Position numbers and translations under genes: made by a program
Assembly: GCF_019056395.1 (NCBI RefSeq)
Contig: NZ_CP077639.1
Location: 1,366,001-1,430,000 of the forward strand
Direction of reading: 5' to 3'
Source of the DNA: Terribacillus sp. DMT04
Lineage (GTDB): Bacteria; Bacillota; Bacilli; Bacillales; Amphibacillaceae
DNA: 64,000 bases
The notes under the pieces: model-generated
The model's input: the letters and a program-made list of their open reading frames with translations, nothing else
Told to the model about the DNA's origin: nothing
The model's database searches: none
Shown: in pieces, positions 1 to 64,000 of the stretch
Layout: the number at the start of each line of letters is the position of its first letter
Position numbering within the stretch: position 1 is the stretch's first letter

Positions 1-742
1 AAAGCAAATTGGCACATTGTGCCGAGAACACAAGTATCGGTACGGGTACAGGAAGATTACTGCCTTACTGAGACAGGAGCAATGCATTAACCACAAAGTC
101 GTGCAGCGAGTAATGCAGGAGAATCAATGGCAGTGCCGGGTTAAAGTGAAGAAACGTAAGAAAACTGGACAGCCATATGCCGTTGCAGAAAATTTATTGG
201 ATCGGAACTTTCAGTCCGATCGTCCTCTTGAGAAGCTCGTAACCGACATCACCTACCTGCCTTATGGTCAGAAACTAATGTATCTTTCCAGTATAATAGA
301 TTTGTGCAATGGCGAAGTAGTGGCTTCCTCAATTGGAGATAAACAAGATACAGCTTTCGTATTGGACACACTCGCTCAGCTGCCACCATTACCTGAGAAC
401 TGTGTGTTACATAGTGATCAAGGGTCTGTGTATACATCTTATAAGTACCAAGAAGCTGTAAAAGCAAAAGGCATTACCATGAGCATGTCCCGAAAAGGAA
501 CGCCCGCTGATAATGCCTCTATCGAATCGTTTCATTCCATACTAAAGTCTGAAACGTTTTATCTCAACAGCATTAATCGAACTACGACTGCCATCGTAGA
601 GCGTACTGTTGAAGAATATATTTATTATTATAACAACATTCGTATCCAAACGAAACTAAACAACCAATCGCCGATACAATATCGGCAATCGGCTATTTGA
701 AGGTTTTTTGATCCCTGTCTCAGAAACGGGGGTCAGTCCCCA
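1..742 (+). mobile_element. IS3-family insertion sequence, right part only
   Basis: The left end lies outside the window. The right end is placed at about 742 because the sequence after the transposase closes with GGGGTCAGTCCCCA, whose reverse complement begins TGGGGACTGACC, and IS3-family ends are typically TG...CA. The element stops 16 bp short of the ctaA stop codon and converges on ctaA. Neither the target duplication nor the left inverted repeat can be seen, so the exact end is an inference. Confidence 0.75.
2..700 (+). CDS. IS3-family transposase (OrfB / fused OrfAB C-terminal part), partial
   Basis: The reading frame is open to the window edge, so the true start is upstream; 232 residues are visible. 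They carry the HTH_21-like KYRYGYRKI segment followed by an rve integrase core. The DDE residues can be placed: D in LVTDITYL, D in LHSDQGSVY, and E in NASIESFHS, followed by the usual K/R-rich helix. The C-terminal YYNNIRIQTKLNNQSP block is typical of the IS150/IS3 groups. All three catalytic residues are intact and there is no internal stop, so the visible part looks functional. It mediates copy-out/paste-in transposition of its own element. Confidence 0.9.
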   Translation, partial: KQIGTLCREHKYRYGYRKITALLRQEQCINHKVVQRVMQENQWQCRVKVKKRKKTGQPYAVAENLLDRNFQSDRPLEKLVTDITYLPYGQKLMYLSSIIDLCNGEVVASSIGDKQDTAFVLDTLAQLPPLPENCVLHSDQGSVYTSYKYQEAVKAKGITMSMSRKGTPADNASIESFHSILKSETFYLNSINRTTTAIVERTVEEYIYYYNNIRIQTKLNNQSPIQYRQSAI

Positions 743-758
743 TAAGCAGTGGATTTTC

Positions 759-1667
759 TTATTGTTCTTTTTCGAATTTCGCACTTCGGAAGGAAAGCAT
801 GATATAGTACGTCATGATTGCAAAGTAGATACTGATAATTAATGAATGCATCAGGGCGACAAATAAGTTCATACCGGTGAAGATAACTAATACACCTACT
901 ACTGCTTGTGCTGCCAGCAGGCAAAAGCTGATAATCCATCCTTTTGTCATCACAGCATGTCCCTTATAGCGACGCAGCACTTGGACCATGATAATAAAGG
1001 ACCAAACAAGCGCAAGCATCGCAGCTCCACGGTGGAGCATCTGTACCATCTGAGCAGTGCTGAGACCAAACAAGCCTGGATCAGCGTTCGAACAAAGCGG
1101 AAAGTCTCCGCAAACAAGACTGGCATGCATGTGACGTACGAGTGCACCAGTATATACAACAAGATAAATAAAGATGGTATGCAGGTAAAATTGAATACGC
1201 ATCCCTTTTTTAATAACAAGCGCACGTGCATCGAACTTCTTGTCCACTTCGAAAACAATCAATGTCAGCAAGAGGACAGAAGCGAAGGAAATGAGTGAAA
1301 TACCGAAGTGCAGCGCTAGTACTGCGTCGGATTGCTGCCAAATAACAGCTGCAGCACCGATTAATGCTTGTAAAACAAGGAAAAATACGGCCAAGACAGA
1401 TAAGAATTTAACCTCTCGAATGTGACCGATTTTGCGCCAAGCAAAGATAGCCAGTAAGAGAATAACAATGCCTATTGTGGAAGAAACAAAACGGTGAGCT
1501 GATTCAATGATAAGCTCGGGAGTTACATTTGTAAGTGCTCCTTCACATAAAGGCCAGCTCTGTCCGCAGCCATCCGCAGATCCTGTCTTCGTGACTAAAG
1601 CACCCCCAAGAAGGATGAACAACATACCGACAGTACTGATTACAGATAAATATTTTAATAATTTCAT
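759..1667 (-). CDS. ctaA: Heme A synthase CtaA
   Basis: 302 aa, close to the ~306 aa of B. subtilis CtaA. It is an eight-helix membrane protein that oxidises the C8 methyl of heme O to the formyl group of heme A for aa3-type terminal oxidases. Visible signature: the extracellular Cys pair (about C34 and C41 in DGCGQSWPLC) and the Glu/His pair at about 55/58 (IIESAHRF), plus the later HMH and LHR histidines. A GAGGTG ribosome site precedes the ATG. It is divergent from ctaB, as in B. subtilis. An IS3 element lies immediately downstream and no terminator of its own is obvious. Confidence 0.96.
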   Translation of the reverse strand: MKLLKYLSVISTVGMLFILLGGALVTKTGSADGCGQSWPLCEGALTNVTPELIIESAHRFVSSTIGIVILLLAIFAWRKIGHIREVKFLSVLAVFFLVLQALIGAAAVIWQQSDAVLALHFGISLISFASVLLLTLIVFEVDKKFDARALVIKKGMRIQFYLHTIFIYLVVYTGALVRHMHASLVCGDFPLCSNADPGLFGLSTAQMVQMLHRGAAMLALVWSFIIMVQVLRRYKGHAVMTKGWIISFCLLAAQAVVGVLVIFTGMNLFVALMHSLIISIYFAIMTYYIMLSFRSAKFEKEQ

Positions 1668-1829
1668 GCAGGAACACCTCTTATATACAAACTAGTAGCG
1701 TTACAATAACATCAAGCTTATCGTAACATGAATTTAACCAGAAGAAGCGGAGATTTCGTGTCAATTTTATGACCTGTTGACTCTAGGGCGAAATAGTCAC
1801 GAGATAAAAGGGCAGGTTAGTTCAGTAAA

Positions 1830-1858
1830 TTGTCAAAAACAGTTTCTTATCTTAGAAT
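1830..1858 (+). promoter_or_regulatory. Sigma-A-type promoter of ctaB
   Basis: TTGTCA at 1830-1835 and TAGAAT at 1853-1858 are separated by exactly 17 bp, in the ctaA-ctaB intergenic region (1668-1930). Transcription would start around 1865, leaving a leader of about 65 nt. No convincing -35/-10 pair was found for ctaA on the other strand, and I did not recognise a clear ResD site. Confidence 0.6.
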
Positions 1859-1930
1859 ATAACGTGTTACAATATGAAAAGTGTAATAGAATACAAGTAT
1901 TATGTAACCAAGCAGAAAGGATGTGCTGGT

Positions 1931-2866
1931 GTGAATAAAGCCGAATCAACTTCTTTACAAGAATTGAATGGTGCAGAACACGCTGATTCAAACACTAGTC
2001 TATGGACAGACTTCAAAGCACTTATAAAAACTGGAATTATTAACTCCAATCTATTAACTGCATTTGGCGGTTTTTGGCTTGCGCTTTACATGACGAATGA
2101 GCAATTCGTTCATCATATTCCCGCATTCATCTATACGATGCTTGGCAGCGGGTTGGTCATCGCTGGCGGATGTGTAATCAACAACTATTATGACCGGGAT
2201 ATTGACCATGTAATGAAACGGACGAAGAAACGCCCGACTGTAACTGGAACTATTCCGCTTTCCGTTGTACTTACAATGGGAATTGGATTTACCGTTCTTG
2301 GTGTCGGCTTTTTGTTCCTAACAACTTGGCAAGCAGCAGCGATTGGTATTTTTGGCTGGTTTGCTTATGTCATCCTTTATACGATGTGGTCAAAACGCCG
2401 CTATACCATTAATACTGCTATTGGCAGTTTTTCCGGCGCAGTGCCTCCGCTAATCGGCTATGCTGCCATTGATGGCGGTTTGAGCACGGAAGCATGGATT
2501 GTTTTTGCTATTATGTTCATTTGGCAAACGCCGCATTTCTTAGCTTTAGCTATGAAAAAGGCAGAAGACTATAAAGCAGCGAATATTCCAATGCTGCCGT
2601 CTGTGTATGGATTTGGCATTACCAAGCGTCAGATTATTATCTATACAGTATGTTTGCTTCCCCTTCCGTTCTATTTAACAACATTGGGAACGGTGTTTGT
2701 TGCTATCGCTACTGTATTGAACGTCGGCTGGCTTGCAATTGGAATTGCTGGTTTCTTCATGAAAGATGATTTAAAGTGGGCAAATTGGATGTTTATTTAC
2801 AGCTTGAACTACTTGATGATCTTCTTTATCGCACTTGTTGTCTTCACAACACCTGCAATCTTTTAA
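1931..2866 (+). CDS. ctaB: Protoheme IX farnesyltransferase (heme O synthase) CtaB
   Basis: UbiA-family prenyltransferase that transfers farnesyl to heme B, giving heme O, the substrate of CtaA. I chose the GTG at 1931 (311 aa), which follows AAAGGA at good spacing; an upstream in-frame ATG at 1874 lacks a ribosome site. The Mg/prenyl-diphosphate motif NNYYDRDIDHV is at about residues 84-94, and the second conserved region YTMWSKRRYTINT follows. About eight or nine hydrophobic helices are visible. A terminator follows at once, so ctaB is monocistronic here and the cytochrome c oxidase genes ctaC-G found next in B. subtilis are absent. Confidence 0.96.
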   Translation: MNKAESTSLQELNGAEHADSNTSLWTDFKALIKTGIINSNLLTAFGGFWLALYMTNEQFVHHIPAFIYTMLGSGLVIAGGCVINNYYDRDIDHVMKRTKKRPTVTGTIPLSVVLTMGIGFTVLGVGFLFLTTWQAAAIGIFGWFAYVILYTMWSKRRYTINTAIGSFSGAVPPLIGYAAIDGGLSTEAWIVFAIMFIWQTPHFLALAMKKAEDYKAANIPMLPSVYGFGITKRQIIIYTVCLLPLPFYLTTLGTVFVAIATVLNVGWLAIGIAGFFMKDDLKWANWMFIYSLNYLMIFFIALVVFTTPAIF

Positions 2867-2898
2867 TAAGAGACACTGCTGATAAGTGTCTGATTTCT

Positions 2899-2957
2899 AA
2901 AATCCGAACTAAAAGTGAATTCTTTCATTAGAATTCATGCAGGTTCGGATTTTTTTC
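2899..2957 (+). terminator. Intrinsic terminator after ctaB
   Basis: AATCCGAACT at 2901-2910 pairs with AGGTTCGGATT at 2941-2951, followed by a T run. The loop holds a second small hairpin (GAATTC arms). A separate AGACACT/AGTGTCT hairpin at about 2871-2891 lies just after the stop codon. Confidence 0.75.
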
Positions 2958-3159
2958 ATTATAGATAGTTATCGTACCATCGACATAGAGTAATGCGAGT
3001 TAGCTAAAGATACCGATGTTTTTGGCGGACAGCAGCCAGAGTATATACAGACATATGCTTATGACCAATTGTCTTGTCTCTGCATATTTTGTGTTTATTG
3101 TGTACAGCATTTTGGGAATAAAGACCATAACAAACGTGCACCGAAGAGAGGGTAACGAA

Positions 3160-3681
3160 ATGGATATGGAAACATCTCGCTTAAGTTTAAAAGCAATAAC
3201 AACCAATATGGGAAAGCAGCTCGTCCGATTTCCGATTACATTCTTTTATGAACAAGAAATTTCATATGTGACGGATTGGCCATCCAATGCTTTGAAAGCT
3301 CAACTGCCGTTCTATTTAGAGAATCTGGCAACCGGACAGACAAACTTGGGTTTTGGGCCGTGGTTTGTACATACAAAATATGAGCAGGAGATGGTCGGTG
3401 ACATTTTTATCCGCCAAACAGCTCCTCAAGCTGCACAAGCTGAACTCTTCTTCCATATACGGGAAGAGATGGCTGGCAAAAGATATGAAGAGGAAGCAAT
3501 TGTCAGCATCTGTGACTGGTTGCTGCAGCAAGGTGTGGATACGATTCATGCGTTTTGTAAACCGCATGAAGCAGAAAAGCAGCAAGTGTTGACGCGATGC
3601 GGATTCCATAAACTTGGACAGGTGGAAGGACTGGTTCAATTCAGGACATATGGGCAGCTGCTTCCAGCAGATGGTTTGTGA
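3160..3681 (+). CDS. GNAT-like N-acetyltransferase
   Basis: 173 aa from the ATG at 3160, which follows AGAGAGGG; the longer open frame from 3016 has no ribosome site. The order and spacing of segments resemble the RimJ/RimL-type GNAT fold: an N-terminal strand, GFGPWFVH and VGDIFIR core strands, FFHIREEMAGKRYEEEA in the acetyl-CoA-loop position (the usual R/QxxGxG/A is poorly kept), then an AFCKPHEAEKQQVLTRCGF segment typical of motif B. The substrate is unknown. It stands between ctaB and the ylbC homologue, where B. subtilis has ctaC-G, ylbA and ylbB, so it is a lineage-specific insertion or a replacement. Confidence 0.7.
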   Translation: MDMETSRLSLKAITTNMGKQLVRFPITFFYEQEISYVTDWPSNALKAQLPFYLENLATGQTNLGFGPWFVHTKYEQEMVGDIFIRQTAPQAAQAELFFHIREEMAGKRYEEEAIVSICDWLLQQGVDTIHAFCKPHEAEKQQVLTRCGFHKLGQVEGLVQFRTYGQLLPADGL

Positions 3682-3685
3682 AGGT

Positions 3686-3730
3686 TGTCGAAAAAGTCAG
3701 CTATTTACATATGCTGTTTTGTATTATAAT
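3686..3730 (+). promoter_or_regulatory. Promoter region of ylbC homologue with a Spo0A-box match
   Basis: A TATAAT -10 sits at 3725-3730 with a TTTACA-like -35 at 3704-3709 (short 15-bp spacer). Upstream, TGTCGAA at 3686-3692 (in context TTGTCGAAA) matches the Spo0A box consensus at all seven core positions, centred roughly 48 bp before the expected start of transcription. The promoter is visible; Spo0A binding is an inference. Confidence 0.45.
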
Positions 3731-3763
3731 AGGTGCAGCACATGAAAAGAAAGGGGCTGGAGC

Positions 3764-4789
3764 ATGAAAGGTTTACGTATCGTGCTATTGTTGCTCGTAC
3801 TAGGAGCGGGTGCCTTATTCTTTTGGAATAGGAATGATTATTTGGCTCCTGCCCAAGATGCAAAGACAAAAAGTACGGAAAATACACAAAAGGCAGAAGC
3901 TGCCCAAAAACCGAACGGCGATATAGAGCGGTGGATCAATCAAGCCCCTGACACGCTGAAGAAAGATCAGGGGGAACCGGATCATAAGGATAAGTCTTCT
4001 TACGGGTATGAATGGTATGTATATGATAAAGGAGACGCATATGCGCAGTACGGAGTAAAAGAGGATCGTATTGTTACGGCTTTCGCTGCCGGAGAAGCCT
4101 CTTTAGCTGATGTGAAACTTGGTGAAAGCCGAGAAGAAGTGGAAAAGGACTATGCATTAGAAAACGAGGTGTCTGTCCGCTATGATGGCAACCGTTACAC
4201 ATTTAAACTGAAGGACAAGGATCAGCAGATTCAGCCTTTAGCAGAGCTGGAAGACGGATTGTTCGCGCAGTTTTACTTTGATACATTCAAGGACGAACTA
4301 GCTGCAGTGCGTGTTATAACCGATGAGCAGCTGATTATGGAACGTCCATATGATATTACGTATACAGGACAGCTCCCTGAGCAGCCGCAGCTCTCAACAG
4401 AGGAATGGCAGCAAGTACAAGCAGGCATGGAACGGCAAATTATTGAAATCACGAATGTGATGCGCGCTCAATTCGATGTTTCTCCGCTCGAATGGAATGA
4501 AAATGTAGCAGCAGTCGCATTTGGTCATAGTGAAGATATGCAGAAACAGCAGTACTTCTCACATGTAACGCCAAGTGGTGAAGAGCTTGGGGATCGGTTA
4601 GCGGATGGCCAAGTACCTTTCCGAAATGCAGGTGAAAATATTGCTGCTGGCTATACAGATGCGCCAGCTGCTATGATTGGCTGGTTAAATAGTGAAGGGC
4701 ACCGAAAAACGTTGCTTGATCCAACTTATAAAGAGTTGGGGGTCGGCGTTTACCGCTATTACTATACACAAAACTTCTTGCTTCAATAA
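3764..4789 (+). CDS. ylbC: CAP-domain (SCP/PR1-like) protein, YlbC homologue
   Basis: 341 aa. One N-terminal hydrophobic segment (about residues 5-23) indicates a signal peptide or signal anchor, so the protein should act outside the membrane. The middle part (about 55-200) fits the CAP-associated N-terminal domain of YlbC-type proteins. The C-terminal ~115 residues form a CAP domain with FGHSEDMQKQQYFSH, the GENIAAG motif and GHRKTLLDP. AAAGGGG precedes the ATG. Biochemical function is not known; family members are secreted proteins. It is flanked by its own promoter and terminator. Synteny with ylbD-ylbE supports the name. Confidence 0.88.
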   Translation: MKGLRIVLLLLVLGAGALFFWNRNDYLAPAQDAKTKSTENTQKAEAAQKPNGDIERWINQAPDTLKKDQGEPDHKDKSSYGYEWYVYDKGDAYAQYGVKEDRIVTAFAAGEASLADVKLGESREEVEKDYALENEVSVRYDGNRYTFKLKDKDQQIQPLAELEDGLFAQFYFDTFKDELAAVRVITDEQLIMERPYDITYTGQLPEQPQLSTEEWQQVQAGMERQIIEITNVMRAQFDVSPLEWNENVAAVAFGHSEDMQKQQYFSHVTPSGEELGDRLADGQVPFRNAGENIAAGYTDAPAAMIGWLNSEGHRKTLLDPTYKELGVGVYRYYYTQNFLLQ

Positions 4790-4819
4790 CCGAGTTTCTT
4801 CATGAAACTCGGTTTTTTG
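4788..4819 (+). terminator. Intrinsic terminator after ylbC
   Basis: ACCGAGTTTC at 4789-4798 and GAAACTCGGT at 4804-4813 form a perfect stem with a short loop, followed by TTTTTT. The stem begins at the last base of the stop codon. Confidence 0.9.
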
Positions 4820-4888
4820 TGTGTCAATTTGTCTGGGCTTTCATACATTGTTTAGAGAGAGTAATTTTTGGATAGGAGTTGGATCGTA

Positions 4889-5290
4889 ATGTCAGAAACG
4901 AATCTGCATCCATCGATTCAGGCATTCAAGCAATTTGTCGAGCAGCATCCGAAACTTATAGAAGAAGCACGGCAAAAGCAGACAGGATGGCAGCCTTATT
5001 ATGAAAAGTGGGTGCTTTTAGGCGAAGAAGACCCGAGTTGGCAAGCATATAAAGCAGAAGCGCAGACTGAACAGACGGAGACAGACCAGGAATCAGCCGA
5101 AAAGGGAAATGAAATGGTTAGTAAGATGATGGGTATGGCAAGTCAATTTGATTTGCAGAAGTTATCAGGTCATATCCACCAGCTGAATGGGGCATTAGAT
5201 AATGTAAAACATTTAATCGGGCAATATCAAGGTGTGAAACAACAGCTTCCAACAAAGAAAAAAGGGCCCACATTCTTTCATAAAGACTAG
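4889..5290 (+). CDS. ylbD: YlbD family protein (putative spore coat protein)
   Basis: 133 aa from the ATG at 4889, preceded by AGGAG; an in-frame TTG at 4868 gives seven more residues but has no ribosome site. The conserved N-terminal part (HPSIQAFKQFVEQHP, then WQPYYEKWVLLGE) matches the YlbD_coat family; the middle is acidic and Gln/Glu-rich and the C-terminus is a short helical then Lys-rich tail. The role in B. subtilis is only suggested by the family name. A CATACATT string at 4842-4849 resembles a sigma-E -10, without a clear -35. It forms an operon with ylbE, with a 6-bp gap before that gene's Shine-Dalgarno. Confidence 0.82.
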   Translation: MSETNLHPSIQAFKQFVEQHPKLIEEARQKQTGWQPYYEKWVLLGEEDPSWQAYKAEAQTEQTETDQESAEKGNEMVSKMMGMASQFDLQKLSGHIHQLNGALDNVKHLIGQYQGVKQQLPTKKKGPTFFHKD

Positions 5291-5302
5291 AAGGAGATGG
5301 AT

Positions 5303-5539
5303 ATGATGCGGCAGGATATCTATCAAAGACTCAAACAGCGGGAAGAGCTGCTGCGTTTTGTCAGACTTCACCCTGTCTGGTACCGAACGCTGTCACGTGA
5401 TCCAAATGCGTTTGCGGATATGGAAAAGCAGGCCAAATATTTTTACGGAAAAACCGCACCGCAGCGCATAGGACAATTTGGGGAACAGCTTAGTATGGTC
5501 AACATGCTGATACAGATGGCAAGAGCAATGCGGGATTAG
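5303..5539 (+). CDS. ylbE: YlbE-like protein
   Basis: 78 aa. Three ATGs occur at 5297, 5303 and 5306. AAGGAG at 5291-5296 directly abuts the first, so 5303 or 5306 is the likely start. The core RFVRLHPVWYRTLSRDP segment is characteristic of the YlbE-like family found beside ylbD and ylbF in Bacillaceae. No function is established. There is no membrane segment or signal peptide. Confidence 0.8.
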   Translation: MMRQDIYQRLKQREELLRFVRLHPVWYRTLSRDPNAFADMEKQAKYFYGKTAPQRIGQFGEQLSMVNMLIQMARAMRD

Positions 5540-5551
5540 GTCTTTTCATTT

Positions 5552-5577
5552 CCCTATTATTTGGTATGATAATAGGG
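5552..5577 (+). promoter_or_regulatory. Inverted repeat with extended -10 before ylbF
   Basis: CCCTATTAT at 5552-5560 and ATAATAGGG at 5569-5577 are a perfect 9-bp inverted repeat. TGGTATGAT at 5562-5570 reads as an extended -10 inside the loop, and the right arm runs into the GGGGAGG ribosome site of ylbF. A transcript starting here would lack the left arm; read-through from ylbD-E would carry the hairpin and cover the start of the ribosome site. The promoter call is weak because no -35 is visible. Confidence 0.4.
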
Positions 5578-5588
5578 GAGGTGGTTAT

Positions 5589-6026
5589 ATGTTTGCAACT
5601 GTGGAATTTGTGGAGCTATTGGAGAGATCTGAGAATTTAGGCAGAATGATCCGGGATTCGGACGTAATGGATGCTTATAATTCTACGCAAGAAGCGCTCT
5701 ACCAGGATAGTGAAACAAAAGCGAAAATTGACGCATTCACTGCTGTAAAGGAACAATATGAAGAAGTGCAGCGATTCGGCAGATACCACCCGGATTACAG
5801 CTCTATCATAAAAGCAATTCGCAGCAAGAAGCGTGAGATGGACATGGATGCCAATGTTGCGGCATTTAAAATAGCAGAGCGAAATCTGCAAAAACTGCTC
5901 GACGAAATAAGCGGGACACTCGCTGCTACGGTGAGTGAAACTGTTAAAGCACCGCGGTCTGGTGCAGCTATGAAGGACTCTGGCTGTGGCTGCGGCAGCG
6001 GCGGAGCTTGCGGCTGTGCCTCTTAA
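5589..6026 (+). CDS. ylbF: YlbF/RicF, subunit of the RicAFT (Y-complex)
   Basis: 145 aa. In B. subtilis YlbF (RicF), YmcA (RicA) and YaaT (RicT) form a complex that directs RNase Y-dependent maturation of mRNAs and is needed for competence, biofilm formation and sporulation. The sequence shows the all-helical Com_YlbF domain (about 1-115) and a Cys-rich C-terminal tail with Cys at 133, 135, 141 and 143, the region linked in the B. subtilis protein to [4Fe-4S] binding. A strong GGGGAGG site precedes the ATG. A terminator follows, so ylbF is separable from ylbG. Confidence 0.92.
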   Translation: MFATVEFVELLERSENLGRMIRDSDVMDAYNSTQEALYQDSETKAKIDAFTAVKEQYEEVQRFGRYHPDYSSIIKAIRSKKREMDMDANVAAFKIAERNLQKLLDEISGTLAATVSETVKAPRSGAAMKDSGCGCGSGGACGCAS

Positions 6027-6030
6027 AAAC

Positions 6031-6062
6031 GACTGGCAAGCTTCGGCTTGCTAGTTTTTTTA
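6031..6062 (+). terminator. Intrinsic terminator after ylbF
   Basis: ACTGGCAAGC and GCTTGCTAGT form a stem (one G-U pair) closed by a TTCG tetraloop, followed by TTTTTTT. Confidence 0.9.
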
Positions 6063-6127
6063 TGTTGCTCCAGAGGGGCAGGCTTTGCTACACTAGTAAA
6101 AAAGCTGTAAAGCGAGGAACATCATTT

Positions 6128-6403
6128 ATGTTGACAAAACGTCAGGGGATCGTCGTATGGTTCCAGCATATGAAAAATATAAAGCAGCTGAAACGGCACG
6201 GACACTTGGTCTTTGTTTCCAAAAAGCAAAAGTATGCCATGATTTATGTAAACATGGAGGAAGCAGAAGAAAAAGAAGCAGTATTGCAAAGACTGCCGTT
6301 CGTATCTAAAACAGCGTTATCATACCGTCCATTTGTACGCACAGATTTTGAGAATGCAAAACAGGATAAAGCAAAAGAATACGATTATAAAATCGGTATA
6401 TAA
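6128..6403 (+). CDS. ylbG: YlbG family (DUF2129) protein
   Basis: 91 aa from the ATG at 6128, preceded by GCGAGGAA. The conserved features of DUF2129 are visible: RQGIVVWFQHMKNIKQLKRHGHL and YAMIYVNMEEAE, then FVSKTALSYRPF. It is a small soluble protein of unknown function, nearly always next to ylbF and rsmD in Bacillaceae. It has its own terminator immediately after the stop codon. A longer open frame starting upstream inside ylbF is not credible as a start. Confidence 0.85.
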   Translation: MLTKRQGIVVWFQHMKNIKQLKRHGHLVFVSKKQKYAMIYVNMEEAEEKEAVLQRLPFVSKTALSYRPFVRTDFENAKQDKAKEYDYKIGI

Positions 6404-6441
6404 AAAAAGCCTGCAGGGAATAGCCCTGCAGGCGCCTTTTG
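6404..6441 (+). terminator. Intrinsic terminator after ylbG
   Basis: GCCTGCAGGG at 6409-6418 pairs perfectly with CCCTGCAGGC at 6424-6433 across a 5-nt loop. An A run precedes it and GCCTTTTG follows, so it may work in both directions. Confidence 0.85.
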
Positions 6442-6616
6442 TTTCCGATGAAAACAAACAGGCAAAGGGAGAGGAGAAACCGGAGGAAGAGCTTATGGGG
6501 AAACGTAAGTCTTCTCCGTGTTCATGAAGCAGCTATAAGCGTGATAGCCGCTTCAGTAGTACAGTATGTACCGGCTTTAGCAGGATTATACATCGTTTTT
6601 GAAGGAGTGCAAAGCA

Positions 6617-7186
6617 ATGCGAGTAATTGCTGGAGAGCATAAAGGACGGGCATTAAAAGCGGTGCCCAATCAATTGACAAGACCAACGACTGACAAAGTA
6701 AAAGAGAGCCTGTTTCAGGTGCTCGGCCCATTCTTTGAAGGAGGAGCATGTCTTGATTTGTTCGCGGGGAGCGGCGGACTTGGTATTGAGGCGCTTAGCA
6801 GAGGTATGGATACGTGTATCTTTGTTGATAAGCAGGGCAAGGCTGTTGAGACAATTCATCACAACTTAACAACGTTGAAGCTTACAGACGCTGCAGAAGT
6901 GTATCGGAATGATGCACTGCGTGCGCTGAAGGCCGTTGCGAAACGGGAGAAACAGTTCGATCTTATCTTTTTGGACCCACCATACCAAAAGGTATCCTAC
7001 GAAAGCTTGCTGGAGCAAATTAGCGAGACGGGTATACTGGGAGCTGGCGGACAAATTGTTTGTGAACACGATGGACGTAAAGAGCTGCCAGAGCGTATCG
7101 CAGGTTTTCAAGCGGTGAAACGAGAGAATTATGGCAATACTACTGCTATAACAATATATCAAGCTGCGCAGGAGGGTGACAGATGA
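6617..7186 (+). CDS. rsmD: 16S rRNA m2G966 methyltransferase RsmD
   Basis: 189 aa from the ATG at 6617, preceded by GAAGGAG. SAM-dependent Rossmann-fold methyltransferase that methylates N2 of G966 in 16S rRNA. Motif I LDLFAGSGGLGIEAL is at about 46-60 and the catalytic DPPY at about 120-123 (FLDPPYQK). The last 4 bases overlap the coaD start (ATGA), indicating translational coupling. The ~170-bp gap upstream after the ylbG terminator holds no clear gene; it contains an interrupted inverted repeat at 6526-6554 (GAAGCAGCTAT / ATAGCCGCTTC). Confidence 0.96.
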   Translation: MRVIAGEHKGRALKAVPNQLTRPTTDKVKESLFQVLGPFFEGGACLDLFAGSGGLGIEALSRGMDTCIFVDKQGKAVETIHHNLTTLKLTDAAEVYRNDALRALKAVAKREKQFDLIFLDPPYQKVSYESLLEQISETGILGAGGQIVCEHDGRKELPERIAGFQAVKRENYGNTTAITIYQAAQEGDR

Positions 7187-7656
7187 CAATCGCAATGTAT
7201 CCGGGCTCGTTTGATCCTGTAACGAATGGTCACGTGGATATTATCAAACGAGCAGCCGCTATTTTTGATGAAGTGATTGTTGCAGTAGCTGTGAACAGCA
7301 AGAAACAGCCGCTTTTCAATGCGGAAGAACGTGTAGAACTTGTGCAGGAGTCACTAAAGCCTTTCCCGAATGTAACAGTGGTCAAAGCAGAAGGTCTGAC
7401 AGTAGAATTCGCGAAGCGATATGATGCACGCGTACTTATTCGCGGACTGCGGGCTGTTAGCGATTTTGAAAGTGAAATGCAGATAAGCGGTATTAACCGT
7501 CATCTAGAGCCGGAGTTAGAAACGCTGTTCATCACAGCTGATGCAGCATACAGCTTTTTAAGCTCTAGTATTGTAAAAGAGGCAGCAAGCTATGGAGCGG
7601 ATATAAGTAAGCTTGTGCCGCCCCCTGTACATAAGGCAATCAAACAAAAATATTAA
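7183..7656 (+). CDS. coaD: Phosphopantetheine adenylyltransferase CoaD
   Basis: 157 aa, the usual family length. It joins 4'-phosphopantetheine and ATP to dephospho-CoA, the penultimate step of coenzyme A synthesis. The nucleotidyltransferase (HxGH-type) site is seen as PGSFDPVTNGH at residues 7-17; the second signature SFLSSSIVKEAA is near residue 125-137. Its start overlaps rsmD by 4 bp, and its stop overlaps the convergent ylbJ stop by 3 bp, leaving no room for a separate terminator. Confidence 0.97.
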   Translation: MTIAMYPGSFDPVTNGHVDIIKRAAAIFDEVIVAVAVNSKKQPLFNAEERVELVQESLKPFPNVTVVKAEGLTVEFAKRYDARVLIRGLRAVSDFESEMQISGINRHLEPELETLFITADAAYSFLSSSIVKEAASYGADISKLVPPPVHKAIKQKY

Positions 7657-8846
7657 TGAGATCGACGTCGCCGCAGCAGGATAAGTGTGCCTAATGCAAG
7701 TACGCTTAGTGTAAACAGCGGTCCGAAAGATGCAATCCGTTCGAGCAGCTCCATGGAATTTGGAGCTGTTTTTTCATGTAGAAAAGTATAAATACTCGTT
7801 TCTTTATGTCTTGCGTAAAGCGGTACATATAGACAAGCTGCCAGCCCCGCTGCAATGAAGCCGTGCAAGATACGAGCAAAGAAATAAGGAGCAAATCGAA
7901 TATCAGTGTCAGCAAGAATGCTCGCGACTTGAGCTTGGACAGAAAAACCGTTAAATGCAAGAACAAAACTTACAATTACGATTGGGAAAAAGAAGTCGGA
8001 ACCAGCTGCTTGTGCAATCATTTGTCCGCCCATCGTGATTTCTAAAAAGCCAGAAAGCATCGGAAGGACCAAATCAGCTGGAATACCAAACAAACTGGTC
8101 ACTATCTTTAACCCATTTGCAAGGAAATCAGTGACACCTAGTATAAATAGCAGCTTATTAAAGACGGAAAACATAATAATAAATCCACCAATCATCAGCA
8201 GTGTCTGGATAGATTGAATAACAGCATCACCAAAGATCTTACCGAAAGGGCGCTTATCTGCGACACGTGTTTCATGCAATTCACGAAAAGCGCGTCTTAG
8301 TAATCCTTTCTCACGCACATACACAGATCTGGCTTCATTACGTCCGTAAAATCGCATGCAGATACCAACAAGAATATTACCTCCATAGTGTGCAATGGCA
8401 AGCAGGAGACCGAGCTCGGCATCACCGAAGAAACTGACCGCAATTACACCAACAATAAACAGAGGATTACTGGCATTGGTAAAGGATACGAGACGTTCCG
8501 CTTCTGTTTTCGTCAGCTGTTTCTCCTGCCGTAATCTGCTAGTAAGTTTGGCTCCCGATGGATAGCCGCTAGCCATTCCCATTGCCAGTACAAAACTTCC
8601 GACACCTGGCACATTGAACAAAGGCCGCATGATCGGCTCGCAGAATACACCGATGAAGCGTACCATTCCGAAAGCAATCAACAGCTCTGCTGTGATGAAG
8701 AAAGGCAGCAGAGATGGAAATACGACTTCCCACCACATATTCAGCCCGCGTATGCTTGCTTGCAGTGCTGGATCCGGGTATGTAATCAGGCTGACTGCTA
8801 AAAGCAGAGCTGCCCCAGCGAACAAAATCGATTTCATTTTTCGCAC
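7653..8846 (-). CDS. ylbJ: Sporulation integral membrane protein YlbJ
   Basis: 397 aa. The start is a GTG (bases 8844-8846) seven bases after GGAGG; an ATG three codons in has poorer spacing. At least eight hydrophobic segments are visible, with nucleoside-recognition (Gate) type segments such as MASGYPSGAKLTSRLR. In B. subtilis YlbJ is needed for heat-resistant spores, is expressed under sigma-E, and has been implicated in dipicolinic acid handling at the outer forespore membrane; this function is taken from the family. The gene is convergent with coaD and overlaps its stop codon. Confidence 0.92.
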   Translation of the reverse strand: MRKMKSILFAGAALLLAVSLITYPDPALQASIRGLNMWWEVVFPSLLPFFITAELLIAFGMVRFIGVFCEPIMRPLFNVPGVGSFVLAMGMASGYPSGAKLTSRLRQEKQLTKTEAERLVSFTNASNPLFIVGVIAVSFFGDAELGLLLAIAHYGGNILVGICMRFYGRNEARSVYVREKGLLRRAFRELHETRVADKRPFGKIFGDAVIQSIQTLLMIGGFIIMFSVFNKLLFILGVTDFLANGLKIVTSLFGIPADLVLPMLSGFLEITMGGQMIAQAAGSDFFFPIVIVSFVLAFNGFSVQAQVASILADTDIRFAPYFFARILHGFIAAGLAACLYVPLYARHKETSIYTFLHEKTAPNSMELLERIASFGPLFTLSVLALGTLILLRRRRSH

Positions 8847-9011
8847 AATGATCCCTCCGATTTGTGACTGCTGTACTTCTTAATATCGAAGTAGTACACT
8901 TGAATTCAGTCTGTTGGTACAGGCTACCTTAACTATACGCGTGCTTGAAGGAGAAATATGCTTCTTCTGCTGAATAAGCAGAGAAAAGCGGGCACAAAAG
9001 GGGAACTGAAG

Positions 9012-10037
9012 ATGAAACAGAAAACGCGTTATATCTTGCTTATCGTGCTATTGCTGCTCATTGTTTTCTGTTTTTCCGGGATTTACAGAATGCCTTATTA
9101 TGTATACAAACCTGGAGGAGCAGATGCACTTGATCCAATTGTTTCGGTGGCTGGCAGCGATAAAAGTGAAGGCGATATGCATCTTGTCACCGTGCGCGGC
9201 GGACAGGCAACACCATTTCAATATGTGATGGCACACATTCTCCCGTATCATCAAATCGCGAAACTGGAAGATGTTATTCCAGAAGGCATTTCCCAGGAAG
9301 AATATACACAAGCGCAGCTCATGCAAATGGAAAGCTCGCAGGAAGCCTCTACAGTCGTTGCCTATCAAGCAGCAGGGGCTGACTTGCAAGTAGAGTATCA
9401 AGGAGTATATGTCGTTTCTGTCGTAAACGATTTTCCAGCTGATGGAAAATTAAAGCCGGGTGACCATATAACTGGTGTAGATAATAAAACAGTAAATGAA
9501 GCAGCAGACCTGACTACATATGTCACTTCCAAACAATTAGGCGATACGATTACCTTACAAATTGATCGCGGTGACGAGCAGCTAGAGAAGGAATTGAAGC
9601 TTCAAGCTTTGCCTGATACCCAGATTCCTGGTATTGGCATTACATTAGTAACTGACAGAGAAGTAAACGAAGATCCGGAAGTCACCTTCTCGAGCGGAGA
9701 AATTGGCGGACCGAGCGCAGGGCTCATGTTCAGCTTGGAAATTTATGATCAGCTGGAAGAAGAAGACTTGACACACGGTTTACAAATTTGCGGTACTGGG
9801 GAAGTTGATTACGAAGGGAATGTTGGCCGCATTGGCGGGATCGATAAAAAAGTGGTAGCAGCAGATAAGGAAGGCTGTGCCGTATTCTTTGCACCAAATG
9901 AAGATGGAGCAGATGATTCTAATTACCAGCTCGCAAAACAAACGGCGGAAGATATTGAAACAGATATGAAAGTTGTTCCGGTTGATACGTTTGAGGAAGC
10001 AAAGGAATATTTAGAAGAATTGCCTGAAAGTAAATAA
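9012..10037 (+). CDS. ylbL: SepM/YlbL family membrane-anchored serine protease (PDZ + Lon-type)
   Basis: 341 aa, equal to B. subtilis YlbL, from the ATG at 9012 (AAGGGGA upstream). An N-terminal anchor (about 7-25) is followed by a PDZ domain (about 125-200) and a Lon-like S16 protease domain. The catalytic Ser-Lys dyad is recognisable as S235 in GGPSAGLMF and K279/K280 in GGIDKKV. Homologues cleave extracellular peptides or degrade the cell-division inhibitor YneA (with CtpA) in B. subtilis; the substrate here cannot be seen. The 165-bp gap to the divergent ylbJ should hold both promoters, but no clear pair was found. Confidence 0.93.
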   Translation: MKQKTRYILLIVLLLLIVFCFSGIYRMPYYVYKPGGADALDPIVSVAGSDKSEGDMHLVTVRGGQATPFQYVMAHILPYHQIAKLEDVIPEGISQEEYTQAQLMQMESSQEASTVVAYQAAGADLQVEYQGVYVVSVVNDFPADGKLKPGDHITGVDNKTVNEAADLTTYVTSKQLGDTITLQIDRGDEQLEKELKLQALPDTQIPGIGITLVTDREVNEDPEVTFSSGEIGGPSAGLMFSLEIYDQLEEEDLTHGLQICGTGEVDYEGNVGRIGGIDKKVVAADKEGCAVFFAPNEDGADDSNYQLAKQTAEDIETDMKVVPVDTFEEAKEYLEELPESK

Positions 10038-10040
10038 TGA

Positions 10041-10077
10041 AAAAAATCCAAACGATTCTTCATCGTTTGGATTTTTT
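10041..10077 (+). terminator. Intrinsic terminator after ylbL, probably bidirectional
   Basis: AAAAAATCCAAACGAT and ATCGTTTGGATTTTTT form a perfect stem with a 5-nt loop and A/T runs on both sides, so it can also end transcription coming from tmcAL on the other strand. Confidence 0.92.
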
Positions 10078-10138
10078 CATAGAAGTTGTTATGCAGAACA
10101 AGTACCGAATTACTGTATTTTATTGACTGCTTCTGATG

Positions 10139-11329
10139 TTAGACAAAGACAGGAGGTGAAATCTCTTGTTTGCGAGCTGCCACGGCAGCTGCAGGTGATA
10201 ACGTGCTGTAGTAGGCATCAGATGCCTGAAGTTCCAAATCAGCTACTGGGTGAATGTTATCTTTTAATTGTGTGAAGAGGGGCACGTCAAGCTGTTTCTT
10301 TTTAGAAGACAAAAATGCGCGTCCTGTTTTGCTCATTCCTAGAACCCGGATGTAAGGCAGCTGTTCGGTATCCAGCCATTCGGTAACGAGCTGCTTATGT
10401 GAATTCGTTAAAAGATGTATGCAAACGCGCTGAAGTCTTGTCCACGTGTAACGTTTTGTTTTGACATGAGCTAGGAACTGCTGAAAACTTACAGATTGAT
10501 GGATGTATCGCTTGAATCGATATTCTAAACCTTCGTCCATCCCTTGAATAGTTCGCAGCATGGCAGGTGTGTTGGTCAAAATCAGATACCGCAGCAAGGG
10601 GAAATAATCTTCCCAGTTGTGAAGCTGTTTTGAATCCTGCAAGGCGGCGTATGTAGATTCCGGCACAGCTTGTTTTATGTTTTCCGTTTGATTACGCTGC
10701 TGAGCAGACCGTATTGAAGTTGCGCTTGCAATCGGACCCGTGATGGATTGATCATGGTAGTCTGCTTTTATACGAGGAATGGTATCTACATGTATGTTTG
10801 CGTGCAGCTGCTCAGCTGCACGCAAGTAAGCGAACCCGAGAATATTGTTTGGACTATGCAAATCTAAAGTAGAATCTATTCCAATTTTCTCATATGCTGT
10901 CCGGCTTGCCTCTGGATACGATAAACCTAGTTCGAGTGATTGTTTCAAGATTTCGTCAAATACGTTTTTCTTCTCTGTGCGCTTTCGTTGTGCTTGACGA
11001 AAAGCATCGATAGTGCCATCTTCAGAACCAAACACGAGGTGATCGGCGCCTAATGCATCTAAGGTAGCCACAGCACCTTTTGCAAATAAATCGGCATGCT
11101 GGACCGCATAAAGGAAGGGAAGCTCTACAACCAAGTCGACACCAGCTTGCAGAGCAGCTTCTGTGCGGCTAAATTTATCTAAAATGGCTGGCTCACCCCG
11201 CTGCATAAAATTACCGCTCATTACAGCAATCATGCAGTTAGTTTCGGTTAATTTACGAGCTTCCTGTATATGATAAACATGACCATTATGTAATGGATTA
11301 TACTCAACAACAATACCGCATGATCTCAT
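10139..11329 (-). CDS. tmcAL: tRNA(Met) cytidine acetate ligase TmcAL (YlbM)
   Basis: 396 aa, slightly shorter than the ~415 aa of B. subtilis YlbM. The family forms N4-acetylcytidine at the wobble position of elongator tRNA-Met from acetate and ATP. The N-terminal nucleotidyltransferase fold is seen in GIVVEYNPLHNGHVYH (HxGH-like site), with SGNFMQRGEPA and VDLVVELPFLYAVQ following. AAAGGAGG stands before the ATG. Its upstream region is the repeat array at 11353-11958, so its promoter must lie within or across that array. Confidence 0.94.
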   Translation of the reverse strand: MRSCGIVVEYNPLHNGHVYHIQEARKLTETNCMIAVMSGNFMQRGEPAILDKFSRTEAALQAGVDLVVELPFLYAVQHADLFAKGAVATLDALGADHLVFGSEDGTIDAFRQAQRKRTEKKNVFDEILKQSLELGLSYPEASRTAYEKIGIDSTLDLHSPNNILGFAYLRAAEQLHANIHVDTIPRIKADYHDQSITGPIASATSIRSAQQRNQTENIKQAVPESTYAALQDSKQLHNWEDYFPLLRYLILTNTPAMLRTIQGMDEGLEYRFKRYIHQSVSFQQFLAHVKTKRYTWTRLQRVCIHLLTNSHKQLVTEWLDTEQLPYIRVLGMSKTGRAFLSSKKKQLDVPLFTQLKDNIHPVADLELQASDAYYSTLSPAAAVAARKQEISPPVFV

Positions 11330-11370
11330 GTGGGACCTCCTTTATTGGGATGGTTTTCTCCGCTTTTCTT

Positions 11371-11618
11371 GATGTCTAGCTCCAGAAACCAGAAACTGCG
11401 GTATAGGCAATAAATCCCTGCGAGTGTAAGGGCATCACTCTCCAGGCTTTCTTACCCTGGTGTGGTGTCTAGCTCCGAAAGCCAGGAGCTGCGCCGTAAG
11501 TGATAAATCCCTGCGTGGGGAAAACACCCACTCCGGGCTTTCTCGCTTACTTCTCCGCTCCTAACCGGCTTTCTGCGCTTTTCGTGTGTTTCTAAACGGT
11601 TTCTTCCGCTTTTCTTGT
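11371..11618. repeat. 248-bp composite repeat, copy A (short + long unit)
   Basis: A 93-bp short unit (11371-11463) is followed by a 155-bp long unit (11464-11618). The whole block recurs at 11711-11958 at the same length. The two long units differ only at about two bases near their ends; the short units differ at a handful of bases. Confidence 0.9.
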
Positions 11619-11710
11619 GGTGTCTAGCTCTAAAAACCAGAAACTGCGCTGTAAGCGATAAATCCCTGCGTGGGGGAAGACGCCCACTCCGGGCTTTCTT
11701 ACCCTGGTGT
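11619..11710. repeat. Single 92-bp short repeat unit between the two composite copies
   Basis: A hybrid: its middle (GTAAGCGATAAATCCCTGCGTGGGGG) resembles the long unit while its end (GGGCTTTCTTACCCTGGTGT) is that of the short units, suggesting recombination between unit types. Confidence 0.85.
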
Positions 11711-11958
11711 GGTGTCTAGCTCCGAAAGCCAGAAGCTGCGGTATAGGCAATAAATCCCTGCGAGTGTAAGGGCATCACTCTCCGGGCTTTCTTACCCTGG
11801 TGTGGTGTCTAGCTCCGAAAGCCAGGAGCTGCGCCGTAAGTGATAAATCCCTGCGTGGGGAAAACACCCACTCCGGGCTTTCTCGCTTACTTCTCCGCTC
11901 CTAACCGGCTTTCTGCGCTTTTCGTGTGTTTCTAAACGGTTTTCTCCGCTTTTCTTGT
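11711..11958. repeat. 248-bp composite repeat, copy B
   Basis: Short unit at 11711-11803 and long unit at 11804-11958, in the same order and lengths as copy A. Confidence 0.9.
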
Positions 11959-12008
11959 GTGTTAATATGAATATAGGCTAATTATTGCCTTGCTGTAAAG
12001 AAAATATA

Positions 12009-12037
12009 TTGACAAAGCTTCTGTTTTTTTTTACAAT
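12009..12037 (+). promoter_or_regulatory. Sigma-A promoter of ylbN-rpmF
   Basis: TTGACA at 12009-12014 and TACAAT at 12032-12037 with an exact 17-bp spacer, 28 bp before the ylbN start codon. This is one of the clearest promoters in the window and it lies just outside the repeat array. Confidence 0.85.
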
Positions 12038-12065
12038 TACTTTTGTTGCCATGAGGTGAATTAAC

Positions 12066-12581
12066 GTGAAAATTCCGGTTCAAAAGCTTAAAGCTAAAGG
12101 TCTTGAACCTTTCGAATTTACAGAGCAAGTGGATGTGTCTGACATCCAGGGCAAGAATGATATTCGTCGTATTGATCCGGTGAAGGTCAGCGGTCAGGCG
12201 ACTTCCTATGGTAACGACATTACTGTTAAGTTTGCGATAGATGGTGAGATGATTCTGCCATGTGCGCGTACTTTGGCAGATGTGCCGTATAAATTCCATA
12301 TTGATGCGACTGAACTGTTTACTTTGTCTCCTTATGCAAGCGCGGATGACGAGTCGGAAATTCATCCAGTTGATGGAGAACTGCTTGACTTGAAACCGTA
12401 TATAGAGGAAAATATTCTCTTGGATGTTCCTTTCCGTGTTTTCTCTGAGGATGAAGAGGTATTGGATAATGCCGTCAAACAAGGAGAAGGCTGGCAGGTT
12501 GCCAGTGAGGATGCACAGCAGGACAAGATCGATCCGAGGCTTGAGAAGCTGCAGGCTCTCTTGAAGAAGGACGACGAATAA
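12066..12581 (+). CDS. ylbN: YceD family (DUF177) protein YlbN
   Basis: 171 aa, GTG start at 12066 after TGAGGTGAA. DUF177/YceD proteins are encoded next to rpmF in most bacteria and are linked to 23S rRNA or L32 homeostasis, though the mechanism is not settled. Recognisable segments are the N-terminal KIPVQKLKAKG and a middle region with CARTLADVPY. Families in this group often carry Cys pairs; only one Cys (CARTL) is seen here. It is co-transcribed with rpmF, 31 bp downstream. Confidence 0.88.
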   Translation: MKIPVQKLKAKGLEPFEFTEQVDVSDIQGKNDIRRIDPVKVSGQATSYGNDITVKFAIDGEMILPCARTLADVPYKFHIDATELFTLSPYASADDESEIHPVDGELLDLKPYIEENILLDVPFRVFSEDEEVLDNAVKQGEGWQVASEDAQQDKIDPRLEKLQALLKKDDE

Positions 12582-12612
12582 GCATGTGAATGATTGAAGG
12601 AGGTGTAGGACA

Positions 12613-12786
12613 GTGGCAGTACCTAAAAGAAGAACTTCTAAAAAAGTTAAAAATCAACGCCGTACACACAAAAAATTGCATGTACCAGGAATGGTAGAAT
12701 GCTCTAACTGTGGCGAACTTGCAAAACCACACCACGTTTGCAGATCTTGCGGACATTATGATGGCAAAGCAGTGGTTGAAGCGTAA
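12613..12786 (+). CDS. rpmF: 50S ribosomal protein L32
   Basis: 57 aa, GTG start after GGAGGTG. The sequence begins [11 protein letters not shown], the L32 hallmark, and has the zinc-ribbon pairs C30-x2-C33 and C43-x2-C46, so this is the zinc-binding (C+) form of the protein. It is the second gene of the ylbN-rpmF operon and is followed by a strong terminator. Confidence 0.97.
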
Positions 12787-12792
12787 GAACAG

Positions 12793-12831
12793 AAAACACC
12801 TATCGTCAGAGATGATGATAGGTGTTTTTTT
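12793..12831 (+). terminator. Intrinsic terminator after rpmF
   Basis: AAAACACCTATCGTC and GATGATAGGTGTTTTTTT form the stem, with a short loop and a long T run. Confidence 0.92.
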
Positions 12832-12911
12832 ATATTCTATCTACTTTTTTCTAGTCTAGCATTTTTCCCTCTTGCATACATTGATAGCAGGATAGAAGAG
12901 GGGGGAAGCTT

Positions 12912-13391
12912 GTGAAAAGTACAAGGCAGGATGCGTGGACTGACAAAGAAGATGTGCTATTGGCGAATACAGTGCTGGATTATATTCAGGAAGGTAAAAC
13001 ACAGCTCGATGCATTTCGGGATGTTGCAGTGAAGCTTAACCGTACAGGTGCAGCTTGCGGCTTTCGTTGGAATGCTTCACTTCGGCAATATTATCAAACG
13101 GATATTGAGATAGCCAAACAAAATAGGAAGCAGCAAAGTGCAGAACCAACACCAGAGGCTGCCCCGAAGAAGTCGGCAGGAAAGGATTCTGTCAGTTTGG
13201 AAGCTGCAATTGATTTGTTAGAAAAAGTGAAACAAAATTACCATGTTCCCAATAAGCAGCCTGATGAAGAGCTGCGCACATTACAGATAGAGAATGCGAA
13301 GCTTAAAGATCAGCTTAAACGGTATCAAGATGCATGCATCGAGATGGAAAAGCTGTGTCGATGGGTGATTGAGGAAGCAGAGACAAAATGA
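12912..13391 (+). CDS. ylbO: RsfA/YlbO family prespore-type transcriptional regulator
   Basis: 159 aa, GTG start after GGGGGGAA. The N-terminal Myb/SANT-like DNA-binding domain (about 5-65) shows DAWTDKEDVLLANTVLDYI and AACGFRWNASLRQYY; the C-terminal ~55 residues are a coiled coil. B. subtilis RsfA, the paralogue, is a sigma-F-dependent modulator of sigma-F/sigma-G genes. I see no convincing sigma-F promoter (only an isolated GCATA at about 12875). The stop codon TGA shares its last two bases with the left end of the IS1182-type element, so the coding frame is intact but its downstream terminator has been separated from it. Confidence 0.87.
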   Translation: MKSTRQDAWTDKEDVLLANTVLDYIQEGKTQLDAFRDVAVKLNRTGAACGFRWNASLRQYYQTDIEIAKQNRKQQSAEPTPEAAPKKSAGKDSVSLEAAIDLLEKVKQNYHVPNKQPDEELRTLQIENAKLKDQLKRYQDACIEMEKLCRWVIEEAETK

Positions 13392-15065
13392 GAGCGGGAC
13401 ATAACTCCTCTCTGACACAAAAAAGATCTCGGTCACCAGGAAAATGGTGACCGAGATCTTTTTTGATCTGATATTTTTTGAATTCCTTACTATACTTGCT
13501 GATCTGGCGGTGAACTTCCTGATGTTCACCGCCATGAAGGCGAATCCTAATTCGTTTTCCACTTTCTCTTTACTTCGTACCGAGAAACGAGTGAAACACA
13601 AATGAGCCTTCAGAAATCCGAAGACTGGCTCGACATCTATTTTACGTTTTCCGTAAATTTTCCCTGTTTCTTTTTCGCTGAGTAATTGCTGGGTATATGC
13701 TTTTTGTTTTTCCCATCTTTCGTTGTAATAGATTTTCCGGTTGTTTCCTTCTTTCGCTTTCGTACATTCTGCACGTAAGGGACAAGCAGTACAATCGTCA
13801 CATTCATACACGCGATAATGACGCTTAAATCCAAATTTGTCGCATCTTTCGGATAGGTACCGAAACGCTAATTTCCGGTTATTCGGGCAAGTGAAAAAGT
13901 CGCCTTCGGCATCGTAATCCCAGTGAGCTACTTGGTAAGGATCTTGTTTATATTTCTTTTGCTTTTCTTTTCGGTAGTGATTATAGGTGATGAGAGGGAT
14001 GCGCTTCCGATTATTTACCACATCATCATAATTTTGCTCACTGCCATATCCGGCATCCGCGACAATATAGTCGGGCAGCTCAAAAAAGTCCCGTTCAATC
14101 TTATCAAGGAAAGGGATGAAAGTTCGCGTATCCGTAGGATTCGGGAACACATCATAGGCCAGGGCATATTGACCTTCAGTAGCCAGCTGCACATTGTACC
14201 CAGGTTTAAGTTGGCCATTTTTCATATAATCATCTTTCATGCGCATAAAAGTGGCACCATGGTCAGTTTTGGAGTAGCTATTTCTGTCTCCGAAGATTTC
14301 CATGTCGACCTGATATTTTGATTTCCGTTTAATGAAATCATTGACTTGCTTTCGGTACTGTTTTGGTGCTTTACGTTCGGAACGAAGCTGCTTGCGTTCG
14401 GCAGTATCATCACTTGCTTCTATGCGGCGATCGTATTCCTGCACCTTTTCGTCCAGTTTTTCTGCTACTTTTGTTAACTCTTCGCCCGATAGGGCTTCGG
14501 GGTTCTCCAGCTCGATTGCGGGGATAATTTCCTGCTCCAACAGTTCTTCATACATCTGAGCCGATCTTTCCACCAATTGCGTACTGTATTTCTCAGTGGA
14601 CTTCCGCCATACAAAAGTAAACTTGTTGGCATTTGCTTCGATTTTGGTGCCATCAATAAAAATGGCTTCTTCTTCAATGACTTTTTCTTGAACCAGCTGG
14701 CTGCGAAATTGGACAAAGCACTGGCGTAAGAGTTCTTTTACGTGAGGGTTCACACGGAATCGGTTGATGGTGCGATAGCTGGGCTGATAATCTTGGGCAA
14801 GCCACATCATGCGTACGCTGTCTTGAAGTAATGACTCAATTTTACGGCCCGAGAAAACGGATTGCGTATAGGCACATAAAATAATCTTCATCATCATGCG
14901 AGGGTGATAAGCAGGGTGTCCGGTTTCCCGACGGAAACCGTCAAAAGCTTCGTCTGGAATACTTTCTACTAAATGGTTAACGGTAAAAGCAATATCATTT
15001 TCAGGTAATTTTCTTTCCAAATCTAGAGGTAAAACGACTTCACACATGGTATAATGTTTAAACAT
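13281..15065 (-). CDS. IS1182-family transposase
   Basis: 594 aa if read to the first stop. An N-terminal DUF772 domain (DLERKLPENDIAF, HPRMMMKIILCAY) is followed by the DDE core: D in FIDGTKIEANANKF, D in VADAGYGSEQNYDD, E in KIDVEPVFGFLKAH, with the CPLRAEC zinc-like insert between. All catalytic residues are present. The frame has no stop before the element's left end at 13390: residues from about 559 on are encoded antisense to ylbO. Family proteins usually end soon after the NIRKF segment, so this tail is likely adventitious. The start codon is covered by a hairpin (15067-15121). Confidence 0.9.
   Translation of the reverse strand: MFKHYTMCEVVLPLDLERKLPENDIAFTVNHLVESIPDEAFDGFRRETGHPAYHPRMMMKIILCAYTQSVFSGRKIESLLQDSVRMMWLAQDYQPSYRTINRFRVNPHVKELLRQCFVQFRSQLVQEKVIEEEAIFIDGTKIEANANKFTFVWRKSTEKYSTQLVERSAQMYEELLEQEIIPAIELENPEALSGEELTKVAEKLDEKVQEYDRRIEASDDTAERKQLRSERKAPKQYRKQVNDFIKRKSKYQVDMEIFGDRNSYSKTDHGATFMRMKDDYMKNGQLKPGYNVQLATEGQYALAYDVFPNPTDTRTFIPFLDKIERDFFELPDYIVADAGYGSEQNYDDVVNNRKRIPLITYNHYRKEKQKKYKQDPYQVAHWDYDAEGDFFTCPNNRKLAFRYLSERCDKFGFKRHYRVYECDDCTACPLRAECTKAKEGNNRKIYYNERWEKQKAYTQQLLSEKETGKIYGKRKIDVEPVFGFLKAHLCFTRFSVRSKEKVENELGFAFMAVNIRKFTARSASIVRNSKNIRSKKISVTIFLVTEIFFVSERSYVPLSFCLCFLNHPSTQLFHLDACILIPFKLIFKLRILYL
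13419..13464. terminator. Bidirectional terminator near the left IS end
   Basis: AGATCTCGGTCACC at 13424-13437 and GGTGACCGAGATCT at 13446-13459 are a perfect 14-bp stem with an 8-nt loop, flanked by A5 and T5, so it can stop both ylbO read-through and transposase transcription. It is translated in the transposase frame. Confidence 0.85.
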
Positions 15066-15066
15066 A

Positions 15067-15121
15067 AGGACCCTCCTCTTTTGTGTTTTGTGTCGTAACT
15101 TAATTCTATCAGAGGGGTCCT
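15067..15121 (-). promoter_or_regulatory. Inverted repeat covering the transposase ribosome site
   Basis: On the coding (minus) strand AGGACCCCTCT lies upstream and AGAGGAGGGTCCT downstream, ending one base before the ATG; the downstream arm contains AGGAGG. A transcript entering from outside would carry both arms and hide the ribosome site, while one starting in the loop would not. This is a known self-limiting device in other IS elements; here it is inferred from sequence. Confidence 0.6.
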
Positions 15122-15154
15122 TTTTTTGCTTCTATAAACAGTAAATTAACGATA

Positions 15155-15204
15155 AAAAGATGAGGCAGGCATCTCCGAATTCTCGGAGACGCCTGCCTCA
15201 TTTT
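15155..15204. terminator. Bidirectional terminator near the right IS end
   Basis: GAGGCAGGC-A-TCTCCGA pairs with TCGGAGA-C-GCCTGCCTC, flanked by AAAA and TTTT. It lies 34 bp inside the apparent right IS end and also serves ylbP, which is transcribed towards it. Confidence 0.85.
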
Positions 15205-15237
15205 AATTTCTCATTTTTTGGGGTTTTGTCCCGCTCT

Positions 15238-15687
15238 CTATTTTGTAGGCTGCCAAGTCATGACAGACAAGTTATCTTCTTTTTTGCCAGTCTCTTTGAA
15301 GTTACACTGCTCCCAGAAGGATTCCGAATTCACGCGTGCTTTCGTACGTACGGGCTTTGTAAAGGATTGCACAAATTCAACAAGGGATGAGCCAAGTCTT
15401 TTTCCTTGGTATGCTGGCAGTACTTCAAGTTTGGTAATCTCAACGTATCCTTTTGGCGGATAAAAAGTGTTATCCTTCTGTTCGCTTACGAAAGCGAGTG
15501 CCATTCTTGCAGCAAGCTGCTCATCCATATAAATACCGTAAAAAAGCGTATCATCGTCACTCTCGATTAAGCTGAGCTGAAATTCATCAAACATCGAAAG
15601 CTCTGCATTCCCCTGTGCTGCAAAGCGTTCAAAATCTTCCGCTGTTTTGTAGTTCACTGGTAATTTTTCCACTTTAGCCACTGTCAT
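15238..15687 (-). CDS. ylbP: GNAT acetyltransferase YlbP
   Basis: 149 aa from the ATG at 15687, which follows GGAGAGGGG; an upstream in-frame ATG at 15735 has no ribosome site. GNAT fold: FYGIYMDEQLAARMAL (beta-4/5) and the acetyl-CoA loop VLPAYQGKRLGSSLVEFV with the Q/RxxGxG/A pattern, followed by VRTKARVNSESFWEQCNF. Synteny (ylbO-ylbP-panE) supports YlbP; its substrate is unknown. The TAG stop overlaps the last base of the IS right end. Confidence 0.87.
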   Translation of the reverse strand: MTVAKVEKLPVNYKTAEDFERFAAQGNAELSMFDEFQLSLIESDDDTLFYGIYMDEQLAARMALAFVSEQKDNTFYPPKGYVEITKLEVLPAYQGKRLGSSLVEFVQSFTKPVRTKARVNSESFWEQCNFKETGKKEDNLSVMTWQPTK

Positions 15688-15845
15688 ACAGATTCCCCTC
15701 TCCGTATTATAAAAAATCGCTAGGTGCTTATGCATTCAGCATATATGAAAACGTTTACAAATTCAAGTGATATATTTCTTATATCCTTTTGGCGAATCCC
15801 TTGCTAAAATAAACAATTAGGTATGTGTCAAATGGGGGGACAGAG

Positions 15846-16727
15846 ATGAGAATAACTGTAATCGGTGCAGGTGCAATCGGACTGCTTACAGCTGCAAAAC
15901 TCAGCAGCATCCATGAGGTGCAGCTTCTGACGAGAACAAACGAACAAGCAAAGTTAATTTCTTCTAAAGGAATATGCCTCGATAAGGAAACAATACATAT
16001 AAATGCTATACCGTTAGACGATTTGTATACTGTGCAATCAACGGATTTATATATTATTTGTACAAAGCAATACGACGTAAAGTCTGTATGGGATAAACTG
16101 GTGTCGCATGCAGCTGCGCCTGTTTTATTTCTTCAAAATGGAATGGCTCATACAGATATGCTGCTGTCTTCGGCGTTTGATTATCCGATCGTTGTCGGTT
16201 CTGTGGAGCAGGGGGCTATGCGGGTAGACTCTCATCGTGTGCGGCATACCGGAAAAGCAGGAATCCGTTTGGCAAACCTAACGGGTAACAGCGCAGCTAT
16301 GCTTGTACAGCGTTTGCATGACCCGAACTTTCCTTTTTTATTAGAGAAGGATTGGCATCGTATGCTTGGAAGGAAACTGATTGCCAATGCGGTGATTAAC
16401 CCTTTGACGGCTATCTATCGTGTGAAAAATGGGGAGATTCTTGATTGTCCTGCTTTCTGTGTGATAGCGGAAAAATTATGTGAAGAAGCAGCGGAAGCAC
16501 TGGGTTTCCATTTCGCGGAACAATGGGCGTATGTACGCCAAGTGATAATGACCACCAAGAACAATCGTTCCTCCATGTTAAAAGATATCGAAGCAGGCAG
16601 AAAAACCGAAGTGGAATCCATATCAGGATATGTGAAGAAGCACGCTAACCGAGCCGTTCCTTATACGGATTTTGTCTACTATAGTATAATTGGACTTACA
16701 AGACAGCAAGAAAGGACTAGCTTATGA
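15846..16727 (+). CDS. panE: 2-dehydropantoate 2-reductase (ketopantoate reductase)
   Basis: 293 aa from the ATG at 15846 after GGGGGG; a further upstream start is not supported. It reduces ketopantoate to pantoate with NADPH for pantothenate synthesis. The N-terminal Rossmann motif ITVIGAGAIG is at residues 3-12; FLQNGMAH and the C-terminal domain signature KLIANAVINPLTAI with the catalytic Lys region are visible. In B. subtilis the gene here is ylbQ, a PanE homologue. Its last 4 bases overlap the next gene (ATGA). Confidence 0.9.
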   Translation: MRITVIGAGAIGLLTAAKLSSIHEVQLLTRTNEQAKLISSKGICLDKETIHINAIPLDDLYTVQSTDLYIICTKQYDVKSVWDKLVSHAAAPVLFLQNGMAHTDMLLSSAFDYPIVVGSVEQGAMRVDSHRVRHTGKAGIRLANLTGNSAAMLVQRLHDPNFPFLLEKDWHRMLGRKLIANAVINPLTAIYRVKNGEILDCPAFCVIAEKLCEEAAEALGFHFAEQWAYVRQVIMTTKNNRSSMLKDIEAGRKTEVESISGYVKKHANRAVPYTDFVYYSIIGLTRQQERTSL

Positions 16728-17107
16728 CGCATTTTATTGCTTACCTTCTGGCGGCAGCCATTACAGTTCCACCGCTTGCAACTTGGATTTACTTTCTTAT
16801 CGTTCGCAAATTTATTCGCAAAAGACGGAATGCTTTCCTGCATACGGTGCAAACGACTGCCGTGTTTTACATTGTTTCTGTGATGATCATGTTGCAAATC
16901 ATTTTACAGCAAGCTGTAATCGGTTATATGATAGGATTTCTTGCAGTATTGTTCATGCTAATCGTATTTATGCATTACAAATACCGAGGCGAGATTGTTT
17001 TCAAGCATATTTGGCGTATGTTTCTGCGCATTTGCTTCTTAATGTTTGCTCCGCTGTATGTACTGCTGCTCGCAGCAGGCATTATCGTTACATTCATCAG
17101 GCAATAA
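16724..17107 (+). CDS. DUF3397 family membrane protein
   Basis: 127 aa. Four hydrophobic helices fill most of the protein, with a short basic loop (RKFIRKRRN) after the first and no large soluble part. DUF3397 members typically lie between panE and bshC in Bacillaceae; no function is known. The ATG overlaps the panE stop, indicating translational coupling. Confidence 0.78.
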   Translation: MTHFIAYLLAAAITVPPLATWIYFLIVRKFIRKRRNAFLHTVQTTAVFYIVSVMIMLQIILQQAVIGYMIGFLAVLFMLIVFMHYKYRGEIVFKHIWRMFLRICFLMFAPLYVLLLAAGIIVTFIRQ

Positions 17108-17151
17108 TACATATAATAATAACTGTTAATTAAAACAAAGGAGTACTTACT

Positions 17152-18777
17152 ATGGTAATACAACCAATGAGACTGGAAAGTCCGAATAAATTGGTGACCG
17201 ATTATCGGGCAGAGCATCCTTCTGTTATAGATAAATTCGATTACGCACCATTTCGCCAGGATAGCTACAAAGTCCGGCAGCAAGAGTTGAAAGAACGCAG
17301 CTTTCCGCGAGGAGAACTGGCTGATTTGCTATATAAACGAAATAAAGAGTGGGGTGCTGATGAAAAGGCGCTTCATAACACGGAAGCTCTGATGGATCCT
17401 AATACCGTTACAGTAGTTGGGGGGCAGCAGGCAGGCTTGTTTACAGGTCCGTTATTGACGCTGCATAAGATTACTTCTATTATCGCGCTTGCTGCACAGC
17501 AGAGTGAAAAGCTCGGAACAAAAGTTATTCCGGTATTCTGGATTGCCGGAGAAGACCATGATGTAGAAGAAATCAACCATATTTATCTTCCGAAACAACA
17601 TCATTTACATAAGTTCAAATGGAAACAGCAGCTCACACAAAAAGTGGCAGCTTCCGATGTGGTGCTTGATAAAGAGCTAACGCATAACTTTCTGCAGGAA
17701 GTGATTGCTGCTTTACCAGAGACAGCTGTTACGAAGGATATCCACAGTATTGTTAGCGGATTGCTGGACCAATCTGATACTTTTGTCGACTTCTTTGCGA
17801 GACTTATCCACCATCTTTATCGTGATTCTGGTCTGATTTTACTGGATTCCGGTGATAAAGAGCTTCGTCGAATTGAAAGGCCGTTTTTCCAGCAGCTAAT
17901 CAAAAAACAGCAGGAAATAAGTGCAGGGGTGTATAACACCGCACAAGAGCTGCAGCAGCAAGGCTATTCGAATACGTTAGGGCCAGAAATAGAGGATGCC
18001 AATCTCTTCTGTTATATTGATGGCGAAAGAACTCTCTTGATTCGTGATGAAGAAGGTAAATGGCGCGGGAAAGCAGATGAAGCAGTCTTCACCGAGGACG
18101 AGATGCTGCAAATGGCAGAAGCTGCGCCGGAACGACTTAGTAATAATGTGGTAACACGCCCGCTTATGCAGGATTACCTTCTCCCAGTGCTAGCTTTTAT
18201 TGCTGGTCCTGGAGAGATTTCTTATTGGTCGAATCTGCAAGCTGGATTCCATGCCGTCGGTTATAAAATGCCGCCGATTATGCCGCGACTGTCGTTTACG
18301 ATGCTGGACAGTAAGACAGAAAAATTGCTGCATCGTTATCAGCTGAATAAGAAAAAAGCAATCGCAGGCGGAGTAAATGCCGAAAAGCTTCAGTATTTGG
18401 CCGCACAGCAGCAGCCACCGCTCGCTGTTTTATCACAGCAAGTCAAACAAGCAATGGCAGACTTGCATATGCCGCTTCGCCAAAGTGCTGCTGCCATTGC
18501 CGATGATCTAGGACGGCTTGCCGATAAAAATTTGCTTCATTTGGAAGAAGATATTGATTTTCTTGTAGGCAGAATGGAAGCTAGGATTAAAGAGCAGCAC
18601 CATGTAGCGCTGTCGCATTTTGATCATGTGCAAGCTGCACTGCATCCTGAACAGGGGCTGCAGGAGCGGACGTTAAACGTATTTGCAATCTGGAATACTT
18701 CCGGAGTGGGGATTTGGCGTGAATTATGGCAGAAAAACTATGATTTTACTACCGAACATTATATTGTTTCGGTATGA
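17152..18777 (+). CDS. bshC: Bacillithiol biosynthesis cysteine-adding enzyme BshC
   Basis: 541 aa, close to the 539 aa of the B. subtilis enzyme. It performs the last step of bacillithiol synthesis, adding cysteine to GlcN-malate. Conserved blocks include VTVVGGQQAGLFTGPLLTLHK, PVFWIAGEDHDVEEINH (a nucleotidyltransferase-like core) and the C-terminal coiled coil with LPVLAFIAGPGEISYW. AAAGGAG precedes the ATG. Located directly before mraZ, as in B. subtilis (yllA). Confidence 0.95.
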   Translation: MVIQPMRLESPNKLVTDYRAEHPSVIDKFDYAPFRQDSYKVRQQELKERSFPRGELADLLYKRNKEWGADEKALHNTEALMDPNTVTVVGGQQAGLFTGPLLTLHKITSIIALAAQQSEKLGTKVIPVFWIAGEDHDVEEINHIYLPKQHHLHKFKWKQQLTQKVAASDVVLDKELTHNFLQEVIAALPETAVTKDIHSIVSGLLDQSDTFVDFFARLIHHLYRDSGLILLDSGDKELRRIERPFFQQLIKKQQEISAGVYNTAQELQQQGYSNTLGPEIEDANLFCYIDGERTLLIRDEEGKWRGKADEAVFTEDEMLQMAEAAPERLSNNVVTRPLMQDYLLPVLAFIAGPGEISYWSNLQAGFHAVGYKMPPIMPRLSFTMLDSKTEKLLHRYQLNKKKAIAGGVNAEKLQYLAAQQQPPLAVLSQQVKQAMADLHMPLRQSAAAIADDLGRLADKNLLHLEEDIDFLVGRMEARIKEQHHVALSHFDHVQAALHPEQGLQERTLNVFAIWNTSGVGIWRELWQKNYDFTTEHYIVSV

Positions 18778-18788
18778 AGACACAGGAA

Positions 18789-18821
18789 GCGTGTTTGGTC
18801 GACGACCAAGCACGTTTTTTT
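18789..18821 (+). terminator. Intrinsic terminator after bshC
   Basis: GTGTTTGGTC at 18791-18800 pairs with GACCAAGCAC at 18804-18813, then GTTTTTTT. It insulates the dcw cluster from bshC. Confidence 0.88.
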
Positions 18822-18887
18822 GTGCAGTTAACTCCGAAAAACCGCTAAGTACGGGAGAAAATGCTAGTAAAAAGTGTGAATATGAAG

Positions 18888-18932
18888 GTGGTGAAATGTG
18901 GGGGGATGTGGTACTATGAAAATGGAAAGTGG
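18888..18932 (+). promoter_or_regulatory. Probable MraZ operator and mraZ promoter
   Basis: GTGG occurs at 18888, 18898 and 18908 with exact 10-bp spacing, and again at 18929. MraZ proteins bind direct GTGG/TGGGN repeats spaced one helical turn apart upstream of their own gene. The third repeat runs into TGGTACTAT (18909-18917), an extended -10; the -35 is poor. Binding would therefore cover the promoter, consistent with autoregulation. Confidence 0.65.
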
Positions 18933-18943
18933 GGGCGGAGTCT

Positions 18944-19375
18944 ATGTTCATGGGGGAATACCAGCATACGGTCGATACGAAAGGACGTATTATCGTGCCT
19001 GCAAAGTTCCGCGAGGACTTAGGTGAGCGGTTTGTGCTTACGCGCGGATTGGACCAATGTTTGTTTGGTTACCCTATGGAGGAATGGAGACTCTTAGAAG
19101 AAAAACTAAAAAAGCTGCCATTGACCAAAAAGGATGCCCGGGCATTCACACGCTTCTTCTTTTCAGGAGCAGTGGAATGCGAGCTTGATAAGCAGGGAAG
19201 GATTAATATTCCTGCACCGCTCCGGAAATATGCGAAGCTGGAGAAGGACGTTGCTATTATCGGCGTGTCTGGACGGATCGAATTCTGGGCGGAGAGCGAA
19301 TGGAATTCCTATTTCGATGAATCTGAAGAATCTTTTGCTGAAATTGCTGAGAATATGCTTGATTTCGATATTTGA
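18944..19375 (+). CDS. mraZ: Transcriptional regulator MraZ
   Basis: 143 aa from the ATG at 18944 (MFMGEYQH, as in B. subtilis); an in-frame GTG at 18929 is not needed. Two SpoVT/AbrB-like swapped-hairpin domains are seen, with [14 protein letters not shown] and [16 protein letters not shown], each holding the conserved DxxGR pattern. MraZ forms a ring that binds DNA repeats upstream of the dcw operon. It is the first gene of mraZ-rsmH-ftsL-pbpB. Confidence 0.97.
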
Positions 19376-19398
19376 TGGCAGCCGAAAGGATGTAGAGC

Positions 19399-20358
19399 TT
19401 GTTTGAACATTATAGTGTGCTGAACAGAGAGACAATTGAAGGACTCGCTGTGAAGCCAGAAGGTACATATGTCGATTGCACCCTAGGTGGAGGCGGTCAC
19501 TCGGAAGTGATTTTGAAGCAGCTGTCTGATAAAGGAAAGCTGTATGCATTTGATCAGGACAAGCAAGCCATAGAGGCCACATCGGCGAGGTTGGCAGAAT
19601 ACAGCGATCGAATCGAATATATCCAAGCGAACTTTCGTGATTTGAAGAGTGAGCTGGAAGCAAGAGGTGTGACAGAAGTAGACGGGGTTGTATTTGACCT
19701 TGGTGTTTCTTCACCTCAGCTTGACCAGGCAGAGAGAGGATTCAGCTATCAGCACGATGCGCCGCTGGACATGCGCATGAACCAGCATCAGGCACTGTCT
19801 GCCTACGAGGTGGTCAATACGTGGTCTTACGAGCAGCTTGTACGGATCTTCTTCCGCTACGGCGAAGAGAAATTTTCCAAGCAAGTTGCAAGAAAAATAG
19901 AGAACAGACGAGAATTGAAACCAATTGAATCAACCTTTGAACTTGTAGAAGTGATTAAGGAGGCCATTCCTGCACCTGCAAGACGAAAAGGCGGCCATCC
20001 GGCCAAACGGATTTTCCAAGCAATCCGAATTGCAGTAAATGATGAACTGCAATCATTTCAGGATGCGCTGCAGCAAACTGCTGAAATTGTAGCAATAGGA
20101 GGCAGGGTGTCAGTTATCACCTTCCATTCATTGGAAGACAGAATGTGCAAGCAAGCGTTTAAAGCTTGGAGTACGCCGCTTCCTGTACCGCGTAATATCC
20201 CAATATTACCGGAAGACAGTAAGGCACCATTTGCTCTTGTTACAAGAAAGCCGATTGTTGCAAGTGAGACGGAACTAGAAGATAACAGAAGATCTCGTTC
20301 CGCAAAACTCCGCGTAGCAGAGAAAATAAAACCGTGGAGTTCAAAATTTGAATTTTAG
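19399..20358 (+). CDS. rsmH: 16S rRNA m4C1402 methyltransferase RsmH (MraW)
   Basis: 319 aa with a TTG start at 19399 after AAAGGATG, matching the MF(E/Q)H N-terminus of the family. SAM-dependent N4-methylation of C1402 in 16S rRNA. Motif [13 protein letters not shown] is at about 28-39, [11 protein letters not shown] in the middle, and the C-terminal [10 protein letters not shown] block is family-specific. Confidence 0.96.
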
Positions 20359-20376
20359 TACAGGGGAGGAATAAGC

Positions 20377-20754
20377 TTGAGTGCAGAAAGAGCTAGAAGC
20401 TGGCAGCAAGGAAGTCCGGCGCAAAGACCGCAGCAGCCGAAGCGGCAAGTAAAAGTAAAAGTTCATAAAAAAACGTGGATTACGCCAGGAGAGAAGGTTC
20501 TCTATGCATTCTTCGGCTTAATCATTTTGGCTGCGGCAGCTTATTTCGTAACTTTCGCAGCATCTACGTACAACGTCAATAGTGACTTGGAAGCACTGGA
20601 GTCCAAGATCGATCGCCAGCAAGTTGCCAACAAAGACCTCACCTATGAAGTGAAGGAATTGAGCAAACCGGAACGCATCATTGATATCGCGCGTGATGCT
20701 GGCTTGAAGGTACAGAGCACGAAAGTAAAAGAGGCAAATAAAGTCTCTGAATAA
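20377..20754 (+). CDS. ftsL: Cell division protein FtsL
   Basis: 125 aa with a TTG start after GGGGAGG. A basic cytoplasmic N-terminus (about 1-45, rich in Lys/Arg/Gln) is followed by one transmembrane helix (about 46-67) and an extracellular leucine-zipper coiled coil. Bitopic FtsL binds DivIC and DivIB and helps activate septal FtsW/PBP2B. It lies in the canonical place between rsmH and pbpB. Sequence conservation in this family is weak; the call rests on topology and position. Confidence 0.93.
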   Translation: MSAERARSWQQGSPAQRPQQPKRQVKVKVHKKTWITPGEKVLYAFFGLIILAAAAYFVTFAASTYNVNSDLEALESKIDRQQVANKDLTYEVKELSKPERIIDIARDAGLKVQSTKVKEANKVSE

Positions 20755-20771
20755 GCGAGGTTGTTATCACT

Positions 20772-22910
20772 ATGAAAAAGAACAAGACGACACAAAAGAT
20801 GACGATTGCTCTTTTATCTATCTTTTCCGTGCTCTTTCTTGTCTTAGCTGGACGCTTCTTATTCATCCAGGCCTCTGGGGAAGTGGCAGGGGAAAATTTA
20901 ATAGAGTATGCGGCAGATAAACGAACCGATGCGTATAAGCTGGAAGCGACGCGCGGGAAGATATTGGACCGTAATGGAATGGAGTTGGCGTACGATCAGC
21001 CAACTTATTCTATTTATGCCATCGTTACGGAAGAATACTCCACAGATAAAGATAATCCAATTCATGTGACCGATGTAGACAAAACAGCTGAAGAAATTGC
21101 TCCCATAATAGGAGCAGATGCTGCAGATTTAGAGAAACGTCTGCAGAAGGGCATTGATGATGATTTATGGCAAGTGGAATTTGGTGCAGCAGGCAGCGGC
21201 CTGTCACAAGATCAAAAGAAAGAGATTGAAGAACTTGACTTGCCGGGCATACAGTTTACAGAAGAAGCGAAGCGCTTCTATCCGAATGGAACGTTTGCTT
21301 CCCAAATCATTGGATTGGCACAGCGAAAAGATGGTGTTATTACAGGATTGACCGGGATTGAACAGCAGCTCAATGATCAGCTCGCCGGCAAAGACGGCAA
21401 AATATCGTACGAGCGTGATGGATATGGAACAAAATTAATCAATCCGAACGAACAAGTGCAGGCAGCTCATGATGGAGACAATGTCTACTTGACAATTGAT
21501 CAGAAAATCCAGACATTACTGGAAGACACCCTCACACAAGTTGATGAAAAATACAATCCGAAAAAAGTCAGTGCCATCGTCATGAATCCGAAGACCGGAG
21601 AAATTGTCGCAATGAGCAACCGGCCCAGCTATGACCCGAACAACCCGGAAAATGTTGAAAACTGGTATAATGATAGTATCTCCAATCCCATGGAGCCTGG
21701 CTCTACGATGAAGATGTTCACGGTAGCATCTGCGATAGAGGAAGGAAAATGGAATCCGGATGAAAAATATAAGTCTGGTACGTACAAAGTGGATGATACA
21801 GCTACAATTAGCGACTGGAATAACGGTAAAGGCTGGGATTCAATCTCTTATTTAGAAGGTATGCAGCGATCCTCTAACGTCATGGTCGCAAATCTCGTGG
21901 ATAAGAAGATTGGCGAAGATACCTTCTTAGAATATCTAAAAAAATTCAACTTTGACCAGAAGACAGGCATTGATCTGCCAGGAGAAATACCTGGTACGAT
22001 TTTGTACAACTACCAGTCAGAGAAAATTAGCACTTCATTTGGACAAGGTACAACGGCAACACCAATTCAAATGATTACAGCGGCTACTGCTATTGCTAAT
22101 GATGGCAAGATGGTAACGCCGCATATTATTGACAAAATCGTCAATCCGGATACGGACAAAGTGGTTGAACAAAAGAAAACAGAAGTACAAGGCAACCCAA
22201 TTTCCAAGAAAACGGCTGATGAGACGTTGAAGATACTTGAGTCAGTGGTTACCTCTGAGCATGGAACAGGAAAACCGTATAAACTGGACGATTATAGTGT
22301 AGCAGGAAAAACTGGTACGGCACAGATTCCATCACCTAATGGCGGTTATATGGATGGGAAGGGGAATTATCTATTTTCTTTCCTAGGCATGGCTCCGGCT
22401 GATGATCCAGAATTAGTAATGTATGTGTCAGTGCTGCAGCCTGAATTAGAAGCAAGCGAAGCAGACTCTGCACCTACTTCGTTTATCTTTAAAAACGTGA
22501 TGGAAAATGCGCTGCATTATATGGATATCAGCCCTGATCAGACGAACAATCAGGAAGAAATTACGGAGAAACGGGTTCCTAATATGGATGGCATGTCCAC
22601 TCGGGCAACAAAGAAAGCACTTGAAAATGCAGGTATGGAAGTTGTCGTAATAGGTGACGGAGAAGATGTTGCCAAAACGAGTGTGGATGACGAAGAGAAA
22701 GTGATCGAGGGACAGCGTGCGATTATCGTAACTGATCAACCGACGATGCCAGATATTACGGGCTGGTCGATGCGAGAAGTATTGGAACTAAGTGAACTGC
22801 TGGAGCTTGATGTAGAAACAATCGATAGCGGTTATGCGAAGATACAAAGCATCAAAAAAGGCACAAAACTGAATAAAAACGACTACCTTGCTGTCGAATT
22901 TTCGACGTAA
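20772..22910 (+). CDS. pbpB: Penicillin-binding protein 2B, septal transpeptidase
   Basis: 712 aa class B PBP. A short cytoplasmic tail and membrane anchor (about 12-34) precede the dimerisation domain and the transpeptidase. Active-site motifs: S311-T-M-K (EPGSTMKMF), SSN (QRSSNVMVANL) and KTG (VAGKTGTAQI). Two PASTA domains close the protein (from about residue 600). It is the essential division transpeptidase acting with FtsW. The end of the gene holds a GTCGAA/TTCGAC palindrome. Confidence 0.96.
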   Translation: MKKNKTTQKMTIALLSIFSVLFLVLAGRFLFIQASGEVAGENLIEYAADKRTDAYKLEATRGKILDRNGMELAYDQPTYSIYAIVTEEYSTDKDNPIHVTDVDKTAEEIAPIIGADAADLEKRLQKGIDDDLWQVEFGAAGSGLSQDQKKEIEELDLPGIQFTEEAKRFYPNGTFASQIIGLAQRKDGVITGLTGIEQQLNDQLAGKDGKISYERDGYGTKLINPNEQVQAAHDGDNVYLTIDQKIQTLLEDTLTQVDEKYNPKKVSAIVMNPKTGEIVAMSNRPSYDPNNPENVENWYNDSISNPMEPGSTMKMFTVASAIEEGKWNPDEKYKSGTYKVDDTATISDWNNGKGWDSISYLEGMQRSSNVMVANLVDKKIGEDTFLEYLKKFNFDQKTGIDLPGEIPGTILYNYQSEKISTSFGQGTTATPIQMITAATAIANDGKMVTPHIIDKIVNPDTDKVVEQKKTEVQGNPISKKTADETLKILESVVTSEHGTGKPYKLDDYSVAGKTGTAQIPSPNGGYMDGKGNYLFSFLGMAPADDPELVMYVSVLQPELEASEADSAPTSFIFKNVMENALHYMDISPDQTNNQEEITEKRVPNMDGMSTRATKKALENAGMEVVVIGDGEDVAKTSVDDEEKVIEGQRAIIVTDQPTMPDITGWSMREVLELSELLELDVETIDSGYAKIQSIKKGTKLNKNDYLAVEFST

Positions 22911-22993
22911 GGATAATGAACAGTGGTCTATCCACTTGCGTACCGTCATAACATGGATACAAGCCTACCTTTGTGTATGAGGGAGAGATTTGT

Positions 22994-24928
22994 ATGAAGA
23001 GAGTATCCAATGTTACGATGCGCAAGCGGTTAGTCACTGTTTTTATTTTGGCTTTTATCGTGTTCCTTATTATCGGAATCCGGTTGGCATATGTCCAGTT
23101 TGTTCTTGGCAAAGACTTAGTGGATAAAGCGGAGGATTCCTGGAGCCGAAATATTACGTTCGAACCGGAAAGAGGAAGGATTTTAGACCGAAACGGAGAT
23201 GTACTGGCGGAGAATGTGTCGGCACCTACTGTCATGGTTGTACCGCGTCAAATTAAAGATCCGGAGGAAGCAGCAGCAAAACTTTCACAAATACTTGGAA
23301 TGAAAAAGGACAAGGCCATGCAGCATGTGACCAAGAAAGCATCTATTGAGAGAATTCATCCAGAAGGACGGAAAATAACCGAAGAGCAGGCAGAAGCAAT
23401 TCAGGCGCTGAATATGGAAGGTGTTTATATCGCCAAAGATTCGAAGCGCCACTATCCAAACGGTGATTATTTATCTCATGTACTCGGCTTCAGTGGTATT
23501 GATAACCAAGGCTTAATGGGGCTGGAGGCATATTATGATGAAGAACTAAGCGGAGAAGCAGGCAGTCTGTCCTTCTTCTCTGATGCTAAAGGACATCGAC
23601 TGGAGGATATGGCGGATGTTTATCAGCCGCCAACGGATGGCCAAGACTTGCAGCTGACCATTGATTCGGATATCCAGACGATTGTGGAGCGTGAACTGAA
23701 CAACGCGGAAGCAAAGTACAATCCAGACGGCGCTATTGCATTGGCAGTTGATCCGGACAATGGAGAAATTTTGGCAATGTCCTCCCGGCCTTCATTTGAT
23801 CCAGAGAAATACAAAGAAACAGACCCAGACACATATAACCGAAACTTGCCGATTTGGAGTTCGTATGAACCAGGAAGTACGTTCAAAATTATTACCCTTG
23901 CCGCAGCTTTGGAAGAAAAAGTAGTCGACCTGGAGGAAGACCATTTTCACGACAGCGGATCAATAAAAGTAGATGGTGCCACGCTGCATTGCTGGAAGCG
24001 AGGCGGACACGGTGACCAGACGTATTTGGAAGTTGTGCAAAATTCCTGTAACCCAGGTTTCGTTTCTTTAGGCCAAAAGCTCGGAACTGACCGCTTGTTT
24101 TCGTATATCAAGGATTTCGGATTTGGAGAGAAGACAGGGATTGACTTGCAAGGAGAAGGAAAAGGGATACTATTTAACCCAGAAAAAATTGGCGCAGTAG
24201 AAACAGCAACCACTTCTTTTGGTCAAGGAGTTTCCGTAACACCTATCCAGCAAGTGATGGGTGTATCAGCCGCAATCAATGGCGGTTATTTGTATCAGCC
24301 GCATATTGCCGATTCATGGAAAAAACCTGTGACAAATGAGACCGAAACGGCGACTGAGACGGTAATGAAGCGACGTGTTGTATCAGAAGACACGTCCGAG
24401 CAGGTCCGCTTAGCCTTGGAAACAGTTGTGGCGAAGGGGACGGGGCGAGGTGCTTATCGTGAAGGCTTCCGAATTGGCGGAAAAACCGGAACAGCACAAA
24501 AAGTTGGTACCAACGGTCAATATATGGATAACAACTATATTCTTTCCTTCATTGGATTTGCGCCGGCGAATGATCCAGAGATTGTTGTTTATCTTGCTAT
24601 CGATAACCCGAAAGACACCATCCAATTCGGTGGTAAGGTAGCTGCGCCAATTGTTGGCGATATCTTGGAAGACAGCTTACGTTCTATGGGAGTAGAGCCG
24701 CAGACAGATGGCCTTGAGAAATCATACAGCTGGCCAGAGGAACCGCCATTGGAAGCACCAAACTTCATTGGTATGAAAAAACGGGAATTGACGGAATATT
24801 ACACCACACTTCAATTAGAAGTAAGCGGTTCTGGTGAGTATATTATTGATCAAGAGCCAAAAGCAGGTACAAAGGTGGAGGCAGAGTCGACAGTACGGCT
24901 GTATTTGTCGGAAAACCCGCCGGAATAA
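22994..24928 (+). CDS. spoVD: SpoVD, sporulation-specific penicillin-binding protein
   Basis: 644 aa from the ATG at 22994 (GGGAGAG upstream), one residue shorter than B. subtilis SpoVD. Membrane anchor at about 12-32, class B PBP domains with S295-T-F-K, S351-C-N and KTG, and one C-terminal PASTA domain. Cys333 (LHCWKRGG) and Cys352 (in the SCN motif) match the redox pair that StoA keeps reduced in B. subtilis, which separates SpoVD from PBP2B. Needed for spore cortex synthesis, partnering SpoVE. No convincing sigma-E promoter was found in the 83-bp gap. Confidence 0.95.
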   Translation: MKRVSNVTMRKRLVTVFILAFIVFLIIGIRLAYVQFVLGKDLVDKAEDSWSRNITFEPERGRILDRNGDVLAENVSAPTVMVVPRQIKDPEEAAAKLSQILGMKKDKAMQHVTKKASIERIHPEGRKITEEQAEAIQALNMEGVYIAKDSKRHYPNGDYLSHVLGFSGIDNQGLMGLEAYYDEELSGEAGSLSFFSDAKGHRLEDMADVYQPPTDGQDLQLTIDSDIQTIVERELNNAEAKYNPDGAIALAVDPDNGEILAMSSRPSFDPEKYKETDPDTYNRNLPIWSSYEPGSTFKIITLAAALEEKVVDLEEDHFHDSGSIKVDGATLHCWKRGGHGDQTYLEVVQNSCNPGFVSLGQKLGTDRLFSYIKDFGFGEKTGIDLQGEGKGILFNPEKIGAVETATTSFGQGVSVTPIQQVMGVSAAINGGYLYQPHIADSWKKPVTNETETATETVMKRRVVSEDTSEQVRLALETVVAKGTGRGAYREGFRIGGKTGTAQKVGTNGQYMDNNYILSFIGFAPANDPEIVVYLAIDNPKDTIQFGGKVAAPIVGDILEDSLRSMGVEPQTDGLEKSYSWPEEPPLEAPNFIGMKKRELTEYYTTLQLEVSGSGEYIIDQEPKAGTKVEAESTVRLYLSENPPE

Positions 24929-25072
24929 ATCGGATGAACCATTCCTGCAGACATAAATTCTGGTATAATGATGTTTGGTATAAAATCTAGACTAGTATAA
25001 TAAGGTCTTTTGGCAAGCAGCCTTATAAAATCAAACATCTTTTCGCAAGGATAAATGAAGGACGTGGCAATT

Positions 25073-26548
25073 TTGAAACTGGCAGCACTATTATCCGCAC
25101 TGCCATTCTATGAACCGCAGGCGGAACATGAACAGGTTAATATTAACGGCTTGACGATTGATTCTCGGAATGTCAAATCTGGCAATCTATTTATTTGTAT
25201 AAACGGAGCGCTTGTCGATGGACATCGATTTGCCGGTCAAGCAGAGAAACAAGGAGCAGCAGCAATTCTTGCGGAACGTCCGCTTGATGTAAACGTACCT
25301 GTCATCCTGGTGAAAGACACGCTTCGTGCGTCGGCTGCATTGGCGGCTCACTTTTATGGTCACCCATCAAAAGAAATGCGTGTCGTCGGGATTACTGGTA
25401 CCAATGGAAAGACGAGCATGACTTACTTGTTGGAGAGTATTTTCCGTGCTAATGCGGAAGCGACTGGCGTTATTGGCACAATTCAGATGAAAATCAAAGA
25501 GCAAGCCTATCCGGTTAAAAATACAACACCTGATGCACTATTTCTGCAGAAAGGTTTCAGGCAAATGGTCGAGGAAGGCGTAGATACGGCAGTTATAGAA
25601 GTTTCTTCTCATGCTTTGGATATGGGGCGGGTACACGGAACGGATTTTGATGTTGCTGTATTTACAAATTTGTCTCAAGACCATTTGGATTATCACAATA
25701 GCTTTGAGGACTATTTCCATGCGAAGAGTTTGTTATTCTCTCAGCTTGGCAATACATTCGATCCAAATAAGCCAAAATTTGCGGTTATTAATACAGATGA
25801 TCGTTATGCGGACGCTTTAATTAAATCAACAGCACAGCCGGTTTGCAGCTATGGCATTGAAAAGCAAGCAGATATTATGGCGACTAACATTGAACTTGCT
25901 GCCAATGGAACATCTTTCCGCTTGCATACGCCTAAAGGCGAAGCGACAATCCATAGCAAATTAATGGGCAAATTCAACGTATACAACATGCTGGCAGCTG
26001 TTGGGACCGCACTATGCAGCGGAGTACCTTTTGAGACGATTTGCAGTGCCTTGCATGAGACTACAGGAGTAGCAGGACGATTCGAACCAGTTGCGGCTGG
26101 CCAGCATTTTGGTGTTATCGTCGATTATGCGCATACCCCTGATTCGCTGGAAAATGTACTGACTACGATAAAATCATTCGTGAAGGGTAAGATAATTACA
26201 GTAGTAGGCTGCGGCGGAGATCGTGATAAAACAAAACGTCCGTTAATGGCCGGAACCGCAGTACAATATTCTGACACAGCTATCTTTACAGCCGATAATC
26301 CGCGGACAGAGGATCCTCATGCGATTATAGAAGATATGATTGCCGAATTAGACGAGGAAGCATATGTTGTCGTGCCGGAACGAGCAGAAGCTATTAAGCG
26401 TGCGGTAGAGCTTGCAGAAGCGAACGATATAGTTCTTATTGCGGGAAAAGGCCATGAGACGTATCAAATCGTTGGAGATCAAGTACTGGACTTCGACGAT
26501 CGCCTTGTTGCTGCAGAAGCAATAAAACGCGCGGGGGTAGGAGAATAA
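25073..26548 (+). CDS. murE: UDP-MurNAc-tripeptide synthetase MurE (meso-DAP adding)
   Basis: 491 aa from the TTG at 25073 (MKLAALL, aligning with MKLTKLL of B. subtilis, after GAAGGA); an in-frame ATG at 25055 gives six more residues and is the alternative. ATP-dependent addition of the third peptide residue to the cell wall precursor. P-loop GITGTNGKTS at about 106-115; DNPR (ADNPRTEDP) near residue 405 is the meso-diaminopimelate specificity motif. It follows spoVD with a gap of 144 bp and precedes murF by 2 bp. Confidence 0.96.
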   Translation: MKLAALLSALPFYEPQAEHEQVNINGLTIDSRNVKSGNLFICINGALVDGHRFAGQAEKQGAAAILAERPLDVNVPVILVKDTLRASAALAAHFYGHPSKEMRVVGITGTNGKTSMTYLLESIFRANAEATGVIGTIQMKIKEQAYPVKNTTPDALFLQKGFRQMVEEGVDTAVIEVSSHALDMGRVHGTDFDVAVFTNLSQDHLDYHNSFEDYFHAKSLLFSQLGNTFDPNKPKFAVINTDDRYADALIKSTAQPVCSYGIEKQADIMATNIELAANGTSFRLHTPKGEATIHSKLMGKFNVYNMLAAVGTALCSGVPFETICSALHETTGVAGRFEPVAAGQHFGVIVDYAHTPDSLENVLTTIKSFVKGKIITVVGCGGDRDKTKRPLMAGTAVQYSDTAIFTADNPRTEDPHAIIEDMIAELDEEAYVVVPERAEAIKRAVELAEANDIVLIAGKGHETYQIVGDQVLDFDDRLVAAEAIKRAGVGE

Positions 26549-26550
26549 CG

Positions 26551-27903
26551 ATGCTATTTTCAAGTGAGTTTCTATACGATTTATTTCCTGATGCAACGAA
26601 GCAGCAGGAATTTGCAATCAGCCTAGTTAATACCGATAGCAGAATGGATGCGCCAGAAAGCTTATTCGTTCCGATTCGCGGGGAGCGTTTTGACGCCCAT
26701 AACTTTATCGAGCAGGCAATAGCACAAGGAGCATCAGCAGCACTGTGGGACCGTTCCGTACCGGTTCCGCAGGCAGCTGCTGACATTGTGCTCTTTCTTG
26801 TTGATGACACATTGGAAGCTTTGCAGAAACTGGCACAGGCACATCGGGAAGCAGTTGATCCAATTGTTGTAGGTATTACCGGTTCAAATGGTAAAACAAC
26901 GACAAAGGACCTTGTAACGAGTGTTTTGAGTGAGAAATATGATGTGCTCGCGACAAAGGGGAACTTCAACAATCATATCGGCTTACCGCTCACCGTTTTG
27001 TCCATGCAGCCATCCTGCGAGGTGCTCGTATTGGAAATGGGAATGAGCAACTTTGGTGAGATTGAACTCTTGTCCCACATTGCACAGCCGGACTATGCAA
27101 TCATTACGAATATTGGGGAATCTCATATCGAATATCTCGGTTCCAGAGAAGGTATTGCCAAGGCGAAAAGTGAGATAACTGCCGGAATGGGAGAAAAGTC
27201 AACCTTAATCATTGATGGAGACGAGTCATTACTAGATTTCCATCACGAGAAGGAACATACCGTAACATGCGGTTTTGGAGAACAGAACGCGCAGAAGTTG
27301 GTAATTGAAGAGACAGGTGGTAATGCAACTGTTTTTTCCGTAAACGGCGAAAGTTATTCATTTTCTTTGCTCGGTGCGCATAATGTACGAAATGCGGGTT
27401 ATGCAATTATACTCGGGACACAGCTTGGCGTAAGTCAGAGTCAAATTCAACAGGCATTGCACGCTCCTGCAATGACAGGGATGCGGATGGAACTGCTGGA
27501 AGGAAAAAATGGAAGCAAGATTATCAATGATGCGTATAACGCATCGCCAACTTCTATGAAAGCTGCTATCCAGACCGTACAGGAGCTTCCGTTTGAAAGG
27601 AAAATTCTTGTGCTCGGAGATATTTACGAAATTGGTGCCGAATCAAAACGCTACCATCGCGAAGTTGCCGATGTTATTACAGCAAAATCGGCTTATGTTT
27701 TCACAATTGGGGAAGATGCAGAAGAAGTCTCAGCAGCAATAACAGATCAAACGATTCAAAGTGCCCACTTTCCAGATAAAGCTTCCTTAGCAGAATCACT
27801 TTTGCCGCTTCTGCAGGAAGATACAATTGTGCTGCTTAAGGCATCCCGCGGTATGAAGCTGGAATCCATACTTGACACAATTGGCATTATGAAAGAAAAT
27901 TAA
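26551..27903 (+). CDS. murF: UDP-MurNAc-tripeptide D-Ala-D-Ala ligase MurF
   Basis: 450 aa. Adds D-Ala-D-Ala to the UDP-MurNAc-tripeptide using ATP. P-loop VGITGSNGKTTTKD, the Mur-ligase central motif and NDAYNASPTSMKAA are visible. The ATG lies 2 bp after the murE stop; the ribosome site AGGAGAA is within murE. An 89-bp gap with small alternative hairpins follows before mraY. Confidence 0.96.
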   Translation: MLFSSEFLYDLFPDATKQQEFAISLVNTDSRMDAPESLFVPIRGERFDAHNFIEQAIAQGASAALWDRSVPVPQAAADIVLFLVDDTLEALQKLAQAHREAVDPIVVGITGSNGKTTTKDLVTSVLSEKYDVLATKGNFNNHIGLPLTVLSMQPSCEVLVLEMGMSNFGEIELLSHIAQPDYAIITNIGESHIEYLGSREGIAKAKSEITAGMGEKSTLIIDGDESLLDFHHEKEHTVTCGFGEQNAQKLVIEETGGNATVFSVNGESYSFSLLGAHNVRNAGYAIILGTQLGVSQSQIQQALHAPAMTGMRMELLEGKNGSKIINDAYNASPTSMKAAIQTVQELPFERKILVLGDIYEIGAESKRYHREVADVITAKSAYVFTIGEDAEEVSAAITDQTIQSAHFPDKASLAESLLPLLQEDTIVLLKASRGMKLESILDTIGIMKEN

Positions 27904-27992
27904 TAGCTGGTATTTAGAAACGCCAAAACAGATGCTTTTTTCGTGCATCTTGAATTGATTGGACGGGTGCTTTTTTAAAGGAGGAAACAACA

Positions 27993-28973
27993 ATGAACGT
28001 GGCACTATTACTTGTGACAATTGCGGTAGCATTCATCGTCACCGTCCTTATTTCTCCAATAGTCATACCATTTCTACGCAGATTGAAATTCGGTCAGAGT
28101 ATTCGTGAGGAAGGACCTAAATCACATATGAAAAAGTCGGGTACACCGACAATGGGCGGCGTGATGATTATCATCAGCATTGTCGTCTCAACATGGATTA
28201 TGCATGCAATCGGAGGAATCCAGATTAGTCTGGAAACATGGCTTCTTTTGTTTGTACTAGTCGGGTATGGCTTGCTTGGATTCCTGGATGATTACATCAA
28301 AGTTGCAATGAAGCGCAACCTTGGGCTGACATCCAAACAAAAAATGCTTGGACAAATTATAATTGCAATCGTTTTTTATGGATTGCTTCGCTACAATGAT
28401 TTCGGTACTTACATACAAATTCCTGGAACATCGATTCAATGGGATCTAGGCTGGGGTTATTTCTTCTTAATCCTTGTTATGCTGGTTGGTGCATCCAACG
28501 CAGTTAACTTGACCGATGGACTGGACGGACTGCTTGCAGGTACCGCAGCAATTGCTTTTGGAGCATTTGCTGTTGTCGCGTATTATGATGTACAACAAAC
28601 GCAAGTGACAGTATTTGCTTTGGCAGTTGTCGGCGCTTTGCTAGGTTTCCTTGTGTTTAATGCCCATCCTGCGAAAGTCTTTATGGGAGACACAGGCTCA
28701 CTAGGACTTGGCGGGGCAATTGCTGCTGTTGCCATTCTGACGAAAATGGAGATTTTGCTAATCGTAATCGGCGGTGTGTTTGTTATTGAAACACTTTCTG
28801 TCATGATTCAGGTAATCTCGTTTAAGACAACAGGTAAACGGGTCTTTAAGATGAGTCCGCTTCACCACCATTATGAATTGTCTGGATGGTCCGAATGGCG
28901 TGTTGTAACGACCTTCTGGGCTGTAGGACTATTATTCGCTGTTATCGGCGTGTACATGAAGGTGGGATTATGA
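27993..28973 (+). CDS. mraY: Phospho-MurNAc-pentapeptide transferase MraY
   Basis: 326 aa integral membrane protein of about ten helices, with AAAGGAGG before the ATG. Transfers phospho-MurNAc-pentapeptide to undecaprenyl phosphate, giving lipid I. Signature loops are present: LDDYIK (Mg-binding Asp pair), NLTDGLDGL and the HHHYE segment ([12 protein letters not shown]). The TGA stop overlaps the tandem ATGs of murD. Confidence 0.97.
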
Positions 28974-30325
28974 TGCGAGATTTTGAGACGCTATTCCCAT
29001 ATAAACGCGTACTTGTTCTTGGTTTGGCGAAGAGCGGCTTCGCTGCTGCCAGTACCCTGCTAGCGCATGGTCGCAATGTACGCGTTAGTGACCTAAATGC
29101 TTCCAATCAGGATGAATTAGTAACCATTCTGGAGCAAAAGGGAGCGGAAGTGAAGCTTGGTGTGCAGGAAGTTGATCTCCTCGATGGTATGGATGTTCTA
29201 ATCAAGAATCCGGGTATCCGTTACGAAAATTTGATTGTACAGACAGCGATGGAACGAAATATTCCAGTATTGACAGAGGTAGAACTGGCTGGCTTGCTTC
29301 ACAAAGGAACACTTATCGGGATTACTGGTTCGAACGGTAAAACGACAACAACAACACTTGCATATGAAATGCTAAAAGAAAGTCAAGTGCGTACATATGT
29401 AGCAGGCAATATCGGCACGGCAGCATCCGAAGTGGCAGATAAAACAAACGAAGATGATCGGCTTGTTTTGGAGCTCTCCTCATTCCAGCTGCAAGGAATT
29501 GATCAATTCAGACCTCATATTGCCGTTATGCTGAATATTTTTGAGGCTCACTTAGATTACCATCATTCATTAGAGAACTATGAACAAGCGAAAGCAAATA
29601 TTTTCCGCAACCAAGATGCGGGAGATTATCTTATTTATAATGCAGAGGATGAGCGTTTGCAGCATATTGTCAAAGATGCCAAAGCGACGCTTGTTCCTTT
29701 CTCTGGTTCCAGACAGCTTGCTGACGGGGCTTGGTATGATGAAACACATGTCTATTTTAAAGACGAAGCCGTAGCGGCTATCGACGATATTCTGCTTGTA
29801 GGCGGCCATCAGCTGGAGAATATTCTTGCAGCAATCGCTGCTGCAAAGCTTGCTGGAGCTACAAATGAAGGCATTCAGCACGTATTGAAATCTTTCTCAG
29901 GTGTAGAACATCGACTGCAGTATATCAAGCATCTGAACGGCAGAGCATTTTATAATGATTCCAAGGCTACGAACATATTGGCTACGTCTAAAGCTTTATC
30001 AGCATTTGAGCAGCCGACGATTCTGCTTGCTGGCGGATTGGATCGCGGTAATACGTTTGAGACACTTGTCCCATTCATGGAACATGTGAAAGCTTTAGTC
30101 GTATTCGGTGAAACAGCTGAAAAGCTTCGGGAAACTGCTTATCTGGCAGGTATAGAGCTTATTGAGTATGTGGAAGACGTCAAAGAAGCTGCAGAAGCCG
30201 CTTATCGTCTATCGGAGAGCGGCGATGTGATCCTGCTGTCACCTGCATGTGCAAGCTGGGATCAGTACAGAACATTTGAAGAAAGAGGAAACATGTTTGT
30301 TGAAGCGGTGCATACATTAGAGTAG
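28973..30325 (+). CDS. murD: UDP-MurNAc-L-alanine:D-glutamate ligase MurD
   Basis: 450 aa from the second of two adjacent ATGs (28970, 28973); the second is better spaced from AAGGTGG. Adds D-Glu to UDP-MurNAc-L-Ala. N-terminal Rossmann region VLGLAKSGFAAA, P-loop GITGSNGKTTTTT, and C-terminal YNDSKATNILAT are all intact. Overlap with mraY suggests coupled translation. Confidence 0.96.
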   Translation: MRDFETLFPYKRVLVLGLAKSGFAAASTLLAHGRNVRVSDLNASNQDELVTILEQKGAEVKLGVQEVDLLDGMDVLIKNPGIRYENLIVQTAMERNIPVLTEVELAGLLHKGTLIGITGSNGKTTTTTLAYEMLKESQVRTYVAGNIGTAASEVADKTNEDDRLVLELSSFQLQGIDQFRPHIAVMLNIFEAHLDYHHSLENYEQAKANIFRNQDAGDYLIYNAEDERLQHIVKDAKATLVPFSGSRQLADGAWYDETHVYFKDEAVAAIDDILLVGGHQLENILAAIAAAKLAGATNEGIQHVLKSFSGVEHRLQYIKHLNGRAFYNDSKATNILATSKALSAFEQPTILLAGGLDRGNTFETLVPFMEHVKALVVFGETAEKLRETAYLAGIELIEYVEDVKEAAEAAYRLSESGDVILLSPACASWDQYRTFEERGNMFVEAVHTLE

Positions 30326-30361
30326 GGGCTTGTCCTGCTCAGCCGCTTCGCTGCATGCGGA

Positions 30362-30393
30362 CCCCCAATTCCAATCAAGGAAATGGGGTTTTT
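30362..30393 (+). terminator. Terminator-like hairpin overlapping the spoVE translation start
   Basis: CCCCAATTCC at 30363-30372 pairs with GGAAATGGGG at 30379-30388 (one mismatch), followed directly by TTTTT. The right arm contains AAGGAAATGGGG, the only candidate ribosome site for spoVE, and the T run ends two bases before its TTG. The structure could end murD transcripts or hide the spoVE ribosome site. Confidence 0.55.
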
Positions 30394-30395
30394 CT

Positions 30396-31499
30396 TTGCG
30401 TAAAAGTAATCTTCCAAAGACGGACTGGCTGTTGCTATTCTCTATTGGTGGTTTGCTGACAGTCGGTATCATTATGGTTTACAGTGCTTCAGCAATTTGG
30501 GCGGGTTATAAATTCGATGACAGTTTCTTCTTTGCCAAGCGACAGTTGTTGTTTGCTGGAGTAGGGCTGGCTGCCATGCTGCTCATCTCCAGGGTGCATT
30601 ATGAGAATTGGCGCCGATATGCGAAAGTGCTTCTGCTGATTTGTTTCCTTTTGCTTATTGCTGTGCTCATACCAGGTATCGGAATGGTGCGGGGCGGAGC
30701 ACGAAGCTGGATTGGAATCGGAGCATTCAGTATTCAGCCTTCTGAATTTACGAAGCTAGGCTTGATCATCTATTTAGCCGTCTATCTATCAGCCAAACAG
30801 AAGTATATTACTTCCTTGAAGCAAGGGTTTCTTCCTTCGCTGCTGCTTGTCTTTACCGCATTCGGAATGATTATGCTTCAGCCTGACCTTGGAACAGGCG
30901 TAGTCCTTGTACTCACCTGTATGGTAATGATTCTCGTTAGCGGGGCGAGGATTTCCCATTTTGTCGGACTAGGCGTGCTGGGAGCAGGGGCTTTTGCAGC
31001 CTTAATCTTGTCAGCTCCTTATCGAATTAAGCGTATAACCGCTTTCTTGGATCCTTGGGAAGATCCGCTGGGAGAAGGGTTCCAAATCATTCAATCGCTG
31101 TACGCTATTGGACCAGGAGGGCTTATGGGGCTAGGTTTAGGAAACAGTTTGCAAAAATTCTTTTATTTACCTGAACCGCAAACAGATTTTATTTTTGCTA
31201 TTTTGGCCGAAGAACTTGGTTTCATCGGCGGAGCTGGTGTGATGCTTTTATTCCTGCTGTTTTTGTGGCGGGGAATTCAAGTTGCGCTGCGTGCACCTGA
31301 TGGATTCAGCAGTCTGCTAGCCCTAGGGATTACAGGGATGATTGCCATCCAGGCAATGATAAATATCAGCGTCGTCACCGGATTGATTCCTGTGACCGGC
31401 ATAACCCTACCATTTTTAAGTTATGGAGGGTCCTCGCTGACACTGACCTTAAGTTCTGTCGGGATACTACTGAATGTGAGCCGGTATAGTAAGCTTTAG
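30396..31499 (+). CDS. spoVE: SpoVE/FtsW-type SEDS peptidoglycan glycosyltransferase
   Basis: 367 aa from the TTG at 30396 (MRKSNLPKTDW; B. subtilis SpoVE is 366 aa); a longer frame from 30330 encodes hydrophilic sequence with no ribosome site. Ten transmembrane helices; SEDS motifs GARSWIGIGAFSIQPSEF, LQPDLGTG and LPFLSYGGSS are present. Position after murD and pairing with SpoVD argue for SpoVE, the cortex enzyme, though the housekeeping FtsW cannot be excluded by sequence alone. Its own terminator follows. Confidence 0.9.
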   Translation: MRKSNLPKTDWLLLFSIGGLLTVGIIMVYSASAIWAGYKFDDSFFFAKRQLLFAGVGLAAMLLISRVHYENWRRYAKVLLLICFLLLIAVLIPGIGMVRGGARSWIGIGAFSIQPSEFTKLGLIIYLAVYLSAKQKYITSLKQGFLPSLLLVFTAFGMIMLQPDLGTGVVLVLTCMVMILVSGARISHFVGLGVLGAGAFAALILSAPYRIKRITAFLDPWEDPLGEGFQIIQSLYAIGPGGLMGLGLGNSLQKFFYLPEPQTDFIFAILAEELGFIGGAGVMLLFLLFLWRGIQVALRAPDGFSSLLALGITGMIAIQAMINISVVTGLIPVTGITLPFLSYGGSSLTLTLSSVGILLNVSRYSKL

Positions 31500-31566
31500 T
31501 TTTCTCTATTAGTTTTCGTTTCAAAGTTAGCTGTGTAGATTCCTTCTTAAGTTTGCCTCAAGTAAA

Positions 31567-31606
31567 AGTGCTTTTCCCTTACTAAATGAGTAAAGCGCTA
31601 TTTTTA
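31567..31606 (+). terminator. Intrinsic terminator after spoVE
   Basis: AGTGCTTT at 31567-31574 pairs with AAAGCGCT at 31592-31599 (one G-U pair), with an inner TTACT/AGTAA pairing, then ATTTTT. Confidence 0.65.
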
Positions 31607-31625
31607 AAATATTTGCACAATTGCA

Positions 31626-31654
31626 TTGACTTTCCTTTCCAGCCCACGTATCAT
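31626..31654 (+). promoter_or_regulatory. Sigma-A promoter of the SAM-riboswitch operon
   Basis: TTGACT at 31626-31631 and TATCAT at 31649-31654 with a 17-bp spacer. The expected start, about 31661, is 13 nt before the riboswitch. Confidence 0.8.
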
Positions 31655-31673
31655 GTAAATTAATTTCATATAG

Positions 31674-31831
31674 TTCTTATCAAGAGAAGCCGAGGGACTG
31701 GCCCGTTGAAGCTTCAGCAACCTCTGACACTGTCAGAAAGGTGCTAAATCCAGCAAGATTAATTTCTTGGAAGATAAGAGTGCGGACGATTTCTCAAAGC
31801 TCTCTTTTCTTCGGAAAAGAGAGTTTTTTTC
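31674..31831 (+). promoter_or_regulatory. SAM-I (S-box) riboswitch with leader terminator
   Basis: The aptamer spans about 31674-31780. P1 is CTTATC / GATAAG; the conserved core GAGGGACTGGCCCG, CAGCAACC and AAGGTGCTAAATCC is present in canonical order. It is followed by a perfect 10-bp hairpin (CTCTCTTTTC-TTCG-GAAAAGAGAG, 31800-31823) and a T7 run. With SAM bound the terminator should form and the operon be off; SAM shortage, i.e. sulfur limitation, should turn it on. S-box identity is established from family consensus; regulation of these genes is inferred. Confidence 0.95.
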
Positions 31832-31868
31832 GTTTCGTCACTCTAACCCAAAAAGGAGGAGAAGAAAC

Positions 31869-32420
31869 ATGACCGACATTATTATTTTATCTGGCAGTCC
31901 ATCACGAAAGTCGAGGTCGCTGCTGGCGGCTGCTTATGCAGGTGAGCTGGCGAAGCAGCAAGGCTACACAGCAGAGGTAATCAGTATTACTGATTTTAAA
32001 CCAGAGGATTTAGTTTATGCGCGATTTGACAGTCCTGCAATTGTGGAGGCTGGCAAAGCAATTGAGACTGCGAAGGGTCTCATTATTGCATCGCCGGTTT
32101 ACAAGGCTTCTTATACAGGGGTGCTGAAGGCGTTACTGGACGTGCTGCCTCAAGGTGCTTTTACGAACAAACCTGTACTCCCGATTATGACAGGTGGAAG
32201 CCCAGCACATCTGCTAGCAATTGATTATGCATTAAAGCCGCTTATCGCTAATTTAAAGGGAGAGTCCTTGCAAGGCGTTTATATATGTGATCAGCACATT
32301 TTGAAAGACAATCCAACCGAGCCAATTACCGAAAAAGAAACAGCCGCCAGATTAAGGGAGCAGTCGAATCACCTTCTCGAAGCGATTCGGCGTAATGATG
32401 CTGTTAGCTTAGTGAAATAA
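31869..32420 (+). CDS. SsuE/MsuE-like NADPH-dependent FMN reductase
   Basis: 183 aa from the ATG at 31869 after AAAGGAGGAG. Flavodoxin-like fold: ILSGSPSRKSRS (FMN phosphate loop, residues 6-17) and SPVYKASYTGVLKALLDVLP, the signature of SsuE-type reductases that feed reduced FMN to two-component sulfonate monooxygenases. As the first gene after the SAM riboswitch and upstream of a flavin monooxygenase, it most likely supplies FMNH2 to the enzymes encoded at 33733 and 35128. No membrane segment. Confidence 0.9.
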   Translation: MTDIIILSGSPSRKSRSLLAAAYAGELAKQQGYTAEVISITDFKPEDLVYARFDSPAIVEAGKAIETAKGLIIASPVYKASYTGVLKALLDVLPQGAFTNKPVLPIMTGGSPAHLLAIDYALKPLIANLKGESLQGVYICDQHILKDNPTEPITEKETAARLREQSNHLLEAIRRNDAVSLVK

Positions 32421-32433
32421 AGGAGGAGAAGTA

Positions 32434-33714
32434 ATGCGGATTCTGTTAGCGGAAAAGAAGTTGTTCGGAATGCCGATTCAAATTATCGGCGGGCTGCTTG
32501 CAATACTGTTGTTTATGACTGGTGACGGAATTGAGCAGGCATTTTTATCAAAGTATGTTGTCGACATAGGTTTTTCTGCTAATCAATCTGCCATTATGTT
32601 CAGCGCTTATGGCATTGTACTTACATTTGCTTCTTGGCTTGCCGGAGTACTTGGTGAGGTAATTGGCCCGAAAAAAACAATGCTGTTAGGTCTCCTTACA
32701 TGGGTGCTTTTTGAAATAGGCTTTCTCTACTTCGGTCTGTATTTAGAAAGTTTTTCAATGATGGTGCTTATGTATGGGCTGCGCGGGTTCGGATATCCTT
32801 TGTTTGCTTTTGCTTTTATCGTGTGGATTGCTTATCGTACCGAAAAGCACAAGCTGGCAACGGCTATGGGTTGGTTTTTCTTTATGTTTGCAGGCGGGAT
32901 CGGGTTCCTTGGTTCGTACTACCCTAGCATTTTGCTGCCACTTGCCGGTGAAATGGCAACGCTGTGGAGTTCACTTATCTGGATTATTATCGGCGGTGCT
33001 TTAGGTGTGCTTCTTGTCGATGATAAAGACCGGCAGGGGATTAAGATTCAAGACCAGGTGAAGGGTAATAAATGGGCAGAAGCATTGAAAGGAATTACAA
33101 TTCTATGGGAAAGTCCGCGTGTTGCAGCAGGTGGTTTGCTGCGTGCTATTAATACAGCTGGCTGGTATGGATTTGTTGTTGTGATGCCAGGCTTCTTCAC
33201 TAGTTTCTTGGATATTACCACAAGCCAGTGGCTGCAGCTCTGGGCTGTCCAGTCTGTAAGTAATATGGTGGCAGGGGTATTATTTGGTATGCTCGGTGAC
33301 CGAATCGGCTGGCTTCGGGTAGTTCGCTGGTTTGGCTGTGTCGGTGCAACTGTTTGTTCTTTGCTTTATTACTATATTCCGGTTGCATTTGGGGCGAATA
33401 TCCCTATGCTCCTGCTGAACGCCATTCTTTTTGGAGCAGCTATTGCAGCTTTTGTACCGCTGTCAGCCATCTTGCCTACACTGGCACCGGCCAATCGAGG
33501 CGCAGCCATCTCTGTTCTTAATTTAGGTGCAGGAGCCAGTCAGTTTATCGGACCAGTACTTGTTGGTGTGCTTAACAATTACCTGGGGATTGTCGGTGTT
33601 GTGTGGGGATTTGCCATTATGTATGCGCTCAGTTTCTGTTTAACTGCATTTTTAACGCCAGCTGCGAAAGCACAGCTTCAACATACGACCAACGAAGGAC
33701 TTGCTGTTCGATAA
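32434..33714 (+). CDS. MFS transporter, RbtT/DalT/CsbX-like family
   Basis: 426 aa with about twelve transmembrane helices. The start KKLFGMPIQIIGGLLAILLF, GDGIEQAFLSKYVVD and YGLRGFGYPLFAFAF recall the polyol-permease (RbtT/DalT/CsbX) branch of the MFS. It is the second gene, 13 bp after the FMN reductase, and shares the S-box control, so it is expected to import the organosulfur substrate of the operon. The polyol-like family is unusual for sulfur uptake, where ABC systems are common; the substrate is unknown. Confidence 0.85.
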   Translation: MRILLAEKKLFGMPIQIIGGLLAILLFMTGDGIEQAFLSKYVVDIGFSANQSAIMFSAYGIVLTFASWLAGVLGEVIGPKKTMLLGLLTWVLFEIGFLYFGLYLESFSMMVLMYGLRGFGYPLFAFAFIVWIAYRTEKHKLATAMGWFFFMFAGGIGFLGSYYPSILLPLAGEMATLWSSLIWIIIGGALGVLLVDDKDRQGIKIQDQVKGNKWAEALKGITILWESPRVAAGGLLRAINTAGWYGFVVVMPGFFTSFLDITTSQWLQLWAVQSVSNMVAGVLFGMLGDRIGWLRVVRWFGCVGATVCSLLYYYIPVAFGANIPMLLLNAILFGAAIAAFVPLSAILPTLAPANRGAAISVLNLGAGASQFIGPVLVGVLNNYLGIVGVVWGFAIMYALSFCLTAFLTPAAKAQLQHTTNEGLAVR

Positions 33715-33732
33715 CCAAAGGAGGAATAACAA

Positions 33733-35124
33733 ATGACAAAGAAACGGATATATCTAAATGCTTTTGACATGAATTGTGTAGGGCACCAATCCCCTGGTTT
33801 ATGGACACATCCGAAAGATCAAGCGCATCGTTATAAAGATTTGGATTATTGGACAGAACTAGCGCAGATTTTAGAAAAAGGGCAGTTTGATACGCTGTTT
33901 TTAGCAGATGTGCTGGGAACGTATGATGTGTATCAAAACTCCAGGGAAGGAGCGGTACGCCAGGCAGCTCAAGTACCCGTTAATGATCCGCTGCTTGTTG
34001 TGCCGGCAATGGCGCAAGTTACCAAGCATTTAGGCTTTGGAGTTACTGCTTCTGTTACGTATGAGCATCCGTATAGCTTTGCGCGCCGCGTATCCACGTT
34101 GGATCATCTAACGAAGGGCAGGGTAGGCTGGAATATAGTCACTTCTTACTTAGAAAGCGCAGCTAAAAACTTGGGATTGGATACACAAATCAAACATGAT
34201 GAACGTTATAATATTGCAGAAGAATACGTAGAGGTTTGTTATAAGCTTTGGGAAGGCAGCTGGGAAGACGATGCCGTTGTGCGAGATACAGCTCGAAAGG
34301 TATATACCGATCCGGACAAAGTTCATGACATCCATCATAACGGCAAATATTATCAAGTCCCAGGAGCGCATCTATCTGAACCTTCCCCGCAGCGGACACC
34401 AGTACTCTTCCAAGCAGGTTCCTCACCTAAAGGCAGAGCGTTTGCTGCGAAGCACGCCGAATGTGTATTTATCAGTACGCCGACGGTTACCGTAACAAAA
34501 CGCTATGTAGAGAAGCTGCGGGAAGAGACAAAGCGTCAAGGCCGAAATCCGGAAGAGGTAAAAGTAATGAGCTTGTTCACACCAATTGTGGCAGAAACAG
34601 AAGAATCTGCCCAGCAAAAGCTGCAGGAGTACCGCAGCTATGCAAGCTATGAAGGCGGACTTGTTTTACTAGGCGGCTGGACTGGTATCGATTTCTCCGA
34701 CTATGACCCGGACGAAGAATTGCGTTTTGTGGAGAATGAAGCAATTCACTCAGCGGTAGAGACGTTTACTAAAATCGATCCGAACAAAAAATGGACTGTA
34801 CGTGAAGTTGCCGAATTTGTCGGTATCGGCGGGATTGGTCCAGTTGTCGCTGGAACACCTGAACAAGTTGCAGACGCGATGGAGGATTGGGTGGAACAAA
34901 CAGGTGTCGATGGATTTAATATTGCCTATGCTGTTACACCAGGAACGTTTAAAGATCTTGCTGACTACGTTGTGCCGATTTTACAAAAGCGGGGCAGAAT
35001 TAGAGAAAAATACGCAGGAGATACGTTGCGCGAAAATTTAAGCGGAACCAGCAGACTGCCCGACCGCCATCCTGCACGCCAAGCCGGGAAAGCAGTGCAG
35101 CAGTTTAGAAAGCAGACGGTGTAA
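33733..35124 (+). CDS. NtaA/SnaA/DszA-type FMN-dependent monooxygenase (LLM class)
   Basis: 463 aa. Luciferase-like TIM barrel of the long NtaA/SnaA/SoxA/DszA subfamily: KKRIYLNAFDMNCVGHQSPG at the start, YEHPYSFARRVSTLDHLTKGRVGWNIVTSY, and PVLFQAGSSPKGRAFAAKHAE are typical. Relatives (DszA, YtnJ, YxeK) cleave C-S or C-N bonds with FMNH2 and O2. With the SsuE-like reductase and the SAM riboswitch, a role in releasing sulfur from an organosulfur compound is likely; the exact substrate cannot be read from sequence. Confidence 0.88.
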   Translation: MTKKRIYLNAFDMNCVGHQSPGLWTHPKDQAHRYKDLDYWTELAQILEKGQFDTLFLADVLGTYDVYQNSREGAVRQAAQVPVNDPLLVVPAMAQVTKHLGFGVTASVTYEHPYSFARRVSTLDHLTKGRVGWNIVTSYLESAAKNLGLDTQIKHDERYNIAEEYVEVCYKLWEGSWEDDAVVRDTARKVYTDPDKVHDIHHNGKYYQVPGAHLSEPSPQRTPVLFQAGSSPKGRAFAAKHAECVFISTPTVTVTKRYVEKLREETKRQGRNPEEVKVMSLFTPIVAETEESAQQKLQEYRSYASYEGGLVLLGGWTGIDFSDYDPDEELRFVENEAIHSAVETFTKIDPNKKWTVREVAEFVGIGGIGPVVAGTPEQVADAMEDWVEQTGVDGFNIAYAVTPGTFKDLADYVVPILQKRGRIREKYAGDTLRENLSGTSRLPDRHPARQAGKAVQQFRKQTV

Positions 35125-35127
35125 CGT

Positions 35128-36315
35128 ATGCCATATAAAGCAGAGACCAAACGAGAAATAATTCAATCTTTAGTTGATGCTGTAGTGGAACAGGTGATAG
35201 CTCCTTCCGCAGACCAGCTGGATCGGGAAAAGATCTTTCCGAAAGCAAACATGCTGGCTCTTGCTGCAAAGAAATTAAATGGCATCTTGCTTCCCGAGCA
35301 TCTTGGCGGACTTGCTGCAGGCTATACCGAATTCTCTGTAATAGCAGAGAAAATTGCCGCGCATTGTCCATCCACTGGTCTTGTGTACACGATGCACATT
35401 GAAGCGGCGGATGCAATTTATCGGCATGGTACCGAGGCGCAGCACCAAAAGTGGCTGCTGCCAATACAAGAAGGAAAGTTTGGTACAACATCAACAAGTG
35501 AACGTATATCTGGCGGAAGATACTGGATTAATGCAAGCCGAGCGAAACGCACCCCAGGTGGCTATCAGCTCGATTTAGAAAAATCTTTTACGACGAGCAG
35601 TGGCTTTGCTGATTTTTATATCGTACAAACTGGATCGCCAGAAGCAGTGGTAACAAATGACTTAAGTTATTTTATAGTTGAAGGTACAGACCGTGGTATA
35701 AGCTGGGGAAAATGGGATGCACTTGGAGTCAGAGGCAATCATAGCGCATCACTGACATTTGCTGGCGTACGCGTACCTGAGGAAGATTTGCTTGGAGGTG
35801 AAGGAGGCGGCAGAAAGATAATCGAGCATAGTGTCGCTTACTTGCTTGGACTTGGCTCTGTATGGACCGGATTGGCCGGGGGGATTGTAGAAGAAATTAC
35901 AGCATATGCGAAGCGAAATCACCACCAAGATGTGAATAAAAGCCTCAGTGACTATCAAGTTATTCGTGGATTGCTTGCCAAAGCAGCTATTCAATACAAA
36001 GGATTGGCTGCTTGGCTGAAACAGCTTCGGTACGACATTGATTTGCAAGTTCAAAAAAAAGAAATGCTCACCCCCTCCACCCAGCAAGATTTACTGGCAT
36101 TTAAGATTCATGCTTCTGAAACAGTAAATGATATCGCCCAAATTGCTATGGATATTACCGGCGGTTATGGCTATAAGATTGGAAAGCTGGAACGATTTTA
36201 TCGAGATAGCAGAGCGGGAATGGTAATGGGACCATCCAATAATTTAGCGCGTGATTTACTTGCAAAACAACTTGTTGGAATAGCAAATAATTTATGGGAA
36301 GAAACCTCTACTTGA
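35128..36315 (+). CDS. Acyl-CoA-dehydrogenase-fold flavoenzyme, DszC/SfnB-like
   Basis: 395 aa with the three ACAD domains: the helical N-terminus, the beta domain with TSTSERISGGRYWINAS and WDALGVRGNHSASLTF, and the C-terminal helical domain ending DITGGYGYKIGKLERFYRDSRAG. In sulfur operons such proteins (DszC, SfnB) act as FMNH2-dependent monooxygenases rather than true dehydrogenases. It starts 3 bp after the monooxygenase stop with no strong ribosome site, so coupled translation is likely. A genuine dehydrogenase is the alternative. The last bases overlap the terminator stem. Confidence 0.82.
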   Translation: MPYKAETKREIIQSLVDAVVEQVIAPSADQLDREKIFPKANMLALAAKKLNGILLPEHLGGLAAGYTEFSVIAEKIAAHCPSTGLVYTMHIEAADAIYRHGTEAQHQKWLLPIQEGKFGTTSTSERISGGRYWINASRAKRTPGGYQLDLEKSFTTSSGFADFYIVQTGSPEAVVTNDLSYFIVEGTDRGISWGKWDALGVRGNHSASLTFAGVRVPEEDLLGGEGGGRKIIEHSVAYLLGLGSVWTGLAGGIVEEITAYAKRNHHQDVNKSLSDYQVIRGLLAKAAIQYKGLAAWLKQLRYDIDLQVQKKEMLTPSTQQDLLAFKIHASETVNDIAQIAMDITGGYGYKIGKLERFYRDSRAGMVMGPSNNLARDLLAKQLVGIANNLWEETST

Positions 36316-36332
36316 AAGAGGTTTCTTTCTTT
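36299..36332 (+). terminator. Terminator of the SAM-riboswitch operon
   Basis: GAAACCTCT at 36301-36309 pairs perfectly with AGAGGTTTC at 36317-36325, followed by TTTCTTTCT. The left arm lies inside the last codons of the preceding gene. Confidence 0.8.
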
Positions 36333-36744
36333 CTGAAAAGGGGTAGAAGAGTAGTTGGCTGTATGATGCAGCAATACTTCGCTCTGCCGTATTGTTTGAA
36401 TCGTTTAGGCTTGTATCTCTAATAAAGCTTGTGTTAATTAACCGTGCTAAACCAGTTGGCAAAAATTACTAAATGAAAATGCAGCCTTTGACCGTCAGAA
36501 CGGAAGGCGAACAATCGAATGTCATGGTAGAATGGGAAAGAAAATCCTGCAAGGAAGTTATCATTTCTTCGTCTTGGAGGAAGGAAATTGGCGGCTTCTT
36601 ATGTAATTAGGTAAAGAACCCCTTTTACTAGCGGATATTTGACAATTTAATGGATTGGAGACTACTTCCGCTATATGAATGTGTTATAATTTTATAATTA
36701 CAATACAAGCAGTTTTGAACTGTACAGCATAGGAAGAAGAGGAA
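36333..36744 (+). other. 412-bp intergenic region before divIB
   Basis: No credible gene. The only forward ATG frame of note (36472-36609, 45 codons) has no ribosome site. An extended -10 TGTTATAAT at 36682-36690 is the likely divIB promoter; TTGACA at 36639-36644 has no -10 at normal distance. In B. subtilis the DNA between spoVE and divIB holds murG and murB; I could not recognise a remnant of either by eye. Confidence 0.6.
36682..36690 (+). promoter_or_regulatory. Extended -10 promoter element of divIB
   Basis: TG-T-TATAAT, a perfect -10 with the TGn extension, about 55 bp before the divIB start codon. The -35 region is not conserved. Confidence 0.55.
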
Positions 36745-37566
36745 ATGAGCGAAAAGAAAAAAATTGTTTCCATCGAAGATCGTATCCCAAAATTAAAGCA
36801 AGCCAGAAAGAAAAAAGCAAATAGAAGACTAGTGTTCTATCTATCTATTTTCTTTGTACTGATTTCCATCATTGTTTACTTACAATCTCCATTAAGCGAT
36901 ATCCATCGTCTGAAGGTGGAGGGCAATGACTTTCTGTCTGATGAGGTCATTATCCAAAGCAGCGGTCTTACTGTTTCGGACAATATATGGCGAATTGATA
37001 AGGACAAAGCAATCAAGCAAATTCAGAAAAATGAAGAAGTCGAGAACGTCTCGATCAGCCGGGAATTTCCGGCAACTGTTACAATCCAAGTGGCGGAACT
37101 GGGCAGAGTTGGTTATCTGCAGCAGGACGGAAAATATCGTGCGCTGCTCGCCAATGGGAGCATTTCGGAGAAGGATTGGTCTCAGCCTAAATCAGATGCT
37201 CCGATACTTTATGGATTTTCTGATGATACGTATTTGGAGGGAATCGCCGAGGAGCTTGATCAGCTTCCAGTATCTATTACCCGGCTTATCTCTGAGATTC
37301 ACTATAAGCCAACGGAAGATAGTAAGTACGTCATCCAGTTGTTTATGAATGACGGGATGGAAGTGCAAGGAACAATTCGGACATTTGCCGACAATATGGA
37401 GGCTTACCCGAGTATCGCTGCGCAGCTTGATCCCGATGTGGATGGTGTGCTGCACATGGGGGCAGGTGTTTATTTTGAACCTGCTAAAAAGAAAAAGACG
37501 AATAAGTACAGAAATACCGATAATATTGTCGGTTTATGTAGAATAAACGTGCTATATGCGGTATAG
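36745..37566 (+). CDS. divIB: Cell division protein DivIB (FtsQ)
   Basis: 273 aa. A basic cytoplasmic tail (about 1-27), one membrane helix (about 28-46), then a POTRA domain beginning IHRLKVEGNDFLSDEVI and a beta domain. Binds FtsL-DivIC in the divisome. GAAGAAGAGGAA precedes the ATG. The C-terminus after FEPAKKKKTNK is an odd extra ~18-residue stretch ending LCRINVLYAV, hydrophobic and unlike the usual charged tail, perhaps the result of loss of an earlier stop. Position directly upstream of ftsA fits the dcw order. Confidence 0.93.
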   Translation: MSEKKKIVSIEDRIPKLKQARKKKANRRLVFYLSIFFVLISIIVYLQSPLSDIHRLKVEGNDFLSDEVIIQSSGLTVSDNIWRIDKDKAIKQIQKNEEVENVSISREFPATVTIQVAELGRVGYLQQDGKYRALLANGSISEKDWSQPKSDAPILYGFSDDTYLEGIAEELDQLPVSITRLISEIHYKPTEDSKYVIQLFMNDGMEVQGTIRTFADNMEAYPSIAAQLDPDVDGVLHMGAGVYFEPAKKKKTNKYRNTDNIVGLCRINVLYAV

Positions 37567-37640
37567 TCGAGTCAAATACTAGCGTAGTAGGCAAAATTCT
37601 TACAGAATGTCGCTTTTTCGGCAAATTCCCTTGTGAAATT

Positions 37641-37649
37641 TGTTATAAT
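37641..37649 (+). promoter_or_regulatory. Extended -10 promoter element of ftsA
   Basis: TG-T-TATAAT again, about 90 bp before the ftsA start codon; no clear -35 at 17-18 bp. It gives ftsAZ a promoter separate from divIB, as in B. subtilis, where several promoters precede ftsA. Confidence 0.55.
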
Positions 37650-37737
37650 TATGCGTGTCTGCACACAAATACAAAAGATGAGTTAAATTTAAAAGGATTT
37701 CTTGGCGACATGTCTCTAGGATTAGGAGGTGCCTTAC

Positions 37738-39021
37738 ATGAACAACAGTGAAATTTTAGTCAGCTTAGATGTAGGAACATCAAAAATTAAAGTGATTATT
37801 GGGGAAGTATTTCAAGACTCCCTTAACATAATCGGTGTCGGTACTGCAAAATCGAATGGTCTGAAAAAAGGCGCCATCGTCGATATTGATCAGACTGTCC
37901 AATCGATCCGCAATGCTGTAGAACAAGCCGAGCGAATGGTCGGTATGCAAATTGAACGGGTAGTAGTAGGAGTCAATGGCAATCAGATTCAACTGCAGTC
38001 CTGTCATGGCGTAGTAGCGGTGTCCAGTGAAACAAGAGAGATTGATAATGAAGATATTTCTCGCGTAATGGAAGCAGCACAGGTTGTATCCATTCCTCCT
38101 GAACGTGAAATTGTGGATGTCATTCCAAAGCAGTTCATCGTGGATGGCCTAGATGGAATAAATGATCCGCGCGGCATGCTCGGTGTACGGCTGGAAATGG
38201 AAGGGACCATCATTACGTGTTCTCGTACAGTCTTACATAATCTATTAAAATGCGTCGAGAAAGCCAACCTAGAAGTAATGGATATATGTCTGCAGCCTTT
38301 AGCTGCAGGGGCTGTTGCCCTTTCAGAAGATGAAAAGAACCTAGGTGTTGGCTTAATTGACATAGGCGGAGGCAATACGACTGTTTCTGTTTTTGGAAAT
38401 GGTCAGCTTATGTCTACAAGCGTTGTTCCGCTTGGCGGCGAAAATATTAGCAAAGACATATCTATTGGTCTTAAAACATCCTCAGAAGAAGCAGAGGAAA
38501 TTAAGCTGGGATATGGACATGCTTTCTATGACGATGCCAGAGAAGACGAGACGTTTGAAGCATCCATGATTGGCAGCAATAAGAAACAAACACTTTCACA
38601 GATTGATGTAGCGGACATTGCGGAAGCTCGAGTGGAAGAAATTTACGCTTATGCAGATAGTGAAATCAAGCGAATGGGCTTCCCTGAACTGCCTGGAGGC
38701 TATGTGCTGACAGGCGGAACTGCGATGATGCCAGGGATGCTTGAGCTGGCACAAGACTGCTTCCAGGCGAACGTCAGATTGGCAATTCCAGATTACCTAG
38801 GCGTGCGTGAACCCCAATTTACAAGTGCTGTCGGAATCTTGCAATTTGCTTATCGTAATGCGAGAATACAAGGGAAGGAAATCTTCTCAGCAGTTTCTGA
38901 GGGAGATTTTGACGAGCCGGAGAAAAGACCGGCAAAACCTGCTAAATCACAAAAGAAAAAAGGCGAAGAGAAAAAGAAAGAATCAGGGTTTGCTAACCTG
39001 TTCAAGTACTTTTTCGATTAA
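37738..39021 (+). CDS. ftsA: Cell division protein FtsA
   Basis: 427 aa from the ATG at 37738, 8 bp after AGGAGG; a GTG at 37729 is part of the ribosome site. Actin-like ATPase with SLDVGTSKIKVIIGE (phosphate 1), LIDIGGGNTTVSVF (phosphate 2) and LTGGTAMMPGM (adenosine). The C-terminal amphipathic helix FANLFKYFFD is the membrane-targeting sequence that tethers FtsZ polymers. A Lys-rich linker precedes it. Confidence 0.97.
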   Translation: MNNSEILVSLDVGTSKIKVIIGEVFQDSLNIIGVGTAKSNGLKKGAIVDIDQTVQSIRNAVEQAERMVGMQIERVVVGVNGNQIQLQSCHGVVAVSSETREIDNEDISRVMEAAQVVSIPPEREIVDVIPKQFIVDGLDGINDPRGMLGVRLEMEGTIITCSRTVLHNLLKCVEKANLEVMDICLQPLAAGAVALSEDEKNLGVGLIDIGGGNTTVSVFGNGQLMSTSVVPLGGENISKDISIGLKTSSEEAEEIKLGYGHAFYDDAREDETFEASMIGSNKKQTLSQIDVADIAEARVEEIYAYADSEIKRMGFPELPGGYVLTGGTAMMPGMLELAQDCFQANVRLAIPDYLGVREPQFTSAVGILQFAYRNARIQGKEIFSAVSEGDFDEPEKRPAKPAKSQKKKGEEKKKESGFANLFKYFFD

Positions 39022-39080
39022 GACAGACATGATTCTTCCATTAATACAGGAAGAACGATTGTAAATAGGAGGACGTTAAG

Positions 39081-40253
39081 ATGTTAGAATTTGACACAAA
39101 TATGGAAACATTAGCAACGATAAAAGTCATCGGCGTCGGCGGTGGCGGCAGCAATGCCGTTAACCGGATGATTGAGCATGGCGTCCAAGGCGTAGAATTC
39201 ATCGCAGTAAACACAGATTCTCAAGCATTGAATCTTTCCAAAGCGGATGTGAAAATGCAAATTGGTGCAAAACTCACACGCGGTCTTGGTGCTGGTGCAA
39301 ATCCTGAGGTTGGCCGAAAAGCAGCAGAAGAAAGCAAAGAACAGATCCAAGAAGCACTTCAAGGTGCTGATATGGTCTTTGTAACAGCTGGTATGGGTGG
39401 CGGAACTGGTACAGGTGCTGCACCTGTCATTGCACAAGTAGCGAAAGAGCTTGGTGCACTTACTGTCGGTATCGTAACCCGTCCGTTCTCCTTTGAGGGG
39501 CGGAAACGCCAAACACAAGCACTTGCTGGAACGGAAGCATTAAAAGGCAGCGTGGATACACTAATCGTTATCCCGAATGACCGTTTGCTGGAAATCGTTG
39601 ATAAAAACACACCAATGCTGGAAGCATTCCGTGAAGCGGATAATGTATTGCGTCAAGGTGTACAAGGTATTTCTGAATTGATTGCTGTACCTGGATTGAT
39701 CAACGTTGACTTTGCTGACGTGAAGACAATCATGGCGGACAAAGGTTCTGCTCTTATGGGTATTGGTATTGCCACTGGTGAGAGTCGTGCAACAGAGGCT
39801 GCCAAGAAGGCGATCAGTTCTCCATTGCTGGAAACATCCATCGATGGTGCGCATGGTGTCTTGATGAATATTTCCGGTGGCGCGAACCTGAGCTTGTATG
39901 AAGTGCAGGAAGCTGCTGACATCGTGACGAGTGCAGCTGACCAAGAAGTTAACGTTATTTTCGGTTCTGTAATCAATGAAGATCTAAAAGATGAAATCGT
40001 CGTAACAGTTATTGCTACAGGATTTGATGAGACGCAGATTCAGCAAGCAATGAATCAGCCGCGTCCAAAAGCACGCCCTGTACAAAAAGAAACACAAAGT
40101 ACAGAGCAGCAGCAGCCTGCAAACACAGAAAGAAGAAGAGAGCGGGAAGAGCTTCGCCGTGAGACACCTTCTTCTTCACCGCAGCCGCGTAAGCAGGAAG
40201 AGGAAACACTTGATATTCCTACATTCCTTCGCAACCGCAATCGCAGAAGATAA
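39081..40253 (+). CDS. ftsZ: Cell division GTPase FtsZ
   Basis: 390 aa, AGGAGG before the ATG. Tubulin-like: [11 protein letters not shown] at the N-terminus, the GTP-binding glycine loop [12 protein letters not shown] at about 103-114, and the T7 loop [12 protein letters not shown] Gln/Arg/Glu-rich linker (about 316-370) leads to the conserved C-terminal peptide [13 protein letters not shown] that binds FtsA, SepF, ZapA and others. Forms the Z ring. Terminated right after the gene. Confidence 0.98.
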
Positions 40254-40263
40254 GGAAATAGGC

Positions 40264-40299
40264 AAAGGATAGCATCCAGAGATGCTATCCTTTTTTTTA
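40264..40299 (+). terminator. Intrinsic terminator after ftsZ
   Basis: AAGGATAGCATC and GATGCTATCCTT form a perfect 12-bp stem with a 4-nt loop, followed by T8. Confidence 0.93.
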
Positions 40300-40365
40300 T
40301 GCAAAAAAACGTTAGACAAAAAGCCTGCAAAAGACATAAAAATAGTGGAACGTAACAGGCATAAA

Positions 40366-40398
40366 CTGACAGCTTTTGAATGCCTGCTCCGTTATACT
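40366..40398 (+). promoter_or_regulatory. spoIIG promoter with over-long spacer
   Basis: CTGACA at 40366-40371 and TATACT at 40393-40398 are 21 bp apart. The B. subtilis spoIIG promoter is known for an over-long (22 bp) spacer that makes it dependent on Spo0A. A one-mismatch Spo0A box (TGTCTAA on the minus strand, 40312-40318) lies about 90 bp before the expected start, near the position of the distal 0A site in B. subtilis; the proximal site is not clear. Confidence 0.5.
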
Positions 40399-40433
40399 AA
40401 CTTCATCTATTAAGGATGAAAGGACGGGCTGAT

Positions 40434-41354
40434 GTGACAATCTATCTTGATGCTGTCTGGACGCTCAATCTATTTTTGGACTGGCTGCTGCTCTTAAGTA
40501 CACAAGCAATTGCGAGATTGCAAGTAAGTAAGCTGCGTGTCTTCCTAGGTGCACTCCTTGCATCGCTCATCGTCCCTGTGACTGTTTACTTTCCGGAAAG
40601 TCTCGCAGCACATCCTGCAGGCAAACTGGTGTTTTCTATGGTTATTATCTGGTGTGCATTCGGATATCGCTCCATCTCACGTTTTATCAAGCTGCTGTTC
40701 CTTTTTTATTTTGTCACATTCGCAGTAGGCGGCTGTTTATTCGCCGTTCATTATATGCTGCAAACCCAGTTAGCATTCACGCCTTCCTCCTTCTTGACAG
40801 TAAGCACTGGGTATGGAGATCACATCAGCTGGCTATTTGTCATCATCACATTTCCAGTCGCGTTATTTTTTACGAAAAACAGAATGGACAAGCAGCGTTT
40901 TGAACAATTTCGTTACGACCAGATTCATGACGTACAAGTTAGTATTAATGGGATCACACATAAAACATCGGGCTTTATTGATAGCGGAAATCATTTATCA
41001 GATCCGATGACAAAGCGTCCTGTTGTCATTTGTGATCAGCATTTTCTGCAAAACTGGTTCGGGGAGGAAGAGTGGGACTTATTGTCTCAAGCAAACCAGG
41101 AACTGGATTTGGACGTGCTGCCGGATAACTGGCCTTATAATTTTTCGGTTGTTCCCTATCAAGGTGTTAATGGTGAAGGTGCTCTGATGCTTGTTTTGAA
41201 GCCGGATTCTATCTTAATTGAACTAGATAAAGGATCGGTAGCGACAGATCGGGTCTGGATTGGTATCCAATTCGGCAGTCTTACCGCAGATCGGCGCTAT
41301 CACTGTCTGCTGCACCCGTCACTTGTCCATGATGCCAGCACGCAAGCAGGATAA
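40434..41354 (+). CDS. spoIIGA: Sigma-E processing peptidase SpoIIGA
   Basis: 306 aa from the GTG at 40434 ([12 protein letters not shown], matching the MKIYLDVIWLLN start of B. subtilis); AAAGGA lies upstream. Five N-terminal membrane helices (to about 150) are followed by an aspartic-protease-like domain with the catalytic Asp in [12 protein letters not shown]. In the mother cell it removes the pro-sequence of sigma-E upon signalling by SpoIIR. Operon with sigE, 17 bp downstream. Confidence 0.95.
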
Positions 41355-41371
41355 AAGGAAGGGAGATAAAC

Positions 41372-42091
41372 ATGAAAACAAAAGCATGGAAGATCAAGAT
41401 CTGGTGGTATAAACTTCTGGTCAAACTAGGAATCAAACGAAAGGAAATTTATTATATTGGCGGCAGCGAGGCATTGCCGCCACCGTTATCGAAGGAGGAG
41501 GAGTTCAAACTGCTGCAGCTCTTGCCTACAGGTGACAAATCAGCAAGAGCTATGCTTATTGAACGAAATCTCCGTCTCGTTGTTTACATTGCGAGAAAAT
41601 TCGAAAACACAGGCATCAATATTGAGGATTTAATAAGTATCGGGACAATCGGTTTAATTAAAGCTGTTAATACATTTAACCCAGAAAAGAAAATCAAGCT
41701 CGCAACATATGCATCCCGCTGTATTGAGAATGAAATCCTCATGTACCTCCGTCGAAACAACAAGCTGAAATCAGAGATAAGTTTTGACGAACCGCTGAAT
41801 ATTGACTGGGATGGAAATGAATTACTATTGTCGGATGTGTTAGGCACAGACGATGATATTATTACAAAAGATATTGAGAAAAACGTAGACAAAAATCTAC
41901 TGAAAAAAGCTTTAGAACAGCTCAATGATAGAGAAAAGCAAATCATGGAACTTCGGTTTGGGCTGATTGGGCAGGAAGAGATGACCCAAAAAGATGTGGC
42001 GGATATGCTTGGCATCTCCCAATCGTATATTTCCCGCTTGGAGAAGAAAATTATAAGAAGATTACAAAAAGAATTTAATAAAATGCTTTAA
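41372..42091 (+). CDS. sigE: Pro-sigma-E, early mother-cell sigma factor
   Basis: 239 aa, identical in length to B. subtilis SigE. The N-terminal pro-sequence (about 27 residues, [17 protein letters not shown] amphipathic) is followed by [16 protein letters not shown], around which SpoIIGA cleaves. Regions 2 ([24 protein letters not shown]-like core recognition, YLRRNNK) and 4 ([21 protein letters not shown] helix-turn-helix) are intact. Directs early mother-cell transcription. AAGGAAGGGAG precedes the ATG. Confidence 0.98.
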
Positions 42092-42100
42092 GCCCAACTG

Positions 42101-42144
42101 GTGCCTGCATTTGTCCTTCATAGACAATAGCAGGCACTTTTTGT
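42101..42144 (+). terminator. Intrinsic terminator between sigE and sigG
   Basis: GTGCCTGC-ATTTGTC pairs with GACAATA-GCAGGCAC, then TTTTTG. It should reduce read-through from spoIIG into sigG, which has a forespore promoter of its own. Confidence 0.8.
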
Positions 42145-42148
42145 CTTT

Positions 42149-42178
42149 GCATAAAAAAAATCCTGCGGGGAGATACTG
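42149..42178 (+). promoter_or_regulatory. Sigma-F/sigma-G promoter of sigG
   Basis: GCATA at 42149-42153 and GGAGATACTG at 42169-42178 with a 15-bp spacer match the sigma-F consensus (GYWTA, N15, GGNRANANTR) at every defined position. It lies between the sigE terminator and the sigG start. Confidence 0.8.
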
Positions 42179-42214
42179 TGCTTGATCGTATCTTCAGTCG
42201 GGAGGAAAGAGAAC

Positions 42215-42997
42215 ATGTCGAGACAAAAAGTTGAAATATGTGGTGTAGACACTTCGAAGCTGCCAGTACTTAAAAATGATGCAATGAAAAAACTATTCAT
42301 TCGCATGCAGCAAGAGAACGACATATCAGCCCGGGAAGAGCTCGTAAATGGAAATCTTCGTCTCGTGCTCAGTGTAATTCAGCGTTTTAACAATCGCGGG
42401 GAGTATGTCGACGATCTTTTCCAAGTCGGCTGTATTGGACTAATGAAATCCATTGATAATTTTGATTTGAAGCATAATGTGCGTTTTTCTACATACGCAG
42501 TGCCAATGATCATCGGTGAAATCCGCCGTTACCTACGGGATAATAATCCGATTCGTGTATCCAGGTCATTACGCGATACGGCATATAAAGCGTTACAAGT
42601 ACGTGAACAGCTGATAGCCAAGACTTCCAAGGACCCTACTACAGCGGAAATTGCGGCGGAGCTTGGTATCGAGCCTTCGGACATAACGTTTGCCATGGAT
42701 GCTATTCAAGATCCGGTCTCTTTGTTTGAACCAATTTACAATGATGGAGGAGATCCGATTTTCGTTTTAGATCAACTGCGGAATGAGTCTGAAAACGATG
42801 GAACATGGCTTGACAACCTATCAATCAAAGAAGGCATGCATCGTTTGAATGAAAGAGAAAAGATGATACTGAACAAACGCTTTTTCCAAGGCAAAACACA
42901 AATGGAAGTGGCAGATGAAATTGGCATTTCCCAAGCGCAAGTGTCCAGACTTGAGAAAGCAGCAATCGAAGAAATGAATAAGCAGATGTTTGAATGA
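42215..42997 (+). CDS. sigG: Late forespore sigma factor SigG
   Basis: 260 aa, same length as B. subtilis SigG, from the ATG at 42215 after GGGAGGAAAG. Regions 2 (NLRLVLSVIQRFNNRGEYVDDLFQVG), 3 (DPTTAEIAAELGIEPSDI) and 4 (TQMEVADEIGISQAQVSRLEK) are complete. The N-terminus RQKVEICGVDTSKLPVL is characteristic of SigG rather than SigF. It controls late forespore genes including those for DNA protection and germination. Confidence 0.98.
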   Translation: MSRQKVEICGVDTSKLPVLKNDAMKKLFIRMQQENDISAREELVNGNLRLVLSVIQRFNNRGEYVDDLFQVGCIGLMKSIDNFDLKHNVRFSTYAVPMIIGEIRRYLRDNNPIRVSRSLRDTAYKALQVREQLIAKTSKDPTTAEIAAELGIEPSDITFAMDAIQDPVSLFEPIYNDGGDPIFVLDQLRNESENDGTWLDNLSIKEGMHRLNEREKMILNKRFFQGKTQMEVADEIGISQAQVSRLEKAAIEEMNKQMFE

Positions 42998-43027
42998 GAG
43001 GCACCTTTTATAGGTGTCTTTTTTTAT
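42997..43027 (+). terminator. Intrinsic terminator after sigG
   Basis: AGGCACCT and AGGTGTCT flank a short loop, followed by TTTTTT; the stem starts a few bases after the stop codon. Confidence 0.85.
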
Positions 43028-43079
43028 ATAGAAAAGTACTTTAATTTCCGCTCCAAAAACTACTTCCCCATATTAATTG

Positions 43080-43107
43080 CCATATCATCAGCTTGGCCGC
43101 ATAGAAT
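43080..43107 (+). promoter_or_regulatory. Possible sigma-E promoter of ylmC
   Basis: CATAGAAT at 43100-43107 fits the sigma-E -10 (CATANANT), and CCATATC at 43080-43086 resembles the -35 at a 13-bp spacing. Weak, but consistent with the sporulation annotation of YlmC/YmxH proteins. Confidence 0.35.
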
Positions 43108-43137
43108 AGATTAAAACAACAAAGGGGTCTGGCTTAG

Positions 43138-43401
43138 ATGACATTAACGGAATTGCAAATGAAGGACATTATTTTGATGGAAAACGGGAAAAGAGTAGGA
43201 AATGTTTCGGATTTAGAGATTAATGAACAGAATGGTCATATAGCAGCAATTGTTGTAACACTTCGAGGAAAAACGATGGGATTGTTTGGCAAGGAAGAAG
43301 AGTTGGTCGTTCCTTGGCACCAAATTATTACAATAGGAACAGATGTTATCTTGATTAAAAGCCCGGAAGCTGTACCTGTTGCAGAAGAAGAGGGAAAGTA
43401 A
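43138..43401 (+). CDS. ylmC: YlmC/YmxH family sporulation protein (PRC-barrel)
   Basis: 87 aa with AAAGGGG before the ATG. A single PRC-barrel domain: MKDIILMENGKRVGNVSDLEIN, GKTMGLFGKEEELVVPWHQI and GTDVILIK. YlmC/YmxH proteins are annotated as sporulation proteins but their mechanism is not known. The C-terminal extension after KSPEAV is short and acidic. Lies between sigG and ylmD as in B. subtilis, with ylmA missing. Confidence 0.88.
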   Translation: MTLTELQMKDIILMENGKRVGNVSDLEINEQNGHIAAIVVTLRGKTMGLFGKEEELVVPWHQIITIGTDVILIKSPEAVPVAEEEGK

Positions 43402-43464
43402 TCCTATACAGTACAAAGCTGAAATATGGTACTATTAAAGCAATTAGAGGAGTGAGAGTACCAT

Positions 43465-44280
43465 ATGAGAGAAGCAGCTTCCAATAAACAAAGATTGTAT
43501 ATGGAGCTTGGCGGCTGGTCAGCTCCTAACAGGATAGTAAGCGGCATCACAACAAAAAACAACGGTGTAAGCAAATCACCATTTGATAGCCTTAATATGG
43601 GACTGCATGTTGGTGACAAAGATGCGGATGTGATTCAAAACCGAGAGCTGCTTGCAGGCGAAATAGCGTTTCCGCTAGCGAATTGGGTGCTGGGCGAGCA
43701 AGTGCATGGCACAGAGATTGCAGTTGTGCAAAAGAAAGATGCTGGACGGGGCAGCAAGTCATTATCGGATAGCATCCCATCAGTTGATGGCCTGATAACC
43801 AATGAACCGGGCTTGCTTCTGGCAGCTTTTTTTGCAGACTGTGTTCCGCTGTATTTTTCTGATGCAAAAACTGGCTGGATTGGCATGGCGCATGCCGGCT
43901 GGCGCGGTACTGTCGGAGACATGGCTGGAAAAATGATTGCAGCACTAGGCAGCCAAGGTGCCAATCCTGCTAACATAGAAGCAATGATTGGTCCTTGCAT
44001 TTCGAAGCACAAGTACGAAGTGGATGACCGTATCTTCCAGCAAATTCCGGAGCGCTTTCGTGCGCAAGTACTCACAGCAAGCGGGGAATCTGATAAGTAT
44101 TATTTAGATTTGCAAGCGCTGAACCGACTGTACTTGCTGGACGCTGGTGTAAAGGATGCGCATATTAAAACAGCACCATTTTGTACATATGAGATGCCGG
44201 AATTTTATTCGCATCGTCAAGATCAAGGTAAAACAGGCAGAATGATTGGTTTTATCGGAATGAAAGAGGAGCAGGTATGA
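43465..44280 (+). CDS. ylmD: PgeF-type laccase-domain protein YlmD
   Basis: 271 aa, GGAGTGAGAG upstream. Cu-oxidase_4 / YfiH family with the metal-site motifs: LGEQVHGTEIA (His), FFADCVPLYF (Cys) and GMAHAGWRGT (His), plus IGPCISKHKYEVD. Relatives act as purine nucleoside phosphorylase or adenosine deaminase, or remove misincorporated residues from peptidoglycan precursors (PgeF). An extended -10 TGGTACTAT lies at 43427-43435. First gene of ylmD-ylmE-sepF-ylmG-ylmH; its end overlaps ylmE by 4 bp. Confidence 0.9.
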   Translation: MREAASNKQRLYMELGGWSAPNRIVSGITTKNNGVSKSPFDSLNMGLHVGDKDADVIQNRELLAGEIAFPLANWVLGEQVHGTEIAVVQKKDAGRGSKSLSDSIPSVDGLITNEPGLLLAAFFADCVPLYFSDAKTGWIGMAHAGWRGTVGDMAGKMIAALGSQGANPANIEAMIGPCISKHKYEVDDRIFQQIPERFRAQVLTASGESDKYYLDLQALNRLYLLDAGVKDAHIKTAPFCTYEMPEFYSHRQDQGKTGRMIGFIGMKEEQV

Positions 44281-44957
44281 ACACGGTACAAGAGAATTTC
44301 GCACAAATACAAGAAAAAATAAAAGCAGCAGCTGCTAAAGCAGGCAGGAATTATGAGGATATTACACTCCTAGCCGTTACGAAATATGTTACAATTGAAC
44401 GAACAGAGGAAGCGGTCAATGCCGGTATTGGCGATTTAGGTGAAAACCGGATTGAGGGCTTCTTAGAGAAGCAAGCGGTCATTGGAGACAGAGCTGTTTG
44501 GCATTTCATTGGCAGTTTGCAATCTAGGAAGGTGAAAGATGTCATTAATCAGGCAGACTATCTGCATGCTCTTGACAGATTATCACTTGCAAAAGAAATT
44601 CAAAAACGTGCAGAGAAAACAATTAAATGCTTTGTTCAGGTTAATGTGAGCGGCGAAGAAACAAAAGCAGGTGTGTCACCAGATGAGACGCTTTCTTTCA
44701 TTCAGCAGCTGGAAGCATTTCCTGCCATTGAAGTTGCAGGACTGATGACGATGGCACCTCACACAAAGGATGAAGATGTACTTCGCCGCGTATTCAGCGA
44801 GTTAAGAGAGCTACGTGATAAAGTTGCTGACGAGGGAATGGCGCATGCACCTTGTGCCTTGTTGTCAATGGGAATGAGCAATGATTACCAAATAGCAATT
44901 GAAGAAGGAGCCACTCATATCCGAGTCGGCTCGGCCCTTGTAGGTCCATACGAATAA
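44277..44957 (+). CDS. ylmE: PLP homeostasis protein YlmE (YggS/PLPBP family)
   Basis: 226 aa single-domain alanine-racemase-like TIM barrel. The PLP-binding Lys is in [11 protein letters not shown] (about K36); [24 protein letters not shown] and the phosphate-binding [25 protein letters not shown] follow. PLPBP proteins buffer pyridoxal phosphate and have no known enzymatic reaction. Translationally coupled to ylmD. Confidence 0.95.
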
Positions 44958-44970
44958 GCGAGGTGAAAAT

Positions 44971-45414
44971 ATGAGTTTCAAAAATAAGATGCGGAACTTC
45001 TTTACAGTGGATGATGAAGAGTATGAGTACGTGGAGGGACAGCCAAACGACGCAGAAGAAGCAGAACCGTATCCTAACGGTCGGGAGCGCAGTCAAAATC
45101 AAAACGTTGTCAGCTTGAAAAGTGTCCAAGCTTCATCAAAAGTAGTACTTTGCGAGCCAAGGACGTACAATGAAGCGCAGGAAATTGCTGACCATGTGGT
45201 GAACAGAAAAGCAGTTGTACTCAATCTGCAGCGCGTTGACCATCAGCAAGCGAAACGGATTGTGGATTTTCTCAGCGGTACCGTTTATGCGCTGAATGGC
45301 GATATCCAAAAGCTAGGCAGCCAAACCTTCCTGTGTGCTCCTGACAATATCGAACTTACTGGTAATATAACCGATATGATAGAGGAACAGGATGAGTATA
45401 ATAAGAGGTGGTAG
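44971..45414 (+). CDS. sepF: Cell division protein SepF
   Basis: 147 aa. The N-terminal amphipathic helix ([11 protein letters not shown]) anchors SepF to the membrane; an acidic linker follows and the C-terminal ~85 residues form the SepF core ([29 protein letters not shown], then [18 protein letters not shown]). SepF binds the FtsZ C-terminal peptide and bundles filaments, overlapping FtsA function. AGGTG precedes the ATG. Confidence 0.95.
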
Positions 45415-45420
45415 AAGCAG

Positions 45421-45678
45421 ATGCTCTTTAACATAATTAGTACAGCCTTCACGGTCTATTCCTTTGCATTAATCATTTATATTCTGATGTCATGGTTCCC
45501 TGGAGCAAGACAATCAGCATTCGGTGAAATGCTTGGCAGGATTTGTGAACCATATTTAGATGTATTTCGTCGATTCATTCCTCCACTTGGAATGATTGAT
45601 CTATCGCCACTTGTAGCGCTGATTGTCCTTAATCTGGCGCGGAGCGGAGTAGCTACAATTTATTTCATGATCTTCTAA
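45421..45678 (+). CDS. ylmG: YggT family membrane protein YlmG
   Basis: 85 aa with two hydrophobic helices. The YggT signature is visible: ILMSWFPGARQS, then LGRICEPYLDVFRRFIPPLGMIDLSPLVALI. Located between sepF and ylmH as in most Gram-positives; members affect cell division or membrane shape, but the mechanism is not known. The ribosome site GAGGTGG overlaps the sepF stop codon region. Confidence 0.92.
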   Translation: MLFNIISTAFTVYSFALIIYILMSWFPGARQSAFGEMLGRICEPYLDVFRRFIPPLGMIDLSPLVALIVLNLARSGVATIYFMIF

Positions 45679-45696
45679 TAAGGAGTATACAGCAGC

Positions 45697-46470
45697 GTGA
45701 GTATTTACCAGCATTACCGGGAAGAGGAGCGTCCTTTTATTGATCAGATCCTCTCCTGGATGGAACAAGCAGAGCGTACTTATCAGCCACGCGTAACCGA
45801 TTTTCTTGATCCAAGAGAACAGCTTATCTTCCGGCAGCTGCTCGGCGGGCAAACTGAGCTGCAGTGGGCTTTTTCAGGTGGTGCGGATGCGGCAGAGCGA
45901 AAACGCGGCATCATCGCACCGCTTTATGATGCTGTGGCAGACAGCGACTTCGATATTGTGATGCTGGAAGCAACTTACCCAGTGAAGTTTGTTTCTTTGG
46001 AGCATCGCGATGTGATGGGGGCATTTATGTCTCTTGGGATAGATCGGAGAAAATTGGGTGATATTAGCGTGCAGGATGGTGTGATGCAGCTGTTCACAAC
46101 AGCTGATATCGCCGTATACATTCGGGCCAATTTGACAGAAGTGAAACGTGCTAAAGTAAACTGGGAGCTTGCGGATGCATCGCGTTTTCGTCCTGAACAG
46201 GCAGAATGGATGCAAATGGAAGCATCTGTATCCTCGCTCCGCCTTGATGCAGTCATGAAGGAGCTTTATCGTATGTCGCGGCAGCAAGCATCTTTAAGCA
46301 TCCAGAAAGGTCTTGTCAAAGTTAATTTTAAAACAGTCGAAGATAGCAGTTACCCATTAGCCGAAGGAGATTTAATTTCTTTACGCGGCAAAGGCAGAGG
46401 GAAGCTGACGGAAGTGAAGGGCACGACAAAGAAGGACAAGCAGCGTATTACATTAGAAAAATTAAAGTAG
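45697..46470 (+). CDS. ylmH: S4-domain RNA-binding protein YlmH
   Basis: 257 aa, GTG start after AAGGAG. The C-terminal S4 domain is seen in RLDAVMKELYRMSRQQASLSIQKGLVKVN and DLISLRGKGRGKL; the N-terminal part has the YlmH-specific RNP-like region with ERKRGIIAPLYD. In B. subtilis YlmH binds stalled ribosomes and takes part in ribosome-associated quality control. Last gene of the ylm operon. Confidence 0.93.
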   Translation: MSIYQHYREEERPFIDQILSWMEQAERTYQPRVTDFLDPREQLIFRQLLGGQTELQWAFSGGADAAERKRGIIAPLYDAVADSDFDIVMLEATYPVKFVSLEHRDVMGAFMSLGIDRRKLGDISVQDGVMQLFTTADIAVYIRANLTEVKRAKVNWELADASRFRPEQAEWMQMEASVSSLRLDAVMKELYRMSRQQASLSIQKGLVKVNFKTVEDSSYPLAEGDLISLRGKGRGKLTEVKGTTKKDKQRITLEKLK

Positions 46471-46494
46471 CAGTATCAGCTCTTTTGTGCTATC

Positions 46495-46503
46495 TTTGTC
46501 GAA
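46495..46503 (+). promoter_or_regulatory. Perfect Spo0A-box match upstream of divIVA
   Basis: TTTGTCGAA, nine of nine to the extended Spo0A box, 40 bp before the divIVA start codon in the ylmH-divIVA gap. No clear -35/-10 pair was found next to it, so it could be an operator over an unseen promoter or chance. Confidence 0.4.
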
Positions 46504-46542
46504 TAACAGCAATTATAGATCTATTAATAGGAGGTGGCCGTT

Positions 46543-47043
46543 GTGCCATTAACACCTTTGGATATTCATAATAAAGAGTTTGCCCGCGGATTCCGCGGTT
46601 ATGATGAAGATGATGTAAACGACTTCCTTGACAGGGTGATAAAAGATTATGAAATCATCATCCGCGAGAAGAAGGAATTAGAGGAACGCGTAAGCACGCT
46701 GGAAGAACGCCTTGGTCATTTCAATAATATTGAGACGACATTAAACAAGTCCATCTTAGTAGCACAAGAAACAGCAGAAGAAGTAAAAGGCAATGCGATG
46801 AAAGAATCAAAGCTGATTATTAAAGAAGCGGAGAAAAATGCAGACCGCATTATCAACGAGTCGCTTTCCAAATCCCGTCAAATCGCACTTGAAGTAGAAG
46901 AGCTGAAGAAGCAAGCAAAAGTATTCCGTACGCGTTTGAAGATGCTAGTTGAAGCGCAGCTAGAGATGATTGAAACAGATGACTGGGATGGTTTGTTCGC
47001 GACAGAAGTAGCTTATGAGCCGCAAGAAGAGCCGGCTGAATAA
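46543..47043 (+). CDS. divIVA: Septum/pole-localising protein DivIVA
   Basis: 166 aa from the GTG at 46543 (MPLTPLDIHNKEF, as in B. subtilis), 8 bp after AGGAGG; a GTG at 46534 is part of that site. The N-terminal lipid-binding domain has the conserved FARGFRGYDEDDVNDFLDRV, and the rest is a parallel coiled coil. It binds negatively curved membrane, recruits MinJ at division and RacA at sporulation. Confidence 0.96.
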   Translation: MPLTPLDIHNKEFARGFRGYDEDDVNDFLDRVIKDYEIIIREKKELEERVSTLEERLGHFNNIETTLNKSILVAQETAEEVKGNAMKESKLIIKEAEKNADRIINESLSKSRQIALEVEELKKQAKVFRTRLKMLVEAQLEMIETDDWDGLFATEVAYEPQEEPAE

Positions 47044-47050
47044 GACTCGC

Positions 47051-47079
47051 TTGACGTTTTTCGCAAACTTACATATAAT
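47051..47079 (+). promoter_or_regulatory. Sigma-A promoter of ileS
   Basis: TTGACG at 47051-47056 and TATAAT at 47074-47079 with a 17-bp spacer, starting 7 bp after the divIVA stop. The expected start, around 47086, precedes the T-box. Confidence 0.88.
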
Positions 47080-47099
47080 CTTACTATTATTAGCAAATA

Positions 47100-47357
47100 A
47101 CATGACTCAGATAAAAAGACTGTGATCGGGACAGTAAGAAGTCCATACCGACTGAAGCGAGCCAGGGAAGGTGAGAGCCTGGTGCGGTATTTCTTCCGAA
47201 CATCACCCGTTAGTTTCCATTCGAACCGCAAGCAGTAGAAATGGACGTCTCATTCACGTTACGAATTCGAGTGGATAGAAGTAATATACTTTTGTCTATA
47301 AGGGTGGTACCGCGAGTCTCTCTCGTCCCTTTGGGATGATGAGGGGCTCTTTTTATT
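47100..47357 (+). promoter_or_regulatory. T-box leader of ileS (Ile specifier)
   Basis: Stem I begins near 47105 with the AGTAAGAAGT motif. ATC at 47202-47204 (GAACATCACC) is the best candidate specifier codon, matching isoleucine. The T-box proper AGGGTGGTACCGCG is at 47301-47314 and pairs alternatively with the terminator, whose stem CTCGTCCC / GGGATGATGAG is followed by GGGGCTCTTTTTATTT. Uncharged tRNA-Ile should stabilise the antiterminator and permit ileS expression. It accounts for most of the 353-bp gap. Confidence 0.93.
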
Positions 47358-47396
47358 TACCCGGAAAATAGCTGGTCATGATAAGGAGGAAGAACA

Positions 47397-50150
47397 TTGG
47401 ATTACAAAGACACACTGCTGATGCCGTCCACGGCTTTCCCAATGCGCGGCAACCTGCCAAACAAAGAACCAAAAATGCAGCAAGAATGGGAAGAACAAAA
47501 TATCTACCAAAAAGTACAAGAAAGAACCGAAGGACGACCGCTTTTCGTCTTGCATGATGGACCTCCGTATGCAAATGGCGATTTACACATGGGGCATGCA
47601 CTGAATAAAGTATTGAAAGATTTTATCGTCCGCTATAAATCAATGTCTGGTTTCCATGCACCATATGTTCCGGGCTGGGATACACATGGTTTACCGATTG
47701 AACAGGCGCTTACGAAGAAGAAGGTTGACCGCAAGAAAATGACGGTTGCTGAATTCCGCCGTCTGTGTGCAGAGTATGCGATGCAGCAAATCGATAATCA
47801 GCGCAGCCAGTTCAAACAGCTGGGTGTACGGGGAGATTGGGATAACCCATACATCACGCTAACAAAAGATTATGAAGCAGCTCAAATTAAAGTATTCGGT
47901 GAAATGGCTGAAAAAGGTTTCATTTACAAAGGGATGAAGCCAGTTTATTGGTCTCCATCTTCTGAGTCTGCATTGGCAGAAGCGGAAATCGAATATCAAG
48001 ATAAGCGCTCTGCATCCATTTATGTTGCTTTCCAAGTGAAAGATGGCAAAGACTTGTTTGAAGGAGATGAGAAATTCATCATCTGGACAACAACGCCTTG
48101 GACATTGCCTTCTAACGTTGCAATCTCCCTTCACCCAGAAGTAACTTATGTGGTCGCTAACGTTGGCGGTGAGAAATTCGTCGTAGCAGAAGATTTGTTA
48201 AGCAGCGTAACAGAAACACTTGAATGGGATAACCCAGAAGTAGTGAAAACTTTCTCTGGTAAAGAAGCGGAATATGTGACAGCACAACATCCGTTTTATG
48301 ACAGAGAATCCCTTATCATCCTTGGTGAGCACGTGACTACAGACAGCGGTACAGGCTGTGTACATACAGCGCCTGGACACGGGGAAGAAGATTTCTTCGC
48401 TAGTCAAAAATACAAGCTGCCTGTAATCAGCCCATTGGATGATAAAGGTGTATTCACAAAAGAAGCTCCTGGTTTTGAAGGTGTATTCTATGATAAAGCA
48501 AATAAAGAAATCACCGAACTTCTTGAAGAAAAAGGTGCTTTACTGAAGCTGGAATTCTTTACACATTCCTATCCGCATGACTGGCGTACGAAAAAACCAG
48601 TTATCTATCGTGCGACTGCACAATGGTTTGCTTCGATTAAAGCATTCCGCGATCAAATTATCGAACAAATTAAAGAAGTGGAATGGTTCCCGAAATGGGG
48701 CGAAACACGTCTTTACAATATGTTCCGTGACCGCGAAGACTGGTGTATTTCCCGTCAGCGTGCATGGGGTGTGCCAATCCCAGTCTTTTATGGAGAAGAT
48801 GGAGAACCAATCATCACAGAAGAAACAATCCAGCATGTGTCTGATTTGTTCTTAGAACATGGGTCGAATATTTGGTTTGAGAGAGAAGCGAAAGACTTGC
48901 TTCCAGAAGGATTTACATCAGAGCATAGCCCGAATGGTATCTTCACAAAAGAAACAGATATCATGGATGTTTGGTTTGATTCTGGTTCTTCTCACCAAGG
49001 TGTGCTTGTAAATCGTCCGGAATTGCAGCGTCCAGCTGATTTGTACCTGGAAGGTTCTGACCAATACCGCGGCTGGTTCAACTCTTCTTTGACAACTGCT
49101 GTTGCTGTAACGGGTAAAGCACCTTACAAAGCAGTGTTAAGCCATGGCTTCGCGCTTGATGGTAAAGGGAAGAAGATGAGTAAATCACTAGGTAATATTG
49201 TCGTGCCATCTAAAATCATGAAGCAGTACGGTGCTGATATTCTTCGCCTGTGGGTTGCTTCTGTTGATTATCAATCCGATGTTCGTATCTCGGATGAAAT
49301 CATTAAGCAAACATCTGAAGGATACCGCAAGATCCGTAACACATTCCGTTTCTTGTTAGCCAACTTGCATGACTTTGAGCCGGCGAAGGACAGTGTTGCA
49401 TTTGCTGACTTGAAAGAAGTAGATCGTTATATGCTTGTGAAGCTTTCTGATTTGATCAAGCGTGTGCGTGAAAGCTATGACAAATACGAATTCGCTGATG
49501 TATATTCAGCTGTCTTAAGCTTCTGTTCGGTTGAGCTAAGCTCGTTCTACTTGGACTTTGGGAAAGATATTCTTTATATCGAATCTGCGGATCATCCAGC
49601 ACGCCGCAGCATCCAAACAGCGTATTATGAAATCATCAAAGCGCTTGTACAGATGCTGTCACCAATCATTGCGCATACTGCAGAAGAAGCATGGAGCTAC
49701 ATCCCAGGTGAGAAAGCTGACTATGTGCAGCTGACTGACTTCCCAGAAGAGCTGTCTATTGCAGATCATGATGACTTGCTTGGAAAATGGGATCATTTCA
49801 TGGCCGTTCGTGATGATGTGCTAAAAGCCTTGGAAATAGCGCGCAGTGAGAAAGTAATCGGTAAATCACTTGAATCGAAGCTGACAATTGCTGCAAAAGA
49901 TGACGCAACAAAACAGCTGCTTCAAAGCATCGATAACTTGCATCAGCTGCTTATTGTATCCGAAGCAAATGTAGTGGATGCTGATCCAGAAGCAGCTGAT
50001 TATGAACATGTTGCCGTACGTGTTGAAAAACACCCGGCCAAACGATGCGAACGCTGCTGGGTAGCATCTGAAACGGTCGGCGAAGATGATTCGCACCCGG
50101 ATCTATGCTCCCGCTGTGCGAGCGTTGTAGAAGCTCATTATCAGGCGTAA
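47397..50150 (+). CDS. ileS: Isoleucyl-tRNA synthetase
   Basis: 917 aa, TTG start 8 bp after AAGGAGG. Class I synthetase: HIGH-type [16 protein letters not shown] at about 57-70, the editing CP1 domain ([15 protein letters not shown]), and KMSKS ([10 protein letters not shown]). The C-terminal zinc finger has CERCW and CSRC pairs. Its bacterial-type sequence with full-length C-terminal domain fits the mupirocin-sensitive class, an inference from the family. Confidence 0.98.
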
Positions 50151-50154
50151 AGGA

Positions 50155-50191
50155 GAGAAAGCTTCGCCAGTAAGGCGGAGCTTTCTTTTTT
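50155..50191 (+). terminator. Intrinsic terminator after ileS
   Basis: GAAAGCTTCGCC pairs with GGCGGAGCTTTC (one G-U) across a 5-nt loop, followed by TTTTTT. Confidence 0.9.
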
Positions 50192-50265
50192 ATCTATACA
50201 ATCTTTTTGTATGTAATTATGGTAAAATGCAAGATAGATTGTATTGAACGGGGGAAAATAGAATC

Positions 50266-50730
50266 ATGTATTTTATCATCGCGATCATCGCAGTCATTAT
50301 TGACCAATTAACAAAGTTAGCTGTTGTGAAGAATATGACTGAAGGAGAGTCCATTCCAATCATCGACAATTTTCTGTACCTGTCTTCTCACCGCAACCGA
50401 GGAGCAGCGTGGGGAATGTTAGAAGGACAGTTTTGGTTCTTTTATCTTGTTACAGCGATTGTTATTGTTATAGTCAGTTACTATATTGTGAAATATAGCA
50501 AAGAAAGCAAACTGATGGGTGCATCACTTGCACTTGTACTTGGTGGAGCGATTGGCAACTTTATCGATCGTTTATTCCGAAAAGAAGTCGTCGACTTTGT
50601 AGACACGAGGTTTGGCGATTATCATTATCCGATATTTAACGTGGCAGATTCCTGCCTGGTTGTCGGCGTTATCCTCATCATCATCGCAATGCTGCTTGAT
50701 GAGCGAAAGAAAGGGAGAAAAGAAACATGA
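50266..50730 (+). CDS. lspA: Lipoprotein signal peptidase (signal peptidase II)
   Basis: 154 aa with four membrane helices. Catalytic Asp residues are seen in GNFIDRLF (about D101) and FNVADSC (about D128); SSHRNRGAAWGML is the conserved NxGAAWG region. It removes signal peptides from prolipoproteins. An extended -10 TGGTAAAAT lies at 50220-50228. The stop overlaps the next start (ATGA). B. subtilis has ylyA between ileS and lspA; it is missing here. Confidence 0.96.
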   Translation: MYFIIAIIAVIIDQLTKLAVVKNMTEGESIPIIDNFLYLSSHRNRGAAWGMLEGQFWFFYLVTAIVIVIVSYYIVKYSKESKLMGASLALVLGGAIGNFIDRLFRKEVVDFVDTRFGDYHYPIFNVADSCLVVGVILIIIAMLLDERKKGRKET

Positions 50731-51638
50731 GTCAGTTTGAACATACAGTTGCAGCCGAGCAAGCGGGACTGCGCATTGATAAACTGCTGTCAGATATCCA
50801 GGAAGATGTTTCCCGGAGCCAAGCACAAAGCTGGATTAAGGATGATTTGGTGACAGTGAACGGCACGACAGTTAAGAATAAGTATACAGTGCAAGAAGGC
50901 GACGAAATTGCTTGGTCGATTCCCGAGCCTGAGGAAATGGAAATCAAAGCGGAGAATATCCCGCTTGAAATTGTTTATGAAGATGCAGATATTGCAGTTG
51001 TAAACAAACCGAGAGGAATGGTGGTTCACCCTTCCAATGGACATCAGTCTGGTACAATGGTGCATGCATTGTTGTATCATCTGAAAGATCTTTCCGGTAT
51101 TAATGGAACATTTCGTCCGGGGATTGTCCATCGTATTGATAAAGATACGAGTGGTCTGTTAGTTGTTGCAAAACATGACAAAGCACATCAAAAATTAACC
51201 GATATGCTGAAGGATCATGATATAGAACGTAAATACCGTGCAATTGTTCATGGTGTTATTGATCATGAATATGGAACGATTGAAGCACCAATCGGACGTG
51301 ACCCCAATGACCGTCAGAAAATGGCTGTTGTGGAGAATGGGAAACCAGCCGTAACACACTTTGAAGTGTTAGAGCGCTTCGAAGGTTTTACTTACATTGA
51401 ATGTAAGCTGGAAACAGGTAGAACGCACCAAATACGTGTGCATATGCAGTATATTAGCTATCCGCTGGCTGGCGATCCGAAATATGGACCGCGCCGTACA
51501 CTTGACATTGGCGGACAAGCGCTTCATGCAGCTGTACTCGGTCTGCATCACCCAATTACAGGAGAATGGATGCGCTTTGAAGCACCTGTCCCAGAAGTGT
51601 TCCAAGCGGAATTGGACAAGTTGAAATTGAACGCTTGA
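50727..51638 (+). CDS. ylyB: RluA/RluD-family pseudouridine synthase (YlyB)
   Basis: 303 aa. An N-terminal S4 domain (GLRIDKLLSDIQEDVSRSQAQSWIKDDLVTVNG split over about 12-42) precedes the catalytic domain with RIDKDTSGLLVVAK, whose Asp is the nucleophile, and LETGRTHQIRVH. It probably modifies 23S rRNA helix 69 like RluD, or another site. The -35 of the pyr operon promoter lies in its last codons. Confidence 0.93.
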   Translation: MSQFEHTVAAEQAGLRIDKLLSDIQEDVSRSQAQSWIKDDLVTVNGTTVKNKYTVQEGDEIAWSIPEPEEMEIKAENIPLEIVYEDADIAVVNKPRGMVVHPSNGHQSGTMVHALLYHLKDLSGINGTFRPGIVHRIDKDTSGLLVVAKHDKAHQKLTDMLKDHDIERKYRAIVHGVIDHEYGTIEAPIGRDPNDRQKMAVVENGKPAVTHFEVLERFEGFTYIECKLETGRTHQIRVHMQYISYPLAGDPKYGPRRTLDIGGQALHAAVLGLHHPITGEWMRFEAPVPEVFQAELDKLKLNA

Positions 51639-51663
51639 CAGTAATGCAGTCCTATGCGATACT
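51635..51663 (+). promoter_or_regulatory. Promoter of the pyr operon
   Basis: TTGACA at 51635-51640 overlaps the ylyB stop codon; GATACT at 51658-51663 is the -10 with a 17-bp spacer. Transcription would begin near 51670, just before the first PyrR leader. Confidence 0.75.
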
Positions 51664-51674
51664 AATTGCAGTTG

Positions 51675-51784
51675 AATAAGAACCTTTAAGACAGTCCAGA
51701 GAGGCTGATAAGGAAGCGGAGAAGAACGGGATACAAGTGTGTATCTATGCCCCTTATTACCTCATGGTGATAAGGGGTTTTTTC
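51675..51784 (+). promoter_or_regulatory. PyrR-dependent attenuator 1 (before pyrR)
   Basis: The PyrR binding loop AGTCCAGAGAGGCT is at 51694-51707 with flanking stem arms (ACCTTTAAGACAG.../...TGATAAGG). A terminator follows: CCCCTTAT-ACC / GGT-ATAAGGGG and TTTTTT (51748-51784). UMP-bound PyrR should stabilise the anti-antiterminator and stop transcription. Confidence 0.93.
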
Positions 51785-51788
51785 ATAG

Positions 51789-52352
<564 letters not shown>

Positions 52353-52355
52353 ATA

Positions 52356-52467
52356 GGACCTTTAATGGAAGTCCAGAGAGGCTTACAAGGTCGCAAGCAA
52401 CAACGTCGTCACGACTAGTGGCAGACGTGTGCCTCTTTGCGACCTACATCGCAAAGAGGCTTTTTTT
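52356..52467 (+). promoter_or_regulatory. PyrR-dependent attenuator 2 (between pyrR and pyrP)
   Basis: The binding loop AAGTCCAGAGAGGCTT lies at 52369-52384; the upstream GGACCTTTAATGG resembles the leader before pyrR. The terminator GCCTCTTTGC / GCAAAGAGGC (52431-52460) is perfect and followed by T7. Confidence 0.92.
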
Positions 52468-52492
52468 ATAGCTGAAAAGAGGAGAGACACAG

Positions 52493-53860
52493 ATGAAACC
52501 AGCACTAGCAATACACGACATACCAAAATGGCACCAATGGATAATATTCAGTTTACAGCACTTATTCGCAATGTTCGGCTCGACAATTCTTGTGCCAGCG
52601 CTGACAGGCCTTGATCCGGCTGTCGCACTTGTATCCAGCGGGGTTGGAACACTGGCGTTCATCCTTATAACAAGAGGATCCGTACCAGCTTATCTTGGAT
52701 CCAGTTTTGCTTTCATTTACCCTATCACACAAGCAATTGATGCTTCTGGTATCGGCGGGGCCATGATTGGAAGCTTTTTTGCGGGGCTGGCTTACGGAAT
52801 CGTAGCCATCGCCATCCGATTTGGCGGGATGAAAGGTATCATCCGGCTGCTGCCGCCAATTGTTGTCGGACCTGTCATTATTGTCATCGGGTTGGCGTTG
52901 GCACCAACTGCAGTTGATATGGCAATGAATGCTCCTGATACAGGAGAATACAGCATCAAATACTTCATCGTAGCACTTGTCACATTAGCAATCACAGTAG
53001 CAGCTTCTATCTTCCTGCGCGGGTTCCTTGGTCTGATTCCAGTTTTAATCGGAATTGTTGGCGGATATGTTTTCGCTTTAACACAAGGAATTGTGGATAC
53101 AAGCGGCGTGCAAGCAGCCTGGAACCAAATTGTGACGGCTGATTCTGTTGGAGCTTTCTTTAGCGGCATTTTCCATGTGCCGAACTTCACGGTCCCGTTT
53201 GCAGATTACAATGTTGCTGATGTGTTCAGCTGGCAGCTGTTCTTCACCATGGTGCCAATCGCAGTTGTTACTGTATCGGAGCATATTGGACATCAGTTAG
53301 CACTATCCAAAATCGTAGATGAAAACATGCTAGTAAAGCCAGGGTTGGACAAATCCATCACTGGAGACGGTGTAGCGACCATGATTGCGTCTATGCTCGG
53401 AGGACCGCCCAATACAACTTACGGAGAGAACATCGGTGTACTGGCGATCACGAGAATATTCAGTGTGTATGTTATCGGAGGAACCGCGGTGCTTGCCATC
53501 CTGTTCGGCTTCACGGGTATCGTCACTACATTAATTAGTTCTGTGCCTACCGCAGTAATGGGAGGCGTCAGCATTATGCTGTTCGGAATCATCGCAGCCA
53601 GCGGTCTTCGGACAATGATTGACAGTCAGCTTGACCTAGGGGATAAGCGCAATCTGATTATCAGTTCGATTATCTTGGTCATCGGAATCGGAGGAGCATT
53701 CCTTCGCTTCCAAATTGCTGAACTTGACTTGGAAATCAACAGCATGGCTTTAGCAGCACTAGTTGGAGTCGTTCTGAACTTGGTCTTGCCGGGAAGAGAA
53801 TCTGGCCTTGGAAATGGCAGTCTGTTCTCTATTGAAGAGCAGAAACAAACATCCAAATAA
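52493..53860 (+). CDS. pyrP: Uracil permease PyrP
   Basis: 455 aa NCS2/UraA-family symporter with about fourteen helices. Signature segments: QHLFAMFGSTILVPALTGLDP at the N-terminus, AVVTVSEHIGHQLALS (the conserved substrate-site Glu/His) and GGPPNTTYGENIGVLAITR. Imports uracil. It is only 13 bp from pyrB; the third PyrR attenuator found at this junction in B. subtilis does not exist here. Confidence 0.96.
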   Translation: MKPALAIHDIPKWHQWIIFSLQHLFAMFGSTILVPALTGLDPAVALVSSGVGTLAFILITRGSVPAYLGSSFAFIYPITQAIDASGIGGAMIGSFFAGLAYGIVAIAIRFGGMKGIIRLLPPIVVGPVIIVIGLALAPTAVDMAMNAPDTGEYSIKYFIVALVTLAITVAASIFLRGFLGLIPVLIGIVGGYVFALTQGIVDTSGVQAAWNQIVTADSVGAFFSGIFHVPNFTVPFADYNVADVFSWQLFFTMVPIAVVTVSEHIGHQLALSKIVDENMLVKPGLDKSITGDGVATMIASMLGGPPNTTYGENIGVLAITRIFSVYVIGGTAVLAILFGFTGIVTTLISSVPTAVMGGVSIMLFGIIAASGLRTMIDSQLDLGDKRNLIISSIILVIGIGGAFLRFQIAELDLEINSMALAALVGVVLNLVLPGRESGLGNGSLFSIEEQKQTSK

Positions 53861-53873
53861 GGAGGAGAAGGAC

Positions 53874-54797
53874 ATGAAGCATTTTGTATCGATGAAGCAT
53901 CTTAGCGCAGCAGAACTGCTGCAGCTCGTACAGCTCGCTGCAGACATACAGGCACAGGGGGTATCTGCATACAGGCAGCAGCTGTTCGCAGCTAATCTTT
54001 TCTTCGAGCCGAGCACACGGACGAAGATGAGCTTTACCGTAGCAGAACGCAAACTCGGATTGGAAGTACTGGATTTCGCTGCAGAAGCATCCAGTGTCAC
54101 CAAAGGCGAGACCGTTTATGATACTGCGAAGACCCTTCAATCGATCGGCGCTTCAGTCCTTGTCATCCGGCACCCAGAGGAAGGCACAGCTAGTATGCTG
54201 GCGGAGAAGCTGGATATACCGGTTATCAATGCTGGTGATGGAAAAGGTGAGCATCCGACACAATGCTTGCTTGATTTGATGACCATCTACCAAGAGTTTG
54301 GCCGCTTCGACGGACTCAAAGTCGTGATTGCCGGCGATATACGTCACAGCCGAGTTGCCAGGAGCAATGCAATGGCACTGCAGCAATTGGGGGCGCAGGT
54401 CTTTGCAGCAGGCAAACCGGAATGGATGGATGCGTCCATTAACCTTCCAGTACTAAGTATGGATGAGGCGGCAGCGGAATGTGATGTGATGATGCTGCTT
54501 CGTATCCAGTTTGAGCGGCATGATAAAAAGGAAGTAGCAGCAGGTTACTTAGAGGAATATGGCTTGACTGTAGCTAGAGAAAAACGGATGCAGCCACACA
54601 GCATTATTATGCATCCCGCACCAGTCAACCGAGGTATTGAGATTGATGACAGTCTTGTCGAAGCACCAAGGTCTCGAATATTCCGCCAAATGGAAAATGG
54701 CGTTGCAGCAAGAATGGCAGTAATTCTAACTTTATTGGAAGGCAGGGGAATGCAGCATGGCTATAATTTTGACAAACGCGAAGCAGTTAACAGCTGA
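53874..54797 (+). CDS. pyrB: Aspartate carbamoyltransferase, catalytic subunit
   Basis: 307 aa from the ATG at 53874 after AGGAGGAG; a longer frame begins inside pyrP. Condenses carbamoyl phosphate and aspartate. Carbamoyl phosphate loop FFEPSTRTKMSF, GDGKGEHPTQCLLD, and MHPAPVNRG are intact. As in B. subtilis no regulatory subunit gene is nearby. Overlaps pyrC by 41 bp. Confidence 0.97.
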   Translation: MKHFVSMKHLSAAELLQLVQLAADIQAQGVSAYRQQLFAANLFFEPSTRTKMSFTVAERKLGLEVLDFAAEASSVTKGETVYDTAKTLQSIGASVLVIRHPEEGTASMLAEKLDIPVINAGDGKGEHPTQCLLDLMTIYQEFGRFDGLKVVIAGDIRHSRVARSNAMALQQLGAQVFAAGKPEWMDASINLPVLSMDEAAAECDVMMLLRIQFERHDKKEVAAGYLEEYGLTVAREKRMQPHSIIMHPAPVNRGIEIDDSLVEAPRSRIFRQMENGVAARMAVILTLLEGRGMQHGYNFDKREAVNS

Positions 54798-56037
54798 TAA
54801 CAGCTTGGAAGATGTAATGGTAAAAATCGAGGGTGGCGTAATCAAAGAGATTGCTCCGCATATAGAGACAACGGCAGGTGATCAGCTTGAAGATTTAGAA
54901 GGACAACTGATCACAGCCGGTTTTGTAGATGTACACGTCCATTTGCGAGAACCAGGCGCTGAAAGAAAAGAGACGATTGAGACTGGTACAAAAGCAGCAG
55001 CAAGAGGCGGTTTCACAACGGTTGCAGCAATGCCTAATTTGCGCCCTGCACCTGATTGCCCAGAGACACTTGCCAGCATACAAGCGAAAAATGAAGAGAG
55101 CGGCGTCATTCGTGTGCTTCAGTACGCCAGCATCACCAAGCAGCAGCTGGGCCGGGAGATTGTCGATATGGAAAATATGACAACTGCTTTTGCTTTTACT
55201 GATGACGGACTCGGTATCCAGTCTGCCGGTATGATGCTGGAAACGATGCAGCGGGCAGCAAAACTTGGCATCCCGGTCGTTGCACATTGTGAAGATGACA
55301 GTCTTGTGCCAGGAGGCGTCATGCATGAAGGAACAGCAAGCAAAAGACTTGGCTTGCCAGGTATTAATAATGTGTCTGAGTCAGTACATATTGCTCGGGA
55401 TGTTTTACTAGCAGAAGCAGCTGGCTGTCATTACCACATTTGCCACGTCAGCACAAAAGAGTCTGTTCGCGTTATCCGTGATGCGAAACGCGCCGGTATT
55501 CGCGTAACAGCAGAAGTAACACCGCATCATTTGCTTTTGACAGATGAAGATATCAAAAGTGATGATGGCAACTATAAGATGAATCCGCCACTCCGATCTG
55601 AAGCCGATCGTCAGGCGCTTATCGAAGGCTTGCTGGATGGCACAATCGATATGATTGCAACGGATCATGCACCGCACACAGCAGAGGAGAAGAACGTCAG
55701 CATGCTGGATGCATCATTCGGTATCGTTGGATCAGAAACAGCGTTCAGCTTATTGTACACACAATTTGTTGAGACAGACATTTTCACGCTTCGTCAGCTT
55801 ATCGACTGGCTGACAATCAAGCCAGCAGAAGCATTCAAGCTGCCATACGGGCGCTTTGAGACAGGAGCAGCTGCAGATTTGACTGTACTAAATTTACAAG
55901 CAGACGGACTAGTAGATCCGACTTTATTCCAATCAAAAGGAACAAACACACCATTTATCGGCTGGCGTTACACAGGAGAGCCGACAATGACAATTTGCAA
56001 CGGAGAAATTGTATACAGAAAGGAAGCGGTAAAATGA
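54757..56037 (+). CDS. pyrC: Dihydroorotase
   Basis: 426 aa, type I dihydroorotase. Metal ligands are visible: DVHVHLREPG (HxH), HCED, HICHVSTKES and the ATDHAPHT Asp. It cyclises carbamoyl aspartate. The ATG lies inside the end of pyrB after AGGCAGGGG. The stop overlaps the next start by 4 bp. Confidence 0.97.
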   Translation: MAIILTNAKQLTADNSLEDVMVKIEGGVIKEIAPHIETTAGDQLEDLEGQLITAGFVDVHVHLREPGAERKETIETGTKAAARGGFTTVAAMPNLRPAPDCPETLASIQAKNEESGVIRVLQYASITKQQLGREIVDMENMTTAFAFTDDGLGIQSAGMMLETMQRAAKLGIPVVAHCEDDSLVPGGVMHEGTASKRLGLPGINNVSESVHIARDVLLAEAAGCHYHICHVSTKESVRVIRDAKRAGIRVTAEVTPHHLLLTDEDIKSDDGNYKMNPPLRSEADRQALIEGLLDGTIDMIATDHAPHTAEEKNVSMLDASFGIVGSETAFSLLYTQFVETDIFTLRQLIDWLTIKPAEAFKLPYGRFETGAAADLTVLNLQADGLVDPTLFQSKGTNTPFIGWRYTGEPTMTICNGEIVYRKEAVK

Positions 56038-57137
56038 AGAAACGACAACTTATCCTGGAAGACGGGACTGTATTCAACGGAACAGCATTCGGAAGCGATC
56101 AGGCAACAACGGGAGAGATTGTGTTTAATACAGGGATGACAGGCTATCAAGAAATTCTATCGGACCCTTCCTACTTCGGACAAATCGTCACACTGACTTA
56201 TCCGCTTATCGGCAACTATGGCATCAATAGTGATGACTTTGAAAGCATCCAGCCATCCATCCAAGCACTTGTCGTAAAAGAAGCATGTGCCGCTCCTTCT
56301 AATTTCAGGAAGCAGCATACAATAGACAGCTTCCTGAAGTTTCATGAAATTCCTGGAATTGAAGGCATAGATACTCGTAAACTGACAAAAATCATTCGCA
56401 AACAAGGTGCGATGAAAGCTAGATTAACAGAAGCAGCCGAAACACGGAAAACAGATGCTGCTTGGGAAGCAATCTCCCTGCCAAACGACCAAGTGCAGCG
56501 TATGAGTACAACCAAGCCATATGTCGTTCCGGGCCGCGGTAAACGTATTGTAGTGATGGACTTCGGTATGAAGCATGGTATTTTACGTGAACTTGCAGCA
56601 CGCGACTGTCATATTACGGTCGTACCTTGGCACTACTCGCCAGAACAAATCCTTCATTTAAATCCTGATGGCGTGATGCTGACGAATGGGCCTGGAGATC
56701 CGAAAGACGTGGAAACTGCCATCAAAACCATTCGTGAGCTGATCAGTCAAGTACCTATCTTCGGAATCTGTCTCGGCCACCAGCTAATTGCACTTGCTGC
56801 TGGCGCCAATACAGAAAAACTGAAATTCGGCCATCGGGGCTCCAACCACCCTGTCAAAGATTTAAAAACAGGGAAAACCTACCTAACATCTCAAAATCAC
56901 GGTTATACCGTTACCAAAGAATCACTTTCTTCGACGGAGCTTGAATTAATGCAAGTAGCGTTAAACGACGGTACCGTAGAAGGGATTCAGCACACAAAAT
57001 ACCCAGTCATGAGTGTGCAGTACCACCCAGAAGCTGCTCCGGGACCAGAAGATACCCGACATTTATTCGATGAATTCCTGGACATGACAGAACAAACAAC
57101 ACAACCATCATCCAAGGGGGAAGCTACTTATGCCTAA
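56034..57137 (+). CDS. pyrAA: Carbamoyl phosphate synthase, small (glutaminase) subunit
   Basis: 367 aa from the ATG at 56034, which overlaps the pyrC stop (ATGA). The class I glutamine amidotransferase domain has the nucleophile Cys in [12 protein letters not shown] and the His-Glu of QYHPEAAPG. It supplies ammonia to the large subunit. The pyrimidine-specific operon form of carA. Confidence 0.97.
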
Positions 57138-60100
57138 ACGTACTGACATCCAAAAAATCCTTGTTATCGGATCTGGTCCGATCGTCATTGGGCAGGCAGC
57201 AGAATTTGATTATTCCGGCACACAGGCTTGCCAAGCACTGCGTGAAGAAGGCTATACGGTCATTCTGGCAAACTCCAACCCAGCCACCATCATGACGGAT
57301 CACACCGTAGCAGATATTGTCTATATGGAGCCGCTAACGGTCGAATTCCTAAGCAAAATAATTCGTAAAGAACAACCTGATGCACTGCTGCCGACACTTG
57401 GCGGTCAAACAGGTTTAAACTTGGCTGTTGCGCTTGATAACTCTGGTATTTTAAAAGAATTTGGGGTTGAGCTGTTAGGAACTTCTTTGGAAGCTATTCA
57501 GCAAGCAGAGGATCGGGAGCAATTCCGCGATTTAATGCATCAGCTCGGTGAACCAGTGCCCGAAAGCCAGATTGTCACAACTGTTGAACAAGCTGTAGCT
57601 TTTTCTGAGGAGATCGGTTTTCCGCTGATCGTCCGTCCCGCATATACACTTGGCGGCACAGGGGGCGGTATGTGTTATGACTTAGAAGAGTTAAAGACAA
57701 TCACAAAGAACGGCCTTGCACTTTCTCCCGTCACACAATGTTTGATTGAACGCAATATTGCCGGGTTTAAGGAAATTGAATACGAAGTGATGCGCGACAA
57801 AAACGACCAGGCCATTGTCGTTTGTAACATGGAAAACGTGGATCCGGTCGGTATTCATACCGGAGACAGCATCGTTGTTGCGCCATCGCAAACACTAAGC
57901 GATCGCGAATACCAGCTGCTTCGAAATGCATCTATCAAAATTATTAAAGCTTTGCAAATTGAAGGCGGCTGTAACGTTCAGCTTGCGCTTGACCCGCACA
58001 GCTTTAATTATTACATCATAGAAGTGAACCCGCGCGTCAGCCGCTCTAGTGCGCTCGCTTCCAAAGCAACAGGATATCCAATTGCCAAAATGGCCGCTAA
58101 AATCGCAGTTGGTCTGACACTGGATGAAATTAAAAACCCTGTAACAGGTACTACATACGCTTACTTTGAGCCAGCTCTCGATTATGTTGTAGCCAAACTG
58201 CCGCGCTTTCCATTTGATAAATTCGTCAGCGGCAATCGCAAGCTCGGCACGCAGATGAAAGCAACAGGAGAAGTGATGGCAATAGGGCGCAATATCGAAG
58301 AAGCGCTCCTGAAAGGTGTTCGTTCGCTCGATAATAAAGCAAACGGCCTCGCATCTATTCGTTTGGACCAGATGACAGACGACGAAATGGAGCATCGTCT
58401 TGTCAAAGCTGACGATGAGCGCTTATTCATCTTGGCAGAAGCATTCCGCCGCGGCTATTCTGTTGAACAGCTGCACGCACTGACAAGGATTGATTGTTTC
58501 TTCCTTTGGAAAATGGAAGCACTTATCAAGATGGAGGCAGACTTACAAGAACAGCCGTGGGAATTGGAGCTGTTACAGGAAGCGAAACAAAAAGGCTTCT
58601 CTGACCGTGAAATTGCGCACTGGTGGAATACAAATGAAGACAAAGTTTATCAGTTCCGCATGGAAAATCAGCTAGCACCGGTTTATAAAATGGTGGATAC
58701 ATGTGCAGCCGAATTTGAATCGCAAACACCGTATTTCTACAGCACGTACGAAGAAGAAAATGAATCCATTGTCTCTGATAAAGAAAAAGTAATCGTGCTT
58801 GGCTCCGGTCCGATCCGTATCGGCCAAGGAATTGAGTTTGACTACGCCACCGTTCATTCTGTTCTGGCAATCCGGGAAGCAGGCTACGAAGCCATTATTA
58901 TCAACAGCAACCCAGAAACCGTTTCGACTGATTTCAGTGTTTCCGATAAGCTGTACTTTGAACCGCTAACTTTAGAAGACGTCATGCATGTGGTCAACTT
59001 GGAAAATCCGCTGGGCGTAATCGTCCAATTTGGCGGTCAGACAGCAATTAATCTAGCAGAAGGATTGGAGCGCCGCGGCGTGAAAGTGCTAGGAACATCT
59101 TTGCAAGCAATTGATGCTGCCGAAGACCGAGATAAGTTTGAAAGATTACTAGACGAACTCAAAGTCGCAAAGCCAGAAGGTGCATCGATCACGAAACTTG
59201 AAGATGCAGCAGAAACAGCGGCTGAAATTGGTTATCCGGTACTTGTCCGCCCGTCTTATGTCATCGGCGGCAGCAACATGGAAATCGTCTACAACGAAGC
59301 AGAATTACAACATTACATGGAAAAACGGGTTCATGTTCGCCATGATCATCCGGTTCTAATCGACCAATACTTGACTGGCATTGAAGTGGAAGTCGATGCC
59401 ATCAGTGACGGAGAAACAACGATTATCCCTGGTATTATGGAACATATAGAACGCGCAGGCGTCCATTCAGGAGATTCTATAGCCGTGTACCCGACACAGA
59501 CAATTACTGAAGAATGCCGCCAGCAATGTATCGACGCAACGATGGAAATAGCGAAAGCACTTGGTGTAAAAGGGCTGATTAACATCCAATTTGTTATCCA
59601 CAAAGGAAAAGCTTATGTGCTGGAAGTAAACCCTCGAGCAAGCCGTACCATTCCTTTCTTGTCTAAGATTACGCACGTAACGATGGCTAATATTGCGACA
59701 AAAGCGATTCTCGGACAGAAGCTGGCTGATATGGGCTACGTGAGCGGCCTGCTGCCAGAACCAGAAGATGTGTTTGTGAAGGTGCCGGTATTCAGCTTTG
59801 AGAAGCTGCGCAGTGTGGATACCTTGCTCGGACCAGAAATGAAGTCTACAGGAGAAGCGATTGGTCACGATCGGACACTTGAAAAAGCATTGTACAAAGG
59901 ACTGCTCGCATCCGGATTGTCTGTGCCGCAGGAAGGAGCAATACTTCTCACAGTAGCAGATAAAGACAAAGCAGAAGCAATGGAAATCGCCAAACTGTTT
60001 TATGCACTAGGATTCCAATTATATGCAACAGAAGGAACTAGCTCAGCTGTCGAGGAAGCAGGACTGCCGGTAACAACTGTCGGTAAAGTCGGATCAGCGG

Positions 60101-60323
60101 AGCAAAATGTCATTAGCATCATTGAGAATGGTGACGTACAATTTGTCGTCAACACACTCACTTCCGGCAAACAGCCGCGTTCTGATGGGTTCCTTATCCG
60201 TCGAGAAGCAGTGGAGCACGGACTCGCATGTTTGACAAGCTTGGATACTGCTAAAGCAATTGCCAGCATTATCGAATCCATGACTTTTACTGCCAAACCG
60301 GTTGTGGCAGGAGGCGTACTGTC

Positions 60324-60327
<4 letters not shown>
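57130..60327 (+). CDS. pyrAB: Carbamoyl phosphate synthase, large subunit
   Basis: 1065 aa. Two ATP-grasp halves: [19 protein letters not shown] at about 12-30 and [18 protein letters not shown] near 557, with ATP-binding regions [12 protein letters not shown] and [11 protein letters not shown]. The C-terminal MGS-like allosteric domain (from about 930) probably senses nucleotides. Overlaps pyrAA by 8 bp. Confidence 0.98.
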
Positions 60328-62697
<2,370 letters not shown>

Positions 62698-62714
<17 letters not shown>

Positions 62715-63309
62715 TCTAGCAGAAGCACTGCTTTCTATCGGCGCAATCCAAATTGATCCTTCCAAATCGTTTATCTGGGCAAGCGGGATTCATTCTCCGA
62801 TCTACTGTGACAATAGACTTACATTGGGTCATCCCGAAGTTCGAAGTGAGATTAGCAGACAGTTTCAAGGTAAACTGGCAGAATCACCGGAAACAGAAAT
62901 TATTGCTGGCTGTGCTACAGGAGGAATCCCGCACGCAGCCTGGCTTGCGGAAAAAGTGGATTTGCCTATGATTTACGTTCGATCCAGTAAAAAAGGACAC
63001 GGCAAAGGCAACCAGATTGAAGGAGCAGATGTAGCTGGTAAGCATGTGGTCGTCATTGAAGACCTTATTTCGACAGGCGGTTCCGTTCTGAATACCGTGC
63101 AGGCTCTAAAAGAAGCAGGAGCTATCGTTACAAAAGTTTTAGCTATCTTCAGCTACAATTTACAAAAAGCAGATGATAACTTTGCTCAGGCAGATGTTCC
63201 GTTTGAAACGTTGACGAACTTTGATTCATTAACAGAAATTCTTGTGGAAAAAGGCACTATAACATCGCAGGATAAGCAGGAACTATTAGAATGGCGCAAC
63301 ACCCTCTAA
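62698..63309 (+). CDS. pyrE: Orotate phosphoribosyltransferase
   Basis: 203 aa, slightly shorter than B. subtilis PyrE. PRPP loop VVVIEDLISTGGSVLN, YVRSSKKGHGKGNQIEG flexible loop. Its ATG lies 17 bp inside the end of pyrF. Last gene of the operon. Confidence 0.97.
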
Positions 63310-63345
63310 AATGAACTGGCAGCTTAGCTGTAATATCAAACGTGT

Positions 63346-63386
63346 AAAGGCTTTAGCTCTGAAAGGTAGGTAGCTAAAGCCTTTTC
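63346..63386 (+). terminator. Terminator of the pyr operon
   Basis: AAAGGCTTTAGCT pairs with AGCTAAAGCCTTT across a 13-nt loop, then T run and CG. Weak T tract but long stem. Confidence 0.8.
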
Positions 63387-63608
63387 GCGTTTCTTCATAA
63401 AAAAACTAAACTAACATGTTCGCAGCACGTGAAGGCAGCGTTATCGCACAAACACCCATTTCTCACATAAACTAACCACAAGATTCAGGGACAGATCTGT
63501 CATTTCACGAGCAGCGTATCAATTTATACAAGCAATTGGCTGTTCTTATGGGTGACAGATATCGTGGCTAAAGATGTTGATGAGAATATAAAGGAGGTGC
63601 TTGGTCAG
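63387..63608 (+). other. Intergenic region between pyrE and a GNAT gene
   Basis: No gene visible. A perfect 12-bp palindrome GACAGATCTGTC lies at about 63491-63502, and GACAGAT recurs about 60 bp downstream. No clear promoter pair was identified. Confidence 0.4.
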
Positions 63609-64000
63609 ATGTCAATTAGAAGAGCTACGCGTATCGAAACACAAACAATCTGGAATTATTCTTTTACTGTTTTTAATGAAGCAACGATGGGTTATGGCAA
63701 ACTAACAAGTGATAAGGTACTGCAAATGGCAGCTTCATTTTTGCATAATGGCGGCTATTACCTTGTTCATCATGAAAATGATATGATCCAAGGATGGATT
63801 GGGGTGGGAAAAACTGTCGACCATTATAATAATGAAATGGCAGGATTTATATTCGAGATATATGTGCTGCCGCTTTTCCGCAAACGAGGAATAGCTGAAA
63901 AGTTATGTGAGGCAGCGTTCCGGCAATTGAGCGCAGAGGGGCTTCATAAAGTTCAATTAAACGTTTTTGCAGGAAACCGAGCAAAACACCTGTATCAAAA
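63609..64000 (+). CDS. GNAT family N-acetyltransferase, 3' end cut by window
   Basis: 130 codons visible from the ATG at 63609, preceded by AAAGGAGGTG. The acetyl-CoA-binding signature VLPLFRKRGIAEKLC (R/QxxGxA) and the following LNVFAGNRAKHLYQK segment (motif B) identify a GNAT. The substrate is unknown. The end lies outside the window. Confidence 0.85.
   Translation, partial: MSIRRATRIETQTIWNYSFTVFNEATMGYGKLTSDKVLQMAASFLHNGGYYLVHHENDMIQGWIGVGKTVDHYNNEMAGFIFEIYVLPLFRKRGIAEKLCEAAFRQLSAEGLHKVQLNVFAGNRAKHLYQ

Follow-up and report, generated by a model that had tools for sequence, protein, structure and literature searches.

A SAM-riboswitch operon of Terribacillus sp. DMT04 as a candidate route from thioethers to methanethiol and methionine

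Within a window of 64,000 nucleotides from the genome of Terribacillus sp. DMT04 (the whole stretch of DNA analysed here) we describe a four-gene operon controlled by a SAM-I riboswitch (S-box). In its best reading, which we hold to be roughly evenly balanced between right and wrong, this operon dealkylates a thioether and frees a thiol, probably methanethiol, for the S-box-controlled enzymes MetX and MetY. The substrate, both reactions, methanethiol as the product and the role of the carrier are what we infer from the data below. A wider proposal, which we put forward tentatively and consider somewhat doubtful, is that Bacilli having lost sulfite reductase repeatedly carry a DmoA-type thioether dealkylase under a SAM riboswitch, leading from thioether to methanethiol to methionine and bypassing both sulfite and cysteine. 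This dealkylase would be joined, in Terribacillus and certain relatives, by a new class of reduced-flavin S-oxygenase, a clade of acyl-CoA-dehydrogenase-fold (ACAD) proteins without the catalytic glutamate that may have a further role in sulfonate and sulfone clusters of Paenibacillus and of methanotrophs.

All features of the operon lie on the + strand, and coordinates are window positions. A sigma-70-type promoter-like site (TTGACT-17-TATCAT, 31626..31654) fits the promoter of the preliminary description in its apt position, but the region has no more sites of this kind than chance would give (6 found versus 7.8 expected). It is followed by the S-box aptamer (31674..31780; RF00162, 102 bits, gathering score 44.4), the highest-scoring of 16 S-boxes detected genome-wide, and by a riboswitch leader terminator with a 14-pair stem and a T run (31796..31827; z -3.4 for the fold of leader plus terminator). 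The genes then run in the order SsuE, MFS carrier, DmoA-type monooxygenase and ACAD-fold protein, and the operon closes with a hairpin (36296..36330) that is not among the terminators listed by a simple scanner and is supported by the fold of 36290-36345 (z -2.89). The S-box with its leader terminator and the closing terminator thus stand as first described, and so does the proposal that the operon is S-box-controlled and acquires sulfur. The operon was found in nine of ten Terribacillus genomes, with an S-box ahead of it at 8/8 other Terribacillus loci fetched. To our knowledge, no such four-gene set occurs in B. subtilis.

Gene 1 (31869..32420) encodes an SsuE-type NAD(P)H:FMN reductase that passes the equivalog cut-off of TIGR03567 (194.9 bits, cut-off 164.05), and gene 2 (32434..33714) an MFS transporter of the RbtT/DalT/CsbX subfamily (TIGR00897, 482.3 bits, cut-off 375), in agreement with the SsuE-like FMN reductase and MFS carrier claimed at the outset. 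A relative of the carrier (54%) accompanies DszC-like, DmoA-like and ACAD genes in Alicyclobacillus, and a carrier 41% identical to it directly follows an S-box and DmoA gene in a single locus (L267, genome G110). These relatives, together with the pentitol-carrier subfamily, the SAM-sensing control and a genome in which neither MtnK nor MtnA found a match, could point to salvage of a methylthio-sugar, in which the polyol-type carrier and the monooxygenase would stand in for the missing Mtn pathway and recover methanethiol from 5-methylthioribose or a related compound. We consider such salvage improbable: the operon has no enzyme for the sugar moiety, the subfamily name does not determine the substrate, and most other loci with DmoA under an S-box are without an RbtT/DalT/CsbX-type MFS, several having MetQNP-type carriers.

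Gene 3 (33733..35124) is a DmoA-type FMN-dependent monooxygenase (group C, TIM barrel), judged by family, binding residues and tree group; its activity in cleaving dimethyl sulfide (DMS) into methanethiol and formaldehyde is putative. The family, proposed earlier as DszA/SnaA/NtaA-type, is confirmed as NtaA/DmoA by TIGR03860 (601 bits, cut-off 279.7). The protein is 57% identical to Hyphomicrobium DmoA (PDB 6ak1) and retains 17 of the 20 listed DmoA binding residues, three being different. It is also 56.5% identical to LadA, and an alkane hydroxylase of that type, to which the link with sulfur would be incidental, has to be weighed. The LadA residues His138 and His311 are replaced by Tyr139 and Leu312, and the monooxygenase tree joins gene 3 to DmoA, not LadA (support 98/95); with the S-box control and the conserved sulfur neighbours added, a LadA function seems highly improbable. 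The likeness to DmoA does not fix substrate or product, because none of the group C enzymes in PMC13352529 oxidized DMS detectably and a figure legend in the same paper has DmoAB making DMSO.

Gene 4 (35128..36315) had been described as DszC/SfnB-like, an assignment that we reject: its profile scores are 62.5 of the 430.9 bits needed for SfnB and 51.7 of 850 for DszC, the catalytic glutamate is missing, and in the ACAD tree it belongs to a separate clade of 56 rows (SH-aLRT 99), with 24 DszC/SfnB rows on a different branch. At the position of the SCAD-type catalytic glutamate the 56 clade rows have Gly (46), Ala (9) or Ser (1); the glutamate is kept in 32 of 33 ordinary ACAD rows. That the protein has the acyl-CoA dehydrogenase fold is clear from its predicted model (pLDDT 87.5, pTM 0.90), for which Foldseek returns SCAD and butyryl- and isovaleryl-CoA dehydrogenases at a TMq of about 0.85. 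The missing glutamate is no proof of oxygenase chemistry, and true acyl-CoA dehydrogenases are the closest matches to the predicted fold. Gene 4 might accordingly be a true CoA-dependent dehydrogenase or desulfinase acting on a sulfur-containing acyl-CoA, with the monooxygenase working before or after it, as would be suggested by its nearest solved sequences and folds, all acyl-CoA dehydrogenases, and by a match to the 3-sulfinopropanoyl-CoA desulfinase model (110.5 bits). That match stays below the cut-off of 600, the glutamate is replaced in 56/56, neither CoA ligase nor ETF genes are among the operon's four, and sulfite would be the expected product of a desulfinase; we regard this alternative as unlikely. 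The DmdC-type acyl-CoA route, which is marine, was likewise rejected, given four genes without a CoA ligase and a gene 4 without the catalytic glutamate.

The company kept by the clade associates it with sulfur. LLM-type flavin monooxygenases lie near the clade ACAD in 55 of 59 loci, which span phyla, and near 0 of 20 ordinary ACADs, a control set from Bacilli that are relatives of the host. Nine weak ACAD hits (L133-L141), counted apart, have an LLM gene in 0/9; the ACAD of L132, which has a long branch, is possibly broken. Outside Terribacillus many clade ACADs adjoin genes of the SsuD, SfnG or DszC types, in clusters of the sulfite kind, and they also occur beside MsuE and RibB. On a Methylocystis plasmid sfnG, the clade ACAD, OmpW and a sigma-54 regulator are consecutive. 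Clade-level matches in the plasmid collection are confined to Methylocystis (3 records, 44-45%, all annotated 'acyl-CoA dehydrogenase family protein'), the next match being at 32%. Pseudomonas, whose sfnECR genes encode SfnC, is absent from the 68 loci of a genome-contig pattern scan that rests on two short motifs.

The sulfur metabolism of the host bears on where the route ends. In the Terribacillus sp. DMT04 genome, rated 100% complete, neither the sulfite/nitrite reductase domain (NIR_SIR) nor PAPS reductase (PAPS_reduct) finds a match, and an SsuD ortholog was not found, the best relative being 29% identical (63 bits). NIR_SIR is unmatched in nine of ten Terribacillus genomes, and the tenth has its match in a 209-aa ORF. 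Judged by its gene content, the host, a soil bacterium, can apparently use neither sulfate nor sulfite. MetX and MetY genes are each preceded by an S-box, and SsuABC-like genes lie downstream of the S-box metY. DszC-like (L024) and SfnG-like (L028) genes elsewhere in the genome each have their own S-box; the known routes of these two families lead to sulfite. A further NtaA/DmoA-family gene, 34% identical to gene 3 and taken by us to be CmoJ/YtnJ-like, stands beside more LLM and ABC transporter genes in a stretch where no S-box was found.

These genes allow for a sulfite-ending route of the 4S or sfn/msu/ssu kind, in which a thioether, sulfone or sulfonate is S-oxidised and its C-S bond cleaved. 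The SsuE score above its cut-off, the SsuD, SfnG, MsuE and RibB neighbours of the clade, and the S-box-linked SfnG-like, DszC-like and SsuABC-like genes speak for it; the unmatched sulfite reductase, PAPS reductase and SsuD, the position of gene 4 outside DszC/SfnB, and the rarity of CysI where DmoA is under an S-box (see below) speak against it, and we find it rather unlikely. A thiol-releasing route fits better, because sulfite is the end point of 4S and sulfonate logic, and searches of the genome turned up neither a sulfite reductase nor a PAPS reductase nor SsuD. Of the desulfurisation of a thioether, sulfone or sulfonate first proposed, sulfur acquisition is retained, whereas the DszC/SfnB partner and the sulfite-ending logic are not.

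Other Bacilli offer a comparison. Fifty DmoA-like places were listed, two of them in the host's own genome; of the 48 elsewhere, 40 were examined first, followed by L073, the second place of G047 (no S-box), and the final seven (S-box ahead of the gene in four). An S-box precedes the gene at 26 of the 46 judgeable places, and the arrangement S-box-SsuE-DmoA was seen five times; at L248 and L251 MetY adjoins DmoA, each gene with its own S-box. A CysI-size sulfite reductase (frames of 530-630 aa, a limit chosen post hoc, the S-box labels having been set beforehand) is present in 2 of 17 genomes with S-box-DmoA, G431 and G143, versus 15 of 15 without (Fisher p 2.4e-7); by family the counts are 2/8 versus 7/7 (p 0.007). 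Genome G141 was unlabelled and left out because both its DmoA-like places run into a contig end; counted as 'no S-box' it gives 16/16 (p 1.5e-7). Independent pairs on the monooxygenase gene tree, a test that includes the G141 row L234 as 'no S-box', yield a non-significant p of 0.0625. Any NIR_SIR protein occurs in 5 of the 17 S-box-DmoA genomes, three of these having other NIR_SIR proteins. G444, whose place has no S-box, does not belong to the 33 genomes in which sulfite reductase was sought. MetQ/MetP/MetY (p 0.29), SsuA/SsuC (p 0.64) and SsuE (p 1.0) are not significantly commoner close to DmoA genes with an S-box than close to those without. Limited literature searches returned no earlier mention of the ACAD clade or of the sulfite-reductase link.

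In the thioether-dealkylation reading, low SAM, and hence low methionine, would let the S-box allow readthrough of the leader terminator, so that the four genes are expressed. The SsuE-type reductase would provide FMNH2. The Glu-less ACAD-fold enzyme, most likely a reduced-flavin S-oxygenase, would convert the same substrate to its sulfoxide, and the DmoA-type monooxygenase would hydroxylate the carbon adjoining the sulfur of a methylated thioether, or act on its sulfoxide. The C-S bond would then break into a thiol, most likely methanethiol, and an aldehyde; the MFS protein may import the substrate or export a product. MetX and MetY would fix the thiol straight into methionine without sulfite reductase, methanethiol being named in PMC7279501 as a precursor taken by MetY. 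Counting against this thiol route are the S-box-controlled L024 and L028, the clade's place in sulfite-kind clusters, the pair test, the reductases of G431 and G143 and the wider NIR_SIR count, the results of PMC13352529 and the true-dehydrogenase-like fold.

If the proposal is true, sulfur supply in these Bacilli centres on methionine and methylated sulfur compounds, not on sulfate and cysteine, and is governed by a riboswitch. A protein clade of firmicutes, methanotrophs and rhizobia now named 'acyl-CoA dehydrogenase family protein' would gain a function, and dimethyl sulfide and similar compounds would be predicted to find a sink in soil Bacilli that lack sulfite reductase.

Among known systems, SAM-riboswitch control of dmoA is already on record: a table in PMC4342826 lists, as in the operon here, a SAM riboswitch upstream of dmoA, labelled DMS degradation, in Bacillus methanolicus MGA3. 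The entry is for a single gene and gives no ACAD partner, mechanism or sulfite-reductase link. Hyphomicrobium DmoA shares sequence, most binding residues and tree group with gene 3 but differs at three binding residues, and the S-box, ACAD-fold partner and carrier are features of the operon here. The 4S enzymes DszA and DszC resemble the operon in combining an LLM monooxygenase, an ACAD-fold flavoprotein and an FMN reductase; in contrast, the operon's ACAD falls outside the group of DszC and SfnB, its four genes include none of the desulfinase type, and sulfite would be of no evident use. In the Acinetobacter pathway from DMS to sulfite (Dms1-3, MsuD, MsuC, SsuD) one flavin reductase likewise serves flavin monooxygenases of both group C and group D in supplying sulfur, but that pathway ends in sulfite, which this genome seemingly cannot reduce (PMC13352529). 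CmoO and CmoJ of B. subtilis dealkylate S-alkyl cysteine by sulfoxidation followed by C-S cleavage (PMC10863075). If our reading is right, the operon would be alike in using two flavoenzymes, sulfoxidation and then C-S monooxygenation, with no sulfite formed; it would differ in substrate, which for CmoO and CmoJ is N-acetyl-S-alkyl cysteine. As far as gene content can tell, the architecture of the operon is compatible with dealkylation of the Cmo type.

The window operon comprises four close-set genes behind a SAM-I riboswitch (S-box) at 31674-31780, which at 102 bits scores highest among the 16 S-boxes of the genome and is followed by a leader terminator with a 14-pair stem at 31796-31827. 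The genes encode, in order, an SsuE-type FMN reductase (gene 1), an MFS carrier of the RbtT/DalT/CsbX subfamily (gene 2), an NtaA/DmoA-family monooxygenase (gene 3) and a protein with the acyl-CoA-dehydrogenase (ACAD) fold (gene 4), and folding places a hairpin at the operon end. The preliminary description was thus right about the S-box, both terminators and, judging by the family assignments, the order of reductase, carrier and NtaA-type monooxygenase. The operon sits within the division and cell wall cluster, with spoVE/ftsW on one side and an FtsQ-type POTRA gene followed by ftsA and ftsZ on the other. Within 27993-40253, the interval from spoVE/ftsW to the FtsQ-type gene holds no long plus-strand ORF other than those of the operon; in B. 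subtilis, murG and murB occupy this place. The identical four-gene set is found in the identical place in this genome (3.52 Mb, two contigs, rated 100% complete) and in eight of the nine other Terribacillus genomes searched, with an S-box ahead of the operon in all eight; in genome G007 the set was not found, the gene 4 search giving distant relatives only. Among named relatives, T. aidingensis came closest (gene 4 94% identical), in a scan from which the window's own record was perhaps excluded. Elsewhere in the window, Rfam gathering scores were reached by a ylbH leader (6400-6521), a T-box (47113-47333) and two PyrR binding sites (51679-51785 and 52355-52467).

Gene 4 is not the DszC/SfnB-like enzyme that it was initially taken for: profiles, tree and active-site residue all refute that identity. 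It scores 62.5 bits against SfnB, 51.7 against DszC and 192 against an acyl-CoA dehydrogenase model with a cut-off of 600, and its AlphaFold model (pLDDT 87.5) has the ACAD fold, with short-chain and butyryl-CoA dehydrogenases as the best solved matches. A pattern derived from the gene 4 alignment and scanned over genome contigs gave 68 loci, 59 of them clade members (40-94% identity) from Bacilli, Paenibacillus and kin, methanotrophs, Bradyrhizobium, one Mucilaginibacter and some proteobacteria, and nine of them weak matches (26-28%). In a tree of 120 proteins (short search, long branches) the 56 clade rows group together (SH-aLRT 99), and both the 24 DszC/SfnB rows (100) and the 33 ordinary ACADs lie outside this branch. 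The position of the SCAD glutamate holds Glu in 32/33 ordinary ACAD rows, Asn (14) or Asp (10) in the DszC/SfnB rows, and Gly (46), Ala (9) or Ser (1) in the clade. Among 398 genomes of the class, this one included, gene 4 has matches with E values of at most 1e-90 in 19; the lowest-scoring of these (about 330 bits) may fall outside the clade.

Genomic neighbourhoods set the clade apart as well. An LLM-type flavin monooxygenase gene lies within 8 kb of 55/59 clade loci (49/53 without Terribacillus), as against none of 20 ordinary ACAD loci and none of nine weak-match loci; by another clustering, an LLM gene is near 51 of the 54 clade loci with intact genes, in 34 at a distance of up to 400 bases and in the same orientation. 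Since the neighbours also include SsuD, SfnG, DszC/SfnB and SsuE/MsuE types, a sulfur role for the clade is well supported at the level of gene context. RibBA types occur among them too, and in Paenibacillus there are genes resembling the HpaB-like gene of locus L220 (itself 399.8 bits, below the cut-off). On a Methylocystis plasmid (NZ_AP027144.1), msuE-ribB-ACAD-ssuD stands opposite sfnG-clade ACAD-OmpW with a sigma-54 regulator adjoining, a compact sulfone-type cluster.

Gene 3 is about equally similar to DmoA (57.0%, 256/449) and LadA (56.5%, 242/428). In a tree of 46 proteins it falls within the DmoA group (98/95) and its S-box-controlled paralog at L020 within the LadA group (99/96), the root being unsure because one outgroup row sits inside the LadA group. 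Two histidines that are important in LadA align with Tyr and Leu in gene 3. The DmoA binding residues named in the accessible part of PMC9259527 are the same in gene 3 at 17 of 20 positions.

Searches of the genome gave no match to the sulfite/nitrite reductase family PF01077 (11/14 control genomes match, B. subtilis included) or to PAPS reductase PF01507 (14/14 match), and no SsuD ortholog, the best relative being 29% identical at 63 bits. A pathway with sulfite as its end product could therefore contribute little to the sulfur supply, and the 4S/sulfonate logic first proposed for the operon becomes unlikely. Across the genus, PF01077 matches 1/10 genomes, within a 209-aa ORF that by inspection adjoins an apparent copper-type ATPase gene. 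SAM metabolism should yield methylthioadenosine; MtnK and MtnA had no match in this genome. The S-box regulon, named partly from profile scans and otherwise by inspection, has as core methionine targets metK, hom, metI-metC-methionine synthase, metX, metY and two metNPQ sets. Its further targets read as a carrier of the NhaC type, an S-methylmethionine permease together with homocysteine methyltransferase, an aminopeptidase-like gene, and an iron alcohol dehydrogenase accompanied by a nitrilase-family gene. Another S-box, divergent from that of metI-metC, precedes an M20 amidohydrolase and an ABC transporter of the oligopeptide type, which possibly salvage N-acyl sulfur amino acids. The S-box-controlled MetX (NF001209, 372.6 bits, cut-off 331) and MetY (TIGR01326, 653.8 bits, cut-off 495.1) could take up a thiol, and the accessible part of PMC7279501 describes methanethiol as a methionine precursor that MetY takes. 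This MetY (L030:4189-6048) has 619 aa, of which the models span about residues 20-450 only, so that it extends some 170 aa beyond them at the C terminus; downstream lie an SsuA-family protein (240 bits, cut-off 163.5) and, by inspection, permease and ATPase genes.

Four of the 16 S-boxes head organosulfur units: the window operon, the lone second DmoA/LadA-type monooxygenase (L020), a DszC/SfnB-like ACAD (L024) and an SfnG-like monooxygenase (L028). Neither L024 (DszC 335.5 bits, SfnB 272.9) nor L028 (196.5 bits) reaches the cut-offs of the profiles. These three additional units place S-box-controlled organosulfur monooxygenases in a genome without a sulfite reductase match.

S-box control of dmoA is itself already known, because PMC4342826, in the part accessible to us, lists dmoA and ssu genes under a SAM riboswitch in B. 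methanolicus. As our genome has no sulfite reductase match, such control was expected to accompany sulfite reductase absence elsewhere. DmoA-like genes (E 1e-140) occur in 35/396 genomes of the class, this one included, and 48 places were listed outside it. Of the 40 places labelled first, 22 (17/33 genomes) had an S-box upstream in the same orientation and no opposing gene in the interval, as did four of the eight labelled later; this gives 26/46 overall (excluding the two places of genome G141, which run into contig ends). The 21 control loci, 20 with ordinary ACADs plus L073, yielded no S-box. Once the first labels were set, the 33 genomes were searched for PF01077, which matched in 5/17 S-box genomes versus 15/15 others (p 2.9e-5), and CysI-size frames occurred in 2/17 versus 15/15 (p 2.4e-7; 16/16 and p 1.5e-7 with G141 entered as lacking an S-box), 2/11 versus 10/10 by genus (p 2.2e-4) and 2/8 versus 7/7 by family (p 0.007). 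Genus g76 has both S-box states, and CysI follows the rule there. The monooxygenase tree requires no fewer than 6 to 7 switches in the S-box label; across six independent pairs CysI goes opposite to the S-box in 4 to 5 and the same way never (median p 0.0625), so that the association, once relatedness is removed, is suggestive and not significant. Near the first 40 places, SsuD (0/22 S-box versus 6/18 others, p 0.005) and DszC/SfnB (2/22 versus 9/18, p 0.006) are also rarer beside an S-box. In limited searches of open-licence full texts, neither the ACAD clade nor the sulfite-reductase association came up.

S-boxes lie near clade ACADs in 15/68 loci, ahead of ACAD and DmoA-like genes: six Terribacillus-type loci and nine from B. 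norwichensis, B. chungangensis, Bacillus sp. HF117, two Siminovitchia, Lederbergia (with a second S-box ahead of a lone DmoA-like gene) and three Bhargavaea. Several carry MetQ- or MetQNP-type genes in the MFS position of Terribacillus. Alicyclobacillus has an MFS gene 54% identical to the window's, with DszC-, DmoA-like and ACAD genes and without an S-box. In genome G110 an S-box and a DmoA-like gene are directly followed by an MFS gene 41% identical to the window's, and MetY adjoins a DmoA-like gene, each with its own S-box, in two small genomes that belong to a single genus.

By analogy with characterized flavoenzymes, the operon is best read as one in which the DmoA-type monooxygenase would dealkylate a methylated thioether and so release a thiol, with the ACAD-fold protein as a possible S-oxygenase. 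The evidence from the sulfur economy is against a sulfite-forming route; counting against thiol release are the SfnG-like and DszC-like genes under S-boxes in the same genome and, in the accessible part of PMC13352529, the report that DMS oxidation was detectable in none of its group C enzymes. The proposed C-S dealkylation by gene 3 is modelled on DmoA, which is counted among C-S cleaving enzymes in the part of PMC10863075 consulted and on whose product published accounts differ, a figure legend of PMC13352529 giving DMSO. The paired enzymes resemble CmoO/CmoJ, in which one flavoenzyme forms a sulfoxide that the other cleaves (PMC10863075, in part); thiol release would parallel ScmK/YxeK, which according to the accessible part of PMC12757645 frees N-acetylcysteine; and the Acinetobacter Dms1-3 system, with group D enzymes as S-oxygenases (PMC13352529, same portion), offers a model for the role of the ACAD-fold protein.
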